DNA of 50,767 nt from positions 1 through 50,767 of IMG/VR virus record IMGVR_UViG_3300031951_000241; one strand, given 5' to 3'. The notes under the pieces are model-generated. The model saw only the letters and a list, made by a program, of their open reading frames with translations. It did no database searches and was not told the origin of the DNA. Origin of the DNA: a virus. The translations under genes and the position numbers were made by a program. Below are positions 1-50,767 of the stretch, piece after piece (position 1 is the stretch's first letter; every line of letters begins with the position of its first letter).

Positions 1-8
1 ACCCCGGC

Positions 9-1679
9 TTGAAACCGCCGGTGATACCGATTCCGGCGGGCAGCCCGCAACTGACCCAGTTCCAGAGGGAGGAACTGAAATCCCTCCAGAACGAGTTGCG
101 GGAGCGGAAGGTCGAGGCTCTGAAACTCTACCGGCCCAACCCGAACCAGGAAGCGTTCCACGCCTGCACGGCGAGTGAAGTCCTGGTCATCGGTGGGAAT
201 CGGTCTGGCAAGAGCCTCTGCACTTTTGTTGAGGATGCGAGGGCGGTAACTGGGCAAGACCCATATAACAAATACCCCAAGGAAAACGGCATCCTTGTTA
301 TTGTTGGAAAAGATTGGAAGCATCTAGGTTTGGTCTGCTACCCGCTTCTGATGAAAGAAGGGGCGTTCAAGATCATCAAGGACGCCGAGACGCAAGAGTG
401 GCGGGCCTTCGATCCTATTCTCGACAAGGATCGCCTCGCGGATGCCCGCCCCGCCCCGCCGCTCATTCCGCCGCGGTTCGTCAAGAAAGTCAGTTGGCTA
501 CTCAAGAGTGCCGGCTACTGCCAGAAGATTACATTGACCAACGGGTGGGAGATACATTTCTTCTCGTCCGAATCAGAACCTGTCCAGGGCTACCAATGTA
601 ACGTCGCCCATGTGGACGAGGACTTGGAGGATGAGCGTTGGATCGGCGAACTACAAGCGAGAATCGTTGACCGCCGGGGCCGCTTTCGGTGGTCGGCTAT
701 GCCGCATTCGACCAACAATGCCTTACTATCGCTGAAAGAACGGGCTGATGCTTGCGAGGCGGAACTAGGTGACAGGTCTTCGATTCGTCTGTTCCGCCTG
801 CGCTTTTTGGATAACCCTTATCTGAATCCCGAAGAGAAGGCCCTCTCCATCGCTCGATGGGCGGCATCGGGTGACGATGTATTGCGAATGCGGAGCGAGG
901 GCGACTTCACCGTGGATTCGGTGCTGGTCTACCCCAACTTCGATATGGCGATCCACGGGTTTGACCGGGCCGATTTGCCGGGCGGTCAGGTTCCTCCCGA
1001 TTGGTGCCGCTACGCCGTCATCGACCCAGGCCACGCCGTCACGGCCTGCCTCTTCCTGGCTGTTCCTCCAGAGGGCGACTTCTGGTTGGTCTATGACTCG
1101 CTATATCTGCGGCAAGCCAACGCCGTGATATTTGGCGAGCAGTTCGCCAAGAAGGTGGGCAATGACCACTTCTACGCATTCTTGATCGACGCCCACGGTG
1201 GCCGGCTCCGCGACATCGGCTCCGGCCGGCTGCCAGTGGAGCAATACACCGAGCAACTGACGAAGTGGAAGGTGCGATCCGAAGTCACTGGATCGTCATT
1301 CCTGGCCGGCTGCGATGACATCATCGCCCGCTGTGAAGCCACCAGGACGGCTCTCCATATCCGCCCAAGCGGGACGCCGACGATCCGCATCCTCCGCGGG
1401 GCTGCGACCGACCTGGAGAGGGAAATCAAGCGGTATCGCAAAATCACCAACTACATCAGCGGCGTGGCGGTTGTTACCGACAAGCCCAATACCCGCGGTG
1501 AAGTCCATGCTTGCCAGTGCCTCGAATACCTCGCGGCATACCGCCCCTCTTATCACAAGCCGCCCATCCGCGACCAAGTCGATCCTTGGTGGATCAAATG
1601 GATGGAAAAACGGAAAAAGCGACTAGGTGAGGATGGCCGGGCTTATGTTAATCTAGGCCCACAAGGAGGAATCAACTAA
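9..1679 (+). CDS. terL: terminase large subunit (DNA packaging motor)
   Basis: ATP-driven motor and nuclease that packages phage DNA into the prohead through the portal. The ATPase Walker A is GGNRSGKS at about residues 62-69 and the acidic Walker B is VDED near 202-205. The C-terminal RNase H-like nuclease half shows AVIDPGH (Asp339) and FLIDAHGG (Asp394). The length of 556 residues is normal for TerL. The start shown is a TTG only 9 bases into the window, so the true start may lie upstream and the gene may be 5'-truncated by the window edge. It overlaps the next gene by one base (TAATG), with an AGGAGG-like site before that ATG. The family call is firm; the start is uncertain. Confidence 0.93.
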   Translation: MKPPVIPIPAGSPQLTQFQREELKSLQNELRERKVEALKLYRPNPNQEAFHACTASEVLVIGGNRSGKSLCTFVEDARAVTGQDPYNKYPKENGILVIVGKDWKHLGLVCYPLLMKEGAFKIIKDAETQEWRAFDPILDKDRLADARPAPPLIPPRFVKKVSWLLKSAGYCQKITLTNGWEIHFFSSESEPVQGYQCNVAHVDEDLEDERWIGELQARIVDRRGRFRWSAMPHSTNNALLSLKERADACEAELGDRSSIRLFRLRFLDNPYLNPEEKALSIARWAASGDDVLRMRSEGDFTVDSVLVYPNFDMAIHGFDRADLPGGQVPPDWCRYAVIDPGHAVTACLFLAVPPEGDFWLVYDSLYLRQANAVIFGEQFAKKVGNDHFYAFLIDAHGGRLRDIGSGRLPVEQYTEQLTKWKVRSEVTGSSFLAGCDDIIARCEATRTALHIRPSGTPTIRILRGAATDLEREIKRYRKITNYISGVAVVTDKPNTRGEVHACQCLEYLAAYRPSYHKPPIRDQVDPWWIKWMEKRKKRLGEDGRAYVNLGPQGGIN

Positions 1680-1987
1680 TGCCAGATTTTGTAATGCCGA
1701 AACCCCGCCCAGGCGACTTGGTACTTTTCTCGCACGATATCAGCAACTTCTCCACTCCGGTGCTGGGGTGGGTGCAGGACGATCGTGGCGAGTCTGCGAT
1801 TAACCTTCTCGCGTTTTCGCTGGGTGGGTTCGTTTACAAAACCAGCGTCCACCACAAGGACGATCCTGCCCTTCTCGAAAACCCCGGCTGGCATGAGTTT
1901 GGTTGCTGGGATTACGCCCCTATCACGAAGCAACTCCAAGAACTAGCGAAGCATGGAAACCAGAACGCCAAGCCTGCCGGAAAGTAA
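1679..1987 (+). CDS. small protein between terminase and portal, unknown
   Basis: A 102-residue soluble protein that I do not recognise. It begins with a PKPRPGDLVLFSHD segment and is rich in Trp and aromatic residues; the wording (GDLVLFS, GWVQDDRG, GGFVYKTSVHHKDD) suggests a small beta-barrel. The start ATG overlaps the terminase stop by one base and has AGGAGGA about 8 bases upstream, so translation is well supported. It overlaps the portal start by 35 bases. Its position between packaging and portal genes suggests a role in packaging or head assembly, but it does not look like a helical small terminase subunit. Function is inference only. Confidence 0.75.
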   Translation: MPDFVMPKPRPGDLVLFSHDISNFSTPVLGWVQDDRGESAINLLAFSLGGFVYKTSVHHKDDPALLENPGWHEFGCWDYAPITKQLQELAKHGNQNAKPAGK

Positions 1988-3947
1988 CCCTCTCCGGCAA
2001 CTCGTTCGCACCTGGACTAAGAAGTTCGAGGCTGCGCTGAAATATAAGAAGCCATTTGCCGATGACGGCAAAGAGGCTGCGATGTTCTACGATTCCGACC
2101 ACAACTCCATGTGGTCGAACTCTTACTCCAGGGGTGAGAAGGGTTACAACACCAGCATTGCGCCGCCCGCATTCAGAATGCAGGTTAACAAGGTGTTTGA
2201 ACTCATCGACACCTTTGGAAGTGTCATTTATCACAGGAATCCGGTTCGCACTGTAACACTGACTCAACAGCCAGACCTCCCTGCCGAAGCGTATGGGCTT
2301 CCGCAGGATATGTCGATGATGGGGCCAGAGCAGCAAGAACTGATGGCTCTCGCCCAGCAAGACGCCGAGGGACGGATGAGCCGCGAAATCTCGCGGCAGT
2401 TGATCGAAGCCTACCTCAACTTCACGCCCGACCACCTGGACTTGAAGCGTCAGTCTCGCAAGATGGTTGACGAGGCGTTGATGAAGGGGATGGGTACGCT
2501 CTGGACTGAACTCGTTACGCTCGATGCCCCAGGCGAACCGGTGCGGGTTGTAGGCTCGTTTTACGATACGGTTGACAACTTACTAATCGACCCCGACTTC
2601 GACAACATGGACGATATGCAGTGGTGCGCTCGCCGCTGCATTCGCCCGCTCGAAGAGGTTGCCGCTCAGTTTCAGATTCCAGAGGGCGACCTGGAAAAGC
2701 ACCTGGACGGCAACGCCGAAATCAAGGCTGACAACGAGCCGCGGACGAACAAGCGCAAGCCCGGCCAGACCCAGCGGCTAGTCACCTATTACAAAGTGTG
2801 GTCGAAGTGTGGGTTGGGCGACCGATTCAAGGACGCCCCGAAAGAGTCGAAGGGGATTTTTGACGCGGTTGGTAAATACGTTTACCTCGTCATCTGCGAA
2901 GGGGTCGAGTACCCCTTGAATATGCCTCCCGCTGTAATGGAGGAAGAGGTCGATCCGCAGACCGGGCTGCCCCAGAGTCTCCTGGTACGGACGGCATGGC
3001 CCGTTCCGTACTACGTTGAACCGAACGGCTGGCCTTTCACCCCGCTGGCATTCCATACCAAACCCGGTTACGCATGGCCGATCAGCCATATCAAACCCGC
3101 AATCGGGGAGTTGCGAATGCTGAACTGGGGAATGAGTTTCCTCGCCAGCCGCGTTGCGACTTCGTGCGAAACCATCCTCGCCGTACAGAAGGCCGCCGAC
3201 CAGGAACTCAAGGATCAACTCCTCGCGCCCAGTGAGGGAGGATTCAAGGTAGTCGAGTTGGCGGAACTGCTAGGCCGGCGGATTGAGGACGTTATTAGCG
3301 TTTTCAGAATGCCGGAAGTCACGAAAGACTTGTGGGACATTCTCACCGCGGTGGCCGAACAGTTCGCGATTCGCACCGGCCTGACAGAGTTGGTGCAGGG
3401 CTACACACGTTCCATGTTCCGATCGGCCGCCGAGGCGACGATCAAGCAGGAGAACGTGAGTATCAGACCCGACAACATGGCGAACGAGTTGGAAAATGCT
3501 ATGTCCGCTCTGTCGCGTCGCGAGGCTCTCGCCGCCCGCTGGTTGCTCGAATCTGGTGACGTTGCCAGCATTCTTGGGCCGATGGGTGCCATTGCATGGG
3601 AAAGGCACGTTGCGAAACGCGACCTCGCATCCCTCTCCCGCGACTTCTTATTCCGCGTCGAGGCTGGCAGCGCGAGGAAACCCAACAAGGCAAGCCGCGT
3701 CGAGCAAATGACACTCGCCGTGCAGACGCTCGCCCCGATCCTTGCACCGCTGGCTTCGAGCGGACTTGTCCAGCCCTTCAATAGCCTCATCTCTGATTGG
3801 GCTACTTCGCTCGATATCAATGCCGACCCCTACCTCATCCCTCCCCCGCCGGCCGCGCCGCCCGGTCTGCCCACCCCTCCCGCAGAGCCGGGCCAGGACG
3901 CGCCGGTGGGGGAGGTTGAACAACTACCGCCGGAGTTAGCCGGGTGA
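1953..3947 (+). CDS. portal protein (head-to-tail connector)
   Basis: Predicted to form the dodecameric ring at the capsid vertex through which DNA passes. It is 664 residues long, within the range of podoviral portals. It has the composition of a portal: long amphipathic helices, many Trp/Tyr, an acidic N-terminal half with PDFDNMDDMQWCARR near residue 210, and a Gln/Glu-rich helical zone. The C-terminus is a proline-rich tail (PPPPAAPPGLPTPP) ending near residue 660. It follows terminase, the usual order. The start ATG lies inside the upstream gene, with a weak ribosome site. Portal families diverge strongly, so the call rests on position, size and texture rather than on a sharp motif. Confidence 0.8.
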   Translation: METRTPSLPESNPLRQLVRTWTKKFEAALKYKKPFADDGKEAAMFYDSDHNSMWSNSYSRGEKGYNTSIAPPAFRMQVNKVFELIDTFGSVIYHRNPVRTVTLTQQPDLPAEAYGLPQDMSMMGPEQQELMALAQQDAEGRMSREISRQLIEAYLNFTPDHLDLKRQSRKMVDEALMKGMGTLWTELVTLDAPGEPVRVVGSFYDTVDNLLIDPDFDNMDDMQWCARRCIRPLEEVAAQFQIPEGDLEKHLDGNAEIKADNEPRTNKRKPGQTQRLVTYYKVWSKCGLGDRFKDAPKESKGIFDAVGKYVYLVICEGVEYPLNMPPAVMEEEVDPQTGLPQSLLVRTAWPVPYYVEPNGWPFTPLAFHTKPGYAWPISHIKPAIGELRMLNWGMSFLASRVATSCETILAVQKAADQELKDQLLAPSEGGFKVVELAELLGRRIEDVISVFRMPEVTKDLWDILTAVAEQFAIRTGLTELVQGYTRSMFRSAAEATIKQENVSIRPDNMANELENAMSALSRREALAARWLLESGDVASILGPMGAIAWERHVAKRDLASLSRDFLFRVEAGSARKPNKASRVEQMTLAVQTLAPILAPLASSGLVQPFNSLISDWATSLDINADPYLIPPPPAAPPGLPTPPAEPGQDAPVGEVEQLPPELAG

Positions 3948-4441
3948 GCAAGTCCGAGAGTAAGCGGCGATCAAACCTCTGGACGCGATACCGACTGACC
4001 ACCCGGCAATGGGAGAAACTTCAACATGATTGCGGCGGCCTTTGCCAGATATGCGGCCAGCCTGGGCAGTGCGTCGATCATTGCCACGCCAGTAATAACA
4101 TTCGCGGGTGGCTGTGCCGACGTTGCAACTACGGCCTTGCAATATTTGGCGACTCGCTGAAAGAACTTTCCAAGGCCGTTGACTACTTGGTGAAATATGA
4201 GCGTCGTGCCAAGCGAAATCCGAATCCTGGGAGCCGAAGCGGTTGCCACGTTCGAGAGATTGTCATCGGAGTACGGGGAAAAGTGGGCCGCAATGGTGGT
4301 GCTGCAACAGCCCCCAGGTCTGCGCGGAACCGACCGGACGCTGATGGAGCGGCGTTACAACGGGGAGTGGCTGAACGACATGGCACCAGATATGGCGTCA
4401 AGGATCGTCAGGGAAGCAAAGGCCGCCGGAATCTCGATTAG
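3944..4441 (+). CDS. recombination endonuclease VII-like HNH nuclease
   Basis: Resembles T4 endonuclease VII, which resolves branched DNA before packaging. Two zinc-binding pairs are visible, CQIC (Cys34, Cys37) and CRRC (Cys58, Cys61). Between them lies DHCH (Asp45, His46), and Asn62 follows, matching the beta-beta-alpha metal site of the family. The domain ends near residue 84. The GTG start overlaps the portal stop (GTGA). The frame stays open for about 80 more residues that are basic and low in structure and lie over the next gene in another frame, so the last half may be read-through without function, or a lost stop. It sits next to the portal, where a packaging-linked resolvase makes sense. 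Confidence 0.85.
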   Translation: MSKSESKRRSNLWTRYRLTTRQWEKLQHDCGGLCQICGQPGQCVDHCHASNNIRGWLCRRCNYGLAIFGDSLKELSKAVDYLVKYERRAKRNPNPGSRSGCHVREIVIGVRGKVGRNGGAATAPRSARNRPDADGAALQRGVAERHGTRYGVKDRQGSKGRRNLD

Positions 4442-4739
4442 CGGGAAGTATTACTGTTCGAGCCTCGCGGACGGGCGGGCGCACCGCGATCCGGCTGCCT
4501 GGATCGACTCGGCCGCGGACATAAAAAAGGTGGCCGCAGAGCGAAATCTCAACGTCACTGGAGCCGTCACGCACAAGCGGGTGGAGTTGCCGCCGACCCC
4601 GTCAGTGCCGATCGGAGCGCAGGCGATGAAGAGGCTCTCGGCTATTGAGCGAAAGCGTCACCCCGGCAAAAAGGCTGGCGAGATTCGAGAACTCGTCATC
4701 GACAAATACGCCCCAACCTGGAAACGAACGAGCAAGTAA
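4197..4739 (+). CDS. unknown protein downstream of endonuclease VII-like gene
   Basis: A 180-residue protein with no family I recognise. It is mostly helical, with an acidic-aromatic N-terminal third (LSSEYGEKWAAMVVLQQPPG) and a basic C-terminus ending KRTSK. One segment, YNGEWLNDMAPDMASRIVREAKAAGI, suggests a small helical DNA- or protein-binding domain. The stop TAA touches the ATG of the next gene, so the two are likely co-translated. The start lies 245 bases inside the upstream nuclease frame with only a GGTGA as ribosome site. Position between portal and adaptor would suit a head protein, yet it has no capsid-fold features that I can see. Confidence 0.72.
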   Translation: MSVVPSEIRILGAEAVATFERLSSEYGEKWAAMVVLQQPPGLRGTDRTLMERRYNGEWLNDMAPDMASRIVREAKAAGISISGKYYCSSLADGRAHRDPAAWIDSAADIKKVAAERNLNVTGAVTHKRVELPPTPSVPIGAQAMKRLSAIERKRHPGKKAGEIRELVIDKYAPTWKRTSK

Positions 4740-5882
4740 ATGTTCTGCGCCCAAGACGTTGTTTACCACCTATTGACCACCACGGGCGGCGGCGCGCAGG
4801 ACGGCGAGCATCACGCCATCCGCGGTGCCGTCCTCCACGGCGTCCGCGAGGTACTCCAGGTTCGCGATTGGCTCTGGCACACCAAGACGGGAAGCATCAC
4901 GACCAACGAGGTTACAACCACCGTTACCTCAACGGGGATTGTCGCCGGGCAATACACCATCACGGTTGCAAACGCCACGGGGTTCGAGGTTGGGCGGCTC
5001 GTCTACGTTGACCCCGGCTACTTCGACCTTGCTATTCGGGTTGTCTCGAAGGCCGGCAACGTCATCACGGTGGATCGCCCCGCCTCGACCTCGAAGGCGG
5101 CAGCCACGCCAGTGACGGTCAGGTGCCAGACGTTCTACGATTTGCCGCTGGAACTCAAGGACATCGACGCGCTGGTCAGCAATGTCGTTGGCACGCTGCA
5201 CTGCTTCCTGTCGCCGCAGGAGTGGCAGCGGCTGGAAATCAACACGCGGGGGGCGGGAGAGCCGTACTACTACACCATAATGCGGTCAGATACTGCACCA
5301 GATCGCTACCAGATTCGATTCGTTGGCGTTCCGATCGGTGGCACGGTGCTGCACTACACCTACCGCTATCGGCCGTCAGACATTCGGCTGATGGGCTATG
5401 AGCAGATTTGCCGCCAAGGGACTGTGTCCGTAAACGGCACCGCAGTCACAGGAACAGGCACCGACTTCCCGACTCAATGCGTTGGTAGCGTGATTCGATT
5501 TGGGTCAGCCACCGCCGATGCCGACCCCCTCGGATCGCTGACGGCGTACCAGCAAGAGCGGCTCATCGCAGCCCGGTCTGCCACGAACGCCCTGACGCTT
5601 GCCGACTCCGGCACCACAGTGGCAGGCGTCAAGTACGCCATTTCTGACCTCATCGACTGTTCGCCGCAGATGTATACGGCAATCCTGTCCGCGGCGGAAA
5701 TGTGGTACGCCAGGTTGGCCGGCCGCAGTGCGAAGGACGCCGTCGCTCTCTTCAACCGTGATTTGCGATTGGCGATGGAAGCCGACGTTGTCTCGCCAAT
5801 GTCTGGCCGCCCGCGGCATCTCGACTTCCCGACCTTCCGCTCTATGGGCTGGAAGTCTGCACAACTACCGGACACCCTATGA
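4740..5882 (+). CDS. putative head-tail adaptor / tail-tube-type structural protein
   Basis: A 380-residue protein whose first 45 residues contain AIRGAVLHGVREVLQVRDWLWH, the helical RDW signature I associate with head-completion adaptors after the portal. Two beta-rich inserts follow: TITVANATGFEVGRLVYV near 70-90 and a TVSVNGTAVTGTGTDFP module near 225-240. The second is typical of phage structural proteins. The C-terminal helix (AEMWYARLAGRSAKDAVALFNRDLRLAME) again looks like the adaptor core. It starts directly after the previous stop codon and overlaps the nozzle-like gene by four bases. Role: joining portal to tail nozzle. The family assignment is by pattern, not by search. Confidence 0.68.
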   Translation: MFCAQDVVYHLLTTTGGGAQDGEHHAIRGAVLHGVREVLQVRDWLWHTKTGSITTNEVTTTVTSTGIVAGQYTITVANATGFEVGRLVYVDPGYFDLAIRVVSKAGNVITVDRPASTSKAAATPVTVRCQTFYDLPLELKDIDALVSNVVGTLHCFLSPQEWQRLEINTRGAGEPYYYTIMRSDTAPDRYQIRFVGVPIGGTVLHYTYRYRPSDIRLMGYEQICRQGTVSVNGTAVTGTGTDFPTQCVGSVIRFGSATADADPLGSLTAYQQERLIAARSATNALTLADSGTTVAGVKYAISDLIDCSPQMYTAILSAAEMWYARLAGRSAKDAVALFNRDLRLAMEADVVSPMSGRPRHLDFPTFRSMGWKSAQLPDTL

Positions 5883-8800
5883 ACATTGAGAAGTGGGTTG
5901 GCTTAGTCACGGCAGCCTCGCCGTATTCGGTTCCTCCCGGTGGTGCCGTCGATCAGAACAACCTCCAGGTGCGAAAGCCTGGGCAGTTGACCCCACGGCC
6001 TGGAATGTCCCTGGTCTACCAAGGCACTGCCGGGGCGATGCTGTCGCTCTACCGGGCAACGGACGGCAAGAGTGCCAACGATCGCCTCATTTCGTGTCGC
6101 CTCACCTTCGGCGACGGTGCTTCCACGAATCAGTATGTGACTCTCGAACACCTCACCTACTCCGGCTCGTCCTGGTCAAACAGCGAGATTTTCAAGACGG
6201 CAGGCACGAAAGAGACTCGCCCGTCCATCTGCCAGGATCGGTTTGGGCATATCTACGCCTTCTTCGGCGGCGGCATCACGCCGCAGACGTTCCGCTACGA
6301 AATCAGCGACAAGTCGATTGACTTCGGGATGCCGGCCCCGACTGTCGCACCGTCTGTGTCTCCAGTTGGTGACGGGTGGTTCATCGAGCGGGTAGACGTT
6401 CTTAGCAGCGGAACGTCCTACTACACCCCTCCGGTCATCACGGTGAGCGATGGCAATCCCGACCGCAACGCTTCCCTGCGGGCAGTGGTGCAAGCCGGGG
6501 CGATCGTCGCCATCGACGTTGTTGACGGTGGCTCGAACTTCCGATCGGTGCCAACCCTCACGGTCAGCAACGAACAAATCGGGACGGGCTTCTTCGCCGT
6601 CGGCACGGTTGTGGTTGACCCTGCGGTCTATGGCTACAAGGAATCAACCGCTCCCACGACCTACAACGCTGGGTCTGGCGCGACAATCACTAACGGCACG
6701 CTCACCACAACGCACCAGTACGGCGTGTCGGCAAGCGGCAGTGTCACCATTGCGTACCGTGAGGCTATTGGTGGCGACGTTAAGAGGGCGTTGACTACCT
6801 TCAACGAAGTCACCGGTAGATACACTGCCCTCGTCCCGCTAACGGCGGTTGCTCCAGCCGCTGGGAAAGACGCATACGCCAAGATCGAGTTTTCCGCGGC
6901 CTCGTCGGCGTACAAGGTGGGGGCCGCATATCCATCCTGGGCGTCGTTCCAGACTCCCGACAACCGTGTGTCAACGACCCTGTCTGGGGCGGCGGCTTAT
7001 TATCAGTCGAAGCGGGTGAACTGGGATACCTCCGGTACTGGTGGGGCAGGATCGTACTACTCCAACACGGCATCGCCAGCGGATGATGGCATCGCCGGCC
7101 GGTTTACTTATTGGGGTACTGCGAATAAAGATGCTTTTTGGGGTCTGGGATTCAGCCCCAACACATGGCGTTTTGCAAAGAGCCAAGTCAGGATCAAGGG
7201 TATTACGCCTGACGATTGGCTGGGCAACAACAAGACCATCCAGAACTGGGGAGCGTATTACTTCCCCGACTACTCCAGCGTCTCTTACAAGATGCTGATC
7301 GGCCCATGCAATGCCGCCTCGATGGCGAATGAAGCGAACTGGCAGACATTCTCGTCTCCCGTTCAGTTCGTCACCGTCAGCAACGTGAAGTACCCGTACA
7401 TCGACGTTCCGCTTCGTCCCACGAAAAAGGATGACGGCTCATCGTATTCGCAGTCCAACAAGACGGTGTTTCCGACCGTCCGCGTGTATTTGTCCTATTG
7501 CCCAGACACCTGGCTCGTCAATAACACCGCACCAGCATCTAACCAGAACGACTACAACAAAAGGTGGCCTCCCCATAGCGGGCAAGACCGCCTCGCCACC
7601 GCAAGCGGAAACTTCGAGTCGCTCCATAGCAATAACCAGGACACCTATACGCGGTGGTACGCGGAGGGATTCGCCGTTGGCTTTTTGACACCGCGGCCAA
7701 TCACAGACTTCCGAGCATCGCCTCTCGACCCAACTGTTAACCTCGCCTCCCTAACGTGCCAGATGGTCAACCCTGGTTCGCAGATGGAGGCCGGCACGGC
7801 GTTCGCCATCCGCTTCGAGCAATACAACGCATACGATTACCAGATTGAGGAAATCGGGCGATCGACCGCATGGACTGCGTCAGGCCCGGCAGAGTCGCAG
7901 AAATACCGGAACTACGGCGGCGGCTCGCGTCGCTCGTCATTCGGCTCGACCTACACCGATTTCTACTTCCAAGCCAATGCCGCAGACACCGCTGGTAGTG
8001 CCGCCGCCTTCTTGACTCCCGGCACGATTTTCGGCCCGCCGACCGTAACCGTGTTTGGGTCTGGGTGGACGGCTGCCAACCAGATGTCGCAAGTCTATTT
8101 CCCGACGAGAAGCGTCTCGGCTGCCGCATCCAATCCGGCAAGTTGGACAAGTGGTGCAAACGATCAGCGACGCTACGACTTCGCCACCGAAGTAATCGTG
8201 CCGGCAAGTCCGCAAAAAACCATCGGCACTCTCGAACTTATTAGCGGCGGCCAGAACTACCACCGTGAACCGACGATCCTGTTCCGCGGTGGTGGCGGAT
8301 ATGGGTTGAAGGTTCAGTCCACGCAAGAGGGTGGCAAAATCAAGAGCCTCGCCATCATCGACGGTGGCGACGGTTTCAGCGGCTCAACGTCTCTCTACAC
8401 CGACGTTCAGCCGGCGAAGTTGATGCCGATCCTCCGCGGCACCATGCGCGGGAAATATAGGTGTGCCTACCGGCTCGCGGACTACAGCGAAACGGCGATC
8501 GTTCCAGCCAACATCACGACGGTTCGAGGCTCGACCACCGCAACGCTTTCGTTCGTGGACTCGGCAAACACCGCGACATACCTTGCCAAGATTAAGCCTG
8601 GGATGCAGTTGACCTGGAGAGGCAACGCCCCATTCAATCTGTTCGTAACGTCACTCGCGAACCAGACGCTCATCAACGTGCCGACGCTTGATGGCATCTC
8701 TGTCGGAACGTCAATCACCGACTTCCCGTCAGGAACATTAGGTGCCGGCGGCCGATTCGTCGCCAGCCTTATTCAGCCAGCGACAACGACGGCCGCGGCG

Positions 8801-10975
8801 GCCACTACCAACACCACGACCCTGACGGTCGCGTCAAACACCGGCATTCAAGTTGGAATGTCTGTGCGAGGAACCGGCATTCCCGACAACACGATTGTGC
8901 AGGCGATCGCCGCAAACACGCTAACCCTCACGGCGCAGGCCACGGTGGCGAATGCTGCCTCCCTCACCTTCGGGCCAAGCATCACCATCTCGGCTGGCAA
9001 TCCCGCGATTGCGGCTTCAAATCTGGCGTTGGCAAATCAACTTCGATTCGGCGAATCGTCCATCGACCACCTTGTCAAAATCGTCTCCATATCCGGCAAC
9101 CAAGTCACGCTCGCGACGCCGGCGAACCAAACCGGCACTGGCCCGGTTCGAGTTCGCGATATGACGAAGCGAATCACCTACTCGGACTTCTCTCCCATCG
9201 TTGACGTTGATGCCGACGCGAACGGAAGCGGCCGTGCATCCCAGTTGGTCTGGTCGCTCTCTGGAGTGACGCCACCCGATCGAGCGCAGTTCGTGGAGTT
9301 TTTCCGAACGTCAGCGGATCAGTCTCTGGTCTTCTACCGTCTCGATATGTACGGCCGCGTCGAAAACGGCTCGATCGTGATTTACGGCACTGACGGCATA
9401 TCGGACGAGGAACTGTTCGACCCCGACCGGCCCGCATACGCATCGTTGCCGGTGGTGCTTCCGAACGGCGGCCTCAATGCCTACCGATTTGGAACCGCTC
9501 GAAACGATATGGCCGTGGCGGTGGCTTGGCAGGATCGTCTCTGGTACGGCGTTTCGACAAGCGGCAAAGACCAAAACACCGTCTTCTTCTCAGAGTATGA
9601 CGAGTTCGAGTCTTGCCCAGACACGAACGAGTTGCCCATCCAGGGGAATCTCCGTACCACCGATTATGTCACGGCACTGATTCCATTCGGGTCTGTGCTG
9701 ATCGCGATGCAGACGGCACACTCCTACACCATCAACTTCAACACCGACCCATCGGTGGATGCCGTTGTCACGCTGGCTTCTCACCGCGGGTGCCTTAGTC
9801 AATCGTGTTGGGATATTTTTGACGATCAGATTTATGCCGCCGACGAGCGTGGCGTATACCGGGTGACGAAGAACGGCGATGTCGAGTCGTTGAGCGAGCC
9901 AGTGCGGGATTGGTTTGACGAAGGCAGGATATGGCTTGGCAACCCGAATATGCTGCACCTACGCATCGACCCGAAGACCGCGATCTTGCGTTTCTTCGCC
10001 ATGACCGGGTCGGCAGTTGGCTACCCGAATGTAACACTGTGCTATCACATCACGAACAAGGCTTGGTGGACAGAGTCGTGGCCCAACTCCCTCACTTGTT
10101 CTTGCGACTACAAGTCGCCGGCAACAAGCACCACCGAAACCATCTACGGTGCATTTGATGGCAACGTGTATCAGTTCAGCGGGCTGACCGACGTTGCTTA
10201 CCGCGACGCCGCAAGCGTCACCATCACGAACCCAGGAAGCGGGTACACGACACCGCCGTCTATTGCGACCAACACTGCTTCCTCTGGCGGCAGTGGGTCT
10301 GGCGCACGGTTTCGCGGGGTGGTGCAGGACGGCAAACTCGTTGATGTCATTATCCTTCGAGGCGGATGGAACTACGGCACGACAAGCGATGACGGCACAT
10401 TCAACGAAGCATTCGGGCTGACCATCACTGGCGGCGGCGGTGCTGGGGCGGCGGCAACGGCATACGCGAGGCCGCCAAGCACAGGCGTGGATGCCAATAC
10501 GGAACTTCCGATCCTGGCTCGCACGACGGTGCCGTGGAACATGCGCACCGGGCCGATGCCGCTGGTCGATGACAACACTAGGGGCGGCGACGCCCAGATT
10601 GACCGCTCTGTCACCGTGACTTACCGCCCCACTGAAACCAGCACCACCCTGGTGCTTCGCGAGTATTTCAACAACTCCGCGAATGCTCGCAACAACGCGA
10701 TGCAGCGAGACAGGGGTACGGGATTTATCCACAAGACTCCAGGCGCACGCACGACGCTCGATATGGCTTCCGCCCAGTTGCCCGGCGGATTCGCGACCGG
10801 CCTCGCCGTCGCTAGGTTCGCCGGCCGATCGCTTTCGGATATGGCATCTTCCGACAAGCACATCGCAATCGAACTAGCCTGCGACGCCGTGCCGGCAAAC
10901 GATGGCGACCCGACGCCATCGGCGACTCTGCTATACGCCGTTGAGGTCAAGGGGGTCGCTGATGGCAGCCAATAG
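5879..10975 (+). CDS. very large tail nozzle/hub-like protein
   Basis: A 1698-residue virion protein. Its N-terminus (GGAVDQNNLQVRKPGQLTPRPGM) resembles the opening of T7 gp12-type nozzle proteins. A beta-propeller-like region at about residues 1095-1440 has repeated blades such as VAWQDRLWYGVSTSGK, FDDQIYAADERGVYRVTK and TETIYGAFDGNVYQFSG. Three G-G-xNY/GY-xxxP modules are inserted at about residues 170, 782 and 1445 (SGGQNYHREP, NPGSGYTTPP), plus a Thr-rich beta-hairpin near 965-1030. The gene is about twice the length of T7 gp12, so it has probably absorbed fibre or lectin-like insertions. The ATG overlaps the upstream stop (ATGA). A structural tail role is likely; host-surface contact by the inserts is inference. 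Confidence 0.78.
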   Translation: MNIEKWVGLVTAASPYSVPPGGAVDQNNLQVRKPGQLTPRPGMSLVYQGTAGAMLSLYRATDGKSANDRLISCRLTFGDGASTNQYVTLEHLTYSGSSWSNSEIFKTAGTKETRPSICQDRFGHIYAFFGGGITPQTFRYEISDKSIDFGMPAPTVAPSVSPVGDGWFIERVDVLSSGTSYYTPPVITVSDGNPDRNASLRAVVQAGAIVAIDVVDGGSNFRSVPTLTVSNEQIGTGFFAVGTVVVDPAVYGYKESTAPTTYNAGSGATITNGTLTTTHQYGVSASGSVTIAYREAIGGDVKRALTTFNEVTGRYTALVPLTAVAPAAGKDAYAKIEFSAASSAYKVGAAYPSWASFQTPDNRVSTTLSGAAAYYQSKRVNWDTSGTGGAGSYYSNTASPADDGIAGRFTYWGTANKDAFWGLGFSPNTWRFAKSQVRIKGITPDDWLGNNKTIQNWGAYYFPDYSSVSYKMLIGPCNAASMANEANWQTFSSPVQFVTVSNVKYPYIDVPLRPTKKDDGSSYSQSNKTVFPTVRVYLSYCPDTWLVNNTAPASNQNDYNKRWPPHSGQDRLATASGNFESLHSNNQDTYTRWYAEGFAVGFLTPRPITDFRASPLDPTVNLASLTCQMVNPGSQMEAGTAFAIRFEQYNAYDYQIEEIGRSTAWTASGPAESQKYRNYGGGSRRSSFGSTYTDFYFQANAADTAGSAAAFLTPGTIFGPPTVTVFGSGWTAANQMSQVYFPTRSVSAAASNPASWTSGANDQRRYDFATEVIVPASPQKTIGTLELISGGQNYHREPTILFRGGGGYGLKVQSTQEGGKIKSLAIIDGGDGFSGSTSLYTDVQPAKLMPILRGTMRGKYRCAYRLADYSETAIVPANITTVRGSTTATLSFVDSANTATYLAKIKPGMQLTWRGNAPFNLFVTSLANQTLINVPTLDGISVGTSITDFPSGTLGAGGRFVASLIQPATTTAAAATTNTTTLTVASNTGIQVGMSVRGTGIPDNTIVQAIAANTLTLTAQATVANAASLTFGPSITISAGNPAIAASNLALANQLRFGESSIDHLVKIVSISGNQVTLATPANQTGTGPVRVRDMTKRITYSDFSPIVDVDADANGSGRASQLVWSLSGVTPPDRAQFVEFFRTSADQSLVFYRLDMYGRVENGSIVIYGTDGISDEELFDPDRPAYASLPVVLPNGGLNAYRFGTARNDMAVAVAWQDRLWYGVSTSGKDQNTVFFSEYDEFESCPDTNELPIQGNLRTTDYVTALIPFGSVLIAMQTAHSYTINFNTDPSVDAVVTLASHRGCLSQSCWDIFDDQIYAADERGVYRVTKNGDVESLSEPVRDWFDEGRIWLGNPNMLHLRIDPKTAILRFFAMTGSAVGYPNVTLCYHITNKAWWTESWPNSLTCSCDYKSPATSTTETIYGAFDGNVYQFSGLTDVAYRDAASVTITNPGSGYTTPPSIATNTASSGGSGSGARFRGVVQDGKLVDVIILRGGWNYGTTSDDGTFNEAFGLTITGGGGAGAAATAYARPPSTGVDANTELPILARTTVPWNMRTGPMPLVDDNTRGGDAQIDRSVTVTYRPTETSTTLVLREYFNNSANARNNAMQRDRGTGFIHKTPGARTTLDMASAQLPGGFATGLAVARFAGRSLSDMASSDKHIAIELACDAVPANDGDPTPSATLLYAVEVKGVADGSQ

Positions 10976-12074
10976 CGGCGACTTGGTATCGTCGCTCATC
11001 GAGGGCGGCATTTCCCCGGCCGCGGCGTCGATCATCGCCAACGCGCTGGCAAACGCATCCAGCCCGCAGTTTTCGAGCGGCAACGATCGAGTTGACTCCA
11101 CGCCGGCCGAGCAACTCCGGCTTATCACGCCAGACACGCGGCGGTATCAACTCACGAACCTGGACTACACGCCAGCCGAGCCGTTCCAGAAGAGGCTTTC
11201 CGGCAACGTCAATGCCTACGCTGGCGGGCCGGGCGACCACCCCTACAAGGATAGCCAGCCGGTTTCGCCAACGCCGCCGCTCGCCCAGCCGGCCGTGCGA
11301 GGCTCCGACTACATCACCGTCAAGAACATAGTCGAACGCAACTCGAACATCTCCGAGGTCAGCCTCGACCTTCGGCGAGACACGGGCGGCAGGCATCTGC
11401 GGCTCGACCCCTCCACGAAGTCGATCGAGTCCGTTCCGTTCATTGCGACGCCGGAAGTCCCTCGCTACTTAGCATCGGAGTTTCGCGAAACGGAGAACGG
11501 CACCGAACTGGTTCATGGACTGCGAAATCTCGCGACCATGACGGTGGCCCTCAACAGCGGAAACTCAAGGCAGATTACTGCCTTCGCCGAAGCGGACGCC
11601 GTTACCAATGGAGCGTTTGACGGGTGGCAGGATTGGAACCCGTCGTTCACTTCTGCCAACGGCCCGATGACCATCTCCTACTCGAAACGCATCGGGAAAT
11701 ACTTTCGCATCGGCCAACTCTTGTTTTTTTACGCCGAACTGACGCTCTCTGCCACACCTACGTTTCCCGGGGGCATAACACCGGCGACGGAGTTACTGCG
11801 GATGACGCTGCCGCTAGTCATTTCTGGAGCCAATGGGTTTTACAGGTTTCCTGTCACTGTCGGCGTGCAGTCTGGGTGGATTACAAACTTCCCGAATGGT
11901 GGAGTTTGTATTCAAAACTCTTTCTCGAACCCGCAGATAAACCTTCGTGCCTTAGATGGAACCGCCATGAACTTTGGTAATGCCCAGCAAAACTCCAGCC
12001 TAGCGATTTCCGGCTTTTACTTTACTACTGGGGCTGGCGCGATTTACCCCGTAGGAACCGGCGGCATCGACTGA
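10962..12074 (+). CDS. putative tail-associated structural protein, unknown family
   Basis: A 370-residue protein. I chose ATG 10962 (MAANSGDL) over an ATG 60 bases upstream because it has a GGGGG run as ribosome site and needs only a 14-base overlap with the nozzle gene. Residues 1-35 are alanine-rich and helical (GGISPAAASIIANALANA). A Pro-rich extended middle is followed by a beta-rich C-terminal third with alternating aromatic and Gly/Ser residues (TISYSKRIGKYFRIGQLLFFYAEL). That third has the feel of a small receptor-binding or fibre tip fold ending in a Gly-rich tail. Its place right after the nozzle gene supports a tail fibre or adaptor. No catalytic motif is visible. Confidence 0.7.
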   Translation: MAANSGDLVSSLIEGGISPAAASIIANALANASSPQFSSGNDRVDSTPAEQLRLITPDTRRYQLTNLDYTPAEPFQKRLSGNVNAYAGGPGDHPYKDSQPVSPTPPLAQPAVRGSDYITVKNIVERNSNISEVSLDLRRDTGGRHLRLDPSTKSIESVPFIATPEVPRYLASEFRETENGTELVHGLRNLATMTVALNSGNSRQITAFAEADAVTNGAFDGWQDWNPSFTSANGPMTISYSKRIGKYFRIGQLLFFYAELTLSATPTFPGGITPATELLRMTLPLVISGANGFYRFPVTVGVQSGWITNFPNGGVCIQNSFSNPQINLRALDGTAMNFGNAQQNSSLAISGFYFTTGAGAIYPVGTGGID

Positions 12075-12099
12075 TTGCCCGAAACTCCACAATCCAGCC

Positions 12100-12109
12100 A
12101 ATAAATAGG
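12100..12109 (+). promoter_or_regulatory. AATAAATAGG element, copy 1
   Basis: AATAAATAGG lies in the 40-bp gap before the 12115 gene. It is AT-rich within a GC-rich genome and resembles the T4 late promoter core TATAAATA. It is only six bases before the ATG, so it might be part of a promoter with a very short leader or a ribosome-site context. Confidence 0.45.
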
Positions 12110-12114
12110 GTGTT

Positions 12115-12642
12115 ATGTTCGAGTCACTGATTGAAACTAAGTCGCCGTTTACCGGGTCGCAGGCCAGAAAAGTGGTCATGGGACGGCCACAGACCTACAT
12201 GGGTGGCGACGGTGCGGCCGGAAACAGCCGGGCCGCCTTCTCCCGAGCGACTGCGGATATGGGCCGGAACAAGGCCGCATCGACCCTGGATCAGTACCGC
12301 CGGAAGTTTCAGTCGCAGACAGAACAGGCCAGGAGCGAGGACTTGCTGTACCAGCAAGCCTACGGCAACGCGGCCAAGAAGATGGAACTAGACAGGGTCG
12401 AGGCTGGCCGTCAGCAAGCCCAGGCAATGCGGCAGGGTACGGCGGCCCTCGACAACTACCGATCGCAGGCTCGCCAGCAAGCGGGGCAGAACGTCCTTGG
12501 CAGCGTCGTTGGTGCCATCTTCGGCCAGGGCAATCTAATGCGGGCCGCCCCGCTCTTTGGTGAGGCTCTTGCCGGTGGCGCGCGGCCGTTTGGCGGTTTT
12601 GGTGGTGGCAGCGGCCTAATGTCAAGCCTTCTTGGTAGGTAA
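12115..12642 (+). CDS. small internal virion / ejection-type protein
   Basis: A 175-residue Ala/Gln/Arg-rich protein with a long helical centre (residues 35-125). It ends in a hydrophobic, glycine-rich tail (NVLGSVVGAIFGQG, then GGFGGGSGLMSSLLGR). This arrangement recalls small ejection proteins of podoviruses that can insert into membranes. It starts after a 40-base gap that holds an AATAAATAGG element, with GGGTG serving as ribosome site. The stop is two bases before the next ATG. Function is inferred from composition and position; no family motif is present. Confidence 0.68.
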   Translation: MFESLIETKSPFTGSQARKVVMGRPQTYMGGDGAAGNSRAAFSRATADMGRNKAASTLDQYRRKFQSQTEQARSEDLLYQQAYGNAAKKMELDRVEAGRQQAQAMRQGTAALDNYRSQARQQAGQNVLGSVVGAIFGQGNLMRAAPLFGEALAGGARPFGGFGGGSGLMSSLLGR

Positions 12643-12644
12643 CA

Positions 12645-13124
12645 ATGTTCGCCGAAGGCACGCTCCAGACAACGTATAGCGGCCCGGTCTATGCCACCGG
12701 CGAGAGTCTCTACCGTCCTCGCAACGAGGCTCGCGCTCTTGGCGGCCTGCTTGGCAATGACCGTGCCTACCGCACGCAAGGCCGCGGCATCGGGGCGGGA
12801 AGCAAGTTGTCGCTCTACAACGCCGGCATGAAGGCGGATCGCGAGTCTCAGGATCAGTATGACGCCGCGACCAAGAGCGACCTTGCGGCTCTCGCCGATC
12901 GCCCAGAGGCGCGATTTCTCTATCAGAAAAACGCAGCCGAGGAACAGAAGACGCTTCGCTCGTTACTCCTCGACCGTGATTCGACGCAACAGAAGTTCGA
13001 TATCTCGCGAGTGAATGACGCGATCGAGGCGAACCTCCAATCGCGCAAGATTCGGGCGGAAAAGTTCGCCCAGCGTCAGCAACAGAAAAGCAACTTTCTC
13101 GGCAACCTCTTGGGAATCCTCTAA
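12645..13124 (+). CDS. small helical virion protein, unknown
   Basis: A 159-residue protein that is rich in Gln/Arg/Glu and mainly helical from residue 70 onward (KNAAEEQKTLRSLLLD, then AEKFAQRQQQKSNFLGNLLGIL). It ends in a short hydrophobic stretch like its upstream neighbour, so the pair may act together in the virion core. The N-terminal part has a Gly/Tyr pattern (TTYSGPVYATGESLYRPR). An AGGT sequence lies just before the ATG. The stop TAA overlaps the next ATG by one base, implying coupled translation. I do not recognise the family. Confidence 0.66.
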   Translation: MFAEGTLQTTYSGPVYATGESLYRPRNEARALGGLLGNDRAYRTQGRGIGAGSKLSLYNAGMKADRESQDQYDAATKSDLAALADRPEARFLYQKNAAEEQKTLRSLLLDRDSTQQKFDISRVNDAIEANLQSRKIRAEKFAQRQQQKSNFLGNLLGIL

Positions 13125-13462
13125 TGTCATTCCGAATCGAACTCTCGTTCCTGCCGTCCTCCGAAATGAACAAGGTTTCGAGGGACGCCATTCGTCAACA
13201 GAAGATCAACTCTGCCCCCGTCGGCAAGCGTGCCGCCATGAAGCAGGCGATGGGCAAATGCCCTGACTGCGGTGAAGAGGACTGCGATTGCAGTATGTAC
13301 GAAGAGTCGGAGAACGAGGTCAAGGTTGGCATGAGTAGCGGCGAGATGCCGCCAACCCCCGCAGTCACAAACGAAGACCTCCCCCGTGGCGTCAAGATTC
13401 CGACCAAGACTCCCAAGGCGAAGTTGCCCAAGAGGATCGTGAAGAATGGCAAAAAGTCGTAA
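13124..13462 (+). CDS. small protein with a CxxC...CxC zinc-ribbon-like motif
   Basis: A 112-residue protein with a basic N-terminus (GKRAAMKQAMGKCPDCGEEDCDC), which places CPDC and CDC cysteine pairs at about residues 46-57. An acidic stretch and a Lys/Pro-rich tail (PTKTPKAKLPKRIVKNGKKS) follow. The cysteines could bind zinc. The stretch ending KRAAMKQAMGKCP looks like a conserved small-phage motif I have seen near internal virion genes, but I cannot name it. The start overlaps the previous stop by one base and the stop lies inside the next gene by 17 bases. Possibly a virion or assembly cofactor. Confidence 0.66.
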   Translation: MSFRIELSFLPSSEMNKVSRDAIRQQKINSAPVGKRAAMKQAMGKCPDCGEEDCDCSMYEESENEVKVGMSSGEMPPTPAVTNEDLPRGVKIPTKTPKAKLPKRIVKNGKKS

Positions 13463-15137
13463 GCGACCACCATCTGCCGGAAAACTCAAGGGCGGCGTGG
13501 GCGATGCCCCTGCCGGCCGCGGCAGTTTCGCAGACCAACTTTTCCAGGCTCGCGAGCAAGGGAAGGCCGGCAGCGGTCGCAACCTCACTGAGTATGACGC
13601 GCTGCCGGAACCCGACCCGAACCCAGAGAACCGGTTCATCGAGGACTTCCAGACGGTAGAGGATGACCTTCGCAGGACGATGGCGTCCAATCGGAAAGAC
13701 CCGGCCAAGGTAGCGACGTTCAAGAGTCTGGCCGACGCGATGACCTCGATGATGGACGAACTGCCCAAAGAGGCAGACCCAGAAATGCGCACGCGCATGG
13801 CCGAGGCCGCGAGCGCGTACCAGAAGGCGTTCAAGTCTCAGTCGCCAGACCAGAAGGCCCACATTCTCGCCTTCGTCGCCCCCGAGCGGCAGGCTGACGT
13901 TGCCAAGTTCTACGATCGCGATGCCATCGTTGACTTCAACCAGGGCGGCCAGATCAACCTTCCATTCATGGATCGTGTGTCGGCCGAAGGCGACCAAGCA
14001 CTTCGAGCCGGTCGTGCGACCGCGATGGACATTCGTGGCGACGAGGCCGAATACATCGAACGCGGTGGCCTGGAAGGCCGGCGGCCGTATATGCAGACCG
14101 AGCGAGGCCAGACGCAACGCGGGATTCTTGCCAATCTGATTGGCGAGGGAATCGACCCGCAGGATTTGTATGACGCACAACTGGGCGACGCGGCACTAAT
14201 GCCGTACTCCCCAGGTGAAGGCGTGTACCTCGATCGAAGCCAAGCCCCGGCCGGTAGTCGGTTGTCTGATTTCATCGGCAGCGACGCCGCCAAGGACTAC
14301 CGGCCGGAGGAGCGTGTCGATCCAGGCACGGTAGGCCAGGAACTGCGGTCGCAATACCGCACGATTCGAGCGAAGGGGCTGGAGCCTGTTCTTGGCCCGC
14401 TCCTTGGGGAAAAGGTTTACAGCCCAGACCAAATCCAGTTGGAGACTCCCCAGCAAGCCGACATCACTGCGGCATTGCAGATGAAGCCGGAGATTGTCAA
14501 GAACCAGGAAGAGTTGTTCCGACGCGCCTTCGGCGACACTGGCCTTTCGGCTCTGATGGATTCGTCTCGCGGCGACCTCTCGAACGTCCAGGCAAAGCGC
14601 ATGGGCGGGCTGCCGAACATCGACCGAATGGCTGGCGGCACCGATGAGACGGCGTCGTGGCTCGACTCACTGATTCAACAGGTTATGCCGGATGGCTCGA
14701 TTGGGTACGGCGATTGGAATGCCGAGCAAGCCCTTCGCACGATCATCAACCAGAATCAGTTCCTTGCCGAAAGCCCGCATCTCCGCGAGGCGGCATATCA
14801 GATTCTCTTGCCCCAGGTTGAAAAGGCGATGCAGGCGAAACTCGCAACTCGCCAAGCCCCGCCGATGCAAACCTATGACCGCAATCCAGCCGGCCGTGCG
14901 CTGTTGCAGCAAGAGGGCGGCGACCTGACTCGCCAAGCCCCCGCCCCGATGCCGTCGGCAGCACCGCCGCGGCCAGCCGGCCCAACGCAACAGCAACTCA
15001 AGGAGTCGATCGACAAGGCACTGCGAAGCCGCACCTTGCCCGGTCAAAACGATCTTGGGTTTGCCGATCCGATGGCACTGCCGAAATACATGGCGAGTGC
15101 CATGCCGAACCGACTACTCGCTTCACTGATCGGATAA
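13446..15137 (+). CDS. large internal virion-type protein (563 residues)
   Basis: The protein starts MAKSRKRPPS and is hydrophilic, with long helices and few cysteines. It has a charged centre (DQALRAGRATAMDIRGDEAEY near residue 180-200) and an Ala/Pro/Gln-rich C-terminal linker around residues 490-525, where PAPMPSAAPPRPAGPTQQQ joins a last helical part. The texture matches internal core or ejection proteins rather than a capsid. The next gene begins with the related MAKSRK, so the two may be an exchange or duplication pair sharing a short N-terminal tag. There is no lysozyme, transglycosylase or nuclease motif that I can see. Confidence 0.66.
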   Translation: MAKSRKRPPSAGKLKGGVGDAPAGRGSFADQLFQAREQGKAGSGRNLTEYDALPEPDPNPENRFIEDFQTVEDDLRRTMASNRKDPAKVATFKSLADAMTSMMDELPKEADPEMRTRMAEAASAYQKAFKSQSPDQKAHILAFVAPERQADVAKFYDRDAIVDFNQGGQINLPFMDRVSAEGDQALRAGRATAMDIRGDEAEYIERGGLEGRRPYMQTERGQTQRGILANLIGEGIDPQDLYDAQLGDAALMPYSPGEGVYLDRSQAPAGSRLSDFIGSDAAKDYRPEERVDPGTVGQELRSQYRTIRAKGLEPVLGPLLGEKVYSPDQIQLETPQQADITAALQMKPEIVKNQEELFRRAFGDTGLSALMDSSRGDLSNVQAKRMGGLPNIDRMAGGTDETASWLDSLIQQVMPDGSIGYGDWNAEQALRTIINQNQFLAESPHLREAAYQILLPQVEKAMQAKLATRQAPPMQTYDRNPAGRALLQQEGGDLTRQAPAPMPSAAPPRPAGPTQQQLKESIDKALRSRTLPGQNDLGFADPMALPKYMASAMPNRLLASLIG

Positions 15138-15141
15138 CAAG

Positions 15142-16410
15142 ATGGCAAAGTCTCGAAAAATCCCCGACCTGACTCTCGATCAAGAGCGGGCTGCGGCTCT
15201 GGCCCAGGCCGCGGAGGCTACTCGCCGAGCGCAGGAGTTGGAAGGAACCAATCCGTCGTACCTGTCAGGCGTCACGCTCGACCCAGGCGGCGCGGCGACC
15301 CCCCAGACGATCAACGCTGCGATTGCCAAGGCTCTCGGCGCAGAAGTGCCACCGACCAGAGGCCCAGGCTACCGCTTTCCGCAGACCGGCCCAGAGGGGG
15401 CGACGGGCTACGGATATGCCAAGCCGACAGACGAACTAAAGGTGAGGAGTTACTACTTCGACCAGCCCCGGCTAACACCGGAGCAAATGAGGTCGCTCCG
15501 CGACCTCTTGGTCGCCGAGCGCGCGGCGAGCCTTGGAAACATTCCCGCCCCAATCACTGGCCGCGCTATGGGGTTCGACACTGCCGGCCTGCCAGATGTT
15601 CGTCTTGCGGACGAGGCCCAGTTGGGCGGCGACTTCCCTGTCATTCCCCCCAACCAAAACCCGTGGGCCTCGACAATCGGCATGAAGCCAGAGTACCGCG
15701 GCGGAACCCCGCAGCAACTCGGAGAGAAGGGTCTACTCAATCGCACTGCCCAGCCAGACTTGCTTGGCCGCGATGGCACTGACACGCTTTACGAAGTTGA
15801 CCCGCGCCCATCGACCCTGCAACCGAACGACATCGACTACGTTGACGCTGGGGGTTCCTCGCCGTTGCCGGATGAGGTTGCCCGGCAGAAGGCAGCCGCG
15901 GATGCTGCGGCGGCGGCCAAGAAGGCACAGGGTGCGGAAGGCGATTCTCCGATCGAGCCGAAGAAGGACGCCGCCCCGGCTCCCCCAGGAAAATCCTACG
16001 CCCCGTCTGCGCTTCTGAAGCGCATGGGGGTTGCCATGCGGCCCGGCAAGTTGCTGAAAGACTACGCATGGCCCGTCGCCAGGGAGGTCGGTGCTACCGC
16101 CATCCTCGGTGCCGGTGGCGTGTATGCCCCGTCATTAGTCGCTCGCCTTGTGAGGGGATACGGGCCGTCTGCCGCAAACTGGGTGAAGGAATCTTGGTTT
16201 CCGCCCGGCGAGGAACAGCCCGCCCAGGCCCAGCCCCAAGCCGGTCAGCCTGCCGATCAACCTAGTTACATTCCGCCACCGCAACAGGAAGGACAGGGTG
16301 GCCCACGGCCGCAGTACCTGGAAAACCTCCGGCGGTCGCGTTATCAAATCGGCGATCCGAATAGTTCCGATATAATCCGCACTCTCACCCAAAGCAGAGG
16401 GATGGCATGA
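15142..16410 (+). CDS. internal virion-type protein with Ala/Pro-rich linkers and one hydrophobic helix
   Basis: A 422-residue protein starting MAKSRKIPDL. Residues 250-290 form an Ala/Lys-rich helix and Pro-rich linker (KQKAAADAAAAAKKAQG is typical wording). A hydrophobic stretch around residues 310-335 (VGATAILGAGGVYAPSLVARLV) could cross or insert into a membrane. The C-terminus is again Pro/Gln-rich. This layout suits a protein ejected with DNA that touches the cell membrane. Its stop overlaps the next ATG (ATGA). Assignment is by composition and neighbours only. Confidence 0.64.
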   Translation: MAKSRKIPDLTLDQERAAALAQAAEATRRAQELEGTNPSYLSGVTLDPGGAATPQTINAAIAKALGAEVPPTRGPGYRFPQTGPEGATGYGYAKPTDELKVRSYYFDQPRLTPEQMRSLRDLLVAERAASLGNIPAPITGRAMGFDTAGLPDVRLADEAQLGGDFPVIPPNQNPWASTIGMKPEYRGGTPQQLGEKGLLNRTAQPDLLGRDGTDTLYEVDPRPSTLQPNDIDYVDAGGSSPLPDEVARQKAAADAAAAAKKAQGAEGDSPIEPKKDAAPAPPGKSYAPSALLKRMGVAMRPGKLLKDYAWPVAREVGATAILGAGGVYAPSLVARLVRGYGPSAANWVKESWFPPGEEQPAQAQPQAGQPADQPSYIPPPQQEGQGGPRPQYLENLRRSRYQIGDPNSSDIIRTLTQSRGMA

Positions 16411-16751
16411 GCCTCTCAATCGACCGCACCTTCGACCTTTACGATCAGTCTACTATTACAAGCGACGAGGCTACCACCGGCCAGTACGGCCTGGGTGCGT
16501 TCGCCGGCGGCTTGCTATACGTTGTCAGCACCTCAACGGGTGCCGCCCAGACCGTCTCCTGGCGGGCCAAGTTCTCGCCATCGTCGCCGGCCTACAAACT
16601 GTATGACTCGGCCAACGCCGCCATCACGACCGTCATCCAGGCTGGACGTTGCTACGAAATCCCCGGCGAGTTGTACGGTGCGATGGGTATTTCTGCCGTC
16701 TCCGACACTGCCGGCCAGACGGCTGTTGTTCGCGTCACCGTAAAGGGCTAG
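16407..16751 (+). CDS. small beta-rich structural protein (possible decoration protein)
   Basis: A 114-residue protein made almost wholly of predicted beta strands (GLLYVVSTSTGAAQTVSWRAKF, AITTVIQAGRCYEIP, QTAVVRVTVKG). It is compact, with one cysteine and no charged tail. Size and fold are like capsid decoration or tail-tip proteins. It lies just before the LamG-type fibre gene, so a tail or fibre-attachment role is equally possible. It is too small to be a major capsid protein. The GGGATG start overlaps the previous stop by four bases. Confidence 0.66.
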   Translation: MSLSIDRTFDLYDQSTITSDEATTGQYGLGAFAGGLLYVVSTSTGAAQTVSWRAKFSPSSPAYKLYDSANAAITTVIQAGRCYEIPGELYGAMGISAVSDTAGQTAVVRVTVKG

Positions 16752-16760
16752 GAGTTACCA

Positions 16761-19700
16761 GTGCCACAGTCGCGTCGCTCCCTGCGCCCAGGAAAGTCCA
16801 GAAATCGCGGGCTTTCGCAGGTTCGCTCTGCAACCAGAATGTTGCAATATGACGCGAGCGAACAGACGACGATGTGGCCCAACTCGTCAAGCAACTTTAT
16901 CACTGAACCGTTTTCGCTATCCAACTCCGCGCCGGCATTTTGGTGGGATTTTAGCGATGCCGGATACGTCGCTGACAGCGAGGGCGAGGTTCCGACGGGT
17001 GGAAACTCCACTTTAACCCCCGGCGGAACCTTCTCTTATGTGTATGACAAGTCAGGGAATGGGGTCGGCGGGGTTGTTTCTGGAACAGTCATTTGGGACT
17101 TGAACACGCCGGGTATGAATGGGCGGATTTGCGCCAGAACTACCGGTGCAGGATTCATTCGGGCAGACACTGGATATGCCCTTAATGGCGGAACACTGTT
17201 CATCGTTTACCAAAATGACGAGTTTCAAACAGGCGCATCGCCCTTTGCATCCCCCAGAAATCTGTATCACACAGACCATCCAACGACCGGCTCGTCGAGC
17301 GTCGGCATTCGGATGGAAAATGATTCCAACGGCACATATCTCTACTTAGGCAACGGCACTGCCGCTAACGCTACTTCGGCTGGCATTACGCAAAGGGGCG
17401 ACCTCGGCGTGTCGGTGCATATCCTTCGCGTGGCTGGCGACGGCACGGCGCAGGTCAGGCATAACGGCGAGTGGCAGCCGGTAGTGTCGGTTCCAAACCT
17501 CACTACCACCGGCTGGAACAACTCGTTCAGTCTGTTCAAAGGATTTAACCAGGATGCCGAGCGCAACTGGAAGGGGGCTGTTGGCGAGGTCATCATGCTT
17601 GACCAGCCACTAAGCGACAAGGAGGTCGATGGGGTCGAGTCTTGGTTGATGGAAAAGTGGGGCATCACAAAATATCGCAACACCATCGCAACCGAACTCA
17701 GTGCGGTAACAACCCCACTCGACCTGGGGCTTCCCTGTTCGCTCTGGCTCGACGCCTCGGATACCAGTTCTTCCTCGATGACGTTTGTCCCAGGCACCAC
17801 TCAGGCAATCGTCTGGAAGGACAAATCCGGCAACGGCAATAACTTCACGCCATACAACACCTCCGGCCCGCTAACAACCGTCGGCCCAAGCAGCATCCCA
17901 TACGCCTTCACGGGGTCGGTCATTCCAACCAAGAGCATACTGCTATTCGCCGGCAACCTTGGGATGACCTGTCCGAACAACGTGATAGGGAAATCCAATG
18001 TCACGGTGTTCGCGGTGGTGGGCGAAAGGGTCGCGCAGCAATATGCGGGAGTCATCTCGTCGGCCAATAACGCCGACAACACGCCTGCCCTTCGGGTGGA
18101 CAACTTCCAAATGGCGATGCAGGGCCAGACTACCGCTGCGTATGAAGGAGTTGCTTACAACCGGCTTACTCAAGTCATCTGCGGCATCGTCGATGCCGGT
18201 GCGCCAACGCTGTTTATGAACAGCGCGCAGAAGCAGTCGCCCGCTGCCACCGGGTCGCTTGGTAGCCCTACCACCACCTCGATCGGCTCGAACAGAATCC
18301 AGGGGGCATCGCAAAACTTTTGGGATGGATGGATTTGTGAACTCATCGTCTACCCCAGCGTGTTGAGCGCGACAGACCGCAAGCGGGTGGAGAAGTATTT
18401 GCGGGGTAAGTGGCTGCCGGCCGTCTCGATTACCGATCAGTCGCAGAAGGTTGGGGCGTGGAAGGAATACACCACCAACACCTACGACGCAAAGCAAGCC
18501 ACCACAGCCAACAAGCCGACGCTGGTGTATGACGCGACAACAACCAAGCCTGGGCTTTCGCTCGACGCAACCGACGAACTTCGCAGCGAGATTAGCATCG
18601 GAGAGTTGATCCTGACGGCTAACACTTCGCCGCAGACCGCATTCTTTTTCGTTGCCTCACCTACCTCGCAAACAGATGCCATTTCCTTTGGTTCGCCAAC
18701 TATGGCGAATAGCGTGAGTCGTGTGTTCTTTTCTTCGTACTTCGGCGGCAGCGTGATATTTGATGTTGGTAGTGCCGTCGAGCCAGGGGGCGGGAGACTG
18801 ACGGGCGCGCTTCCCCCATATTCCACTGCCCCGCGGGTGTGGGCGGCCTACCGTAATGGGGCGTCGCTTGTAGTCCGCCGCGACGGTCTAGTCGCCCTCA
18901 GTGGCGCAGCGGCTGGAAACTTCACTTCCACATCAGCGACCCTGTCTCTCGGCAAGCCGCTTGCTGGAACCAGCAATTGCACTATCCACGAGTTTCTGGC
19001 CTACCGCGGCGTGCCTACGGACGCCGAAATCAAGTTGATCGAAAAATACTTATCAGCGAAGTGGCTGACGCGGTACGCTCCAACCGTTGGCAATCCAGAT
19101 GCCCAAGATTGGATCAGACGGGTGTACCTCAACGGAGGCGAAGTCTCGGCCGCAACGGCTGATGCAGTTAATACTTTTTGTAATACCATTGACGGCTTCG
19201 GAAATCTGCGGCCACTGTTCTTCCGTTTGAACTTACTATGCGGCACTGGCATCAACGCCATGACTGTGCCGCTATACCGCGGGCCTACTCGAACCGGGCA
19301 GCAGTACGGCCTGTCGGCAGACTCGAACCTTGGAAGCCCAGGCTTCGATTCGCCGACGTTCTACAATGAAACCGGCACGCTCGGAGGATTGCAGGGGGCA
19401 AGCGGGAAGTATCTCAGCACGGGATTCCCAACCAACACGCTCTCGGCCGGCAACCGCCATCTCGCGGCGTATGTCCGGTCGAATCCACTAGCGGCGTACA
19501 CAGAGTTTCTGGGGTCTGAAACGTCAGGCGGTGTCGGGACGAACCAGTTTCTTCTTGGATACCAAGTTGATAACAATCGAGTTTCGTTTCGCTGCGGCTC
19601 AACCTCCTCGGCCGGTGCAGTGTCGGCCGTCCAAACTGCCGGAGGGTTCTGGATTGGGTCGAGTCCGACAACGACAACGGCAGACCTTTTCAAGAACGGT

Positions 19701-19919
19701 GCCGTGGAAGTCTCTGGGGCATCCACAAGCGTCGGCACTCCAGACTCGTCGCCTGTGTTCGTGATGGCGATGAACCGTTCTTCAACGCCGGCAGCGACCG
19801 ACTACTTCCTGGGCCGTATGTGTGCCTACTCGATCGGCCTCTCCATGAACTCGACCCAGGCCGCGAACTACAACACCGCGATGCAAGCGTTCCAGGTCGC
19901 TCTCCAGAGGAACGTGTGA
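16761..19919 (+). CDS. tail-fibre-like protein with repeated LamG/concanavalin-type domains
   Basis: A 1052-residue GTG-start protein (AGGAG about 6 bases upstream). At least three LamG-like units are visible. Each unit opens with a W-x-D/DKSGNG signature (FWWDFSDAG near 60, CSLWLDASD near 326) and closes with a helix such as VESWLMEKWG (about 291), VEKYLRGKWL (about 544) and IEKYLSAKWL (about 759). A related C-terminal unit follows. LamG/concanavalin folds bind sugars, so the likely role is receptor recognition on the host surface. The end overlaps the next gene by one base. The repeat pattern is seen directly; sugar specificity is unknown. Confidence 0.82.
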   Translation: MPQSRRSLRPGKSRNRGLSQVRSATRMLQYDASEQTTMWPNSSSNFITEPFSLSNSAPAFWWDFSDAGYVADSEGEVPTGGNSTLTPGGTFSYVYDKSGNGVGGVVSGTVIWDLNTPGMNGRICARTTGAGFIRADTGYALNGGTLFIVYQNDEFQTGASPFASPRNLYHTDHPTTGSSSVGIRMENDSNGTYLYLGNGTAANATSAGITQRGDLGVSVHILRVAGDGTAQVRHNGEWQPVVSVPNLTTTGWNNSFSLFKGFNQDAERNWKGAVGEVIMLDQPLSDKEVDGVESWLMEKWGITKYRNTIATELSAVTTPLDLGLPCSLWLDASDTSSSSMTFVPGTTQAIVWKDKSGNGNNFTPYNTSGPLTTVGPSSIPYAFTGSVIPTKSILLFAGNLGMTCPNNVIGKSNVTVFAVVGERVAQQYAGVISSANNADNTPALRVDNFQMAMQGQTTAAYEGVAYNRLTQVICGIVDAGAPTLFMNSAQKQSPAATGSLGSPTTTSIGSNRIQGASQNFWDGWICELIVYPSVLSATDRKRVEKYLRGKWLPAVSITDQSQKVGAWKEYTTNTYDAKQATTANKPTLVYDATTTKPGLSLDATDELRSEISIGELILTANTSPQTAFFFVASPTSQTDAISFGSPTMANSVSRVFFSSYFGGSVIFDVGSAVEPGGGRLTGALPPYSTAPRVWAAYRNGASLVVRRDGLVALSGAAAGNFTSTSATLSLGKPLAGTSNCTIHEFLAYRGVPTDAEIKLIEKYLSAKWLTRYAPTVGNPDAQDWIRRVYLNGGEVSAATADAVNTFCNTIDGFGNLRPLFFRLNLLCGTGINAMTVPLYRGPTRTGQQYGLSADSNLGSPGFDSPTFYNETGTLGGLQGASGKYLSTGFPTNTLSAGNRHLAAYVRSNPLAAYTEFLGSETSGGVGTNQFLLGYQVDNNRVSFRCGSTSSAGAVSAVQTAGGFWIGSSPTTTTADLFKNGAVEVSGASTSVGTPDSSPVFVMAMNRSSTPAATDYFLGRMCAYSIGLSMNSTQAANYNTAMQAFQVALQRNV

Positions 19920-20203
19920 TGACTCTCGCCGAGATGCAACTGCCGATGGCATTCGAGGACTGCAAAGACCTCGCCTTGGTTTACGAATACCCCACCGCTG
20001 TGGCACTGCATGAGTTGCAAGTCGAACACGGCGACCCGCGGCACGTTTGCCTGGGCGTCGCGTTGCCCGACGGCCGCTGGCTGATTCACGGCGAAATCCT
20101 CTCGATGGTCGGCCCAGACGGGATTTTCTGGTGGCTCCCGCAGCACATGACGCCGGAACTGATGGAGTCGATCGAGGTTGTACCGATGGCCCAGCCTGAC
20201 TGA
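19919..20203 (+). CDS. small protein after the fibre gene, unknown
   Basis: A 94-residue acidic protein starting MTLAEMQLPM; ATG 19919 was chosen because CAGAGG lies just upstream and the start overlaps the fibre stop (TGATG). It has several aromatic residues and a central GDPRHVCLGVALPDGRWLIHGE stretch that looks like a small alpha/beta fold. The C-terminus is acidic and short. It could be a fibre chaperone by position, but no family signature supports that. The 49 bases that follow hold an ATAAATAGG element and a strong ribosome site for the next gene. Confidence 0.68.
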   Translation: MTLAEMQLPMAFEDCKDLALVYEYPTAVALHELQVEHGDPRHVCLGVALPDGRWLIHGEILSMVGPDGIFWWLPQHMTPELMESIEVVPMAQPD

Positions 20204-20229
20204 CGATCAGAAAATCGGCCATTTGGCCC

Positions 20230-20238
20230 ATAAATAGG
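20230..20238 (+). promoter_or_regulatory. ATAAATAGG element, copy 2
   Basis: ATAAATAGG in the 49-bp gap before the 20253 gene, 14 bases before the ATG. It is the second like element at the start of a structural gene block, and is followed by AGGAG. Confidence 0.48.
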
Positions 20239-20252
20239 TCAGGAGAATCTCT

Positions 20253-21482
20253 ATGGCAGGCCCGATCCTCACGTTCCTCGACAACCTCCAAGACCGCCAG
20301 CCGGTCAGGAATGCCGTCCGCGGCGTTTTTGGCCTGCCCCAGAAGCGGTCTACGGTCATTGACCCTATGGAGGAGATGGCCGCCAGGGACGCGGAGCGGG
20401 GGGGCGATATCTCGAATCCCAACCCGATGACCCGCCCTGCCCCCAGGATCGCGTCTAACGCCACTGGCGGGCCTGGGGTGGCTGCGGGCCTGCCCGCCCC
20501 TCCCCAGGCTATTGACGAAACCCAGCCCTACCAGGGCATGGGGATGATAAAGGGGATGACAACGCCCCCTTCGGCTGCCCTACGCGAGCGGCGGCAGATG
20601 GCGGCCAGGCCGATGGCCCAGGCCGGCGGCTCGAACAGCCTTTCCCAGAGCATCAGCCTCATCCATCAAATGCCCGACCTACCGCCGGCCGACCGGGCGC
20701 AGATGCTGTCCGACCTCATGTACCGCTCTGCCACCGAGGCGACCGACAACGACCGCCGCGAGACGCTGATGCGGATCGGTGACACCTACATGAAGCAGCA
20801 CATGGTGCTGACGGGCATGGCGGCCGGCGAGAAGTCTCTCAAGGAAGCCAGGGATACGGCCAACAAGATTTCCAGGCGGGCCAAAAGGTCGGCCGATGAT
20901 GCTGGCGCGCGTGAAGAGAGGATGAACGAGCGAACCATCACAGGCCAGCAAGAAATCAACGCGCAGGTTTATGGTTTTCAGAAGGCTGACACTTCGCGTG
21001 CGACATCGTCCAGGGACTATCTCTCGCCTCTTCTCGAAGACCCGACGATGCCCATCTCTGCGTTTGCGGCGCAAGCGCGAGGGGCGATGGAGATGGCTCA
21101 GATGGCAAGCGAAAAGGCCGCCGATCCGGCGATGCTTGATGCCGAAGAACGCCGTGCATTCGATCGCGGATTCAACGTGCGGCTCTCGCAACTCGCCGCG
21201 GCTGACAACGACACAGAGTCGCTCCTGCACCCAGGCCACCCGCTGTTTGGTGACATTGCGCAGCATTACCGCGGCTTGCTCGCGAAAGACCCAAACGCCT
21301 ATGACAATATGCAGTACGCACTGGCCGGGCAGATATCGGCGGCGGTGGGGCCGGATTTGATGAAGAAGAAGTATCCGGCTGCGGCGATTCGCGAATACGC
21401 TCAGTCTCTGGCGACTGACATTCTCGGCCCCAAGCCGGAATACAAGGGATTTTTCAGCACCATGTTTGGAACTGGACAGTAA
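20253..21482 (+). CDS. helical virion-type protein (409 residues), unknown
   Basis: Starts with AGGAG eight bases before the ATG. Residues 1-20 (MAGPILTFLDNLQDRQPVRN) form an amphipathic helix, followed by a Pro/Gly-rich disordered part (60-100). A long helical body comes next, with a central charged zone (KSLKEARDTANKISRRAKRS near 195-215) and ends in FFSTMFGTGQ. There is no enzyme motif. It lies between the fibre gene and the 1279-residue internal protein, and its texture is that of an internal core protein. Either internal virion or scaffold-like function is possible; I cannot tell which. Confidence 0.66.
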   Translation: MAGPILTFLDNLQDRQPVRNAVRGVFGLPQKRSTVIDPMEEMAARDAERGGDISNPNPMTRPAPRIASNATGGPGVAAGLPAPPQAIDETQPYQGMGMIKGMTTPPSAALRERRQMAARPMAQAGGSNSLSQSISLIHQMPDLPPADRAQMLSDLMYRSATEATDNDRRETLMRIGDTYMKQHMVLTGMAAGEKSLKEARDTANKISRRAKRSADDAGAREERMNERTITGQQEINAQVYGFQKADTSRATSSRDYLSPLLEDPTMPISAFAAQARGAMEMAQMASEKAADPAMLDAEERRAFDRGFNVRLSQLAAADNDTESLLHPGHPLFGDIAQHYRGLLAKDPNAYDNMQYALAGQISAAVGPDLMKKKYPAAAIREYAQSLATDILGPKPEYKGFFSTMFGTGQ

Positions 21483-21484
21483 CA

Positions 21485-21751
21485 ATGGCACTCATTCCAG
21501 CAATCCTCCACGGCCTCCATGCTTACAAGAAGGAAAAGGAACGCCTAGCCGGCAAGGCGGAAGGCGGTGCCAAGGGGTCTGGCAAACTCAACTTCGGTCA
21601 GGCGATTTCGTTTGACGAGTCCGAGGCTCTGACCAACTCGTTCAATGAACTTGGGATGGGGTTGCTCGAACAGGCCGGGCAACTCAAGCCGCCGACCGTT
21701 CGTCGCCCGCAACTGAACTTGCCCACCTACGATCCGAGGAAAGCGAAGTAG
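21485..21751 (+). CDS. small basic protein, unknown
   Basis: An 88-residue Lys/Gly-rich protein (YKKEKERLAGKAEGGAKGSGKLNFG) whose second half is helical and ends in RPQLNLPTYDPRKAK. The ATG follows the previous stop by two bases. It could be a partner of the large internal protein that starts six bases after its stop. No known family. The short length and tight packing support that it is a real gene in the operon. Confidence 0.62.
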   Translation: MALIPAILHGLHAYKKEKERLAGKAEGGAKGSGKLNFGQAISFDESEALTNSFNELGMGLLEQAGQLKPPTVRRPQLNLPTYDPRKAK

Positions 21752-21757
21752 TGAGCC

Positions 21758-24700
21758 ATGCCGATACCCTACGCGGCTGGCCTCTCTAACCCACTCGCCG
21801 ACCTCTATAGCAGCGGCGGCGGGCAGACGAAAAAGGCCCGACTCCCCACCGGCCTTCGCGCCGACTTGATGTCGCAACTCGCGGCACGGTCAGGGCAGAC
21901 TCTGGAAAACATCGGCCTAGTCCTCGACACGCCTGGGGCAATCGCCCGCGGCGTGCTGGCCGGCGATCCACTTTCGGGATTCAACTTCAACTATGACGAT
22001 CGAGTCTCCGGCAAGGAGTTGCTCGAATCCTACGGCCTCTCCCCCGGCAACGAAGTGCTGGGCGGGTGGGGCGACGATCTAGCGGGGTTTGCGGCGGAAG
22101 TTGCAACTGACCCCACTTGGCTTTTGCAGGCTGGCCTGGGCGTATCGACGCGGGCAGCAAGAGCGGCAGCGAATGCCGACATTCTCCAGTATGCCCCCAA
22201 GGCTGCGATGGCCCAGTACGGCAGCGTCGATGACGCATTGTCTGCCGCCATGAACACGCTGACGGGAAGCCGGGCGATCAAGGATTTGGGCAAGGCCCGC
22301 GTGCCACTGTCCGCGGACACGCTGGACGTTCGCCCGATCATCGGCGAGCGGGTGGCTCGATACAAAACGACGCTGGGCGAGGCTCTGCAACAGGCTCCGG
22401 CAAACCGCCGGCCGGAAGCCCTTCGCCAAATCCGCGACTTCCTGGGAAGCGACGCCGCCGTTGACGAGGCGATGAACGAACGGCTCGGCAATCTGTTTGG
22501 GTTTGGGTTTGGGAAATCCCGCGTTGGTTTCACCCCATTCAGCGAGAAGACCACCGAGAAGGCTCTCGACTTCGCCGACTTCCTTGGTCAGAAGGTGGCC
22601 TGGAGTCCAGCCGGTCGAGCCTTCGGTGCGCTGTTCCAGCAAGGGACAGAAGGCCGATTCGATCTTGCTGCGCAAATCGACGCCCTCAAGGGGTCTAAGA
22701 AGGTGGCCGCTGGAAAGGAACTCGGAAACTTCTTCGCCACGGCACATGGGCAACTTTTGAACCGCGTGAAACTCAACGAGGATGCGAAGCGAATCCTGGG
22801 TGCCGATTCGATGTTCAGCAAGCAGGGCAACGACGCCTTGCTGCGGCTGACGAACAACAAGCCCACCGTGGAAGACCTTGCCCTGGTTAGGGAAGTGCCG
22901 GAACTCAACAGCGTGGTGCAGAACTACCGCGACTTCTCGGAGTACGCCATCGCGAGAGCCAAGCGGCTCGGCATCTCTCTCCCCGAACTCCAAGACCGAT
23001 TCGGCAGCCTGCACAACCCGCGACGCTACGCCGAGGCTGACTTCGGGCCTTATGGCTCTAGCGGCGGGTCTGGCCTCGATTTCAGTGCGAGGTTCGAGAA
23101 TCAGCAGCAACGCAACATTGCCCTCTCCACGCCGGGCGGCGACTTTGAACTGCGGGAGATATCGAAACTTCCGAAGACTCGCGAACACGCGATGCAGAAG
23201 ATCAACTCTCCGCACACCGACGAAGATGTCGGCATGGAGATTTATGACTTCATCGTGAACAAAAACGGCAACCCGATGGTGACGCTGGAGCAAGCCACCG
23301 CCGCCGGCCGTGCATTGCAGGCCGCCCAGGCTTGGAGAGAGACTGCCGGGGCCGGGACGATTATCCAGGCCGCCAGGGATGAGGCGGATGGAATCATGGC
23401 TCGCGCTCGGTCTGCGACCTACGCCTCGTCTGACGAAGCGGATTCGGCTATGGCACTGGCACAGAGTCAGGCCGACGAAGTGATGTTTCGAGCCGACCAG
23501 CAAGCCAACGCGCTTGGCCGCGGCGAAGCACAACTAACACCGTCTGACCCATTCCAGTATCAGCCCGGCGTTGCCGAGGGCGTGAATCTCGACCAGACCA
23601 CCGAGATTGGTCGAGTGATGCGGAAGATGAAGGAAGACCTTCCCGCCGACGTTTCCGCTTTCTCGGAGCATCCGATCAACGCGCAGATGCGGTTCATGGT
23701 CAACACCGCCGTCCGCGACGCAACAACTCGGCACATCTTCGACTCGGTGGCCGAACACGCCGAGGTTGGGCTATTCACCAGGGCCACCGGCGAGACGATG
23801 AGGCCGCTCGAAGAGGTCATTGGCAAGCACTCGAACGCGCTTGGGTTTCGGCCGGCGACGCCAAGCCCGACGGCGGCCGGCGGTCTTGCACCAGACTCTG
23901 CCGTCACCCTGCAAATCCAGGCCCGCCTGGGCCGCCGACTCAACATTCCGCTGTATGTCACCGATGCCGGTGGTAATACGTTCGTCAATCCCCGGCTGGC
24001 CCTTAGTAACTTCCGCATTCCAGAGGAAGTGGCAGACAGGTTGGTTCGTATCTCCGACTTCTACAACGTGCCAGAGGCACAGGAAGAAATCGGGAATATG
24101 TTCTCCACGTTTACCAACCTTTGGAAAGGCTTTACTTTGGCCTGGCCGAGTACCAAAGCGCGTGACGCCTATAGTAACCTCGCTAGTATCTGGCTTGAGA
24201 CGGGCGACGCCGCTGTTTCTATTGCCGGCATGAACGCCGCTCGCCATATCATTGCGGGCAATCCCCAGAGGGCTATGGGTTTCCTCGCGAAGATTCCCCG
24301 CTACTCTCAGTTCGTGCAGGACGGCAAGGTCGTTGACCCTGACGGCCTAATGCGGATGCTCGAACTTGACTCCGGCTCCAACGGCGTTTTGTCTGGCCTT
24401 GCCACCACCGACCTGTTGACGAGCAACGTCGAGGGGCAAATCAACCAGTTCATTCCTGGCGCGACTCCTATGTCGATTAGTCAGGCTTTCAAGGGGTTGA
24501 TTCCCGACGGTTCGCGATCAGCATCGCAGGCTCTTGGCGACTTCGGCACGATCAAGGGGATTACAAACTCATACGAAACCCGAAACCCCTGGCTTAATAC
24601 TTTCCAGAAAGTCGGCGAGACGGTTGACTCGATGGGCCGGCTCGGTGGTTTCTTGGCACTCCTTCGCAAAGGAGTGGGGCCGCAGGCGGCTAGTAAGCGA

Positions 24701-25597
24701 ATGAAATCGGCATTGGTCGATTACTCTTCGCTTACAACTTTTGAACGCCATTGGATGAAGAACATATTTTTATGGTGGAGTTACCAAAGTAGGATTGGAA
24801 AGTACGCTCTAGAATCGCTCGCCACCAACCCCGGCGGCCGGTACGGCCAGATGATTCGAGCGGTCAATGACCTCCAGCGGCCAGACGAAGGCGACTACAT
24901 TCCCACCGCGCTGCGGCAGCAAGTTGCGGTGCGTCTTCCCGACGCATTCCAACTCGACCCGAACGCCACAACCTACCTCAAGAACATCGACTTGCCCGGC
25001 CTCGATGTGCTGAATATTGTCGCGCCTGCGCCGCTCGGCCAGATGTTTCCGATCAACATTCAAGGCACGCTCCAAGAGTTGCTCAATCAAAGCAACCCGC
25101 TCCTCAAGACTGCCGGCGAACTGGCCTTCAACACCGACCTCTACTCGAAGCGTCCGCTCCAAGAGGCGAGAACGGCGGCCGACAAGATTTACTCCGCGGC
25201 GATGGGCGATCAGACCGCCCGTCTCGATCCGGTAGCCAAGGCGATCCTCAACAACGTGCCGGGAATCAACCGGCCGATGTCCATGCTTGCCACTGCACTC
25301 GACCCAACCGTCGAAGACCCGCTGATGCGGGCGTTGAAGGTCGCCGTCAATGAAACCACCGGGCTGCGACTCCAGACGGTTGACCCCGAGTACGAACTGC
25401 TAGACGCCAGGAACAAGATCGGCGAGTTTCTGCGGCGTTATCAGAACACGTTCATGCAGAGATACATACCCAAGGAGCGGCTGCCCGAACTGCCGCCCGA
25501 AGCGATCCTGTTCAATGCGTTGGATAGCGAACTACAAACAGACCTCACCGACTTCTACCAGCGGAAGCGGGCAGCCAAGGAGTTTCAAACGAAATGA
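21758..25597 (+). CDS. very large internal virion protein (ejection-associated, 1279 residues)
   Basis: Size is close to T7 gp16 (about 1300 residues), and the position at the end of the structural block fits a core ejection protein. The N-terminal 100 residues are helical with a GDPLSGFNFNYDDR loop. The middle has coiled stretches (AAGRALQAAQAWRETAGAGT near 510-530). Near residue 785 comes TNLWKGFTLAWPSTKARDAYSNLASIW, wording I know from large polyvalent phage proteins. Near 1000 there is FERHWMKNIFLWWSYQSRIGKYAL, strongly aromatic and likely membrane-active. No lytic transglycosylase motif is visible at the start, unlike gp16. The function call is by size and context. Confidence 0.7.
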   Translation: MPIPYAAGLSNPLADLYSSGGGQTKKARLPTGLRADLMSQLAARSGQTLENIGLVLDTPGAIARGVLAGDPLSGFNFNYDDRVSGKELLESYGLSPGNEVLGGWGDDLAGFAAEVATDPTWLLQAGLGVSTRAARAAANADILQYAPKAAMAQYGSVDDALSAAMNTLTGSRAIKDLGKARVPLSADTLDVRPIIGERVARYKTTLGEALQQAPANRRPEALRQIRDFLGSDAAVDEAMNERLGNLFGFGFGKSRVGFTPFSEKTTEKALDFADFLGQKVAWSPAGRAFGALFQQGTEGRFDLAAQIDALKGSKKVAAGKELGNFFATAHGQLLNRVKLNEDAKRILGADSMFSKQGNDALLRLTNNKPTVEDLALVREVPELNSVVQNYRDFSEYAIARAKRLGISLPELQDRFGSLHNPRRYAEADFGPYGSSGGSGLDFSARFENQQQRNIALSTPGGDFELREISKLPKTREHAMQKINSPHTDEDVGMEIYDFIVNKNGNPMVTLEQATAAGRALQAAQAWRETAGAGTIIQAARDEADGIMARARSATYASSDEADSAMALAQSQADEVMFRADQQANALGRGEAQLTPSDPFQYQPGVAEGVNLDQTTEIGRVMRKMKEDLPADVSAFSEHPINAQMRFMVNTAVRDATTRHIFDSVAEHAEVGLFTRATGETMRPLEEVIGKHSNALGFRPATPSPTAAGGLAPDSAVTLQIQARLGRRLNIPLYVTDAGGNTFVNPRLALSNFRIPEEVADRLVRISDFYNVPEAQEEIGNMFSTFTNLWKGFTLAWPSTKARDAYSNLASIWLETGDAAVSIAGMNAARHIIAGNPQRAMGFLAKIPRYSQFVQDGKVVDPDGLMRMLELDSGSNGVLSGLATTDLLTSNVEGQINQFIPGATPMSISQAFKGLIPDGSRSASQALGDFGTIKGITNSYETRNPWLNTFQKVGETVDSMGRLGGFLALLRKGVGPQAASKRMKSALVDYSSLTTFERHWMKNIFLWWSYQSRIGKYALESLATNPGGRYGQMIRAVNDLQRPDEGDYIPTALRQQVAVRLPDAFQLDPNATTYLKNIDLPGLDVLNIVAPAPLGQMFPINIQGTLQELLNQSNPLLKTAGELAFNTDLYSKRPLQEARTAADKIYSAAMGDQTARLDPVAKAILNNVPGINRPMSMLATALDPTVEDPLMRALKVAVNETTGLRLQTVDPEYELLDARNKIGEFLRRYQNTFMQRYIPKERLPELPPEAILFNALDSELQTDLTDFYQRKRAAKEFQTK

Positions 25598-25785
25598 GTG
25601 ACTTGATTAGGAATCTCAAGCGGCCGGGATTGTGGGCCAATATCCATGCCAAGCGCGAGCGTATCGCGAATGGCTCTGGCGAAAAGATGCGGGAGCCTGG
25701 GGCTGCCGGTGCGCCGACCGACGCGGCTATCCAAAACAGCCAGCGTCCAGAACGCGGCGACTACCAGGAGAAGAAGGTGCGATGA
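25594..25785 (+). CDS. conserved small phage protein, KRERI-type
   Basis: A 63-residue protein with LWANIHAKRERIANGSGEKMREPG followed by an Ala/Pro-rich APTDAAI tail. I recognise this wording as a recurrent small phage protein found beside the next gene type; its function is not known to me. The start overlaps the upstream stop (ATGA). The stop overlaps the next start (ATGA), so the pair is very likely co-translated. It may be a small virion or DNA-associated protein because of its basic N-terminal half. Confidence 0.72.
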   Translation: MSDLIRNLKRPGLWANIHAKRERIANGSGEKMREPGAAGAPTDAAIQNSQRPERGDYQEKKVR

Positions 25786-26054
25786 GCGACCTAATCCGCC
25801 GGCTCGCTTGTAACAAGCCGGTGAAGTCCACCAGCGGCGGTGGCAAGAAGTTCGTAGTCAAGGCTTGCAAGGATGGCGACGAGCGGATCGTCCGGTTTGG
25901 CGACGCTTCGATGGGCCACTATAAGGAAGGCGGCAGCCAGGGTAAGGGCCACGGCGACGAGGGCCGGCGGGCAAACTTCCAGGCCCGGCACAACTGCGAC
26001 GAGAAGACCGACAAGTTCAAGGCCGGCTACTGGTCTTGCAACTGGTCGTGGTGA
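25782..26054 (+). CDS. conserved small phage protein with Cys pair, ARHNCD-type
   Basis: A 90-residue protein: ATG 25782 with AGGAG upstream, overlapping the previous stop. It has a basic N-terminal half (KKFVVKACKDGDERIVRFGDASMGH), a Gly-rich linker, then FQARHNCDEKTDKFKAGYWSCNWSW. The last part, with two Cys and several Trp, is a motif I know from many phage genomes next to virion genes; its function is not established as far as I know. The protein ends the rightward structural block. A metal-binding or structural role is inference. Confidence 0.74.
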   Translation: MSDLIRRLACNKPVKSTSGGGKKFVVKACKDGDERIVRFGDASMGHYKEGGSQGKGHGDEGRRANFQARHNCDEKTDKFKAGYWSCNWSW

Positions 26055-26339
26055 CGAAGGCAAACGACAAAACCAGAAAAAGTTTTGTCCCTACACCAAA
26101 AACTTTTGGGACTCGTCGCAAAGTCTTGTCAGCACTGTAGTTACGTCGCCGCCATTTGGCGGTTTGTCCCGCCATTTGGCGAGCCTCGCGAGGAGGAACT
26201 GCGTTTTCGTCGCACGGGCGGGAGAAATCGTTGTCCAAATCCTCGCCCGCCTGGTTAGTGCCAAACAAAAACCCCACGAAAACAGCATCCCCCACTGATT
26301 GGGCGCAGTAAGGGCCTTTAAAGTCGGTTTCGCCAGACA
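26055..26339. other. convergent intergenic region with inverted repeats
   Basis: This 285-bp gap separates the end of the structural operon from the 3' end of the leftward integrase gene. It contains two copies of the near-palindrome CGCCATTTGGCG at about 26150-26161 and 26170-26181, exactly 20 bases apart, and A/T-rich blocks with AAAAGTTTT and AAAACTTTT around 26085-26110. The paired palindromes look like operator or arm sites, or terminator arms for both strands. I see no good open frame here. Confidence 0.55.
26149..26182. repeat. two near-palindromes CGCCATTTGGCG, 20 bp apart
   Basis: The two sites (about 26150-26161 and 26170-26181) are identical over 12 bases and each is an inverted repeat, CGCCA-TT-TGGCG, in one case extended to CCGCCA/TGGCGG. 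The 20-bp spacing equals about two helical turns, so both would face the same side of the DNA. This is typical of a dimeric DNA-binding protein or of integrase/excisionase arm sites near the integrase gene. The protein that binds is unknown. Confidence 0.55.
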
Positions 26340-27182
26340 CTACCGGAGTGGTGGCGGCGAGGGCGGCAACTGGAGGGTCAGGCTCGCGTCGATGTAGTGC
26401 CTTGCCGCCAGCCCAGGATTGCAAGCAGAATGCCCCAGGAACTTCGTAGCCTGCCCTGGTTGCTCCATCTCGACATACGTTGCCCCCGAGCGTCTCAGCC
26501 ACCGCGGCGACCCGCTGATGGCATTCTCTTTGAGGAACGAACGCCACACTGCCATCGCCCGCTTTCTCGGCAACGCCCAGGAGAATATGGTCTGGTCTGG
26601 CGACCGCTCCGCGAGTGCCATCACCTTCTCGGTGGCGTAGGCCGACAGTCGCCTGACCGTCAGTTTGCTGGTCTTCTGTGCCGTGAGTGCCACGCAACCG
26701 TTGGCAATCGCGTCCTTCCGCAACGCGAGGATATCCCCGAGGCGTATACCCGAGTCATACGCGAGGGAAATCCACGCCGGCAGAACGTCGCACCGCCGCA
26801 CGCCGGGGAGCCGGTTCGAGATTCGCTTCTGGTCTTTCTCGGCGAGGTCGAGGAGTTTGCGCAGCGTGTCGAGGCTCCAGGCCCGCGGCGGTTTTGGGGT
26901 GGCCTTGATTGCCATCACCCGCAGCGGCGGAATCTCGGTCAAGTCGGATTCGTAGGCCCACTTCCAGAGGGTCAGCAACTCCCGCCTCATATTGCTCCGA
27001 GTCACGGCCGAAACCGTGCTGGCCCGCAGAAACTGATTGACCCGAACCGGGGTCATTGCAGCGATATCGGGGACGCCGTATGCTGCCGCCCGCCGAACGG
27101 TTCTCCGCAGGGATTCTTGGTAGCGGGGCGAGGCTTCTCTCTCAGAGAGATACGCATCGAGCAAGTCAAAAAGGGACATCAT
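26340..27182 (-). CDS. int: tyrosine-type site-specific recombinase (phage integrase)
   Basis: Catalyses integration and excision between attP and a host att site. The N-terminal SAM-like core-binding domain covers about residues 1-90. The catalytic half shows SGIRLGD (Arg147), TAQK (Lys170), WLRRSG (Arg230), LGHSACNPG (His251) and HYID (Tyr263 as nucleophile). The usual His before the second Arg is replaced by Arg227 (PRWLRR), which is odd but tolerated in some members. I chose ATG 27182 (CAGGAG seven bases upstream) rather than an in-frame ATG 147 bases further up. The 280-residue length is normal. Transcribed leftward, convergent with the structural genes; a tRNA-like attP core lies about 160 bases beyond its start. 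Confidence 0.9.
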   Translation of the reverse strand: MMSLFDLLDAYLSEREASPRYQESLRRTVRRAAAYGVPDIAAMTPVRVNQFLRASTVSAVTRSNMRRELLTLWKWAYESDLTEIPPLRVMAIKATPKPPRAWSLDTLRKLLDLAEKDQKRISNRLPGVRRCDVLPAWISLAYDSGIRLGDILALRKDAIANGCVALTAQKTSKLTVRRLSAYATEKVMALAERSPDQTIFSWALPRKRAMAVWRSFLKENAISGSPRWLRRSGATYVEMEQPGQATKFLGHSACNPGLAARHYIDASLTLQLPPSPPPLR

Positions 27183-27327
27183 CGCGGTACTCCTGTTGAG
27201 TGGTGCATAACCCTGCCATCTGTTTGCGCAAGGTGCCACCACTGGGTGGGTCAAAAAGTTGGGTTGGGGGTTCCGGCTGTTCCGGTTATTCCGCCAACTC
27301 CAAATCAACAAGAGAGTTTTGAGAGCC
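27183..27327. promoter_or_regulatory. divergent region between integrase and RecE-like gene
   Basis: A 145-bp region with an 8-base palindrome TTGCGCAA near 27224-27231, short GGGTTGGGGGTTCCGG repeats, and purine-rich sequence before the RecE-like start. Promoters for both directions must lie here or within the flanking genes, but I see no strong -35/-10 pair. It is probably the arm-site part of attP. Stated as context rather than as a proven promoter. Confidence 0.4.
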
Positions 27328-28269
27328 ATGACAGACAGACCTGACGCCGGCTCCCGGCTTCATAAGCCGGGGGTCGCCGGTTCGAGTCCGGCCGCCGCTA
27401 CTTCAGTCGTTCCATGCGCCGGTGGTGCTACCCTGCACCGCGGCGTCCCAGAAGAGGTCTACTTCGGGCCGACCTGGGCGGATCGGATTTCTGCATCCGA
27501 TCTGAAAGAGTTCTCATCGTCTCCGCTCTCATTCTACGAGCGGAAGATTTGCGGCACGGCACCGAAGCGTCAGTCGAAAGCACTGAACTACGGCAAGCGA
27601 CTCCACAGTTGGCATGAACTGGGAGAGGATCGCTTTTGGGACACCTTGGAGATTGTGCCGCCCGAGTTCGAGTTGGCGACCGGCGGCGTGTCTAAGAAGG
27701 GCGAGTCGTGGGTAGCCAGCCTGCCGCCCGACAAGTCGCCCATCACGGTCGCCGAGCGCGATCAGTTGTGGAAGGCGACGCGACTCATTCTCGGACACAC
27801 CGCGGCGATGCGGTATATCCGCAATCGTGTCGATGCCGAGTTCTGTGTTCAGTGGGACTGCAACGGCACGCCGATGCGGTCGCGCATTGACGGTGCCACC
27901 GAGGACGGCTTCTACGATTTAAAAACCACCAGTGACGAAGATGTCATGGGGCGGTGGTGGCATAGCGTCCGCACCTGGAAGTTCGACCTCCAGGCTGCCG
28001 TCTATCTCGACGCTGCAATCGCTGCGGATTGGAAGCCGCACGACATGCGCTTCATCGTTTCCCAGAGCGTGTGGCCGTATCAGTGCCACGTTGTCTGGCT
28101 GCCATCGTCAGTGGTGAGTCGCGCACGCGATCGGATGCTGCGACTCCTTGACGATCTTCGCAATCGCATGGAGTGGGATTCGTGGATGCCGGAGGATTAC
28201 GGCGAAGAGACAGAACTTTACTGCCCGAACTTTATGAAGGGAGAGTCATCAGATGAATGGTCAGAATGA
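27328..28269 (+). CDS. RecE-like exonuclease (PDDEXK family)
   Basis: Predicted 5'-3' dsDNA exonuclease that makes 3' single strands for annealing. The N-terminal part has the RecE/PDDEXK-type entry ADRISASDLKEFSSSPLSFYE. The catalytic motif is Asp188 (SRIDGA) and Asp197-Leu-Lys199 (YDLKTT). The start is a problem. ATG 27328 would include the tRNA-like attP core as AGSRLHKPGVAGSSPAAAT (a well-known translation of tRNA sequence), and no other ATG/GTG/TTG in frame precedes the conserved part (about residue 50 onward). So either the coding frame really starts inside attP, or a CTG or other start is used. It overlaps the ERF gene by 17 bases, and the two surely act together. Confidence 0.82.
   Translation: MTDRPDAGSRLHKPGVAGSSPAAATSVVPCAGGATLHRGVPEEVYFGPTWADRISASDLKEFSSSPLSFYERKICGTAPKRQSKALNYGKRLHSWHELGEDRFWDTLEIVPPEFELATGGVSKKGESWVASLPPDKSPITVAERDQLWKATRLILGHTAAMRYIRNRVDAEFCVQWDCNGTPMRSRIDGATEDGFYDLKTTSDEDVMGRWWHSVRTWKFDLQAAVYLDAAIAADWKPHDMRFIVSQSVWPYQCHVVWLPSSVVSRARDRMLRLLDDLRNRMEWDSWMPEDYGEETELYCPNFMKGESSDEWSE
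27341..27400 (+). other. attP: attP candidate: 3' half of a tRNA(CAU) gene
   Basis: The segment folds as the 3' part of a tRNA: D-stem remnant GGCT, anticodon stem CCGGC/GCCGG with a seven-base loop TTCATAA (anticodon CAT), five-base variable loop GGGTC, T arm GCCGG-TTCGAGT-CCGGC, then acceptor CGCCGCT and discriminator A at 27400. No matching 5' acceptor AGCGGCG is found upstream, so it is not a whole tRNA gene. A tRNA 3' half beside an integrase is the classic attP core. The CAT loop lacks the GGG/CCC initiator pairs, suggesting elongator Met or Ile-2. Confidence 0.8.
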
Positions 28270-28942
28270 TCCTGGGAATCGCGTGTTTCTTTTTCGGCGA
28301 GAGCAATCGCCGACTCTCGAAAAACTGTTCGCCGCACTGGCCGAGACGAAACTCGATCCAGATTGGCACGCAGTGGTGGCGAAGAATGCTCATGCCCAGT
28401 ACGGGGCGTTCGCCAATATGGCTGCGTTGATCGAGGCCACCGAGGCTGCCCTGGCACGCCACTCGCTGGTCATCAACCAGACCTTCCATCACGACAGCGA
28501 CGGGATGCCGATCCTTCTCGTCACCGAGTTGGGGCATGGCGGAAGCGGTCAGTTCATCCGCTCGATCCTGCCAATCCCCAAGGCCCAGAAGGTGCAGGAA
28601 ACGAAGAGTGCCATCACCTACATGCGCCGCACGGGGTATGAGGCGATCCTGGGACTCGCCCCTGCCGACCCGCGGGCTGACGATGATGGCGATGCGGCCA
28701 ACGGAGCGGCCAACAGCAACGGCAATGGCGGCGGCAACTCGAAGGCCGCCCTGCACCGCCGCAACGAGATGGCGGCGAAGCAGAAGATTCTGGCGGCCAA
28801 AACTCCGGCCGAGTTGAAGACGCTTCTCGACAAGGTTCATGCCTACATCGCCGAGGGCAATCTGCCAGAGGACGCCCTCGACCGGATGCAGATGGCGGCT
28901 GCCAATCGTCGCGAGGAAATCGGCGATGCCAAAGCGTCGTGA
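28253..28942 (+). CDS. erf: ERF-family single-strand annealing protein
   Basis: Anneals complementary ssDNA during phage recombination. The conserved ERF wording is clear: KNAHAQYGAFANMAALIEATEAALARHSL (residues about 44-73), HHDSDGMPILLVTELGHGGSGQ (82-103) and TKSAITYMRRTGYEAILGLAP (120-140). An acidic, Asn/Gly-rich linker (DDDGDAANGAANSNGNGGG) leads to a C-terminal helical tail. The 229-residue length is usual. The start has GGGAGAG upstream and overlaps the exonuclease end. With the RecE-like gene it forms a two-component recombination system; RecE is more often paired with RecT, so the RecE/ERF pairing is a mixed set. Confidence 0.88.
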   Translation: MNGQNDPGNRVFLFRREQSPTLEKLFAALAETKLDPDWHAVVAKNAHAQYGAFANMAALIEATEAALARHSLVINQTFHHDSDGMPILLVTELGHGGSGQFIRSILPIPKAQKVQETKSAITYMRRTGYEAILGLAPADPRADDDGDAANGAANSNGNGGGNSKAALHRRNEMAAKQKILAAKTPAELKTLLDKVHAYIAEGNLPEDALDRMQMAAANRREEIGDAKAS

Positions 28943-29177
28943 TTGGGCGTTCGTCTACCTCCAGTGCCAAGTGCTGGGGGTCAGTGCTGTGGCCCGTGCG
29001 TTGGGTATGTCCTACCAGCAACTGGTAGCAGACCTCGCACGGGAGGGAGTTTCCAACGCGCCGCGAATGCCGACGCAAAAGGAGATTCGCAACCAGTGCG
29101 AGAAGGTTCAGAAGTCTTGGAGTGAAGAAAGGCGGGCTGCCCGCTGGGGCAAGCCAAGGACGCCGGCGGCAGGGTAG
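28926..29177 (+). CDS. small HTH-like DNA-binding protein
   Basis: An 83-residue basic protein starting MPKRRDWAFVYLQ; ATG 28926 has GAGGAAAT just upstream, whereas a start further up would code antisense-looking sequence over the ERF end. Residues 17-40 (VLGVSAVARALGMSYQQLVADL) read as a helix-turn-helix. The rest is Arg/Lys-rich (IRNQCEKVQKSWSEERRAARWG). It sits in the recombination operon and may be a small regulator or nucleic-acid-binding accessory. No family name can be given. Confidence 0.62.
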   Translation: MPKRRDWAFVYLQCQVLGVSAVARALGMSYQQLVADLAREGVSNAPRMPTQKEIRNQCEKVQKSWSEERRAARWGKPRTPAAG

Positions 29178-29188
29178 CCGCCGGCAGG

Positions 29189-30748
29189 ATGCGAATGGAG
29201 TCGCAAGGCGTGAGTAGGCAGTTTGATCTTTTCGATGTTGGGAGAGAAGGCGCAACCTTCATCCCACGACCCTATCAGGTGGAATGCCGTCGCGCCGTCG
29301 AAAGCGCGTGGAGGGAGCATGATCGCGCTCTTGCCGTCGTTGCCACGGGACTAGGGAAAACGGAGATATGTGCCTCACTCATTCACGGTGCTGATTCCGA
29401 AGGATTGGATACTCTCTGTGTCACCCCCTTCATCGACCTCACTGCCCAAACGGCTGGGCGGCTGCGGTCGAGGGGGGTGGCCTGCGGGGTGGAGCAAGCA
29501 TCCCTCCGCAGTGACGCACGCCACACGGTCGCCTGCTACGCGAGCCTGTTGAGCCGCAACCGCTGGCAGAACTATGTCGGCCGCGTCAAGCGCGTCGTTG
29601 TAGATGAGGTACATCTCAACTACACGAAGGCGTCGATGAAAATGCTCGACGCATTTCTTGAAAGCGGTGCCAAGATTCTGGGGATGACGGCGACGCCCGA
29701 GCGGCTGGGCGACCCCATCACCGACTACTACGGCAAGCCGGTCTACACCTACAACTACCACTCCGCGCTCGATGACGGCTGGCTAGTCCCGGCCAAAATC
29801 TGGTTGAGCATCCTCGAATCCCTGGACTGCCGCGGCGTTCGCAAGGCAGGCGGCGACTTCGATCCGGTCGAACTTGCCCGCATCATGGCCCAGGAAAAGA
29901 ACGTCCAGGGTATTTGCTCGTTGATCGAGCAACACTACGAAAACCTCCCGAGCGTCGTGTTCTGCCAGGGGATATGGCAAGCCGAGGCCGTGCATAAGGG
30001 TCTGGCCCGCCGCGGCATCTGGTCGAGCATCGTCCACTCCAGAATGGAACCCGAGGAGCGGCGGATGCACCTCAAGGACTTCGAGGACGGCACGACCAAT
30101 ATCATCATCAACGTCGGCTGCCTTTGCGTTGGATGGGACGAACCGCGGCTCCGAAAACTATTCATCGCCAAGCCGACATTGAGCCGTGCCAAATACAACC
30201 AGATGTACGGGAGGTTGGTTCGCCCGTGGCCGAAGACCGTTGACGGCTTGCATTCCGCCGAGTCGAGGAAGAAAGCCATCGCGGCCTCGCCCAAACCGGA
30301 CTTCGAGGTTTTCGACATCACCGATAGTTCGCGGCACAACGACCTCCGCTCTGCGATCGACGTTCTTGTTCCTGACATCGAGCCGCTCCTTGCCGCCCGC
30401 ATCAAGCGGCAGATTGAGAAGAAGCCCGCATCGCTGGGCCAACTCGATGAAATCGTGAAGGCCGAGGCAGAGGCGATGGCTCGCGAGCAAGCCGCCAAGG
30501 ATGCCCTGACCGAGCATCTGCGGGCCGGCATGATCGGCCACGGTCGATTCAGCCACTACGGCAGAGACATCTACGCCACCGCAGAAAGGCCAGAGAGAGT
30601 GAAGCGAACATACACCCACATGCCCTTCGGCCGGTTCAAGGGGCAGGCGATCAAGTCGATGCCCAAACCATACATTCGTATTCTGTTTCGCGATTTCAAA
30701 CTCCACGCGGACTTGAAAGAGGCGTTACAGAAGAGGCTCGATAGTTAG
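29189..30748 (+). CDS. SF2 DEAH-type helicase with C-terminal DUF3820-like domain
   Basis: ATP-dependent DNA/RNA helicase or translocase. Motif I is TGLGKTE (residues 53-59), motif II DEVH (139-142), motif III TATP (167-170), and motif VI appears as QMYGRLVRP in the second RecA domain. The last part, HMPFGRFKGQAIKSMP near residues 477-492, matches the DUF3820 pattern I remember (FGRYKG..I..MP). The Q-motif area PRPYQVECRRAVE lies at 26-38. The length of 519 residues fits a phage helicase of the UvsW/RecG-like type. The start at 29189 is ATG, with a second ATG six bases later. Probably helps recombination or replication restart beside RecE/ERF. Confidence 0.85.
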   Translation: MRMESQGVSRQFDLFDVGREGATFIPRPYQVECRRAVESAWREHDRALAVVATGLGKTEICASLIHGADSEGLDTLCVTPFIDLTAQTAGRLRSRGVACGVEQASLRSDARHTVACYASLLSRNRWQNYVGRVKRVVVDEVHLNYTKASMKMLDAFLESGAKILGMTATPERLGDPITDYYGKPVYTYNYHSALDDGWLVPAKIWLSILESLDCRGVRKAGGDFDPVELARIMAQEKNVQGICSLIEQHYENLPSVVFCQGIWQAEAVHKGLARRGIWSSIVHSRMEPEERRMHLKDFEDGTTNIIINVGCLCVGWDEPRLRKLFIAKPTLSRAKYNQMYGRLVRPWPKTVDGLHSAESRKKAIAASPKPDFEVFDITDSSRHNDLRSAIDVLVPDIEPLLAARIKRQIEKKPASLGQLDEIVKAEAEAMAREQAAKDALTEHLRAGMIGHGRFSHYGRDIYATAERPERVKRTYTHMPFGRFKGQAIKSMPKPYIRILFRDFKLHADLKEALQKRLDS

Positions 30749-31105
30749 TATCTGGATAGTAAATAGGCCAGGGTGCCAAGCGGCACGGCGAAAGCCGTCA
30801 AGTTCCTCCAGCCGCAGCCGGCCCGCTAGACGGGTACGAAGTGGGGGCAGTTTGCGGATATGCCCGGCACGCTCTCGCGACTCCAGCCGGGGACGAAACC
30901 AGGGATGGCTGCCGCACGGGGCGAAGGAAGGCGATTGGAACCCCGAAAACAATACGCCCGCCACGCTATAGCCCGGCTCCGCAGTTTGCCGACTAGCCAG
31001 CGATTTCCCAGGTTTCTGGGGAGTCGCTGCGCCCTCACCGCAGTTTGCCGTGGGTTACGGCGAAAGCCGCTGGGCCGTAAAACAACAGTAAGGAGCAACA
31101 AATAC
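30749..31105 (+). ncRNA. structured non-coding stretch, candidate RNA
   Basis: A 357-bp region with no good gene. It begins with a TAAATAGG element at 30760-30767. Hairpins visible: ACGGC-GAAA-GCCGT at 30785-30798; CCCG-CTAGA-CGGG near 30821; CAGCGA paired with TCGCTG (30998-31003 and 31024-31029) enclosing CCCAG/CTGGG; and TTACGGC paired with GCCGTAA (31055-31080), with an alternative CGGC-GAAA-GCCG. The element CCGCAGTTTGCCG occurs at 30979 and 31038, and a third related copy GCAGTTTGCGG at 30847. Two GNRA (GAAA) loops on similar stems point to a folded RNA. Function unknown; it could also be a replication or regulatory region. Confidence 0.5.
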
Positions 31106-31411
31106 ATGGTTGGATATCCAAGGTACGCCGGAGAGATACCAGTGCTGGCAGGAATCAAGCCTTGCTGCGCCAGTTGCAAGTGGTTCAAGAGGCTGCCGCC
31201 GGAGTCGATCGGCGTATCAGTCAAGGCGGTGGCGTCGCCGGCAGACCATGACGAGGAGGTCGATGACTCGTTGCTCGAAGGTTTCGGCAGATGTGTAAGA
31301 AGCCCGCCCCAGTTTTTTTATGAGACGCTGAACGGCGAGTGGCCTGTGATACATGAGACAAAATACTGCGGAGAATACCGTGTTTCAGATAACAACCCAT
31401 ACACCTACTAA
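31106..31411 (+). CDS. small Cys-rich protein (possible metal-binding), unknown
   Basis: A 101-residue protein. I use ATG 31106 (AAGGAG about 10 bases upstream); a longer frame from 30860 would translate the hairpin region. Near residues 18-27 it has CCASCKWF, and further Cys residues lie near 62 and 88, so a small zinc-binding fold is possible. The acidic middle is DHDEEVDDSLLEGFG. It overlaps the next gene's ATG by 59 bases. No known family. Confidence 0.6.
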   Translation: MVGYPRYAGEIPVLAGIKPCCASCKWFKRLPPESIGVSVKAVASPADHDEEVDDSLLEGFGRCVRSPPQFFYETLNGEWPVIHETKYCGEYRVSDNNPYTY

Positions 31412-31820
31412 CGTGCCGCCGCGGCTGGCGGAACTGTGCGCTGAACTTCTCTGCAAGAGGGGCAGCGAGATGAGCGCGATGTTCCACTCGATTGCCAACC
31501 ATGAGCCAGAGGCATGGGTCGGGGCGACGATCGCCATCGCGACCAAGACTGACGAGGCAGACAACGTCGTGCCGATCGGCTGGGCTTCGCTCACCGAGTG
31601 GGACGGGCAGCCGTCACTCCAGGCTTCTGTGTACCCGAGTTTCCGGCACTACGGCCTAGCGTCTGCGATGACCACCGCTCTCACCGTCCTGTCGCATTGC
31701 TCGCTTGCGGAGGTCAGGGTGTTTCATCCGAGATTGGTCAATGCAGCAAAGAGGGCGGGATTCAAAGATGTTCAACTCTGGCAGCGAAGCGATGACGGGT
31801 GGGTGCGTGTCGAAGACTGA
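31353..31820 (+). CDS. GNAT-like acetyltransferase domain protein
   Basis: A 155-residue protein with the GNAT motif A pattern YPSFRHYGLASAMTTAL (acetyl-CoA binding, about residues 96-112) after a beta strand LQASVYP. The strand order VGWASLTEWD, then HYGLASAMTTALTVLSH, then EVRVFHPRLVNAAKRAGFKDVQ also fits the fold, since the last segment resembles motif B. The substrate is unknown. ATG 31353 lies within the upstream gene; a GTG at 31413 right after the upstream stop is an alternative start that keeps the core. Neither has a strong ribosome site. Confidence 0.68.
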   Translation: MRQNTAENTVFQITTHTPTNVPPRLAELCAELLCKRGSEMSAMFHSIANHEPEAWVGATIAIATKTDEADNVVPIGWASLTEWDGQPSLQASVYPSFRHYGLASAMTTALTVLSHCSLAEVRVFHPRLVNAAKRAGFKDVQLWQRSDDGWVRVED

Positions 31821-31830
31821 ACCAGGAGAA

Positions 31831-32190
31831 ATGGAACCGCAGGAATATATGCTCCTGCGAAACCGCTGCGCTATCTGCCACTGGCCCGCCGGAAGGCCGG
31901 GAAGGTGGATGGAGTTGCACCACATCGTCGGTGGTCGAGGCCGCCGCAACACCGAGCGGAACTACATCGCGACCTGTTGCCGCTGCCACTTTTCGATTCA
32001 CAACAATGTGCCGCAAGGCTCCATCCCAAAGGGGGCCGTGCTGGCCGCGAAACTCGAAGAGGATGGCGAGGTTGATCCAGAGTTCCTCGCGTCACTGCTT
32101 CGCAAGAAATCGTTGTCTTACGAGATGGAACCCATACCGGAGTTCTATCTATTGGAGAGGGGAAGGAACGGAGGGAATCCTTGGTTTTGA
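31831..32190 (+). CDS. HNH-type endonuclease-like protein
   Basis: A 119-residue protein with CAICHWPAGRPGRWMELHHIVGG near residues 13-35 and CCRCHFSIHN near 50-59. This gives the Cys pairs and HH...H pattern of an HNH zinc-finger nuclease. The first His pair (ELHHIV) would hold the catalytic His. I chose ATG 31831, with AGGAG three bases upstream, which is a tight spacing; ATG 31792 or 31849 are alternatives. In phages such genes often nick or cut DNA and can be packaging-linked, but this one sits among early recombination genes. It overlaps the next gene by 10 bases. Confidence 0.72.
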   Translation: MEPQEYMLLRNRCAICHWPAGRPGRWMELHHIVGGRGRRNTERNYIATCCRCHFSIHNNVPQGSIPKGAVLAAKLEEDGEVDPEFLASLLRKKSLSYEMEPIPEFYLLERGRNGGNPWF

Positions 32191-32570
32191 ACAGCCGTCA
32201 GAAGGGGAAACGCTGCGAGCGGTTGGCGTGTGCCGCTCTCGCACAACTATTCGGTTGGCACGCACGAAGGTCGCAGCAATACAAAGGCACGACCGATTCG
32301 TCCGACATCGAGGTTGACGAAACGCCGAGCGCGTTCTGGGAAATCAAACACGTTGAACGGTTGAATGTCTGGGAGGCGATGAGGATGGCGGTCAGTCAGG
32401 CCGGCACGAAGATGCCGATCTTGATGCACCGCCGAAACAGGGAGCCTTATTGGTTGGTGACGATCCGACTCGATGACCTCAAGAGGCTCTCCCATGTTGT
32501 CCAAGAAAGTGAAGGCGACACTGCGGTGGCTCCGACGCCATTACCCGGCGACCATGCCGGTGGTGGTTAA
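32181..32570 (+). CDS. Hjc-like / PDDEXK Holliday-junction-type nuclease
   Basis: A 129-residue TTG-start protein with GGAGGG five bases before it. The start region NSRQKGKRCERLACAAL is the usual opening of Hjc/VRR-type nucleases. The catalytic part is SSDIEVDETPSAFWEIKHVERLNV (Asp near 42, then E-x-K at about 54-56). The lysine-rich active helix RMAVSQAGTKMPILMHRR follows. The role would be branch cleavage or recombination intermediates beside RecE/ERF and the HNH gene. The window thus has two or three different junction-type nucleases. The stop lies in the next gene. Confidence 0.8.
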   Translation: MVLNSRQKGKRCERLACAALAQLFGWHARRSQQYKGTTDSSDIEVDETPSAFWEIKHVERLNVWEAMRMAVSQAGTKMPILMHRRNREPYWLVTIRLDDLKRLSHVVQESEGDTAVAPTPLPGDHAGGG

Positions 32571-32820
32571 GCAGGCACCCGGTCTGGACTGCCACGGCAT
32601 TTGTATTATTGGCGACGGGCGCGCGCTGATTCGGCTTTCGTCCCGCGACTCCGAGACTGTTCAGTCAGACAGTTTGCTGGAGGAATGGGCGCATGTTCTT
32701 CGGAGCGAATGTCCGGTAAAATGTGCAGACCCGCACGACCAGATTTTTTGGGGAATCATGGCGGCAATAACCAAGGACTATCGAGGGGATACCGATGAGT
32801 GGCACGAAGTCGATGGATGA
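32494..32820 (+). CDS. protein with degenerate HExxH-like site, unknown
   Basis: A 108-residue protein (ATG 32494, AAGAGG eight bases upstream) opening KKVKATLRWLRRHYP. It has LLEEWAHVL near residues 60-68, where relatives I recall show HEWAH (HExxH); here the first His is Glu. ADPHDQIFWGIMAAITKDY follows, similar to the D-H-x-F downstream of such sites. Family members I remember are small phage proteins with a putative metal site and no known function. The altered first residue suggests the metal site is lost or different. It overlaps its neighbours on both sides. Confidence 0.62.
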   Translation: MLSKKVKATLRWLRRHYPATMPVVVKQAPGLDCHGICIIGDGRALIRLSSRDSETVQSDSLLEEWAHVLRSECPVKCADPHDQIFWGIMAAITKDYRGDTDEWHEVDG

Positions 32821-33037
32821 TCCGGTAAACCACCCACCACATTACAACTGGCACCCGGCCGGCATCGAGGCGGTGGAGGTTTGCGAGGCGTTCAACTACA
32901 ACATTGGTAACGCGATCAAGTATCTGTTCCGCAGCGGCGGCACTGTTACCAAGGGGGAAGTCCAGACCGACCTGTTGAAAGCAATCTGGTACATTACTAG
33001 AGAACTGGAAAGGATTCGCGGTAATGCCAGCAACTGA
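32795..33037 (+). CDS. DUF3310-like small phage protein
   Basis: An 80-residue protein with DPVNHPPHYNWHPAGIEAVEVCEAFNYNIGNAIKYLFRSGG, which matches DUF3310 wording (NHP.HY, GNAIKYL.R). A Lys-rich DLLKAIWYITREL helix follows, as in the family. DUF3310 proteins are common in phages, are sometimes annotated as nucleotide-kinase-like, and have no proven function that I can name. The start is an ATG after a GATACC stretch; the end overlaps the next ATG by 14 bases. Confidence 0.85.
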   Translation: MSGTKSMDDPVNHPPHYNWHPAGIEAVEVCEAFNYNIGNAIKYLFRSGGTVTKGEVQTDLLKAIWYITRELERIRGNASN

Positions 33038-33482
33038 CAACATTGACGAAGCGATCATCGACCACGAAGTGGCGTTGCTGGATCGCGGCCAGATTGACAT
33101 TGCATGGCGTGCGCTCTGCGCTCACATGATCTACGCCGCGGTGGCCTGCTACCGAATCAAGGCTGTTAACAAATGCTGTGTCGAGAACCGGATTGCCGCC
33201 CGCCGGTGGCTGGCCGGGGGCGGGATTGTCACGTTCGAGGAAGCCTGTGAAACCGCGGGGCTTTCGGGCGACAGAATCCTGGCCCTACTCCATGACAAAA
33301 TCTCCCCCGCCGCTCCAATAAATACGGGTAGGAGAGAGCCAAATGCCAAACCTTACGGATCGAATCAAACTCCTGGTGGATTGGTGGCCGTTGGTGCTGC
33401 TTTTGCAGCGGATTGCGGCAGCCAAGCCGGGCCAGCAACAGGCTGCGGCAGTGGTAGACTCCCTGCTTTTCCTGGCGAGTAA
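33024..33482 (+). CDS. small unknown protein, long C-terminal overlap
   Basis: A 152-residue protein whose first 95 residues look like a normal helical protein (IDEAIIDHEVALLDRGQIDIAWRALCAHMIYAAVACYR, then TFEEACETAGLSGDRILALLHD). After about residue 97 the sequence turns Gly/Ala/Pro-rich and lies for 140 bases over the next gene in another frame. I suspect the functional part ends near residue 100 and the extra tail is read-through, as in the endonuclease VII-like gene. No family is recognised. The ATG overlaps the DUF3310 stop. Confidence 0.6.
   Translation: MPATDNIDEAIIDHEVALLDRGQIDIAWRALCAHMIYAAVACYRIKAVNKCCVENRIAARRWLAGGGIVTFEEACETAGLSGDRILALLHDKISPAAPINTGRREPNAKPYGSNQTPGGLVAVGAAFAADCGSQAGPATGCGSGRLPAFPGE
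33317..33327 (+). promoter_or_regulatory. AATAAATACGG element, copy 3
   Basis: AATAAATACGG before the 33343 gene, with TAGGAGAG following. A fourth, shorter form (TAAATAGG at 30760-30767) opens the structured intergenic region. All are in rightward direction and lie between or at gene starts. Confidence 0.45.
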
Positions 33483-33603
33483 GACCGAAATCGAAGTTGA
33501 TGACAAACTCTGCGACCATCTGCGGAAACTGATTGCTACGAAGGAAGGCGGCGAACTCGTTGACTATGTTGCCTCACTTGTCGGCCGACCTTCTGGTGTA
33601 TAG
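33343..33603 (+). CDS. small helical protein, unknown
   Basis: An 86-residue protein starting MPNLTDRIKLLVDWWPLVLLLQ, with a strong TAGGAGAGAG ribosome site that decides the start. An AATAAATACGG element lies about 16 bases further up (33317-33327). The N-terminal third is Trp/Leu-rich and could form a membrane-touching helix. The rest is acidic-helical (TEIEVDDKLCDHLRKLIATKEGGELVDYVASLVG). It opens the membrane/lysis-like cassette. No family is known. Confidence 0.66.
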   Translation: MPNLTDRIKLLVDWWPLVLLLQRIAAAKPGQQQAAAVVDSLLFLASKTEIEVDDKLCDHLRKLIATKEGGELVDYVASLVGRPSGV

Positions 33604-33856
33604 CGGGCTGGCACTCGCCGGCCTGTCTGGCTACTGGCTGCCCTTTCTCAAGGGGCTGAATCTCCGGCTGCCTGCCCCTGCCCCTGCCCCTGCCCCCGCT
33701 CCGGCCCCTGTGGTGACGCCAGAGGGCCAATGGCAGAGCGAGACGGTCGATACCCTCATCCGGCTCCAGGCGACGCTGGAGGCCCGCAAGATGGCCCCGG
33801 CGGTCAAACTCTGCCGGGAGTTAATCTGGGAAGTCTTGGGGGGCGACAAGCCGTGA
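33566..33856 (+). CDS. membrane-anchored protein with Pro/Ala linker
   Basis: A 96-residue protein: from ATG 33566 it has a hydrophobic segment LLVYSGLALAGLSGYWLPFL (residues 8-27), then LRLPAPAPAPAPAPAPVV, then a soluble helix ending KLCRELIWEVLGGDKP. The TM-plus-proline-linker layout is like an anchored periplasmic or cytoplasmic arm, as in some lysis or spanin-type proteins. A TTG at 33533 in frame is an alternative start. The stop overlaps the GTG of the next gene by four bases. Lysis role is inference. Confidence 0.62.
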   Translation: MLPHLSADLLVYSGLALAGLSGYWLPFLKGLNLRLPAPAPAPAPAPAPVVTPEGQWQSETVDTLIRLQATLEARKMAPAVKLCRELIWEVLGGDKP

Positions 33857-34299
33857 ACCGCATCCTGGTCTGCCTCGTCGCCGCCCTGGCGTTCGCCCTG
33901 TTCCGCGGGAATATTCCTAGCGTGACGCCAGTGATTCCGGCGGTGGTGGTTGTGCCGACCCCCATCCCCAGCATCGCCCGCTTCCGCGACCAGATGACGG
34001 CCGACGAGCGGGCTGCCGTGTCCCAGTGCTACGGGGTGCTGTCGCGCTCGATCGCCGCCAACCCCATTGACGATCCAATAATCCCCACGGTCGCAGCCTT
34101 GAACGACGTTCATCGGGCGTCGCTCCTGTTCGTATGGCGTGGAGTCCTGGGGAATCAGCCGGGCAAGTATGAGGGATTGCGGGAGGAGTTGGAGGGTTTG
34201 CTCAGAGACAAGATCGGCGTCGCCGACGTACCGCTGAACCCAGCGGTACAGAGGGATGCTGCCGCTTTGTTTGACGAACTCGACCGATCCTTCCGGTAG
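33853..34299 (+). CDS. single-TM membrane/secreted protein, unknown
   Basis: A 148-residue GTG-start protein (GTGA overlap with the previous stop, GGGGG run upstream). The first 18 residues, MNRILVCLVAALAFALFRG, form a TM or uncleaved signal helix. A Pro/Val-rich linker (PVIPAVVVVPTPIPS) then leads to a soluble helical domain with Cys near 76 and an acidic C-terminus. The layout fits a spanin-like or holin-associated protein in this cassette. No family name can be given. Confidence 0.62.
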   Translation: MNRILVCLVAALAFALFRGNIPSVTPVIPAVVVVPTPIPSIARFRDQMTADERAAVSQCYGVLSRSIAANPIDDPIIPTVAALNDVHRASLLFVWRGVLGNQPGKYEGLREELEGLLRDKIGVADVPLNPAVQRDAAALFDELDRSFR

Positions 34300-34307
34300 C
34301 ACCCTCG

Positions 34308-35333
34308 ATGATTGACTCCAGCGGCCTGTCCTCGATTGAGGATTGCGTTGCGCTCTATGAGCGTGGCTTCGCCGGTGCGTATTCCAATCCCGAGGCAGCC
34401 GCCATGCTGGCGGCGGATATCACGAACGCCGGCGGGCATCGTCGTGCGTACTCAGCCATTCACGCTGCGGGCTTCCAGGGTGCCGGCGAAGGCGTCCTCT
34501 CCATCCCGTTCATTGCGGCGATGAGGCTCTACCCTGGCTGCCTTCCAGGCGGCAGCCAGCAACGCGGCGACTGTGTCAGTTGGAACCTCCGGTCTGCCGC
34601 GCTCGTCTCCTACTGTTCCTCGATGGTGTACGGCGACAACGCCGAGCGATACGCCCCGCCCGTCGTGTCGGAACTCGCCCGCTCGAACGGTGTCATCGCT
34701 ACGGAACCCTGGTACTGGATGCGTCAGCATTCCGGGGAAGGGTGGTCGTGTGCCGAGGCGGCTCGCGTTGCCCTGTCCACGGTTGGCCTCGTTGTTCGCA
34801 AGAACTACGAAGAGATTGGCATCGACCTCGAACGATACTCCGGCCGCACCGCCGGCCGTTGGGGTGCATCCTCGCCACCCGAGTCCGTCCTGGCCGTGAC
34901 GAAGAAGAACCTTCTCACCACTGCCACCATCTGCAAAACCTGGGAAGACGTTCGCGATCTACTGGCGAATGGGTACGGCATTTCAACGTGTGGCTCCGAG
35001 GCGTTTTCCCAGACACGCGATAAGGAACTGGGGCTGTGCCGCCGCTCGAACTCAACGTGGCATCACGCGATGTCATTCATCGCAGCGGACGATCGAGAAG
35101 AGGTTAAGAAGAAAGCCGGGTGCAAGACCGGCGGCCTCGTCCTGGTGCAGAACTCTTGGTCGAACTACTGCGGGGATGAGTTTCCGATCTACGGAACTCG
35201 ATGGAAGATTCCTGCCGGCAGTTTCTGGGCAAGGTGGGAAGATGTCGCCAACCGCTACATGGTTGCGATGGGTGGCACCCGCGGCTTCGAGGCTATGGCT
35301 GTTCCGCGATGGAGTCTGGGGGGAGTTATCTAA
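34308..35333 (+). CDS. papain-like (C1-type) cysteine protease
   Basis: A 341-residue protein with the papain-type triad. GGSQQRGDCVSW gives Gln84/Gln85 (oxyanion hole) and catalytic Cys89; TWHHAMSF gives His252/His253; LVQNSWSNYC gives Asn282 in the QNSW motif. The first 75 residues look like a helical pro- or adaptor part. No signal peptide. It lies between small membrane proteins, where a phage would place its lysis enzyme; no endolysin (lysozyme, amidase, NlpC) is visible elsewhere in the window. It could cut a protein-rich cell envelope, or mature virion proteins. The role is inference; the fold call is strong. Confidence 0.82.
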   Translation: MIDSSGLSSIEDCVALYERGFAGAYSNPEAAAMLAADITNAGGHRRAYSAIHAAGFQGAGEGVLSIPFIAAMRLYPGCLPGGSQQRGDCVSWNLRSAALVSYCSSMVYGDNAERYAPPVVSELARSNGVIATEPWYWMRQHSGEGWSCAEAARVALSTVGLVVRKNYEEIGIDLERYSGRTAGRWGASSPPESVLAVTKKNLLTTATICKTWEDVRDLLANGYGISTCGSEAFSQTRDKELGLCRRSNSTWHHAMSFIAADDREEVKKKAGCKTGGLVLVQNSWSNYCGDEFPIYGTRWKIPAGSFWARWEDVANRYMVAMGGTRGFEAMAVPRWSLGGVI

Positions 35334-35521
35334 TGCGTCGCATTTTGATTGTTCTGGCGGTTGCTGCTTGGCAAGTTGAGATGTCGGTGGAGTGCGCCAT
35401 GAAGTGCATCCATCGTCCAGCCACGCCAGCACAGACGATCAAGGCGGCGAAGCCAGCCACTGCCCCCGAATGCAAAGGTGCATCATGCCCCCAGCCGCAA
35501 CCGAAACCGTCGATCAAGTAG
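35333..35521 (+). CDS. short signal-peptide Cys-rich protein
   Basis: A 62-residue protein: MRRILIVLAVAAWQVEMSVECAMKC is a typical signal sequence with a possible lipobox-like ending before Cys. A Lys/Ala/Pro tail with PECKGASCPQPQPKPSIK follows, giving several Cys residues. This could be a small lipoprotein such as an outer-spanin-type part, though the fit is loose. The ATG overlaps the protease stop by one base (TAATG). The stop lies in the next gene. Confidence 0.6.
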   Translation: MRRILIVLAVAAWQVEMSVECAMKCIHRPATPAQTIKAAKPATAPECKGASCPQPQPKPSIK

Positions 35522-35757
35522 CGTCCCCTTCCCTGGCGGTCAACGCCGAATCGCTGCTCAAAGCAATCCAACAGTTTGGGCTGCCGCTAGTGATGCTTGG
35601 CGTCATCCTCTGGTGGGCGAGGCATGACCTTGTGCAGCCGTTGCTCGACGCCCATTTCCAGGTCGTGGAAAAGATTGTGGATGGTCAGCAAGAACACGCC
35701 GAGAAACTCGATCGTATCGGCGACTCGCTCGAAGAACTGATTAGGATCAGCAAGTGA
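35485..35757 (+). CDS. holin-like small membrane protein
   Basis: A 90-residue protein starting MPPAATETV (GGTG a few bases upstream), with one hydrophobic helix FGLPLVMLGVILWWARHDL at about residues 30-48. A charged coiled-coil tail, HFQVVEKIVDGQQEHAEKLDRIGDSLEELIRI, follows. One TM plus a charged C-terminal coil is a common holin or membrane-docking layout. Position beside the protease supports a lysis role. The stop overlaps the sigma factor GTG. Confidence 0.65.
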   Translation: MPPAATETVDQVASPSLAVNAESLLKAIQQFGLPLVMLGVILWWARHDLVQPLLDAHFQVVEKIVDGQQEHAEKLDRIGDSLEELIRISK

Positions 35758-36269
35758 GCCGCCGCCTGACCGCGGATCAACAGCGATTCGTTGAGTCGGC
35801 CATGCCGGTGATTGACGCTTCGATTGCTGCGTTCAGAAAGAGAAACGCCAACCGCTGGCAGATTGTGCGGCGGTGCGACCTCAAGGGGGCGGCGCAGCAA
35901 GCCGTCTGCCTAGCCGCCCTAACCTACGATCCTGCCAAGGCGGGCATATCTGCCTACTTCTCAGTCGCCATTCAGCGTGCGCTGATGAAGGAAGTCGCCG
36001 GCCGGGAGCGGATCGACCGCCGGATGGTTTCCGCCTGGGTGGTACACGACCGCCCGTCCAACCCAACTCACGACAAGATGAAAGGCCGAGCCATCAAGGC
36101 GTTGGCATTCCTGCCGCCGGAGGAACGACGGCTTCTCGAAGATCATTTGATAGAGGGGGTGACGCTTGGCCGGCTGTGCCGTGAACAGGGGTGCCACCCT
36201 CGCACGTTGAAGAAGAAGATTCTGCGGGCGATCGAGAAACTTCGGGAAGCCGAGAGTCATCTGCCTTGA
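35754..36269 (+). CDS. phage-encoded sigma-70-like RNA polymerase sigma factor
   Basis: A 171-residue protein with a sigma region 2-like part (about residues 43-90: LTYDPAKAGISAYFSVAIQRALMKEVAGRERIDRR) and a region 4-like HTH (about 115-165: FLPPEERRLLEDHL, then TLGRLCREQGCHPRTLKKKILRAIEKL). This is the layout of short alternative sigma factors. GTG start overlaps the holin-like stop (GTGA). It ends the rightward genes and overlaps a leftward gene by 176 bases tail-to-tail. Likely directs host RNA polymerase to phage promoters, perhaps the AATAAATAGG sites; that link is hypothesis. Confidence 0.8.
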   Translation: MSRRLTADQQRFVESAMPVIDASIAAFRKRNANRWQIVRRCDLKGAAQQAVCLAALTYDPAKAGISAYFSVAIQRALMKEVAGRERIDRRMVSAWVVHDRPSNPTHDKMKGRAIKALAFLPPEERRLLEDHLIEGVTLGRLCREQGCHPRTLKKKILRAIEKLREAESHLP

Positions 36270-36612
36270 TGAACAGGTCGGCTGACTTGCCGATGAAGTC
36301 CAAGGCGTGAGTCAGTTCCTCGATCCTGGCGTGATGGCGTAACACCGTCTGCTCCAGGTGTATCACCCAGTTTCGGTAGCCGCCGTTAAGTGGGTATTGC
36401 TCACCGTCCTGCGATGCGTTGACATCGCGAAGCGCACGAACCAGTGAATCAAGTGCGTTGATCCTTGCGTGCCTGACGGCGAGTAGGCTCTGTTGCTCGC
36501 GGCAAACTTCCCGCAGGCGGGTGATTTCCGCAGCGGCGTCCAGGCAAAGCGAGTCAACCCCCTTGCCGCAGTGCGCCCGGTCGTTGAGACGCTCCAATAG
36601 TTCGTCAGTCAT
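36094..36612 (-). CDS. Ea22-like / EIxRL small phage protein
   Basis: A 172-residue protein whose first 70 residues (LLERLNDRAHCGKGVDSLCLDAAAEITRLREV) match the Ea22-like wording with EITRLR helices. This is a common, poorly understood phage accessory family. The C-terminal about 58 residues are Ser/Glu/Pro-rich and lie antisense over the sigma factor end, so that part may be poorly conserved. ATG 36612 overlaps the upstream stop. The first gene-end of the leftward arm. Confidence 0.66.
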   Translation of the reverse strand: MTDELLERLNDRAHCGKGVDSLCLDAAAEITRLREVCREQQSLLAVRHARINALDSLVRALRDVNASQDGEQYPLNGGYRNWVIHLEQTVLRHHARIEELTHALDFIGKSADLFIKADDSRLPEVSRSPAESSSSTCEGGTPVHGTAGQASPPLSNDLREAVVPPAAGMPTP

Positions 36613-36814
36613 TTGAATCTGTTACCCCTCGAAGCCTACGAAACTCCCTCTCTGCCGCAGCGGCGTACTGGCAGTAGCAGTCGATCGTAACGAGGCACCG
36701 CTCCAACTCCGCGGCGGCCTCTTCCATGATGTCACTGGCCGGCACTGCATCGACGGCGATCGTCCACTTGCGGAGCCGCTCGATGATGTCACGGGTTTTC
36801 TGGTGCGGCACCAT
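36605..36814 (-). CDS. small helical protein, unknown
   Basis: A 69-residue protein from ATG 36814 (MVPHQKTRDIIERLRKWTIAVDAVPASDIMEEAAAELE). The IIERLRKW / EAAAELE texture is like the neighbour's EIxRLR helices, so it may be a related accessory gene. A longer upstream reading has no good start signal. Its 5' end overlaps the next upstream gene by 26 bases. Confidence 0.6.
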   Translation of the reverse strand: MVPHQKTRDIIERLRKWTIAVDAVPASDIMEEAAAELERCLVTIDCYCQYAAAAEREFRRLRGVTDSND

Positions 36815-37121
36815 GATCCAGCCTATCGAGTAGGGAGCGAAGAGTGTCGGCCGCCTCGCGTGACAACGTAGTTGGCATGGATTCGCATTCCATGATCGCC
36901 CATCCAATCGCCGTTCGCTCCTCGTCGGTGAGCGTGGGGTAACGGTAGAGCGGGAATGGCTGCACTAAGTCTCCTCCAGCCGCCGCAATGCTCTTCACAA
37001 GTTTTTCCGTGTATCCAAACAGAACCGTAGGTGCGGCCCCAAACTTGCCGGGAATGTCCGCCGCCCACGCAAACGGCTGAGAACCACGCGATGGAATGGA
37101 CTGCTCATTAGCGTCTGTCAT
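36789..37121 (-). CDS. LTDEER-type small phage protein
   Basis: A 110-residue protein (ATG 37121, AGGAG eight bases upstream) with FPLYRYPTLTDEERTAIGWAIMECE and then AADTLRSLLDRL near its end. The same LTDEER / LLxRL module appears in the two upstream neighbours, so these are a family of local duplicates. The front half (PFAWAADIPGKFGAAPTVLFGYTE) is shared only loosely. Function unknown. Confidence 0.64.
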   Translation of the reverse strand: MTDANEQSIPSRGSQPFAWAADIPGKFGAAPTVLFGYTEKLVKSIAAAGGDLVQPFPLYRYPTLTDEERTAIGWAIMECESMPTTLSREAADTLRSLLDRLDHGAAPENP

Positions 37122-37170
37122 GTCTGATGCTCCTGTGTTCGCAGCCATTCATCTATGGCGTTCTCACCCA

Positions 37171-37581
37171 TCACACATCGTAGCCGCGCTTGATCCAATA
37201 CTGCCTAATCGCCTCCCGCTCCGCGTCGGTGAGCCGCAGACGAGCGATCTCGTTGCGGTACTCCGCGTCAGTCTGCCTCATGCCGCCGCCGATCAGCAGC
37301 CCGTCGTTCATGCCGCGTAGTCGCGGCCCAGCCTCGCACTGCATCGCTCGCACAGCCGCCGTCACAGCCTCTTCTGCCGTTCGGCCTTTGCAGTGCGTTG
37401 CAGGCCAGTGATTCATTAGTCGATAACTGTGCGTTCCGTCCATTTTTGGAGAGTGTTCTTGCAGTTGGCCAAAAAAGAACGTCAACATAGAAGCCGCGTT
37501 CTGCAAAGTTGCCTGATCTTGATGTGGCATCCTGCTCGCGATATCGCGTATCTCATGAACAATGTTAGTCATTTCACTCAT
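37171..37581 (-). CDS. LTDAER-type small phage protein
   Basis: A 136-residue protein ending IARLRLTDAEREAIRQYWIKRGYDV, the same module as in the neighbours. Its front has DQATLQNAASMLTFFFGQLQEH. AGGTG lies four bases before the ATG. The shared module with a different N-terminus suggests domain shuffling in this small-gene cluster. No function is known. Confidence 0.64.
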   Translation of the reverse strand: MSEMTNIVHEIRDIASRMPHQDQATLQNAASMLTFFFGQLQEHSPKMDGTHSYRLMNHWPATHCKGRTAEEAVTAAVRAMQCEAGPRLRGMNDGLLIGGGMRQTDAEYRNEIARLRLTDAEREAIRQYWIKRGYDV

Positions 37582-37589
37582 CGCTCACC

Positions 37590-38300
37590 TCATAGCCGCT
37601 CCAGTAGGCCGCGCAGCGCGTCGGCCATTTCCTCATGTCGCTTGATATGCTCCGGCCCTTCCGCGAACATTCCGATTGCCAGCCAGACGGCGAACCACTC
37701 ATCGGCGGTGAGCATGGGCTGCGGCTGGCTGTAGAGAGGGACGATTTCGCCACCGGCACACAGTTCCTGCATCTTTTCAGCGAGCATTTGGCTGGCGAAA
37801 ACCGAATAGGAATCTGTCTGCATCACCGCCCACGCCACCGGCTCTTGTGTATTTCCGGTGGGAGTCGCGGAGGCTCTTACCCGCGAACCCTCTTGGTGGA
37901 AACTGCCGTCTCCATCGGCTGCCGGAACAGCGTCGTTCTGTGTGCCGCCGATGCCAGCGTGTCCTGCGCACGGACTGTCGCTGGCTCCCGCCGTCGGCGC
38001 GGCGTCTAGATTTGTTCGCTCCAGTAGGGAGCGGAGATGGTAGTCCTCTCGCTGTAGGTAGTCGGCCTTCGTCGCAATGTGGTGCAGGACGTTGCGGATC
38101 GCCTCCCGCTCCTCGTCGGCGAGATATTTCCCGTCGGCACACAGGGTTTTCATTTTGTTGTAGCCCTCGATCAGCAACCCCATCGCCCGCCCGTCTTCCT
38201 CCCGCAGTTCGTTGAGTCGTTCGATTTCGTCGGCCGCCTCTTGCTTGAGGTCGAGGTCGAGTCCCTTCGCCTTTCTCAATCTGTCAGCCAAGTCGCTCAT
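37590..38300 (-). CDS. LTxEE-type phage protein with two module copies
   Basis: A 236-residue protein with the module twice: YLADEEREAIRNVLHHIATKAD...LRSLLERTN and, near the C-terminus, PLYSQPQPMLTADEWFAVWLAIGMF...ALRGLLERL. The front is DLADRLRKAKGLDLDLKQEAADEIERLNELREEDG, an Ea22-like EIERL helix. An Ala/Gly-rich linker with Cys pairs lies between. ATG 38300 has AGGAG about eight bases upstream. The double module shows it arose by fusion or duplication. Function unknown. Confidence 0.66.
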   Translation of the reverse strand: MSDLADRLRKAKGLDLDLKQEAADEIERLNELREEDGRAMGLLIEGYNKMKTLCADGKYLADEEREAIRNVLHHIATKADYLQREDYHLRSLLERTNLDAAPTAGASDSPCAGHAGIGGTQNDAVPAADGDGSFHQEGSRVRASATPTGNTQEPVAWAVMQTDSYSVFASQMLAEKMQELCAGGEIVPLYSQPQPMLTADEWFAVWLAIGMFAEGPEHIKRHEEMADALRGLLERL

Positions 38301-38569
38301 ACATTGCTCCTAACAAATAGCGGGCCATGCTCACCGACATAGCAGCACAGCGTATTGAAATCGAGGAACTCTTCGGCACCTTCCGGCGTCATGCCGTCGC
38401 GCTCGACCAGGACGGTGACGCACTTCTCCAGGTCATACACAGCAACGTGTGCGTGATGGGTATTGACGGTGTACCCGATCAGTGCATCCTCCAGACCGTC
38501 GGCCAGCAACGCTTCGGGGTTCAACTCCCCCAGGTACTCCATCATCCTTGAACGAGCGTCGGCATCCAT
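38297..38569 (-). CDS. conserved small phage protein, unknown
   Basis: A 90-residue protein with ADGLEDALIGYTVNTHHAHVAVYDLEKCVTVLVERDGMTPEGAEEFLDFN, which I recognise as a recurrent small phage protein, and an ending LCCYVGEHGPLFVRSNV. AGGAG sits seven bases before the ATG. The DG...AHVAVYD layout suggests a small alpha/beta fold. Function not known to me. Confidence 0.7.
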   Translation of the reverse strand: MDADARSRMMEYLGELNPEALLADGLEDALIGYTVNTHHAHVAVYDLEKCVTVLVERDGMTPEGAEEFLDFNTLCCYVGEHGPLFVRSNV

Positions 38570-38579
38570 GCCATGACTC

Positions 38580-39428
38580 CTACTTCGGCGTCGGCCTTTT
38601 TATCTCGCCGCGGCGTATCTTGTTCCATCGCCGCACAAGTTTCTTGCCGTCAGTAACAACGGGATATTCTAACTCATGGGCAGCAATGGCCCATTGCACC
38701 GCCTTGATATTCGAGAACTTCCGCTTGGTCAGGAACTCCTTCTGGTGCAGGCACCACAGGGCGATCTTCTCCTGGCTCCAGCCCGCCGCCTTCTTGGCGT
38801 ATATCTCTGCGACATACTCCCGCTCTCTCAGGTCGAGGACGAACCGGCGGGTGGATTTCATGGTGCCGGATTCCCGCACACCCTTGCCAACTATTTTCCA
38901 GCCCACCGGGGAATGTTTACCTAGCGGGAGTTTGTGCTTCTTGCGATACGAAATAATCTCAGCGGCCCGCTCTCTCGCAAACTCACGCTCCAGTTCAGCG
39001 ACCGACAGGAGAATGTTGAAGAAGAATCTCCCGGCCGGCGTCGATGTGTTGACTCTGATATCGAGCGAGACGAACCGAACCTTCCGCCGCTTCAACGCTT
39101 CGATGGTGATGACGCCGTCGGACACGCTGCGGAATGCACGGTCGAGCCGAGCCGTGACAACGTAATCCTTCGGCCGAGCAATGGCGTAGACGGTGCGGCC
39201 ATGCTCTCTCTCGGAGAAGGAAGTGCCACCCCGCACCGCCTTGTCGTAGTAGAAGCCGCCCCATCGGACGCCCTTCCGCTTGAGATTCGACCGCCAATAC
39301 TGCTTGACCTTGGCACACTGTGCCGACTTGGTCAGCCCCTGCTTGACGGTGCTATGCCGGCCGTAGCCGTAGCACACCGGCCCCCCGCTAATCGTCGGTG
39401 ATTCGTTTTCCGAACACGCACTTTTCAT
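38580..39428 (-). CDS. serine-type site-specific recombinase
   Basis: A 282-residue protein with resolvase features: YGYGRHSTVKQ (Ser26 nucleophile, Arg24), ARLDRAFRS (Arg97, Arg100 near the active site), LSVAELEREFARERAAE (long E helix). A basic C-terminal part with an HTH-like stretch (AAGWSQEKIALWCLHQKEFL) follows. Large serine integrases are longer (450-600), so this is nearer the resolvase or IS607/transposase-type length. The start is uncertain: ATG 39428 or GTG 39377 just before VCYGYG (GGGGGG upstream). It is leftward and separate from the tyrosine integrase. It could resolve dimers, invert fibre genes, or act on a mobile piece; no inverted repeats seen beside it. Confidence 0.82.
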   Translation of the reverse strand: MKSACSENESPTISGGPVCYGYGRHSTVKQGLTKSAQCAKVKQYWRSNLKRKGVRWGGFYYDKAVRGGTSFSEREHGRTVYAIARPKDYVVTARLDRAFRSVSDGVITIEALKRRKVRFVSLDIRVNTSTPAGRFFFNILLSVAELEREFARERAAEIISYRKKHKLPLGKHSPVGWKIVGKGVRESGTMKSTRRFVLDLREREYVAEIYAKKAAGWSQEKIALWCLHQKEFLTKRKFSNIKAVQWAIAAHELEYPVVTDGKKLVRRWNKIRRGEIKRPTPK

Positions 39429-39732
39429 ATAGGTCAGTGTCGGCCGCCAGATGCAGGAGCGCAAGCGCAACCGCACCGTTGACCGACAGATCATCCCCCT
39501 TGTCAAAAGTCTGGTGAAACTTCCGCAACGTGACGCGGCAGTAGTCGAGAAAGCCGGGCGGCGGCACGATATCCCAGAGTCGTTTGCTGACCGCAGGATC
39601 GTCTATCGAGTTGCCGCCGCCCAGTAACTGTGAAATGGAATCCAGCATCGGCGTGCCGAGAATCTTCGTCGTGTCGTTGAAGATAATCTCGGCGAGGTAC
39701 AGCAATACCTCTTCACGCAGTTGCGGATTCAT
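39388..39732 (-). CDS. unknown protein (115 residues)
   Basis: A helical protein (MNPQLREEVLLYLAEIIFNDTTKILGTPMLDSISQLLGGG) with an acidic mid-part and ending HLAADTDLYEKCVFGKRITDD. The front is amphipathic and Leu-rich. The frame overlaps the recombinase start by 41 bases if the ATG is used. No family known. Confidence 0.62.
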   Translation of the reverse strand: MNPQLREEVLLYLAEIIFNDTTKILGTPMLDSISQLLGGGNSIDDPAVSKRLWDIVPPPGFLDYCRVTLRKFHQTFDKGDDLSVNGAVALALLHLAADTDLYEKCVFGKRITDD

Positions 39733-39734
39733 GG

Positions 39735-40187
39735 TCAGAACGCGGGGCCGCCAGCCAGAACTTCGCGGGCTGCCGCTGCGTCTCCTTCGGTGAGACGATT
39801 GAACAGGTCTTCGTAGACACTGTCATCGAGCGACGCCAACTTCGCAAGGTCGGTCGCCAGTTCCTCGTCGCCGGCATCGAACGCCATGAGCGACAGGAGT
39901 TTGCCGCGTAGTTTCTCGCGAACCTTCTCCTTCTCGGTCATGTACCACTCCTTGCCCTTGCCGGTGTCCTCGATGAACACCTTGAGGACAGGCTTGCCCA
40001 GGCCGCCGACGGCATCCCACTGCTTATCGGAAGGCTCAAACACGCATTCGGGGTAGTCGAAGAACGCGCTAACGTCCTTCCTCCCCACGTTGCAGTAAAT
40101 GCGGGGCTTCTGCTTATCGACTCCCCACGCACGGCCGCCAACAACCTTGGCCCGGCGATCCAACTCGTTCGCAATCTCGTCAGACAT
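39735..40187 (-). CDS. unknown protein with acidic/helical C-terminus
   Basis: A 150-residue protein (ATG 40187 with AAGGAT upstream; a GTG three bases before is also in frame). It has the aromatic motif PRIYCNVGRKDVSAFFDYPECVFEPSDKQWDAVGG in the front half and a charged helical back half ending ALREVLAGGPAF-type residues. It may be a small alpha/beta protein. No family is recognised. Confidence 0.62.
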   Translation of the reverse strand: MSDEIANELDRRAKVVGGRAWGVDKQKPRIYCNVGRKDVSAFFDYPECVFEPSDKQWDAVGGLGKPVLKVFIEDTGKGKEWYMTEKEKVREKLRGKLLSLMAFDAGDEELATDLAKLASLDDSVYEDLFNRLTEGDAAAAREVLAGGPAF

Positions 40188-40199
40188 CACACAATCCTT

Positions 40200-40505
40200 C
40201 TAGTTCAGATTCCAGTGGTCTGCCCGCAGCCCGATGCCGTCGAGCAACTCTTCTATCCTCTCCCTAACTGTAACAGCGTTGGGCCACTTCGTGTTACCAA
40301 AACCGTGGAACATTTCGTGGCGTCCGCTCCAGTTTTCATCATCAGCAACCGCGTTGGCGAGTAGCAGGATAAGCCCCATAGTCACAGGGTCGTACCCGCC
40401 ACCTTCCGCCAGCCTGGGGTCATCCGCGAGGGACAACCCCAGGCTCCGGCAGAACTCCCCGATCTTGAAGCAACACTCTGCCGCGACTTCCTTGTGGCCG
40501 TTCAA
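40200..40505 (-). CDS. unknown protein, TTG start
   Basis: A 101-residue protein whose TTG start overlaps the upstream HTH gene's stop (TTGA), so it looks translationally coupled. It has a helical, Leu-rich front (KEVAAECCFKIGEFCRSLGLSLADDPRLAEGGGYDP) with two adjacent Cys and later VTMGLILLLANAVADDENWSGRHEMFHGFG. The NWSGRHEMFHGF stretch is curious, but I know no family with it. Function unknown. Confidence 0.6.
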   Translation of the reverse strand: MNGHKEVAAECCFKIGEFCRSLGLSLADDPRLAEGGGYDPVTMGLILLLANAVADDENWSGRHEMFHGFGNTKWPNAVTVRERIEELLDGIGLRADHWNLN

Positions 40506-40861
40506 GCAACGGCCTCACGCTCACGACGCTTGAGGTAGTTTCCGACGCCGCTGGTCGAGAGCCGGAACGCACGGGCGATAGCCCGAATCGTCAGGCCGTC
40601 CTGCCGCATCTCACACATCTTGTCGCCCATCTCGGTGTCGATCTTGTAGATGCCCCTCGTCTTCTTCTTCTTCCGGCCACGCACGGCACGAATGCCGAGC
40701 GACGCCGCGCTGTCTGAACGAATGACAGGAAGGACTGCACCGGCCGTCGCACCAGACGCAACCCGCACAGTAAATCCCATCTTCAACGCCCTGGTCAGGA
40801 TGCTTTGGGCATCCCTCTGACCGAGGCTGATCTTCCTACTGACTTCCAGAACAACCGACAT
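40502..40861 (-). CDS. HTH (resolvase-type) DNA-binding regulator
   Basis: A 119-residue protein (ATG 40861 with GGAGAG upstream) whose last 40 residues (MCEMRQDGLTIRAIARAFRLSTSGVGNYLKRRE) form a clear helix-turn-helix of the resolvase/Hin type. A basic RGRKKKKTRGIYK stretch lies before it. The front half has no catalytic Ser region, so it is a stand-alone binder, likely a transcription regulator. The DNA just upstream has a TTGACA-like -35. Likely early regulatory gene. Confidence 0.68.
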   Translation of the reverse strand: MSVVLEVSRKISLGQRDAQSILTRALKMGFTVRVASGATAGAVLPVIRSDSAASLGIRAVRGRKKKKTRGIYKIDTEMGDKMCEMRQDGLTIRAIARAFRLSTSGVGNYLKRREREAVA

Positions 40862-40876
40862 AACACTCTCCTTGCG

Positions 40877-40896
40877 TGAAAAGAAATGAAAAGAAA
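40877..40896 (-). promoter_or_regulatory. pyrimidine-rich TTTCTTTTC element before HTH gene
   Basis: The leftward strand reads GTTTCTTTTCATTTCTTTTC, two tandem copies of TTTCTTTTC just before the HTH gene start. The same type of stretch precedes the MoxR gene and the 46051-46950 gene. It looks like part of a shared leader. Confidence 0.5.
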
Positions 40897-40904
40897 CACC
40901 CTCC

Positions 40905-40942
40905 AGCCCATATTGGTAACGCACCCAAAAGGGTTGTCAAAC
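40905..40942 (-). promoter_or_regulatory. possible sigma-70-type promoter upstream of HTH gene
   Basis: On the leftward strand, TTGACA occurs at about 40940-40935, followed 16-17 bases later by ACCAAT/TACCAA, a poor -10 match. It lies between the DUF551-like gene stop and the HTH start. The -35 is a full consensus; the -10 is weak. Called only as a possible promoter. Confidence 0.35.
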
Positions 40943-40951
40943 ACGAACCAT

Positions 40952-41236
40952 TCAGATTTTCCTGGCGTTCCTTCTGGAAACGGCAGGAGTCTCTGGCATA
41001 GGAAACCAGTGCGTCACACTGTCAACACTCAGCGAGTAGAACGATGACCACCGGTGCTTGGTGCCGTCGCCCTGGTAGACGCCGACCCAAGGCCCAGACT
41101 CGCGGCTATACATCACGACCTTCTGTCCCAACTCAGGCACGCACTCACGCACGGGAATCCACCGCGGCGGCTCCGGTGGCAGCGTCTCCTGGGCCACCCT
41201 CAGAACCACCGCCGGGATACTAAGAATCCTTCCCAT
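40952..41236 (-). CDS. DUF551-like phage protein
   Basis: A 94-residue protein with RWIPVRECVPELGQKVVMYSRESGPWVGVYQGD and ending SVDSVTHWFPMPETPAVSRRN. The W-I-P-V opening and VTHWFPMP ending match the DUF551 pattern, a small common phage family of unknown role. The start overlaps the previous gene by 17 bases. Confidence 0.82.
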   Translation of the reverse strand: MGRILSIPAVVLRVAQETLPPEPPRWIPVRECVPELGQKVVMYSRESGPWVGVYQGDGTKHRWSSFYSLSVDSVTHWFPMPETPAVSRRNARKI

Positions 41237-41579
41237 TGCTCTCCCTTCCTGGCAGCCCGTAGTAATCGCGAGGGATGGGGGCTATTCCAGCGGCCTCGGC
41301 TTCCAAGTCCTTCGCGTGCGAGAGGAACATTTCCGCACGGTATCGCAGAGTTTTGGCAGCGGCCACGCACGCCGATTTCCTACTCCGATGACACTGCTTC
41401 GCCGGGTAGTAGTTCCTCTGCTTCGGATGATTGCCGTACTTCAACAGAAGCATTGGCTCTCCCCGGTAGTTCGTGTGATGTGCCACGAACTGATACGAAT
41501 GTATGGTGCCTTCGGAAACCACGACCCATATCTTGGCGTCCTTGGCAATCGGATCATCGACCGTTGCTTCATCACTCAT
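41220..41579 (-). CDS. unknown protein (119 residues)
   Basis: A small protein with a beta-rich front (AKIWVVVSEGTIHSYQFVAHHTNYRGEPMLLLKYG) and a Lys/Arg/Gln middle (HPKQRNYYPAKQCHRSRKSACVAAAKTLR). The basic cysteine part could bind nucleic acid or metal, but nothing specific is visible. ATG 41579 overlaps the YkgJ-like stop by a few bases. Confidence 0.6.
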   Translation of the reverse strand: MSDEATVDDPIAKDAKIWVVVSEGTIHSYQFVAHHTNYRGEPMLLLKYGNHPKQRNYYPAKQCHRSRKSACVAAAKTLRYRAEMFLSHAKDLEAEAAGIAPIPRDYYGLPGRESNGKDS

Positions 41580-41958
41580 GCCTTACAACCCTCCGTTCGC
41601 CGGTAGTGAGAATGGCATAGGCAGGAACACCGGCACCCACCGCCGCCTCGATCAAAGGCCAAATCGCATCGACGCATCCCGCTCTAGTCTCGCGGGCAAT
41701 CACCGTATCCTTCCCCAACTTCGTGTCACGCTGTTCGAGAATCACGCCACACTTGTCTGGTCGCAAATCCATTTCCATGTTCGTCTGCAACCAGACACAC
41801 TTGTAATCACGACACGCCTGCGGTCTAGCCTTGTAGATGGCACAACCGCCGGCGCACTGGTGAGAGCATGGAGTCCCCGCCGGCTTGTCGATTTCCTCGA
41901 TCGACAACGCGACGCAACACTCTTGGCAATCACCGCACCGCTTTCTTTCGGGCCTCAC
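41572..41958 (-). CDS. YkgJ-like cysteine-cluster protein
   Basis: A 128-residue protein. I use GTG 41958 (AGGAGG eight bases upstream, overlapping the previous stop as GTGA) instead of an ATG 63 bases further up. The motif CGDCQECCVALSIEEI, then CSHQCAGGCAIYKARPQACRDYKCVW, is the YkgJ/Fe-S-type cysteine cluster. Such proteins are thought to bind metal or Fe-S; their exact role in phages is unknown. The C-terminal half is a soluble alpha/beta part. Confidence 0.74.
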   Translation of the reverse strand: MRPERKRCGDCQECCVALSIEEIDKPAGTPCSHQCAGGCAIYKARPQACRDYKCVWLQTNMEMDLRPDKCGVILEQRDTKLGKDTVIARETRAGCVDAIWPLIEAAVGAGVPAYAILTTGERRVVRHE

Positions 41959-42440
41959 GGGGCGTACCTCCTTCCTTCCACTTCCGCCATGCGAGCCGGC
42001 AGCACCGCCTTCCTGTTGCAACTACCGCAGCACCGCCCATCGGCCACCGGCTGGGCGTTGTCGCCGCCGACGTAGTAGCCAGACGGTCGAATGGTTTTGT
42101 TGCAGAGGCAGCACCGCAGCAACTCGACGCCCTCGGCCTTAAAGATGATGCGAACGAGCCGGCACCCGTCGCACTCCCACTCGTCAGCCGGATCGTCTCG
42201 GTCGCAGAGGCATTGGCTGCAAGGCTGATACTCCGCACGCAAATCCTTGAGCATCGCCAGCATTTCCGGTGAGGCGGCGATGAGGTTGGCATTCTCCTGC
42301 TTGTTGGGCCGGTTTGGAATCCACGCCACCCTCCCGCTGTCAACACTCGGCTCTGCCTTGGTGCGAACCACAAGGCTCGCCGAACCCACCGTGTCGAGCG
42401 TGACGAACCACGGCCCCGGTGTGTGCTTCACTTCGTCCAT
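41955..42440 (-). CDS. phage ANLIAASPEML-type protein with zinc-ribbon tail
   Basis: A 161-residue protein starting HTPGPWFVTLDTVGSASLVVRTK and with NANLIAASPEMLAMLKDLR, a very common phage accessory wording. The back part has CSQCLCDRDD, ECDGCRL and RCCLCN...RCCGSCNRK, i.e. several Cys pairs that look like zinc ribbons. The combination suggests a DNA- or nucleotide-associated protein. The function is unknown. Confidence 0.72.
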   Translation of the reverse strand: MDEVKHTPGPWFVTLDTVGSASLVVRTKAEPSVDSGRVAWIPNRPNKQENANLIAASPEMLAMLKDLRAEYQPCSQCLCDRDDPADEWECDGCRLVRIIFKAEGVELLRCCLCNKTIRPSGYYVGGDNAQPVADGRCCGSCNRKAVLPARMAEVEGRRYAP

Positions 42441-42443
42441 CGT

Positions 42444-42728
42444 CTAGTCCCCTTCCGTTTCTAGTTGTGATAACTGTTGCTTCTGATACATCATCGTCTC
42501 AACAAGCCCCGCCCTTCCGGTGCAGTCACACCGATCGCAGCGGTCGGCACCGAAAGTTGTTCGCCCTCGCCCGCGGCACCCAAGGCACACGCCATTGAAC
42601 CGCAGGCAATCGTCCAGCCCCGACGGCAGCCCGGTCAGCGACCACAGGATTCGCCATTGGCGTATGGCTTCCAGGTCGTTGCCGAGCCGCGGGTCAACGA
42701 GCGCACGCTGTCCGCTTGCGCCGCTCAT
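42444..42728 (-). CDS. small protein with DnaJ-like Cys motif
   Basis: A 94-residue protein whose second half has CLGCRGRGRTTFGADRCDRCDCTGRAG, similar to the zinc-binding CxxCxGxG repeats of DnaJ. ATG 42728 overlaps the upstream stop (ATGA). The front is acidic and helical. It may be a small metal-binding accessory protein. Confidence 0.62.
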   Translation of the reverse strand: MSGASGQRALVDPRLGNDLEAIRQWRILWSLTGLPSGLDDCLRFNGVCLGCRGRGRTTFGADRCDRCDCTGRAGLVETMMYQKQQLSQLETEGD

Positions 42729-43147
42729 GTTTCGTCACCCCCTTCTCGGATGCAAAGGCTGACAACGTCCAGCACACTGGCCGCGAACCGCGTCACTTCC
42801 TGGTCGCACGTTGCACGAAACCCGAAGTCACGCACCACCCGCACGGCATCGGGCCAGAGCATCGAACACCACGACTTGCGGGGCGACGAAGTCACGCACT
42901 CCACGGGAATGTCGGCCCGCCCCTTGCCGGAGTCGCCGATGCGGAACACCACCGGGCGGGTAGTGTCGAGCCAGAGAACGCCGTCATCCGTTTCGTGCGG
43001 GAAGTCGCCGCTCATATCCTTGATGCTGACCTTGCCCGTCAGTAAGTCACGATAGAACGAATGGCCGTAGAAGTTGCCATCCTCGTCGGTCTGCGAATCA
43101 CGCCACAACAAACGCCACCGATATGTGAACTTGGTTTCGGTAACCAT
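42725..43147 (-). CDS. unknown protein (140 residues)
   Basis: I use ATG 43147 (AGGTG seven bases upstream). The protein has FTYRWRLLWRDSQTDEDGNFYGHSFYRD, beta-rich and acidic, then a Trp/Cys-containing middle and a helical end. The gene is preceded on its strand by the leader hairpin GCCGA-ACG-TCGGC and a repeated motif. No family is recognised. Confidence 0.6.
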   Translation of the reverse strand: MVTETKFTYRWRLLWRDSQTDEDGNFYGHSFYRDLLTGKVSIKDMSGDFPHETDDGVLWLDTTRPVVFRIGDSGKGRADIPVECVTSSPRKSWCSMLWPDAVRVVRDFGFRATCDQEVTRFAASVLDVVSLCIREGGDET

Positions 43148-43183
43148 CGAAACACCTATTGAAAAAGACAATCGAACAGCCGA

Positions 43184-43225
43184 GCCGAACGTCGGCCCGT
43201 CAAAACCCTTACTCTCCACACCCCT
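43184..43225 (-). promoter_or_regulatory. leader element copy 1 (motif + hairpin)
   Basis: On the leftward strand, AGGGGTGTGGAGAG (43225-43212) lies at the very end of the upstream gene just before its TAA. It is followed by hairpin GCCGA-CGT-TCGGC (43196-43184) before the gene starting at 43147. This is one of seven like motif copies. Confidence 0.6.
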
Positions 43226-43586
43226 TCGACTTCTCAGCCTTGCGATGGTAGCGCACCGCCCGCTGGAGTTGTGCCACCTTGCGACGGGCAACCGTGCGGT
43301 TGCGCTTCCACGATTTCAACTCCGCTTCGAGCCGCTCGATCTTCGACGCCTTGGCAGCGGCGGCGGTGGCCGGCACTTCAAGCAACGCCTCGACGCCGTC
43401 ACGCAGAGCGTCGTAGTCGAACCGCAGCGGGGGGCCGGTGATTGTCCCGGTGGTTTGCATCCGAGCCAGCCGCCGCACATGAACCGCGACCGTCTGCCGA
43501 ATGATCGGCAGTAGGTCGGCGCGGAACATGGCGAGCGACTTGGCCCGCACGAACTTCGAGATATGTCTCGGGAGCCTAGCCGGCAT
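43209..43586 (-). CDS. basic helical protein, unknown
   Basis: A 125-residue Arg/Lys-rich protein with AAAAKASKIERLEAELKSWKRNRTVARRKVAQLQRAVRYHRKAEKSKG at the end, clearly helical and possibly nucleic-acid-binding. The front has SKFVRAKSLAMFRADLLPIIRQTVAVHVRR. The end overlaps the repeated leader motif, so the last residues (GCGE) are part of that element. No family known. Confidence 0.6.
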   Translation of the reverse strand: MPARLPRHISKFVRAKSLAMFRADLLPIIRQTVAVHVRRLARMQTTGTITGPPLRFDYDALRDGVEALLEVPATAAAAKASKIERLEAELKSWKRNRTVARRKVAQLQRAVRYHRKAEKSKGCGE

Positions 43587-43672
43587 CAGTCATTCCCTCC
43601 ATTGAGAAACAGGTGAAAGAAATACGCCACGGCACAGAGAACAACCAGCGTCAGGAGCGGATCATCCTTCAT
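43586..43672 (-). CDS. 28-residue membrane peptide
   Basis: A tiny gene: ATG 43672 gives MKDDPLLTLVVLCAVAYFFHLF, one hydrophobic helix. GGGAGGGGGTGGGC lies before it. It overlaps the metallopeptidase/VWA gene by 11 bases and its stop overlaps the next ATG (TGATG). Its fit in the operon supports it, but it is short and could be spurious. Confidence 0.45.
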   Translation of the reverse strand: MKDDPLLTLVVLCAVAYFFHLFLNGGND

Positions 43673-44849
43673 AGCCCACCCCCTCCCAGCACTGAACAAC
43701 CCTAGCCCACGCCGGCGTCGGATAGGAACACTCGCGAACGATGGCGATGACAAGCCGAGCGCGGGTTCGCTTACTCGGCCAATCGGTTTCGCCGTCAGTG
43801 ATGACCACGATGCAATCGGTTTTTTGCTTGTCAGCAAACTGAACCGCATCGTCCATCGAGGTGCCGCCGCCGCCGTCCCAGGAGAATCCCGACATCGAGA
43901 CGAGCCGCTTGTCGGATTGGAGGTCGGCATCCCAGCACACGACCCGCGGCCGATGCACCTTCCGCAGACCGGAAGCAACCGCAGCACAAGCCGGGCCGAC
44001 ACAATCCTCCATCGAGCCGGAGGTATCCACGACGATCGTGCATTCCGGCGAGAGACGAATCACACCGGGCCGCCGAGCCACGCCGGGCGATTGCCGGCGG
44101 GACATCTTGCGATAGGTGAACTCGTCTTCCCCGATCGGGCTTGCGACAGACCGAGAAACAATCTCCCGCAGCACCACCGTCCAATCACGAACACGACCGA
44201 GCCGCCGGTCGATCGCCCGCCGCAGGCACCCCGGCGTCGAGCCGGGCTTGGTCTTCTCGATCTTGGCAATCTCGTCGGCGACCTTCGCGAGTTTGCCCTC
44301 CATGCTGGCCGAGCCGGCACCGGGCCGCTCGCCAGGGCGAGGGTTGCCGTCGGCACATGACCCGCCCGTCTCGGGATTTCCTGGCGTCTCATCCTCGGGG
44401 ATGCCGGCCCGCAGTAGGTCAGCGTACCGCTCAGTGGTCAGACCATGAACGATGCCCGGCACCTTGCGATACTTCTCCCAGGTGACGATGAAGTCAGGCT
44501 CCCAATCGCCGGCATCCCTTGCGAGAGCCGTCTGGATGCACATATCGGCGGCGATATTCCAGATCGTGAAGTCACGCTCAGTGGGGGCATCGCACCACAC
44601 CGCCCGCCGCTTGTGGTGGGACAGAGCAAGATGGAACGTCTCATGGAGCAAGACATACGCGACTTGTTCCACGGGCAGACCCTCCACGAACTTCTCGGAG
44701 TAGTAGCACCGCCCTTGCGCATCGACGCCCATCGTCTCGACCTGTTCGCACGGGGTGCATGGCATCCCGTAGACCAACGCCGAGAGGTAGGGAAACTTCC
44801 GGCGGCACAGGTCTTTCGCCTTAAACAGTTTCTTTGTGGCTTTCTTCAT
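43662..44849 (-). CDS. DUF2201-like metallopeptidase + VWA domain protein
   Basis: A 395-residue protein from ATG 44849 (MKKATKKLFKAKDLC). The N-terminal half has HETFHLALSHH: HExxH with His69, Glu70, His73, then WNIAADMCIQ, as in putative metallopeptidases of the DUF2201 type. The C-terminal VWA domain has the MIDAS: TIVVDTSGSM (Asp275, Ser277, Ser279), GGGGTSMDD (Thr330), ITDGE (Asp352). A disordered linker with Pro/Gly joins them. It directly follows the MoxR ATPase (two bases apart), the usual partner pair: the ATPase remodels, the VWA protein binds substrate. Confidence 0.85.
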   Translation of the reverse strand: MKKATKKLFKAKDLCRRKFPYLSALVYGMPCTPCEQVETMGVDAQGRCYYSEKFVEGLPVEQVAYVLLHETFHLALSHHKRRAVWCDAPTERDFTIWNIAADMCIQTALARDAGDWEPDFIVTWEKYRKVPGIVHGLTTERYADLLRAGIPEDETPGNPETGGSCADGNPRPGERPGAGSASMEGKLAKVADEIAKIEKTKPGSTPGCLRRAIDRRLGRVRDWTVVLREIVSRSVASPIGEDEFTYRKMSRRQSPGVARRPGVIRLSPECTIVVDTSGSMEDCVGPACAAVASGLRKVHRPRVVCWDADLQSDKRLVSMSGFSWDGGGGTSMDDAVQFADKQKTDCIVVITDGETDWPSKRTRARLVIAIVRECSYPTPAWARVVQCWEGVGYEG

Positions 44850-44851
44850 GG

Positions 44852-45964
44852 TCAGGCACCCCCGTAGATAGCAGTGACGATCCGAGCGTGCCGTGCCGCC
44901 AACTTGGCCGGCATTTTGTAGGTCGGCAGGAGCGTTTTGATTTCGGCGAGGCACGGGATGGAGAGGTCAGGCTGATCGCCCTCGGCCATCTCCACCAGCA
45001 ACTCGCACGCCTTAGTTGCCATGTCATCCTCGACGCCACCGTCCTCGACCTTCCGCTCGCCGAGATACTGGACGATCGCAGACGGCAGGCCGATGAGCCG
45101 GTCGATGGTCTTCTCACTGACCTTGACCGTCTCGGTGCCAGCGAGGAACGCCGGAACGTCGATCATCGCGAGGTTGTCGAGCATCGCAAGCAACTCCGCA
45201 CCGGCACCCGTACCCACGGTGCCGCACACTAGTTGCGACCGGGTATCTTCGAGCATCCCCACCGAATCCGCAGCGGCGAGGCAGCGGACGGTGTTCCACC
45301 ACGAACGGGGCGACGGGAAAGCCAACTCGCCATCCGGCACCCGCTCGACACACATCAGCGACGGCTTGTTGCGTGTCAGCCGGGCGACGATGCCACCGAA
45401 CTTCGGCAGGAAGTGAGCGAACGAACCCACCTTCGGCACGTTGGTGGGCAGCGGGAAGTTTCCGCCGTTCGACAGACCCGCCCGCCACTCGTTGGCCGGG
45501 AAGACCCAATCATGGTGGTACATGCGGTTCGCCAGGGCAGGCTCCAACTCCGAGCCGTTAGGACACAGATCGGGCGGGTTGCACGCCGCCGTCACCACCG
45601 TCGTGCCGTGGAAGACCAGCGCACCGACGCGCCGCTCGTTGAAACACGACAGGAGCGGAGGCCGCATCTGCGTGCCGGCAGACGTTACCTCGTCGATATG
45701 CAACCAGCGGAGAGCCAGTTTCAGATCGAACATCCATTCCATCGGCGACATCCGGCAATGGCCGGTCGCCGCATCGTGGACGGGGATGCCGCCGATATCT
45801 TCCGGCGCGTGCTGACTCGGGATGAACACATGACAGACGTAGCCAAGGTGCCGAATCATCGCCTCGATGACGGCATTCTTGCCGACGCCGACGCCACCAC
45901 GGGCGACGGTAGAAACTCCAGCCTGGGCGGCGATGAAGAACGCCGCATTCGCACAAGAAACCAT
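44852..45964 (-). CDS. MoxR-type AAA+ ATPase
   Basis: A 370-residue AAA+ chaperone-type ATPase. Walker A is ARGGVGVGKN (Lys29; the usual Ser/Thr after Lys is Asn30, odd). Walker B is WLHIDEV (Asp91, Glu92), with sensor-1-like AACNP (Asn129) and a MoxR-style fold through FPLPTNVPKVGSFAHFLPK. MoxR proteins act with VWA proteins to remodel or activate targets. The start is ATG 45964 and is preceded by the repeated motif, a hairpin and TTTCTTTTC. The VWA/metallopeptidase gene starts two bases after its stop. Whether the Asn change affects ATP hydrolysis is unknown. Confidence 0.88.
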   Translation of the reverse strand: MVSCANAAFFIAAQAGVSTVARGGVGVGKNAVIEAMIRHLGYVCHVFIPSQHAPEDIGGIPVHDAATGHCRMSPMEWMFDLKLALRWLHIDEVTSAGTQMRPPLLSCFNERRVGALVFHGTTVVTAACNPPDLCPNGSELEPALANRMYHHDWVFPANEWRAGLSNGGNFPLPTNVPKVGSFAHFLPKFGGIVARLTRNKPSLMCVERVPDGELAFPSPRSWWNTVRCLAAADSVGMLEDTRSQLVCGTVGTGAGAELLAMLDNLAMIDVPAFLAGTETVKVSEKTIDRLIGLPSAIVQYLGERKVEDGGVEDDMATKACELLVEMAEGDQPDLSIPCLAEIKTLLPTYKMPAKLAARHARIVTAIYGGA

Positions 45965-46053
45965 GAGAAGAAACTCCGAAAAGAAATCGAACCGGGAAGG
46001 GAGGGGGCGACGCTCGCCCCCATCCCGAAAGACCGTCTCTACACACCCCCTTA
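45965..46053 (-). promoter_or_regulatory. leader element copy 2 before MoxR gene
   Basis: Leftward strand: AAGGGGGTGTGTAGAGA (46052-46036) starts within the upstream stop codon TAA (46053-46051). It is followed by hairpin GGGGGCGA-GCG-TCGCCCCC (46021-46003), then CCGGTTCGATTTCTTTTC and a GGAG ribosome site before ATG 45964. This is the clearest full copy of the leader module: motif, hairpin, pyrimidine stretch, start. Confidence 0.66.
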
Positions 46054-46950
46054 GATCGCCGCGTCACCGTCCTGCGCCGACCACAGGTCGAGGTGCGCCA
46101 TGCCGATCATCGCCTGCTGCTGTTCGAGAGCCTCACGCATCGCGTCGAGGTTCGTCGCCAGGAACTTCTCGTAGAACTCGATTTGCCGAGCGTCTTCGAG
46201 CATCGACTCGAAGCGACTCTGCAACCCACGCTCTTGGGCCTTGCCGCCCGCCGTCACGAACTCAGCCCAATCGGCTTGCCGTTTGGTCATGCGATCCACG
46301 ACTTCGCGGATCATGTTGTCGTGAACCATCGTCAAGAGACGCTCGTTCGCCGTCAGATCGACCACCCAGCAATGGAGTTGCGGGCCGCCCGGCTTGAGAG
46401 CATCGGCCACGGCGTTGTACCGCTCGATGAACTCACCGGGGATGAAGAACACACTGCCGTTGTCGCGAAGACCCACGGCGTGCGACTTGCCGAGCAACCG
46501 ATTGACCCCCTTCGTGACATCACTCGCGGTCAGGAACTCGGTAGCCCCCTGGTACACGGCATCGAGCCGCGTCGAGGCAGCGTACTGCGACGCCGTGAAC
46601 AGGTGCGACGCCTTGAGGATCGTCGCCTCACCCGTCTCGGCGTTGACCCCGGCAGAGAACACGAACGGGTATTCGTTCTCGTCCTTGCCGCGAATCTCCT
46701 GGTACACACCCACGCCGAGCGACGAGCGGTCGAGCGTGAAGTATTTGAGATTGGGCATCCCCTCGGCACACAGATCGCACTCCTTCGCCACCACCTTGGC
46801 CGCCTCATGGATGGCAGCGAGACGGTTGACCTTGGGCAGACAGTCGATTTGACCGACGCCACCGAAAGCACCCTCGGCCACGGGCCGGGGGCAGCGGCAG
46901 GAATCCCAACACGCCACCGCACCGCCGACATCACTGAACTTTTTAATCAT
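46051..46950 (-). CDS. unknown conserved-looking protein upstream of MoxR
   Basis: A 299-residue protein, with no family I can name with certainty. It has an N-terminal Cys-containing part (VACWDSCRCPRPV), a middle TGEATILKASHLFTASQYAASTRLDAVYQGATEFLTASDVTKGVNRLLGKSHAVGLRDNGSVFFIP, and a helical C-terminus. The wording NGSVFFIPGEFIERYNAVADAL suggests a globular enzyme-like or binding fold. It lies upstream of the MoxR/VWA pair in the same direction, so it may be the target or third partner. The start is ATG 46950 (AAGGTG upstream); the leader with hairpin lies before it. Confidence 0.66.
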   Translation of the reverse strand: MIKKFSDVGGAVACWDSCRCPRPVAEGAFGGVGQIDCLPKVNRLAAIHEAAKVVAKECDLCAEGMPNLKYFTLDRSSLGVGVYQEIRGKDENEYPFVFSAGVNAETGEATILKASHLFTASQYAASTRLDAVYQGATEFLTASDVTKGVNRLLGKSHAVGLRDNGSVFFIPGEFIERYNAVADALKPGGPQLHCWVVDLTANERLLTMVHDNMIREVVDRMTKRQADWAEFVTAGGKAQERGLQSRFESMLEDARQIEFYEKFLATNLDAMREALEQQQAMIGMAHLDLWSAQDGDAAI

Positions 46951-47140
46951 CGAAAAGCACCTTAGAAAAGAGAAACGCCACCGGTTATGGTGGCGTGAAC
47001 GTCAAGACCAACGACAGAAAAACTTGAACGCAACACGATTGCGGACAAGCACTTACGAAAAGAAACTGGACGGGTATCCAGTGGGGGGTAGGCCGGTCGA
47101 TCCGGCCCACCCTCCCACCCACCTATCTCTCCACACCCCT
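46951..47140 (-). promoter_or_regulatory. leader element copy 3 (190 bp, longest)
   Basis: Leftward strand: AGGGGTGTGGAGAGA (47140-47126) begins within the TAG stop (47141-47139) of the 47139-47714 gene, followed by GGGTGGGCCGG-hairpin (GGCCGG-ATCGA-CCGGCC, 47107-47091). Two TTTCTTTTC-like stretches follow (CAGTTTCTTTTCGTAAG, and GTTTCTCTTTTC close to the start). The extra 90 bases between them are AT-richer and hold no gene. A promoter could lie there. Confidence 0.58.
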
Positions 47141-47714
47141 ATGACTCCCGGCGTGCGCCCTCGATGGTCGCCGTCGCCAGGTCAGCCACCGTCCGCAGTC
47201 GAGCCTCGACAGCGACGCAGACCATAGGCTTGCCCGTCTCGTTGCCGTACCTCGCCAGCGTGTCGGCACCCTCACGCAACGCAACCGCCGCCGCCGCCAG
47301 CGCGGCCTTGGCCTGGGAGTAAGACCGCTGCAACTCCCACGCCTTGGCCCTCATGTTCGCGACCCTGTCATCCATCCGCATGATGATGTCACCACGCTGC
47401 TCGCAGTCGGCACGCAGGCCCGCCGTCCACTCAGGCATGAACCCAGACTTCGGCACTCCACCGATTTCCTCGGGCGGCACCGGGGAATCCACGCCGTCAA
47501 CACCCTCGGCATCCCACGACGGGAAGACCACACCGCCACCGTGCTTGCCGGCAGCGATCCGCTCAAGCACCGCCGCGTAGTGACGCATTTCGTGCGCCTG
47601 GTAGAGAGCGACGCGCTGCCACGACCAACCATCGCCGACCTCGTCTCCCGCCAGGATCGAGCCGAGCCGCTTGATCGAGGCGACCATGTCAGAGAGATAC
47701 TTGAAAACGTCCAC
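47139..47714 (-). CDS. unknown helical protein (191 residues), GTG start
   Basis: A protein with a front helix DVFKYLSDMVASIKRLGSILAGDEVGDGWSWQRVALYQAHEMRHYAAVLER, then a Gly/Pro stretch, then a long coiled-coil (AKAWELQRSYSQAKAALAAAAVALREGADTL). The GTG at 47714 follows GGACGGTGG. The coil suggests an oligomer. No catalytic motif. Unknown function; part of the motif-punctuated leftward group. Confidence 0.6.
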   Translation of the reverse strand: MDVFKYLSDMVASIKRLGSILAGDEVGDGWSWQRVALYQAHEMRHYAAVLERIAAGKHGGGVVFPSWDAEGVDGVDSPVPPEEIGGVPKSGFMPEWTAGLRADCEQRGDIIMRMDDRVANMRAKAWELQRSYSQAKAALAAAAVALREGADTLARYGNETGKPMVCVAVEARLRTVADLATATIEGARRES

Positions 47715-47801
47715 GAACCACCGTCCTTTGCACTAGAGAAACGAACCGGGGCGGGCCGGAACGTCCGACCCGCCCCGCAAACCAGACTCTCCACGCCCCT
47801 T
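47715..47801 (-). promoter_or_regulatory. leader element copy 4
   Basis: Leftward strand: AAGGGGCGTGGAGAGT (47801-47786) lies a few bases after the stop TGA of the 47807-48220 gene. It is followed by hairpin CGGGGCGGGTCGG-ACGTT-CCGGCCCGCCCCG (47777-47747) and then GTTCGTTTCTCTAGTG before GTG 47714. Same order as the other copies. Confidence 0.62.
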
Positions 47802-47806
47802 GGGAC

Positions 47807-48220
47807 TCAGAGCCTCTCGACGTTCGCCTCGATGAACGAAGCGATCTGGTCGAACGATTGGCACCCATCGTTCAACTCGGTGAGGTAGTTGCCCCCGGCA
47901 CTGGGGTTGATCGACCCCAGCCCGGCCCACTCGCGCACCGGCACCGGCAAAACCCCCTCGGCCTGGAACGCCCCGCACCGGTAGGCACACACGCGAGTCA
48001 CTCCCGGCTCGTTGTGGGCGTTAGGCAACCAATCGACAACGCCGCCGACACCGACCTGGGACTCGATGAACTCCTTGTGCAAGTCGCACAGCACACCGAG
48101 ACAGCAATGCCCAACGGCACCGGGGTCTTCGTTCGCCGGGCCGCGGAGCGTACCCTTGGCCTGGACGTAATGACCCGACCGCAGCGCGGCAACCCACTTC
48201 GCAGCAATCTTTGAATCCAT
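47807..48220 (-). CDS. phage LNDG / KWVxALRSG-type protein
   Basis: A 137-residue protein from ATG 48220 (AAAGGG upstream). AAKWVAALRSGHYVQAKGTLRG and HCCLGVLCDLHKEFIES are wording I associate with a common phage protein group, and NYLTELNDGCQSFDQIASFIEANV also fits it. Cys pair HCCLGVLC may bind metal. Function unknown. It is among the motif-separated genes. Confidence 0.7.
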   Translation of the reverse strand: MDSKIAAKWVAALRSGHYVQAKGTLRGPANEDPGAVGHCCLGVLCDLHKEFIESQVGVGGVVDWLPNAHNEPGVTRVCAYRCGAFQAEGVLPVPVREWAGLGSINPSAGGNYLTELNDGCQSFDQIASFIEANVERL

Positions 48221-48310
48221 GACAGAAACCCTTTGTGCTAGGGGGTAGGGCGGGGCCGGCACCGTGCCGACCACCGCCACCACCCCGGAAAATCAACTCT
48301 CCACACCCCT
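48221..48310 (-). promoter_or_regulatory. leader element copy 5
   Basis: Leftward strand: AGGGGTGTGGAGAGTT (48310-48295) begins in the TAG stop (48311-48309) of the 48309-48896 gene. Then hairpin GGTCGGCA-CGG-TGCCGGCC (48272-48254) follows, and CACAAAGGGTTTCTGTC before ATG 48220. The last piece, AAAGGGTTTCTGTCATG, is nearly the same at the next upstream gene (48896). Confidence 0.62.
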
Positions 48311-48896
48311 ACGCCACCCCGTACCCGTCGGCGATACGCTTGGCGATCTGTCGGTAGAACCCCGCATCGTCTACCTCGCACCGAAACTCTGCCTTGGCGT
48401 TGATTGCCATGAACACGGGCATCGCAGACTCCCAATCGGGAAGACGAAACGCCGCGCCGCACGAACCACACTCACAGACGATGACAAGCCGCCCCTCATG
48501 GAGTCTTTGCTGCCGGATGACCACGTTTCCCCGGTAGCCGTTCCGGTGAATCTTCACCCCGTCCATCGCCTTGGCACCCTCGGGGCAGGGCAGACACACG
48601 TTCAGCCCGTACTCCGTGTTGATGAACTGCACGGTGTAGTGGTCGATCGACTCCCGCATCCACGGGAAATCAACCGTGACGCCGATACCCCGGCCATAGT
48701 CCTCGAAGTCGCCGGGATTCTTGGCATCCTCGTCGGGCCACGGGAAACGGAAACGGAGAGCCGCCGCATCGCGAACCGGATCGACGTTGCCGGGCAGCGG
48801 CGACACCTTGGAACGCTGATCGTAGCGCAGATACCACATATCCTCGCACGTTCCGATCTTGACCTCGCGACCACCGAACTTTGCATACTCGCCCAT
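48309..48896 (-). CDS. unknown protein (195 residues)
   Basis: An acidic/basic mixed protein: KFGGREVKIGTCEDMWYLRYDQRSKVSPLPGNVDPVRDA opens with beta-rich parts. A Trp/Pro middle follows (DEDAKNPGDFEDYGRGIGVTVDFPWMRESID), then CECGSCGAAFRLPDWE with a Cys triplet. The CECGSCG could be a zinc knuckle. It may be a single-stranded-DNA or nucleotide-associated protein, but there is no firm match. ATG 48896 has AAAGGGG upstream. Confidence 0.62.
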   Translation of the reverse strand: MGEYAKFGGREVKIGTCEDMWYLRYDQRSKVSPLPGNVDPVRDAAALRFRFPWPDEDAKNPGDFEDYGRGIGVTVDFPWMRESIDHYTVQFINTEYGLNVCLPCPEGAKAMDGVKIHRNGYRGNVVIRQQRLHEGRLVIVCECGSCGAAFRLPDWESAMPVFMAINAKAEFRCEVDDAGFYRQIAKRIADGYGVA

Positions 48897-48974
48897 GACA
48901 GAAACCCCTTTGGTGAAAGACGGCGACGCCCCCGGCCGGCGAAGTTGCCGACCGGGGAGCGTCGCCCCCTGGAA
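48897..48974 (-). promoter_or_regulatory. hairpin-rich gap before the 48309-48896 gene, motif absent
   Basis: On the leftward strand this gap holds GGGGGCGACGC...GGGGGCGTCGCC arms enclosing CCCCGG/CCGGGG, so a long hairpin is likely. The AGGGGTGTGGAGAG-type motif is missing here, unlike the other leader copies. CACCAAAGGGGTTTCTGTC precedes the ATG. It may be a transcript hairpin or terminator without U-tract. Confidence 0.5.
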
Positions 48975-49601
48975 TCAACCGGCCGCCGCCACCGACGCAT
49001 CGACCTGGAAACCACCGAGCGGAGCCGGCATCGAACCGCCGTTCTCCGTTGCCACCGGCATCGCGACGGCCCGAATCACTTCGCCCGTTGGTGCCTTGGC
49101 GTCGATCCGCACCGCGGAGTGTTCATCGGTGAAGTGAAACGTGGCACGCGACGCTCCGGCCTCGACAAACACCTTGCACAGATTCGCCAGCAACTCGCAG
49201 TCGAGCCGGATGGCGAACTTGGGCGTCATATCGGGGAAGACATCGCGCCACCGGGGGAAGCGACCCTCGACCACATCGGCGACCATCGGCACCGGCGACT
49301 TCTTTCCGTAGACCATCGCCACCGGGGTGGCATTGACCAGCGACATCTCCATCCGCTCGTCGCACTTCGCCTTGCACACCGCACCGAACGCCTTGGCAAG
49401 AGCCTTGCCGTTGACGATCGTGTTGACCGGCTGCGATGACTCAGAGCCGTAGGACACATTGACCAGGATGCGACCGTCAGTTGCCGTGAGGTTGACCACA
49501 CCGTCAGCGACCTCGACGTTGACGCCACCAAGGGCGTAGCGGGAGGACGTTGCGTCAGCACACCCGACGATCGACCGAATGAACTTGGGAAGACGAATCA
49601 T
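48975..49601 (-). CDS. beta-clamp-like protein (DNA polymerase III beta type)
   Basis: A 208-residue protein. RYALGGVNVEVADGVVNLTATDGRILV (residues about 21-47) matches the clamp wording (YALGG, ATDGR). VVEGRFPRWRDVFPD (about 110-124) resembles the later clamp motif (..G.FP.w..v.P). The host clamp has about 370 residues with three domains, so this is a shorter, two-domain-like form. It may act as a phage processivity factor, or as a clamp mimic. ATG 49601 has GGAG nine bases upstream. It opens the leftward arm from the divergent control region. Confidence 0.72.
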   Translation of the reverse strand: MIRLPKFIRSIVGCADATSSRYALGGVNVEVADGVVNLTATDGRILVNVSYGSESSQPVNTIVNGKALAKAFGAVCKAKCDERMEMSLVNATPVAMVYGKKSPVPMVADVVEGRFPRWRDVFPDMTPKFAIRLDCELLANLCKVFVEAGASRATFHFTDEHSAVRIDAKAPTGEVIRAVAMPVATENGGSMPAPLGGFQVDASVAAAG

Positions 49602-49658
49602 TGCAAGAGACTCCAGGGGGAATGGCGGGGCGAAACCGATCGACCCACCGGGGGAATG

Positions 49659-49675
49659 TCTCTACACACCCCCCT
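49659..49675 (-). promoter_or_regulatory. leader element copy 6 (leftward)
   Basis: TAGGGGGGTGTGTAGAGA on the leftward strand (49675-49659), followed by ACATTCCCCCGGTGGG and the clamp-like gene start. It is the partner of copy 7 in the opposite direction. Confidence 0.6.
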
Positions 49676-49856
49676 AGTAACACAGACAAAACACAGTCAA
49701 AACGCCGGTTACTACTGGCATCCCGCCGGGAAGCCGAAAGCCGCCGGCACCGGCACCGTGCTAGTAGCACCTAGCAGGGAAGCAACCGCCGGCCGCCGGC
49801 CGCGTTACAAAGCAACCGCCGCCAGGAAATCGCGGCAGCCGCCGCCGGGAAATCGT

Positions 49857-49914
49857 GGGGGGGTGTGTAGAGATAGGGGGTAGAGCGGTGCCGGGCCGGG
49901 CCGGCGACGCTCTA
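49857..49914 (+). promoter_or_regulatory. leader element copy 7 (rightward) with hairpin
   Basis: GGGGGGTGTGTAGAGATA at 49857-49876 on the rightward strand, followed by TAGAGCG paired with CGCTCTA (49881-49914) enclosing a GC-rich middle. Then comes GGATGGAG before ATG 49944. This shows the element works in either direction relative to the map, always in the gene's own direction. Confidence 0.62.
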
Positions 49915-49943
49915 ACAACCAACCCCCGGATGGAGAACTGACG

Positions 49944-50441
49944 ATGCCCCCGAAAGCAACCACCGCCCCCGCCCTTCCCCTGGACGCCGCCGCCGAGTTG
50001 CAGCGGCTCCGAGCCGAACGCGACGCCCTTGTCGCCGAACGCGACGCCGCCCGCGCCGACGCCGACAAGGCCAAGGCCGAACGCGACGCCGCCGCCAAGG
50101 CCACCACGGGAAAGACGCCCGGATTCCATCCCATCACCGAACTGAGTGAAGGCGATCGGAAGGCGGGAATCGTCGCCAAGGCGTGCGCCATCCTCCCGAA
50201 CGGCCGGCGGTTCGACTATGCCGTGAAGGTCGGCAGCGACGGCCGCCGATACGTCAGGGAGGACTATGAGCGGCGGTTCGTGTCGGACGGCCGAGGGGGC
50301 AAACGGCCGACGAGCGGCCTTGACGCCACGATCGGCGACTTCGCCTACGTCCAGCAATGGCGGGTCGAGAACCCCGCCGTTCTGGCCGCCGCGGCTACAT
50401 GGGCCGCCGACCATCTGGCCGAGCCGACCGCCGCCGGTTGA
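49944..50441 (+). CDS. coiled-coil protein, unknown
   Basis: A 165-residue protein with an N-terminal coil (AAELQRLRAERDALVAERDAARADADKAKAERDAAAK, residues 14-50). A compact domain follows (FHPITELSEGDRKAGIVAKACAILPNGRRFDYAVKVGSDGRRYVREDYERRF) and a helical Ala-rich end. GGAG lies before the ATG. It is divergent from the clamp-like gene and ends in a strong terminator. It might be an oligomeric DNA-associated factor; no family is known. Confidence 0.68.
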   Translation: MPPKATTAPALPLDAAAELQRLRAERDALVAERDAARADADKAKAERDAAAKATTGKTPGFHPITELSEGDRKAGIVAKACAILPNGRRFDYAVKVGSDGRRYVREDYERRFVSDGRGGKRPTSGLDATIGDFAYVQQWRVENPAVLAAAATWAADHLAEPTAAG

Positions 50442-50476
50442 ACCGGGGACGATCGACAACCCGACGCGAGACGATC

Positions 50477-50507
50477 GCCCCCCCGGCTCCGGCCGGGGGG
50501 GCTTTTC
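50477..50507 (+). terminator. rho-independent terminator
   Basis: GCCCCCCCGGC (50477-50487), loop TCCG, then GCCGGGGGGGC (50492-50502), an 11-bp all-GC stem, followed by TTTTCTCG. It lies about 35 bases after the stop of the 49944 gene. Confidence 0.9.
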
Positions 50508-50516
50508 TCGTTTCCA

Positions 50517-50743
50517 GGGGCCGGGGCCGGGGCCGGGGCCGCCGGCCAGGGCGACGGCCAGGGCGGGCCGCCGGGGCCGCCGGCCAGGGCGACGGCCAGG
50601 GCGACGGCCAGGGCGACGGCCGGGGCCGCCGGCCAGGGCGACGGCCAGGGCGACGGCCAGGGCGACGGCCAGGGCCGGGGCCGGGGCCGCCGGCCAGGGC
50701 GACGGCCAGGGCGACGGCCGGGGGCCGGGGCCGGGGCCGCCGA
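50517..50743. repeat. GC-rich 12-bp tandem repeat tract
   Basis: The tract repeats GGCCAGGGCGAC (12 bases) many times, mixed with GGCCGGGGCC blocks, over more than 200 bases. It has no clear gene; the frame would read Gly-Gln-Gly-Asp repeats. Such GC repeats near a phage end may be a replication or packaging-linked region, a variable repeat, or an assembly-prone zone. It follows the terminator. Confidence 0.75.
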
Positions 50744-50767
50744 GGGGGTTTACGCGGGCGCGCGCAC
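50744..50767. other. window end, nothing identified
   Basis: The last 24 bases after the repeat tract (GGGGGTTTACGCGGGCGCGC) are GC-rich with no visible feature. Confidence 0.4.

Follow-up and report, generated by a model that had tools for sequence, protein, structure and literature searches.

A tRNA-Met half-gene within a phage recE-like gene: a probable attP core and a candidate integration-linked switch

The integrase-recE junction and its tRNA half

The window analysed here is the whole of IMG/VR virus record IMGVR_UViG_3300031951_000241 (positions 1-50,767; 50,767 bp), and has a GC content of 60%. A tyrosine integrase gene on the minus strand and a RecE-like gene on the plus strand are divergent, and an ERF-like annealing protein and a helicase are encoded downstream of recE. 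The features of this region are listed below.

26340..27182, minus strand: tyrosine integrase (phrog_1 integrase, E=2e-15; Pfam Phage_integrase, PF00589, E=9e-4)
27183..27327, plus strand: int-recE intergenic region (sequence), with GAGAG 4-8 nt before the ATG
27328..27353, plus strand: recE start codon ATG and leader codons 5' of the core (sole in-frame ATG upstream of the core)
27354..27400, plus strand: putative attP core, tRNA-Met(CAU) 3' half from anticodon arm to discriminator base (host tRNA match, partial Rfam match, recurrence)
27359..27365, plus strand: anticodon loop TTCATAA between the inverted repeat CCGGC/GCCGG, the inferred 7-bp crossover region (sequence)
27401..28269, plus strand: recE body, PD-(D/E)XK exonuclease VIII-like (phrog_412, PF12684, aligned relatives)
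28253..28942, plus strand: ERF-like single-strand annealing protein (PF04404, phrog_2324), its start overlapping the end of recE
29189..30748, plus strand: DNA helicase of the same rightward block (phrog_16, ResIII, Helicase_C)

The integrase shares 45-51% identity with the integrases found at the same position in other phages, and the invariant R, H and Y motifs are present in the alignment of the family, as befits a tyrosine integrase gene adjoining the core. The RecE-like open reading frame (ORF) is a real gene, matching the exonuclease VIII family phrog_412 (E=1e-26) and DUF3799 (PF12684, E=5e-10). Its identity as a RecE/exonuclease VIII-like PD-(D/E)XK protein rests on the profile match over the nuclease domain and on the adjacent ERF gene; 5'-3' double-strand exonuclease activity is inferred. 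The promoter and ribosome-binding site of recE presumably lie in the intergenic region. A scan of the site found no sigma-70-like promoter consensus and likewise no intrinsic terminator.

The recE frame runs from the ATG at 27328 through the tRNA half to 28269. An earlier sequence-only reading held that this is the only in-frame ATG 5' of the core and that translation would pass through the core, and both statements hold; in-frame TTG codons also occur at 27259 and 27319. A protein start mapped 3' of 27400 would have refuted that reading. The nucleotide sequence shows no canonical start from 27400 up to the conserved domain, no protein N-terminus having been mapped, and the first ATG, GTG or TTG downstream of the core comes only 189 nt after the conserved domain motif has begun.

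The core spans exactly 47 nt (27354-27400) and comprises the anticodon arm CCGGC-TTCATAA-GCCGG (27354-27370), the variable loop (27371-27375), the T arm (27376-27392), and the acceptor strand with the discriminator base (27393-27400). The half-tRNA had been recognized correctly from the letters alone, but its start had been placed at 27341, which takes in 13 nt of leader that are not tRNA. ARAGORN found no whole tRNA in the window, and the Rfam tRNA model matches 27343-27400 with 21.4 bits against a cutoff of 29, a shortfall expected because only half a tRNA is present. In the RecE frame the core translates as ...RLHKPGVAGSSPAAA, the core-encoded residues of RecE being LHKPGVAGSSPAAA.

The core is identical at 46 of 47 positions to the 3' half of the elongator tRNA-Met of two planctomycete genomes (G540 and G579), and differs at two of 47 from the tRNA-Met of nine others; a chance resemblance is therefore excluded. 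The sequence-only reading depended on a host tRNA(CAU) gene ending in the same sequence. Such tRNA-Met genes exist one mismatch away, but the host of the window phage itself was not found: a near-exact pattern with two free positions had no match in 84,980 genomes, and near-exact tRNA-half patterns had none in viral collections. The cores of related phages (see below) are identical to host tRNA-Met, the window core having its single mismatch in 47, and the element is by membership a tRNA-targeted tyrosine-integrase system. Copies of the 3' half elsewhere begin at or near the anticodon loop, that of genome G559 beginning at TTCATAA. Crossover is inferred to fall inside the anticodon loop, with a putative 7-bp overlap, TTCATAA, flanked by the inverted repeat; there are no recombination data.

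Several genes elsewhere in the window may be recorded. Besides the tyrosine integrase, a serine-recombinase gene is present at 38580-39506 on the minus strand (Resolvase N-terminal domain, E=2e-24), its role in the phage not being known. At 43662-45964 on the minus strand a DUF2201 metallopeptidase/VWA-like gene overlaps an ORF resembling an AAA ATPase (GVGKNAVIEAMI; no Pfam match), and the two resemble a MoxR/VWA-type pair in a phage. A 1052-aa ORF at 16761-19919 on the plus strand carries a concanavalin A-like Laminin_G_3 domain.

Recurrence of the fused gene in related phages

Single-sequence queries with RecE and integrase returned no relatives among viral contigs. The first relative was reached through its terminase, and is a 58.5-kb phage of the same gene order that carries a tRNA-Gly(CCC) half instead of tRNA-Met. 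Further phages came from alignment searches with integrase and RecE, and then more from the tRNA-half pattern, giving 23 distinct phage junctions, each consisting of integrase, start codon, tRNA 3' half and RecE body. The tRNA is Met in all except two, which have Gly-CCC. When the tRNA was not used as bait, the layout was present in every integrase relative of at least 45% identity and in four of four RecE relatives; it was absent from three distant integrases (34-36% identity).

At every one of the 23 junctions RecE can be read without a stop across the tRNA half, with two different tRNA frames in use; the third frame of tRNA-Met is closed by the TAA of TTCATAA. The chance of finding all frames open with an upstream start is about 1.6e-8 if the loci are independent. 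They are not fully so, and the junction counts ignore relatedness.

Two RecE clades carry the fusion. In the first, an upstream ATG or GTG is preceded by a clear Shine-Dalgarno sequence in most members (L036, L037, L038, L040, L041 and L073). In the second, the gene next to the fusion encodes a more remote relative of this integrase; ribosome-binding sites do not consistently precede the upstream starts, and the assignment of start codons is uncertain. At ten second-clade loci (L063, L064, L066, L067, L068, L075, L078, L081, L083 and L085) the open frame extends upstream beyond the start of the integrase gene, and the first or commonest ATG lies opposite the integrase start region. A leader start shared in this clade (MDVSP...) was not counted as evidence, since the start of the integrase gene and the ribosome-binding site of that gene occupy the opposite strand there. 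The leader drifts in sequence without codon-position bias (codon-position analysis), giving no sign of constraint at the protein level; the frame, therefore, is kept and the peptide is not.

Comparison with unfused genes bears on where translation once began. Where this integrase and the tRNA half are both absent, as in five RecE relatives, an ordinary ATG precedes the conserved motif by 13-18 codons. In the fused genes 10-20 codons separate the end of the tRNA half from the motif, which puts that end at about the native start position, and an ATG or GTG between core and motif is found in none of 23. A TTG is present there in three (L033, L067 and L083), and the near-cognate codons ATT, CTG and ATC occur in frame in many. 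The difference in starts between fused and unfused genes has a Fisher p of 1e-5, relatedness not being accounted for; since the sequences are related, this value is a guide only. Judged by their start codons, the fused genes have lost the native recE start.

Some other features of the junctions were observed. ARAGORN calls of tRNA-Met at four of them (L063, L068, L072 and L079) were judged spurious because a D arm is lacking. In five phages (L034, L037, L038, L040 and L041) an inverted repeat lies in the recE leader just after the start, with matching changes in both arms (examples being GTCAGGGT...ACCCTGAC and GTCAGGAT...ATCCTGAC), possibly as a protein-binding site or an mRNA hairpin. At L034, before recE on the minus strand, a strong Shine-Dalgarno sequence is followed by a three-codon ORF (ATG GTT TCC TAA) that overlaps the recE ATG as TAATG, suggesting translational coupling.

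Integrated forms in planctomycete genomes

A first draw of 392 Planctomycetota genomes yielded neither a RecE at the strict cutoff nor a tRNA half within two mismatches. A hybrid tRNA query was then assembled from the 5' half of one planctomycete tRNA-Met and the phage-borne 3' half, and was found identical at 74 of 74 positions in nine of 297 genomes from one planctomycete order; this host order was reached only by the hybrid query. A planctomycete genome, G603, holds an attL in which a complete host tRNA-Met is followed, 38 nt on, by the RecE body (E=1e-109), and then by ERF and a replication initiation gene. Another, G437, holds an attR consisting of an integrase of the family, the leader, the tRNA-Met 3' half and host flank. 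The empty attB is represented as well, the G437 host flank following an uninterrupted tRNA-Met in seven other genomes. Prophage attL and attR ends at tRNA-Met, which the sequence-only reading had proposed should be looked for, thus exist in relatives, and these two ends also bear out its proposal that integration separates the start from the gene body and leaves the rest behind a rebuilt host tRNA. These ends belong to two separate prophages, each on a draft contig, and neither is from the window phage.

When the RecE frame at the G603 attL is traced upstream it enters the tRNA and meets a TAG at tRNA positions 8-10. After this TAG the first ATG, GTG or TTG to appear is codon 173, 126 codons beyond the point at which the conserved motif begins. 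In host tRNAs (31 of 31) TAG closes both of the frames used, with no start between. Given the stop in the tRNA and the lack of a start at attL, RecE is not expected to be made by normal initiation. The RecE homologues of planctomycete genomes are for the most part less closely related (L125-L147), and no tRNA half precedes these.

Four further observations concern this site. Directly after the tRNA of the G603 attL, at L148 6960-7005 and inside the recE coding region, lies a long GC-rich hairpin of the CGCCCGGCCCCGG-TCA-CCGGGGTCGGGCG type, which might stop or process the tRNA transcript. Next to the G437 attR (L121, contig C205, positions 1600-3666) stands a tandem pair of integrase genes, both of this family, which may be left over from an integration that took place earlier. 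In another genome the same tRNA-Met is occupied by a different element, about 9 kb long (L118, G452:C1:97263-106278), bounded by the full tRNA and a 3'-half copy, after which the same host flank follows. Copies of the tRNA-Met 3' half are also carried by G540, G559 and G532, and tRNA-Met looks like a shared integration hot spot.

A proposed switch and its relation to known systems

We regard it as probable that the attP core of a temperate planctomycete phage lies in recE, that integration parts the start from the body and excision rejoins them, and that the recombination module is off in lysogens. The target of the tyrosine integrase would be the host gene for elongator tRNA-Met(CAU), namely its anticodon arm and 3' half. 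As long as the phage DNA is free, recE would form a single gene, made up of a start codon, a short leader, the translated tRNA half and the nuclease. Integration would keep the upstream region, ribosome-binding site, start codon and leader next to the integrase, at attR; at attL the rebuilt host tRNA would be followed by the nuclease body, ERF and the genes after it. There the frame, closed by the TAG of the tRNA and without a start codon, would give no RecE by normal initiation. The integrase keeps its upstream region at attR, and excision would therefore remain possible; by rejoining recE it would restore the start.

These steps do not all stand on the same footing. The layout and its recurrence, the open frame, the loss of the native start, the attL, attR and attB sites in related hosts, and the absence of a start at attL are established, at the level of DNA only. 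That the upstream start is used, that the promoter is lost, and that the module is off in lysogens and tied to excised or newly infecting DNA are inferences. Regulatory use, with RecE made in lytic growth and silent in lysogens, is likewise inference, in the absence of data on transcripts or proteins. Read most simply, integration is in itself an OFF switch; a neutral by-product is not excluded. The broader claim, of a switch conserved in this planctomycete phage group that turns recE off in every lysogen by DNA rearrangement without a repressor, and on only after excision, is favoured by no more than a modest degree.

The principal alternative accepts a genuine attP core in recE and denies it a regulatory role. 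Integrase, attP and recE would merely be crowded side by side, recE having taken over an upstream start when its native start was overwritten, and a repressor would keep RecE silent in lysogens in any case. An attP adjoining int is the usual phage layout, the leader peptide is unconstrained, and a single ancestral fusion could account for much of the recurrence. Set against these points, the fusion persists in two RecE clades, with either of two tRNA species and in either of two reading frames, and the native start is lost in all fused genes; the decapitated state also exists at a real prophage end, selected or not. This explanation is unlikely but cannot be set aside. A second alternative would begin RecE downstream of the core, at a near-cognate CTG, ATT or ATC or at TTG in some loci, making the open frame fortuitous and leaving the protein unaffected by integration. 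Most loci have near-cognate codons in frame and three have a TTG, and the end of the core is near the position at which unfused homologues have their native start. However, no downstream start is common to the 23 loci, an upstream ATG or GTG with a Shine-Dalgarno sequence is present in most of the first clade, and the probability calculated for the open frames, subject to the same incomplete independence, is very small; we consider a downstream start improbable. That integration instead turns the recombination block on, with the host tRNA-Met promoter driving transcription at attL of the recE body, ERF and the replication genes, has in its favour the shared direction of tRNA and body 38 nt apart and the ERF gene's own ATG, but the TAG and the lack of ATG, GTG or TTG before codon 173 mean that RecE itself would not normally be made, the GC-rich hairpin follows the tRNA in G603, and this possibility appears very slight indeed.

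The proposed switch resembles several known systems in part. In the split-operon and sib control of phage lambda, integration separates parts of a phage gene or control region, and in sib control the gene affected is int itself, by way of an RNA-processing site that lies 3' of it; no start codon is lost. The planctomycete phages share the separation of gene parts and differ in that recE is affected, by start codon loss. Mycobacteriophage BPs and its relatives show integration-dependent immunity, in which attP lies inside the repressor gene and the prophage form, its 3' end removed, is the active one (PMC4557955). The likeness is that attP lies within a phage ORF whose virus and prophage forms differ, as the 23 junctions and the G603 attL indicate here. 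The gene split in the planctomycete phages is not a repressor that sheds a C-terminal degradation tag; it is a recombination nuclease that loses its 5' end and start codon, and its prophage form is not normally made. The recE system is accordingly no member of the BPs type of immunity and works in like manner only. In myxophage Mx8, attP lies within int, and integration changes the 3' end and specificity of the integrase (PMC6070905). There too attP is in coding sequence and a recombinant gene is formed on integration, but the planctomycete phage integrase is untouched and it is the neighbouring recE that loses its start.

Elements with tyrosine integrases that target tRNA genes carry the 3' part of the tRNA and restore the gene, the displaced fragment marking the other end (Islander database, PMC4383910). 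The planctomycete phage does the same; unlike the non-coding fragment of ordinary elements, its tRNA half is read as part of a protein, so that a tRNA half-gene is kept as protein code in two reading frames. A RecE body directly behind tRNA-Met also offers a simple marker for planctomycete prophages. A full-text search of the open-access literature retrieved no report of an attP inside a recombination nuclease gene. The attP-in-gene switches that were found there act on a repressor or an integrase and change the 3' end; new here are the recombination nuclease affected, the removal of the start, and the ready-made stop that the host tRNA provides. If the arrangement acts as a switch, a DNA-degrading enzyme would be silenced in lysogens without a repressor.
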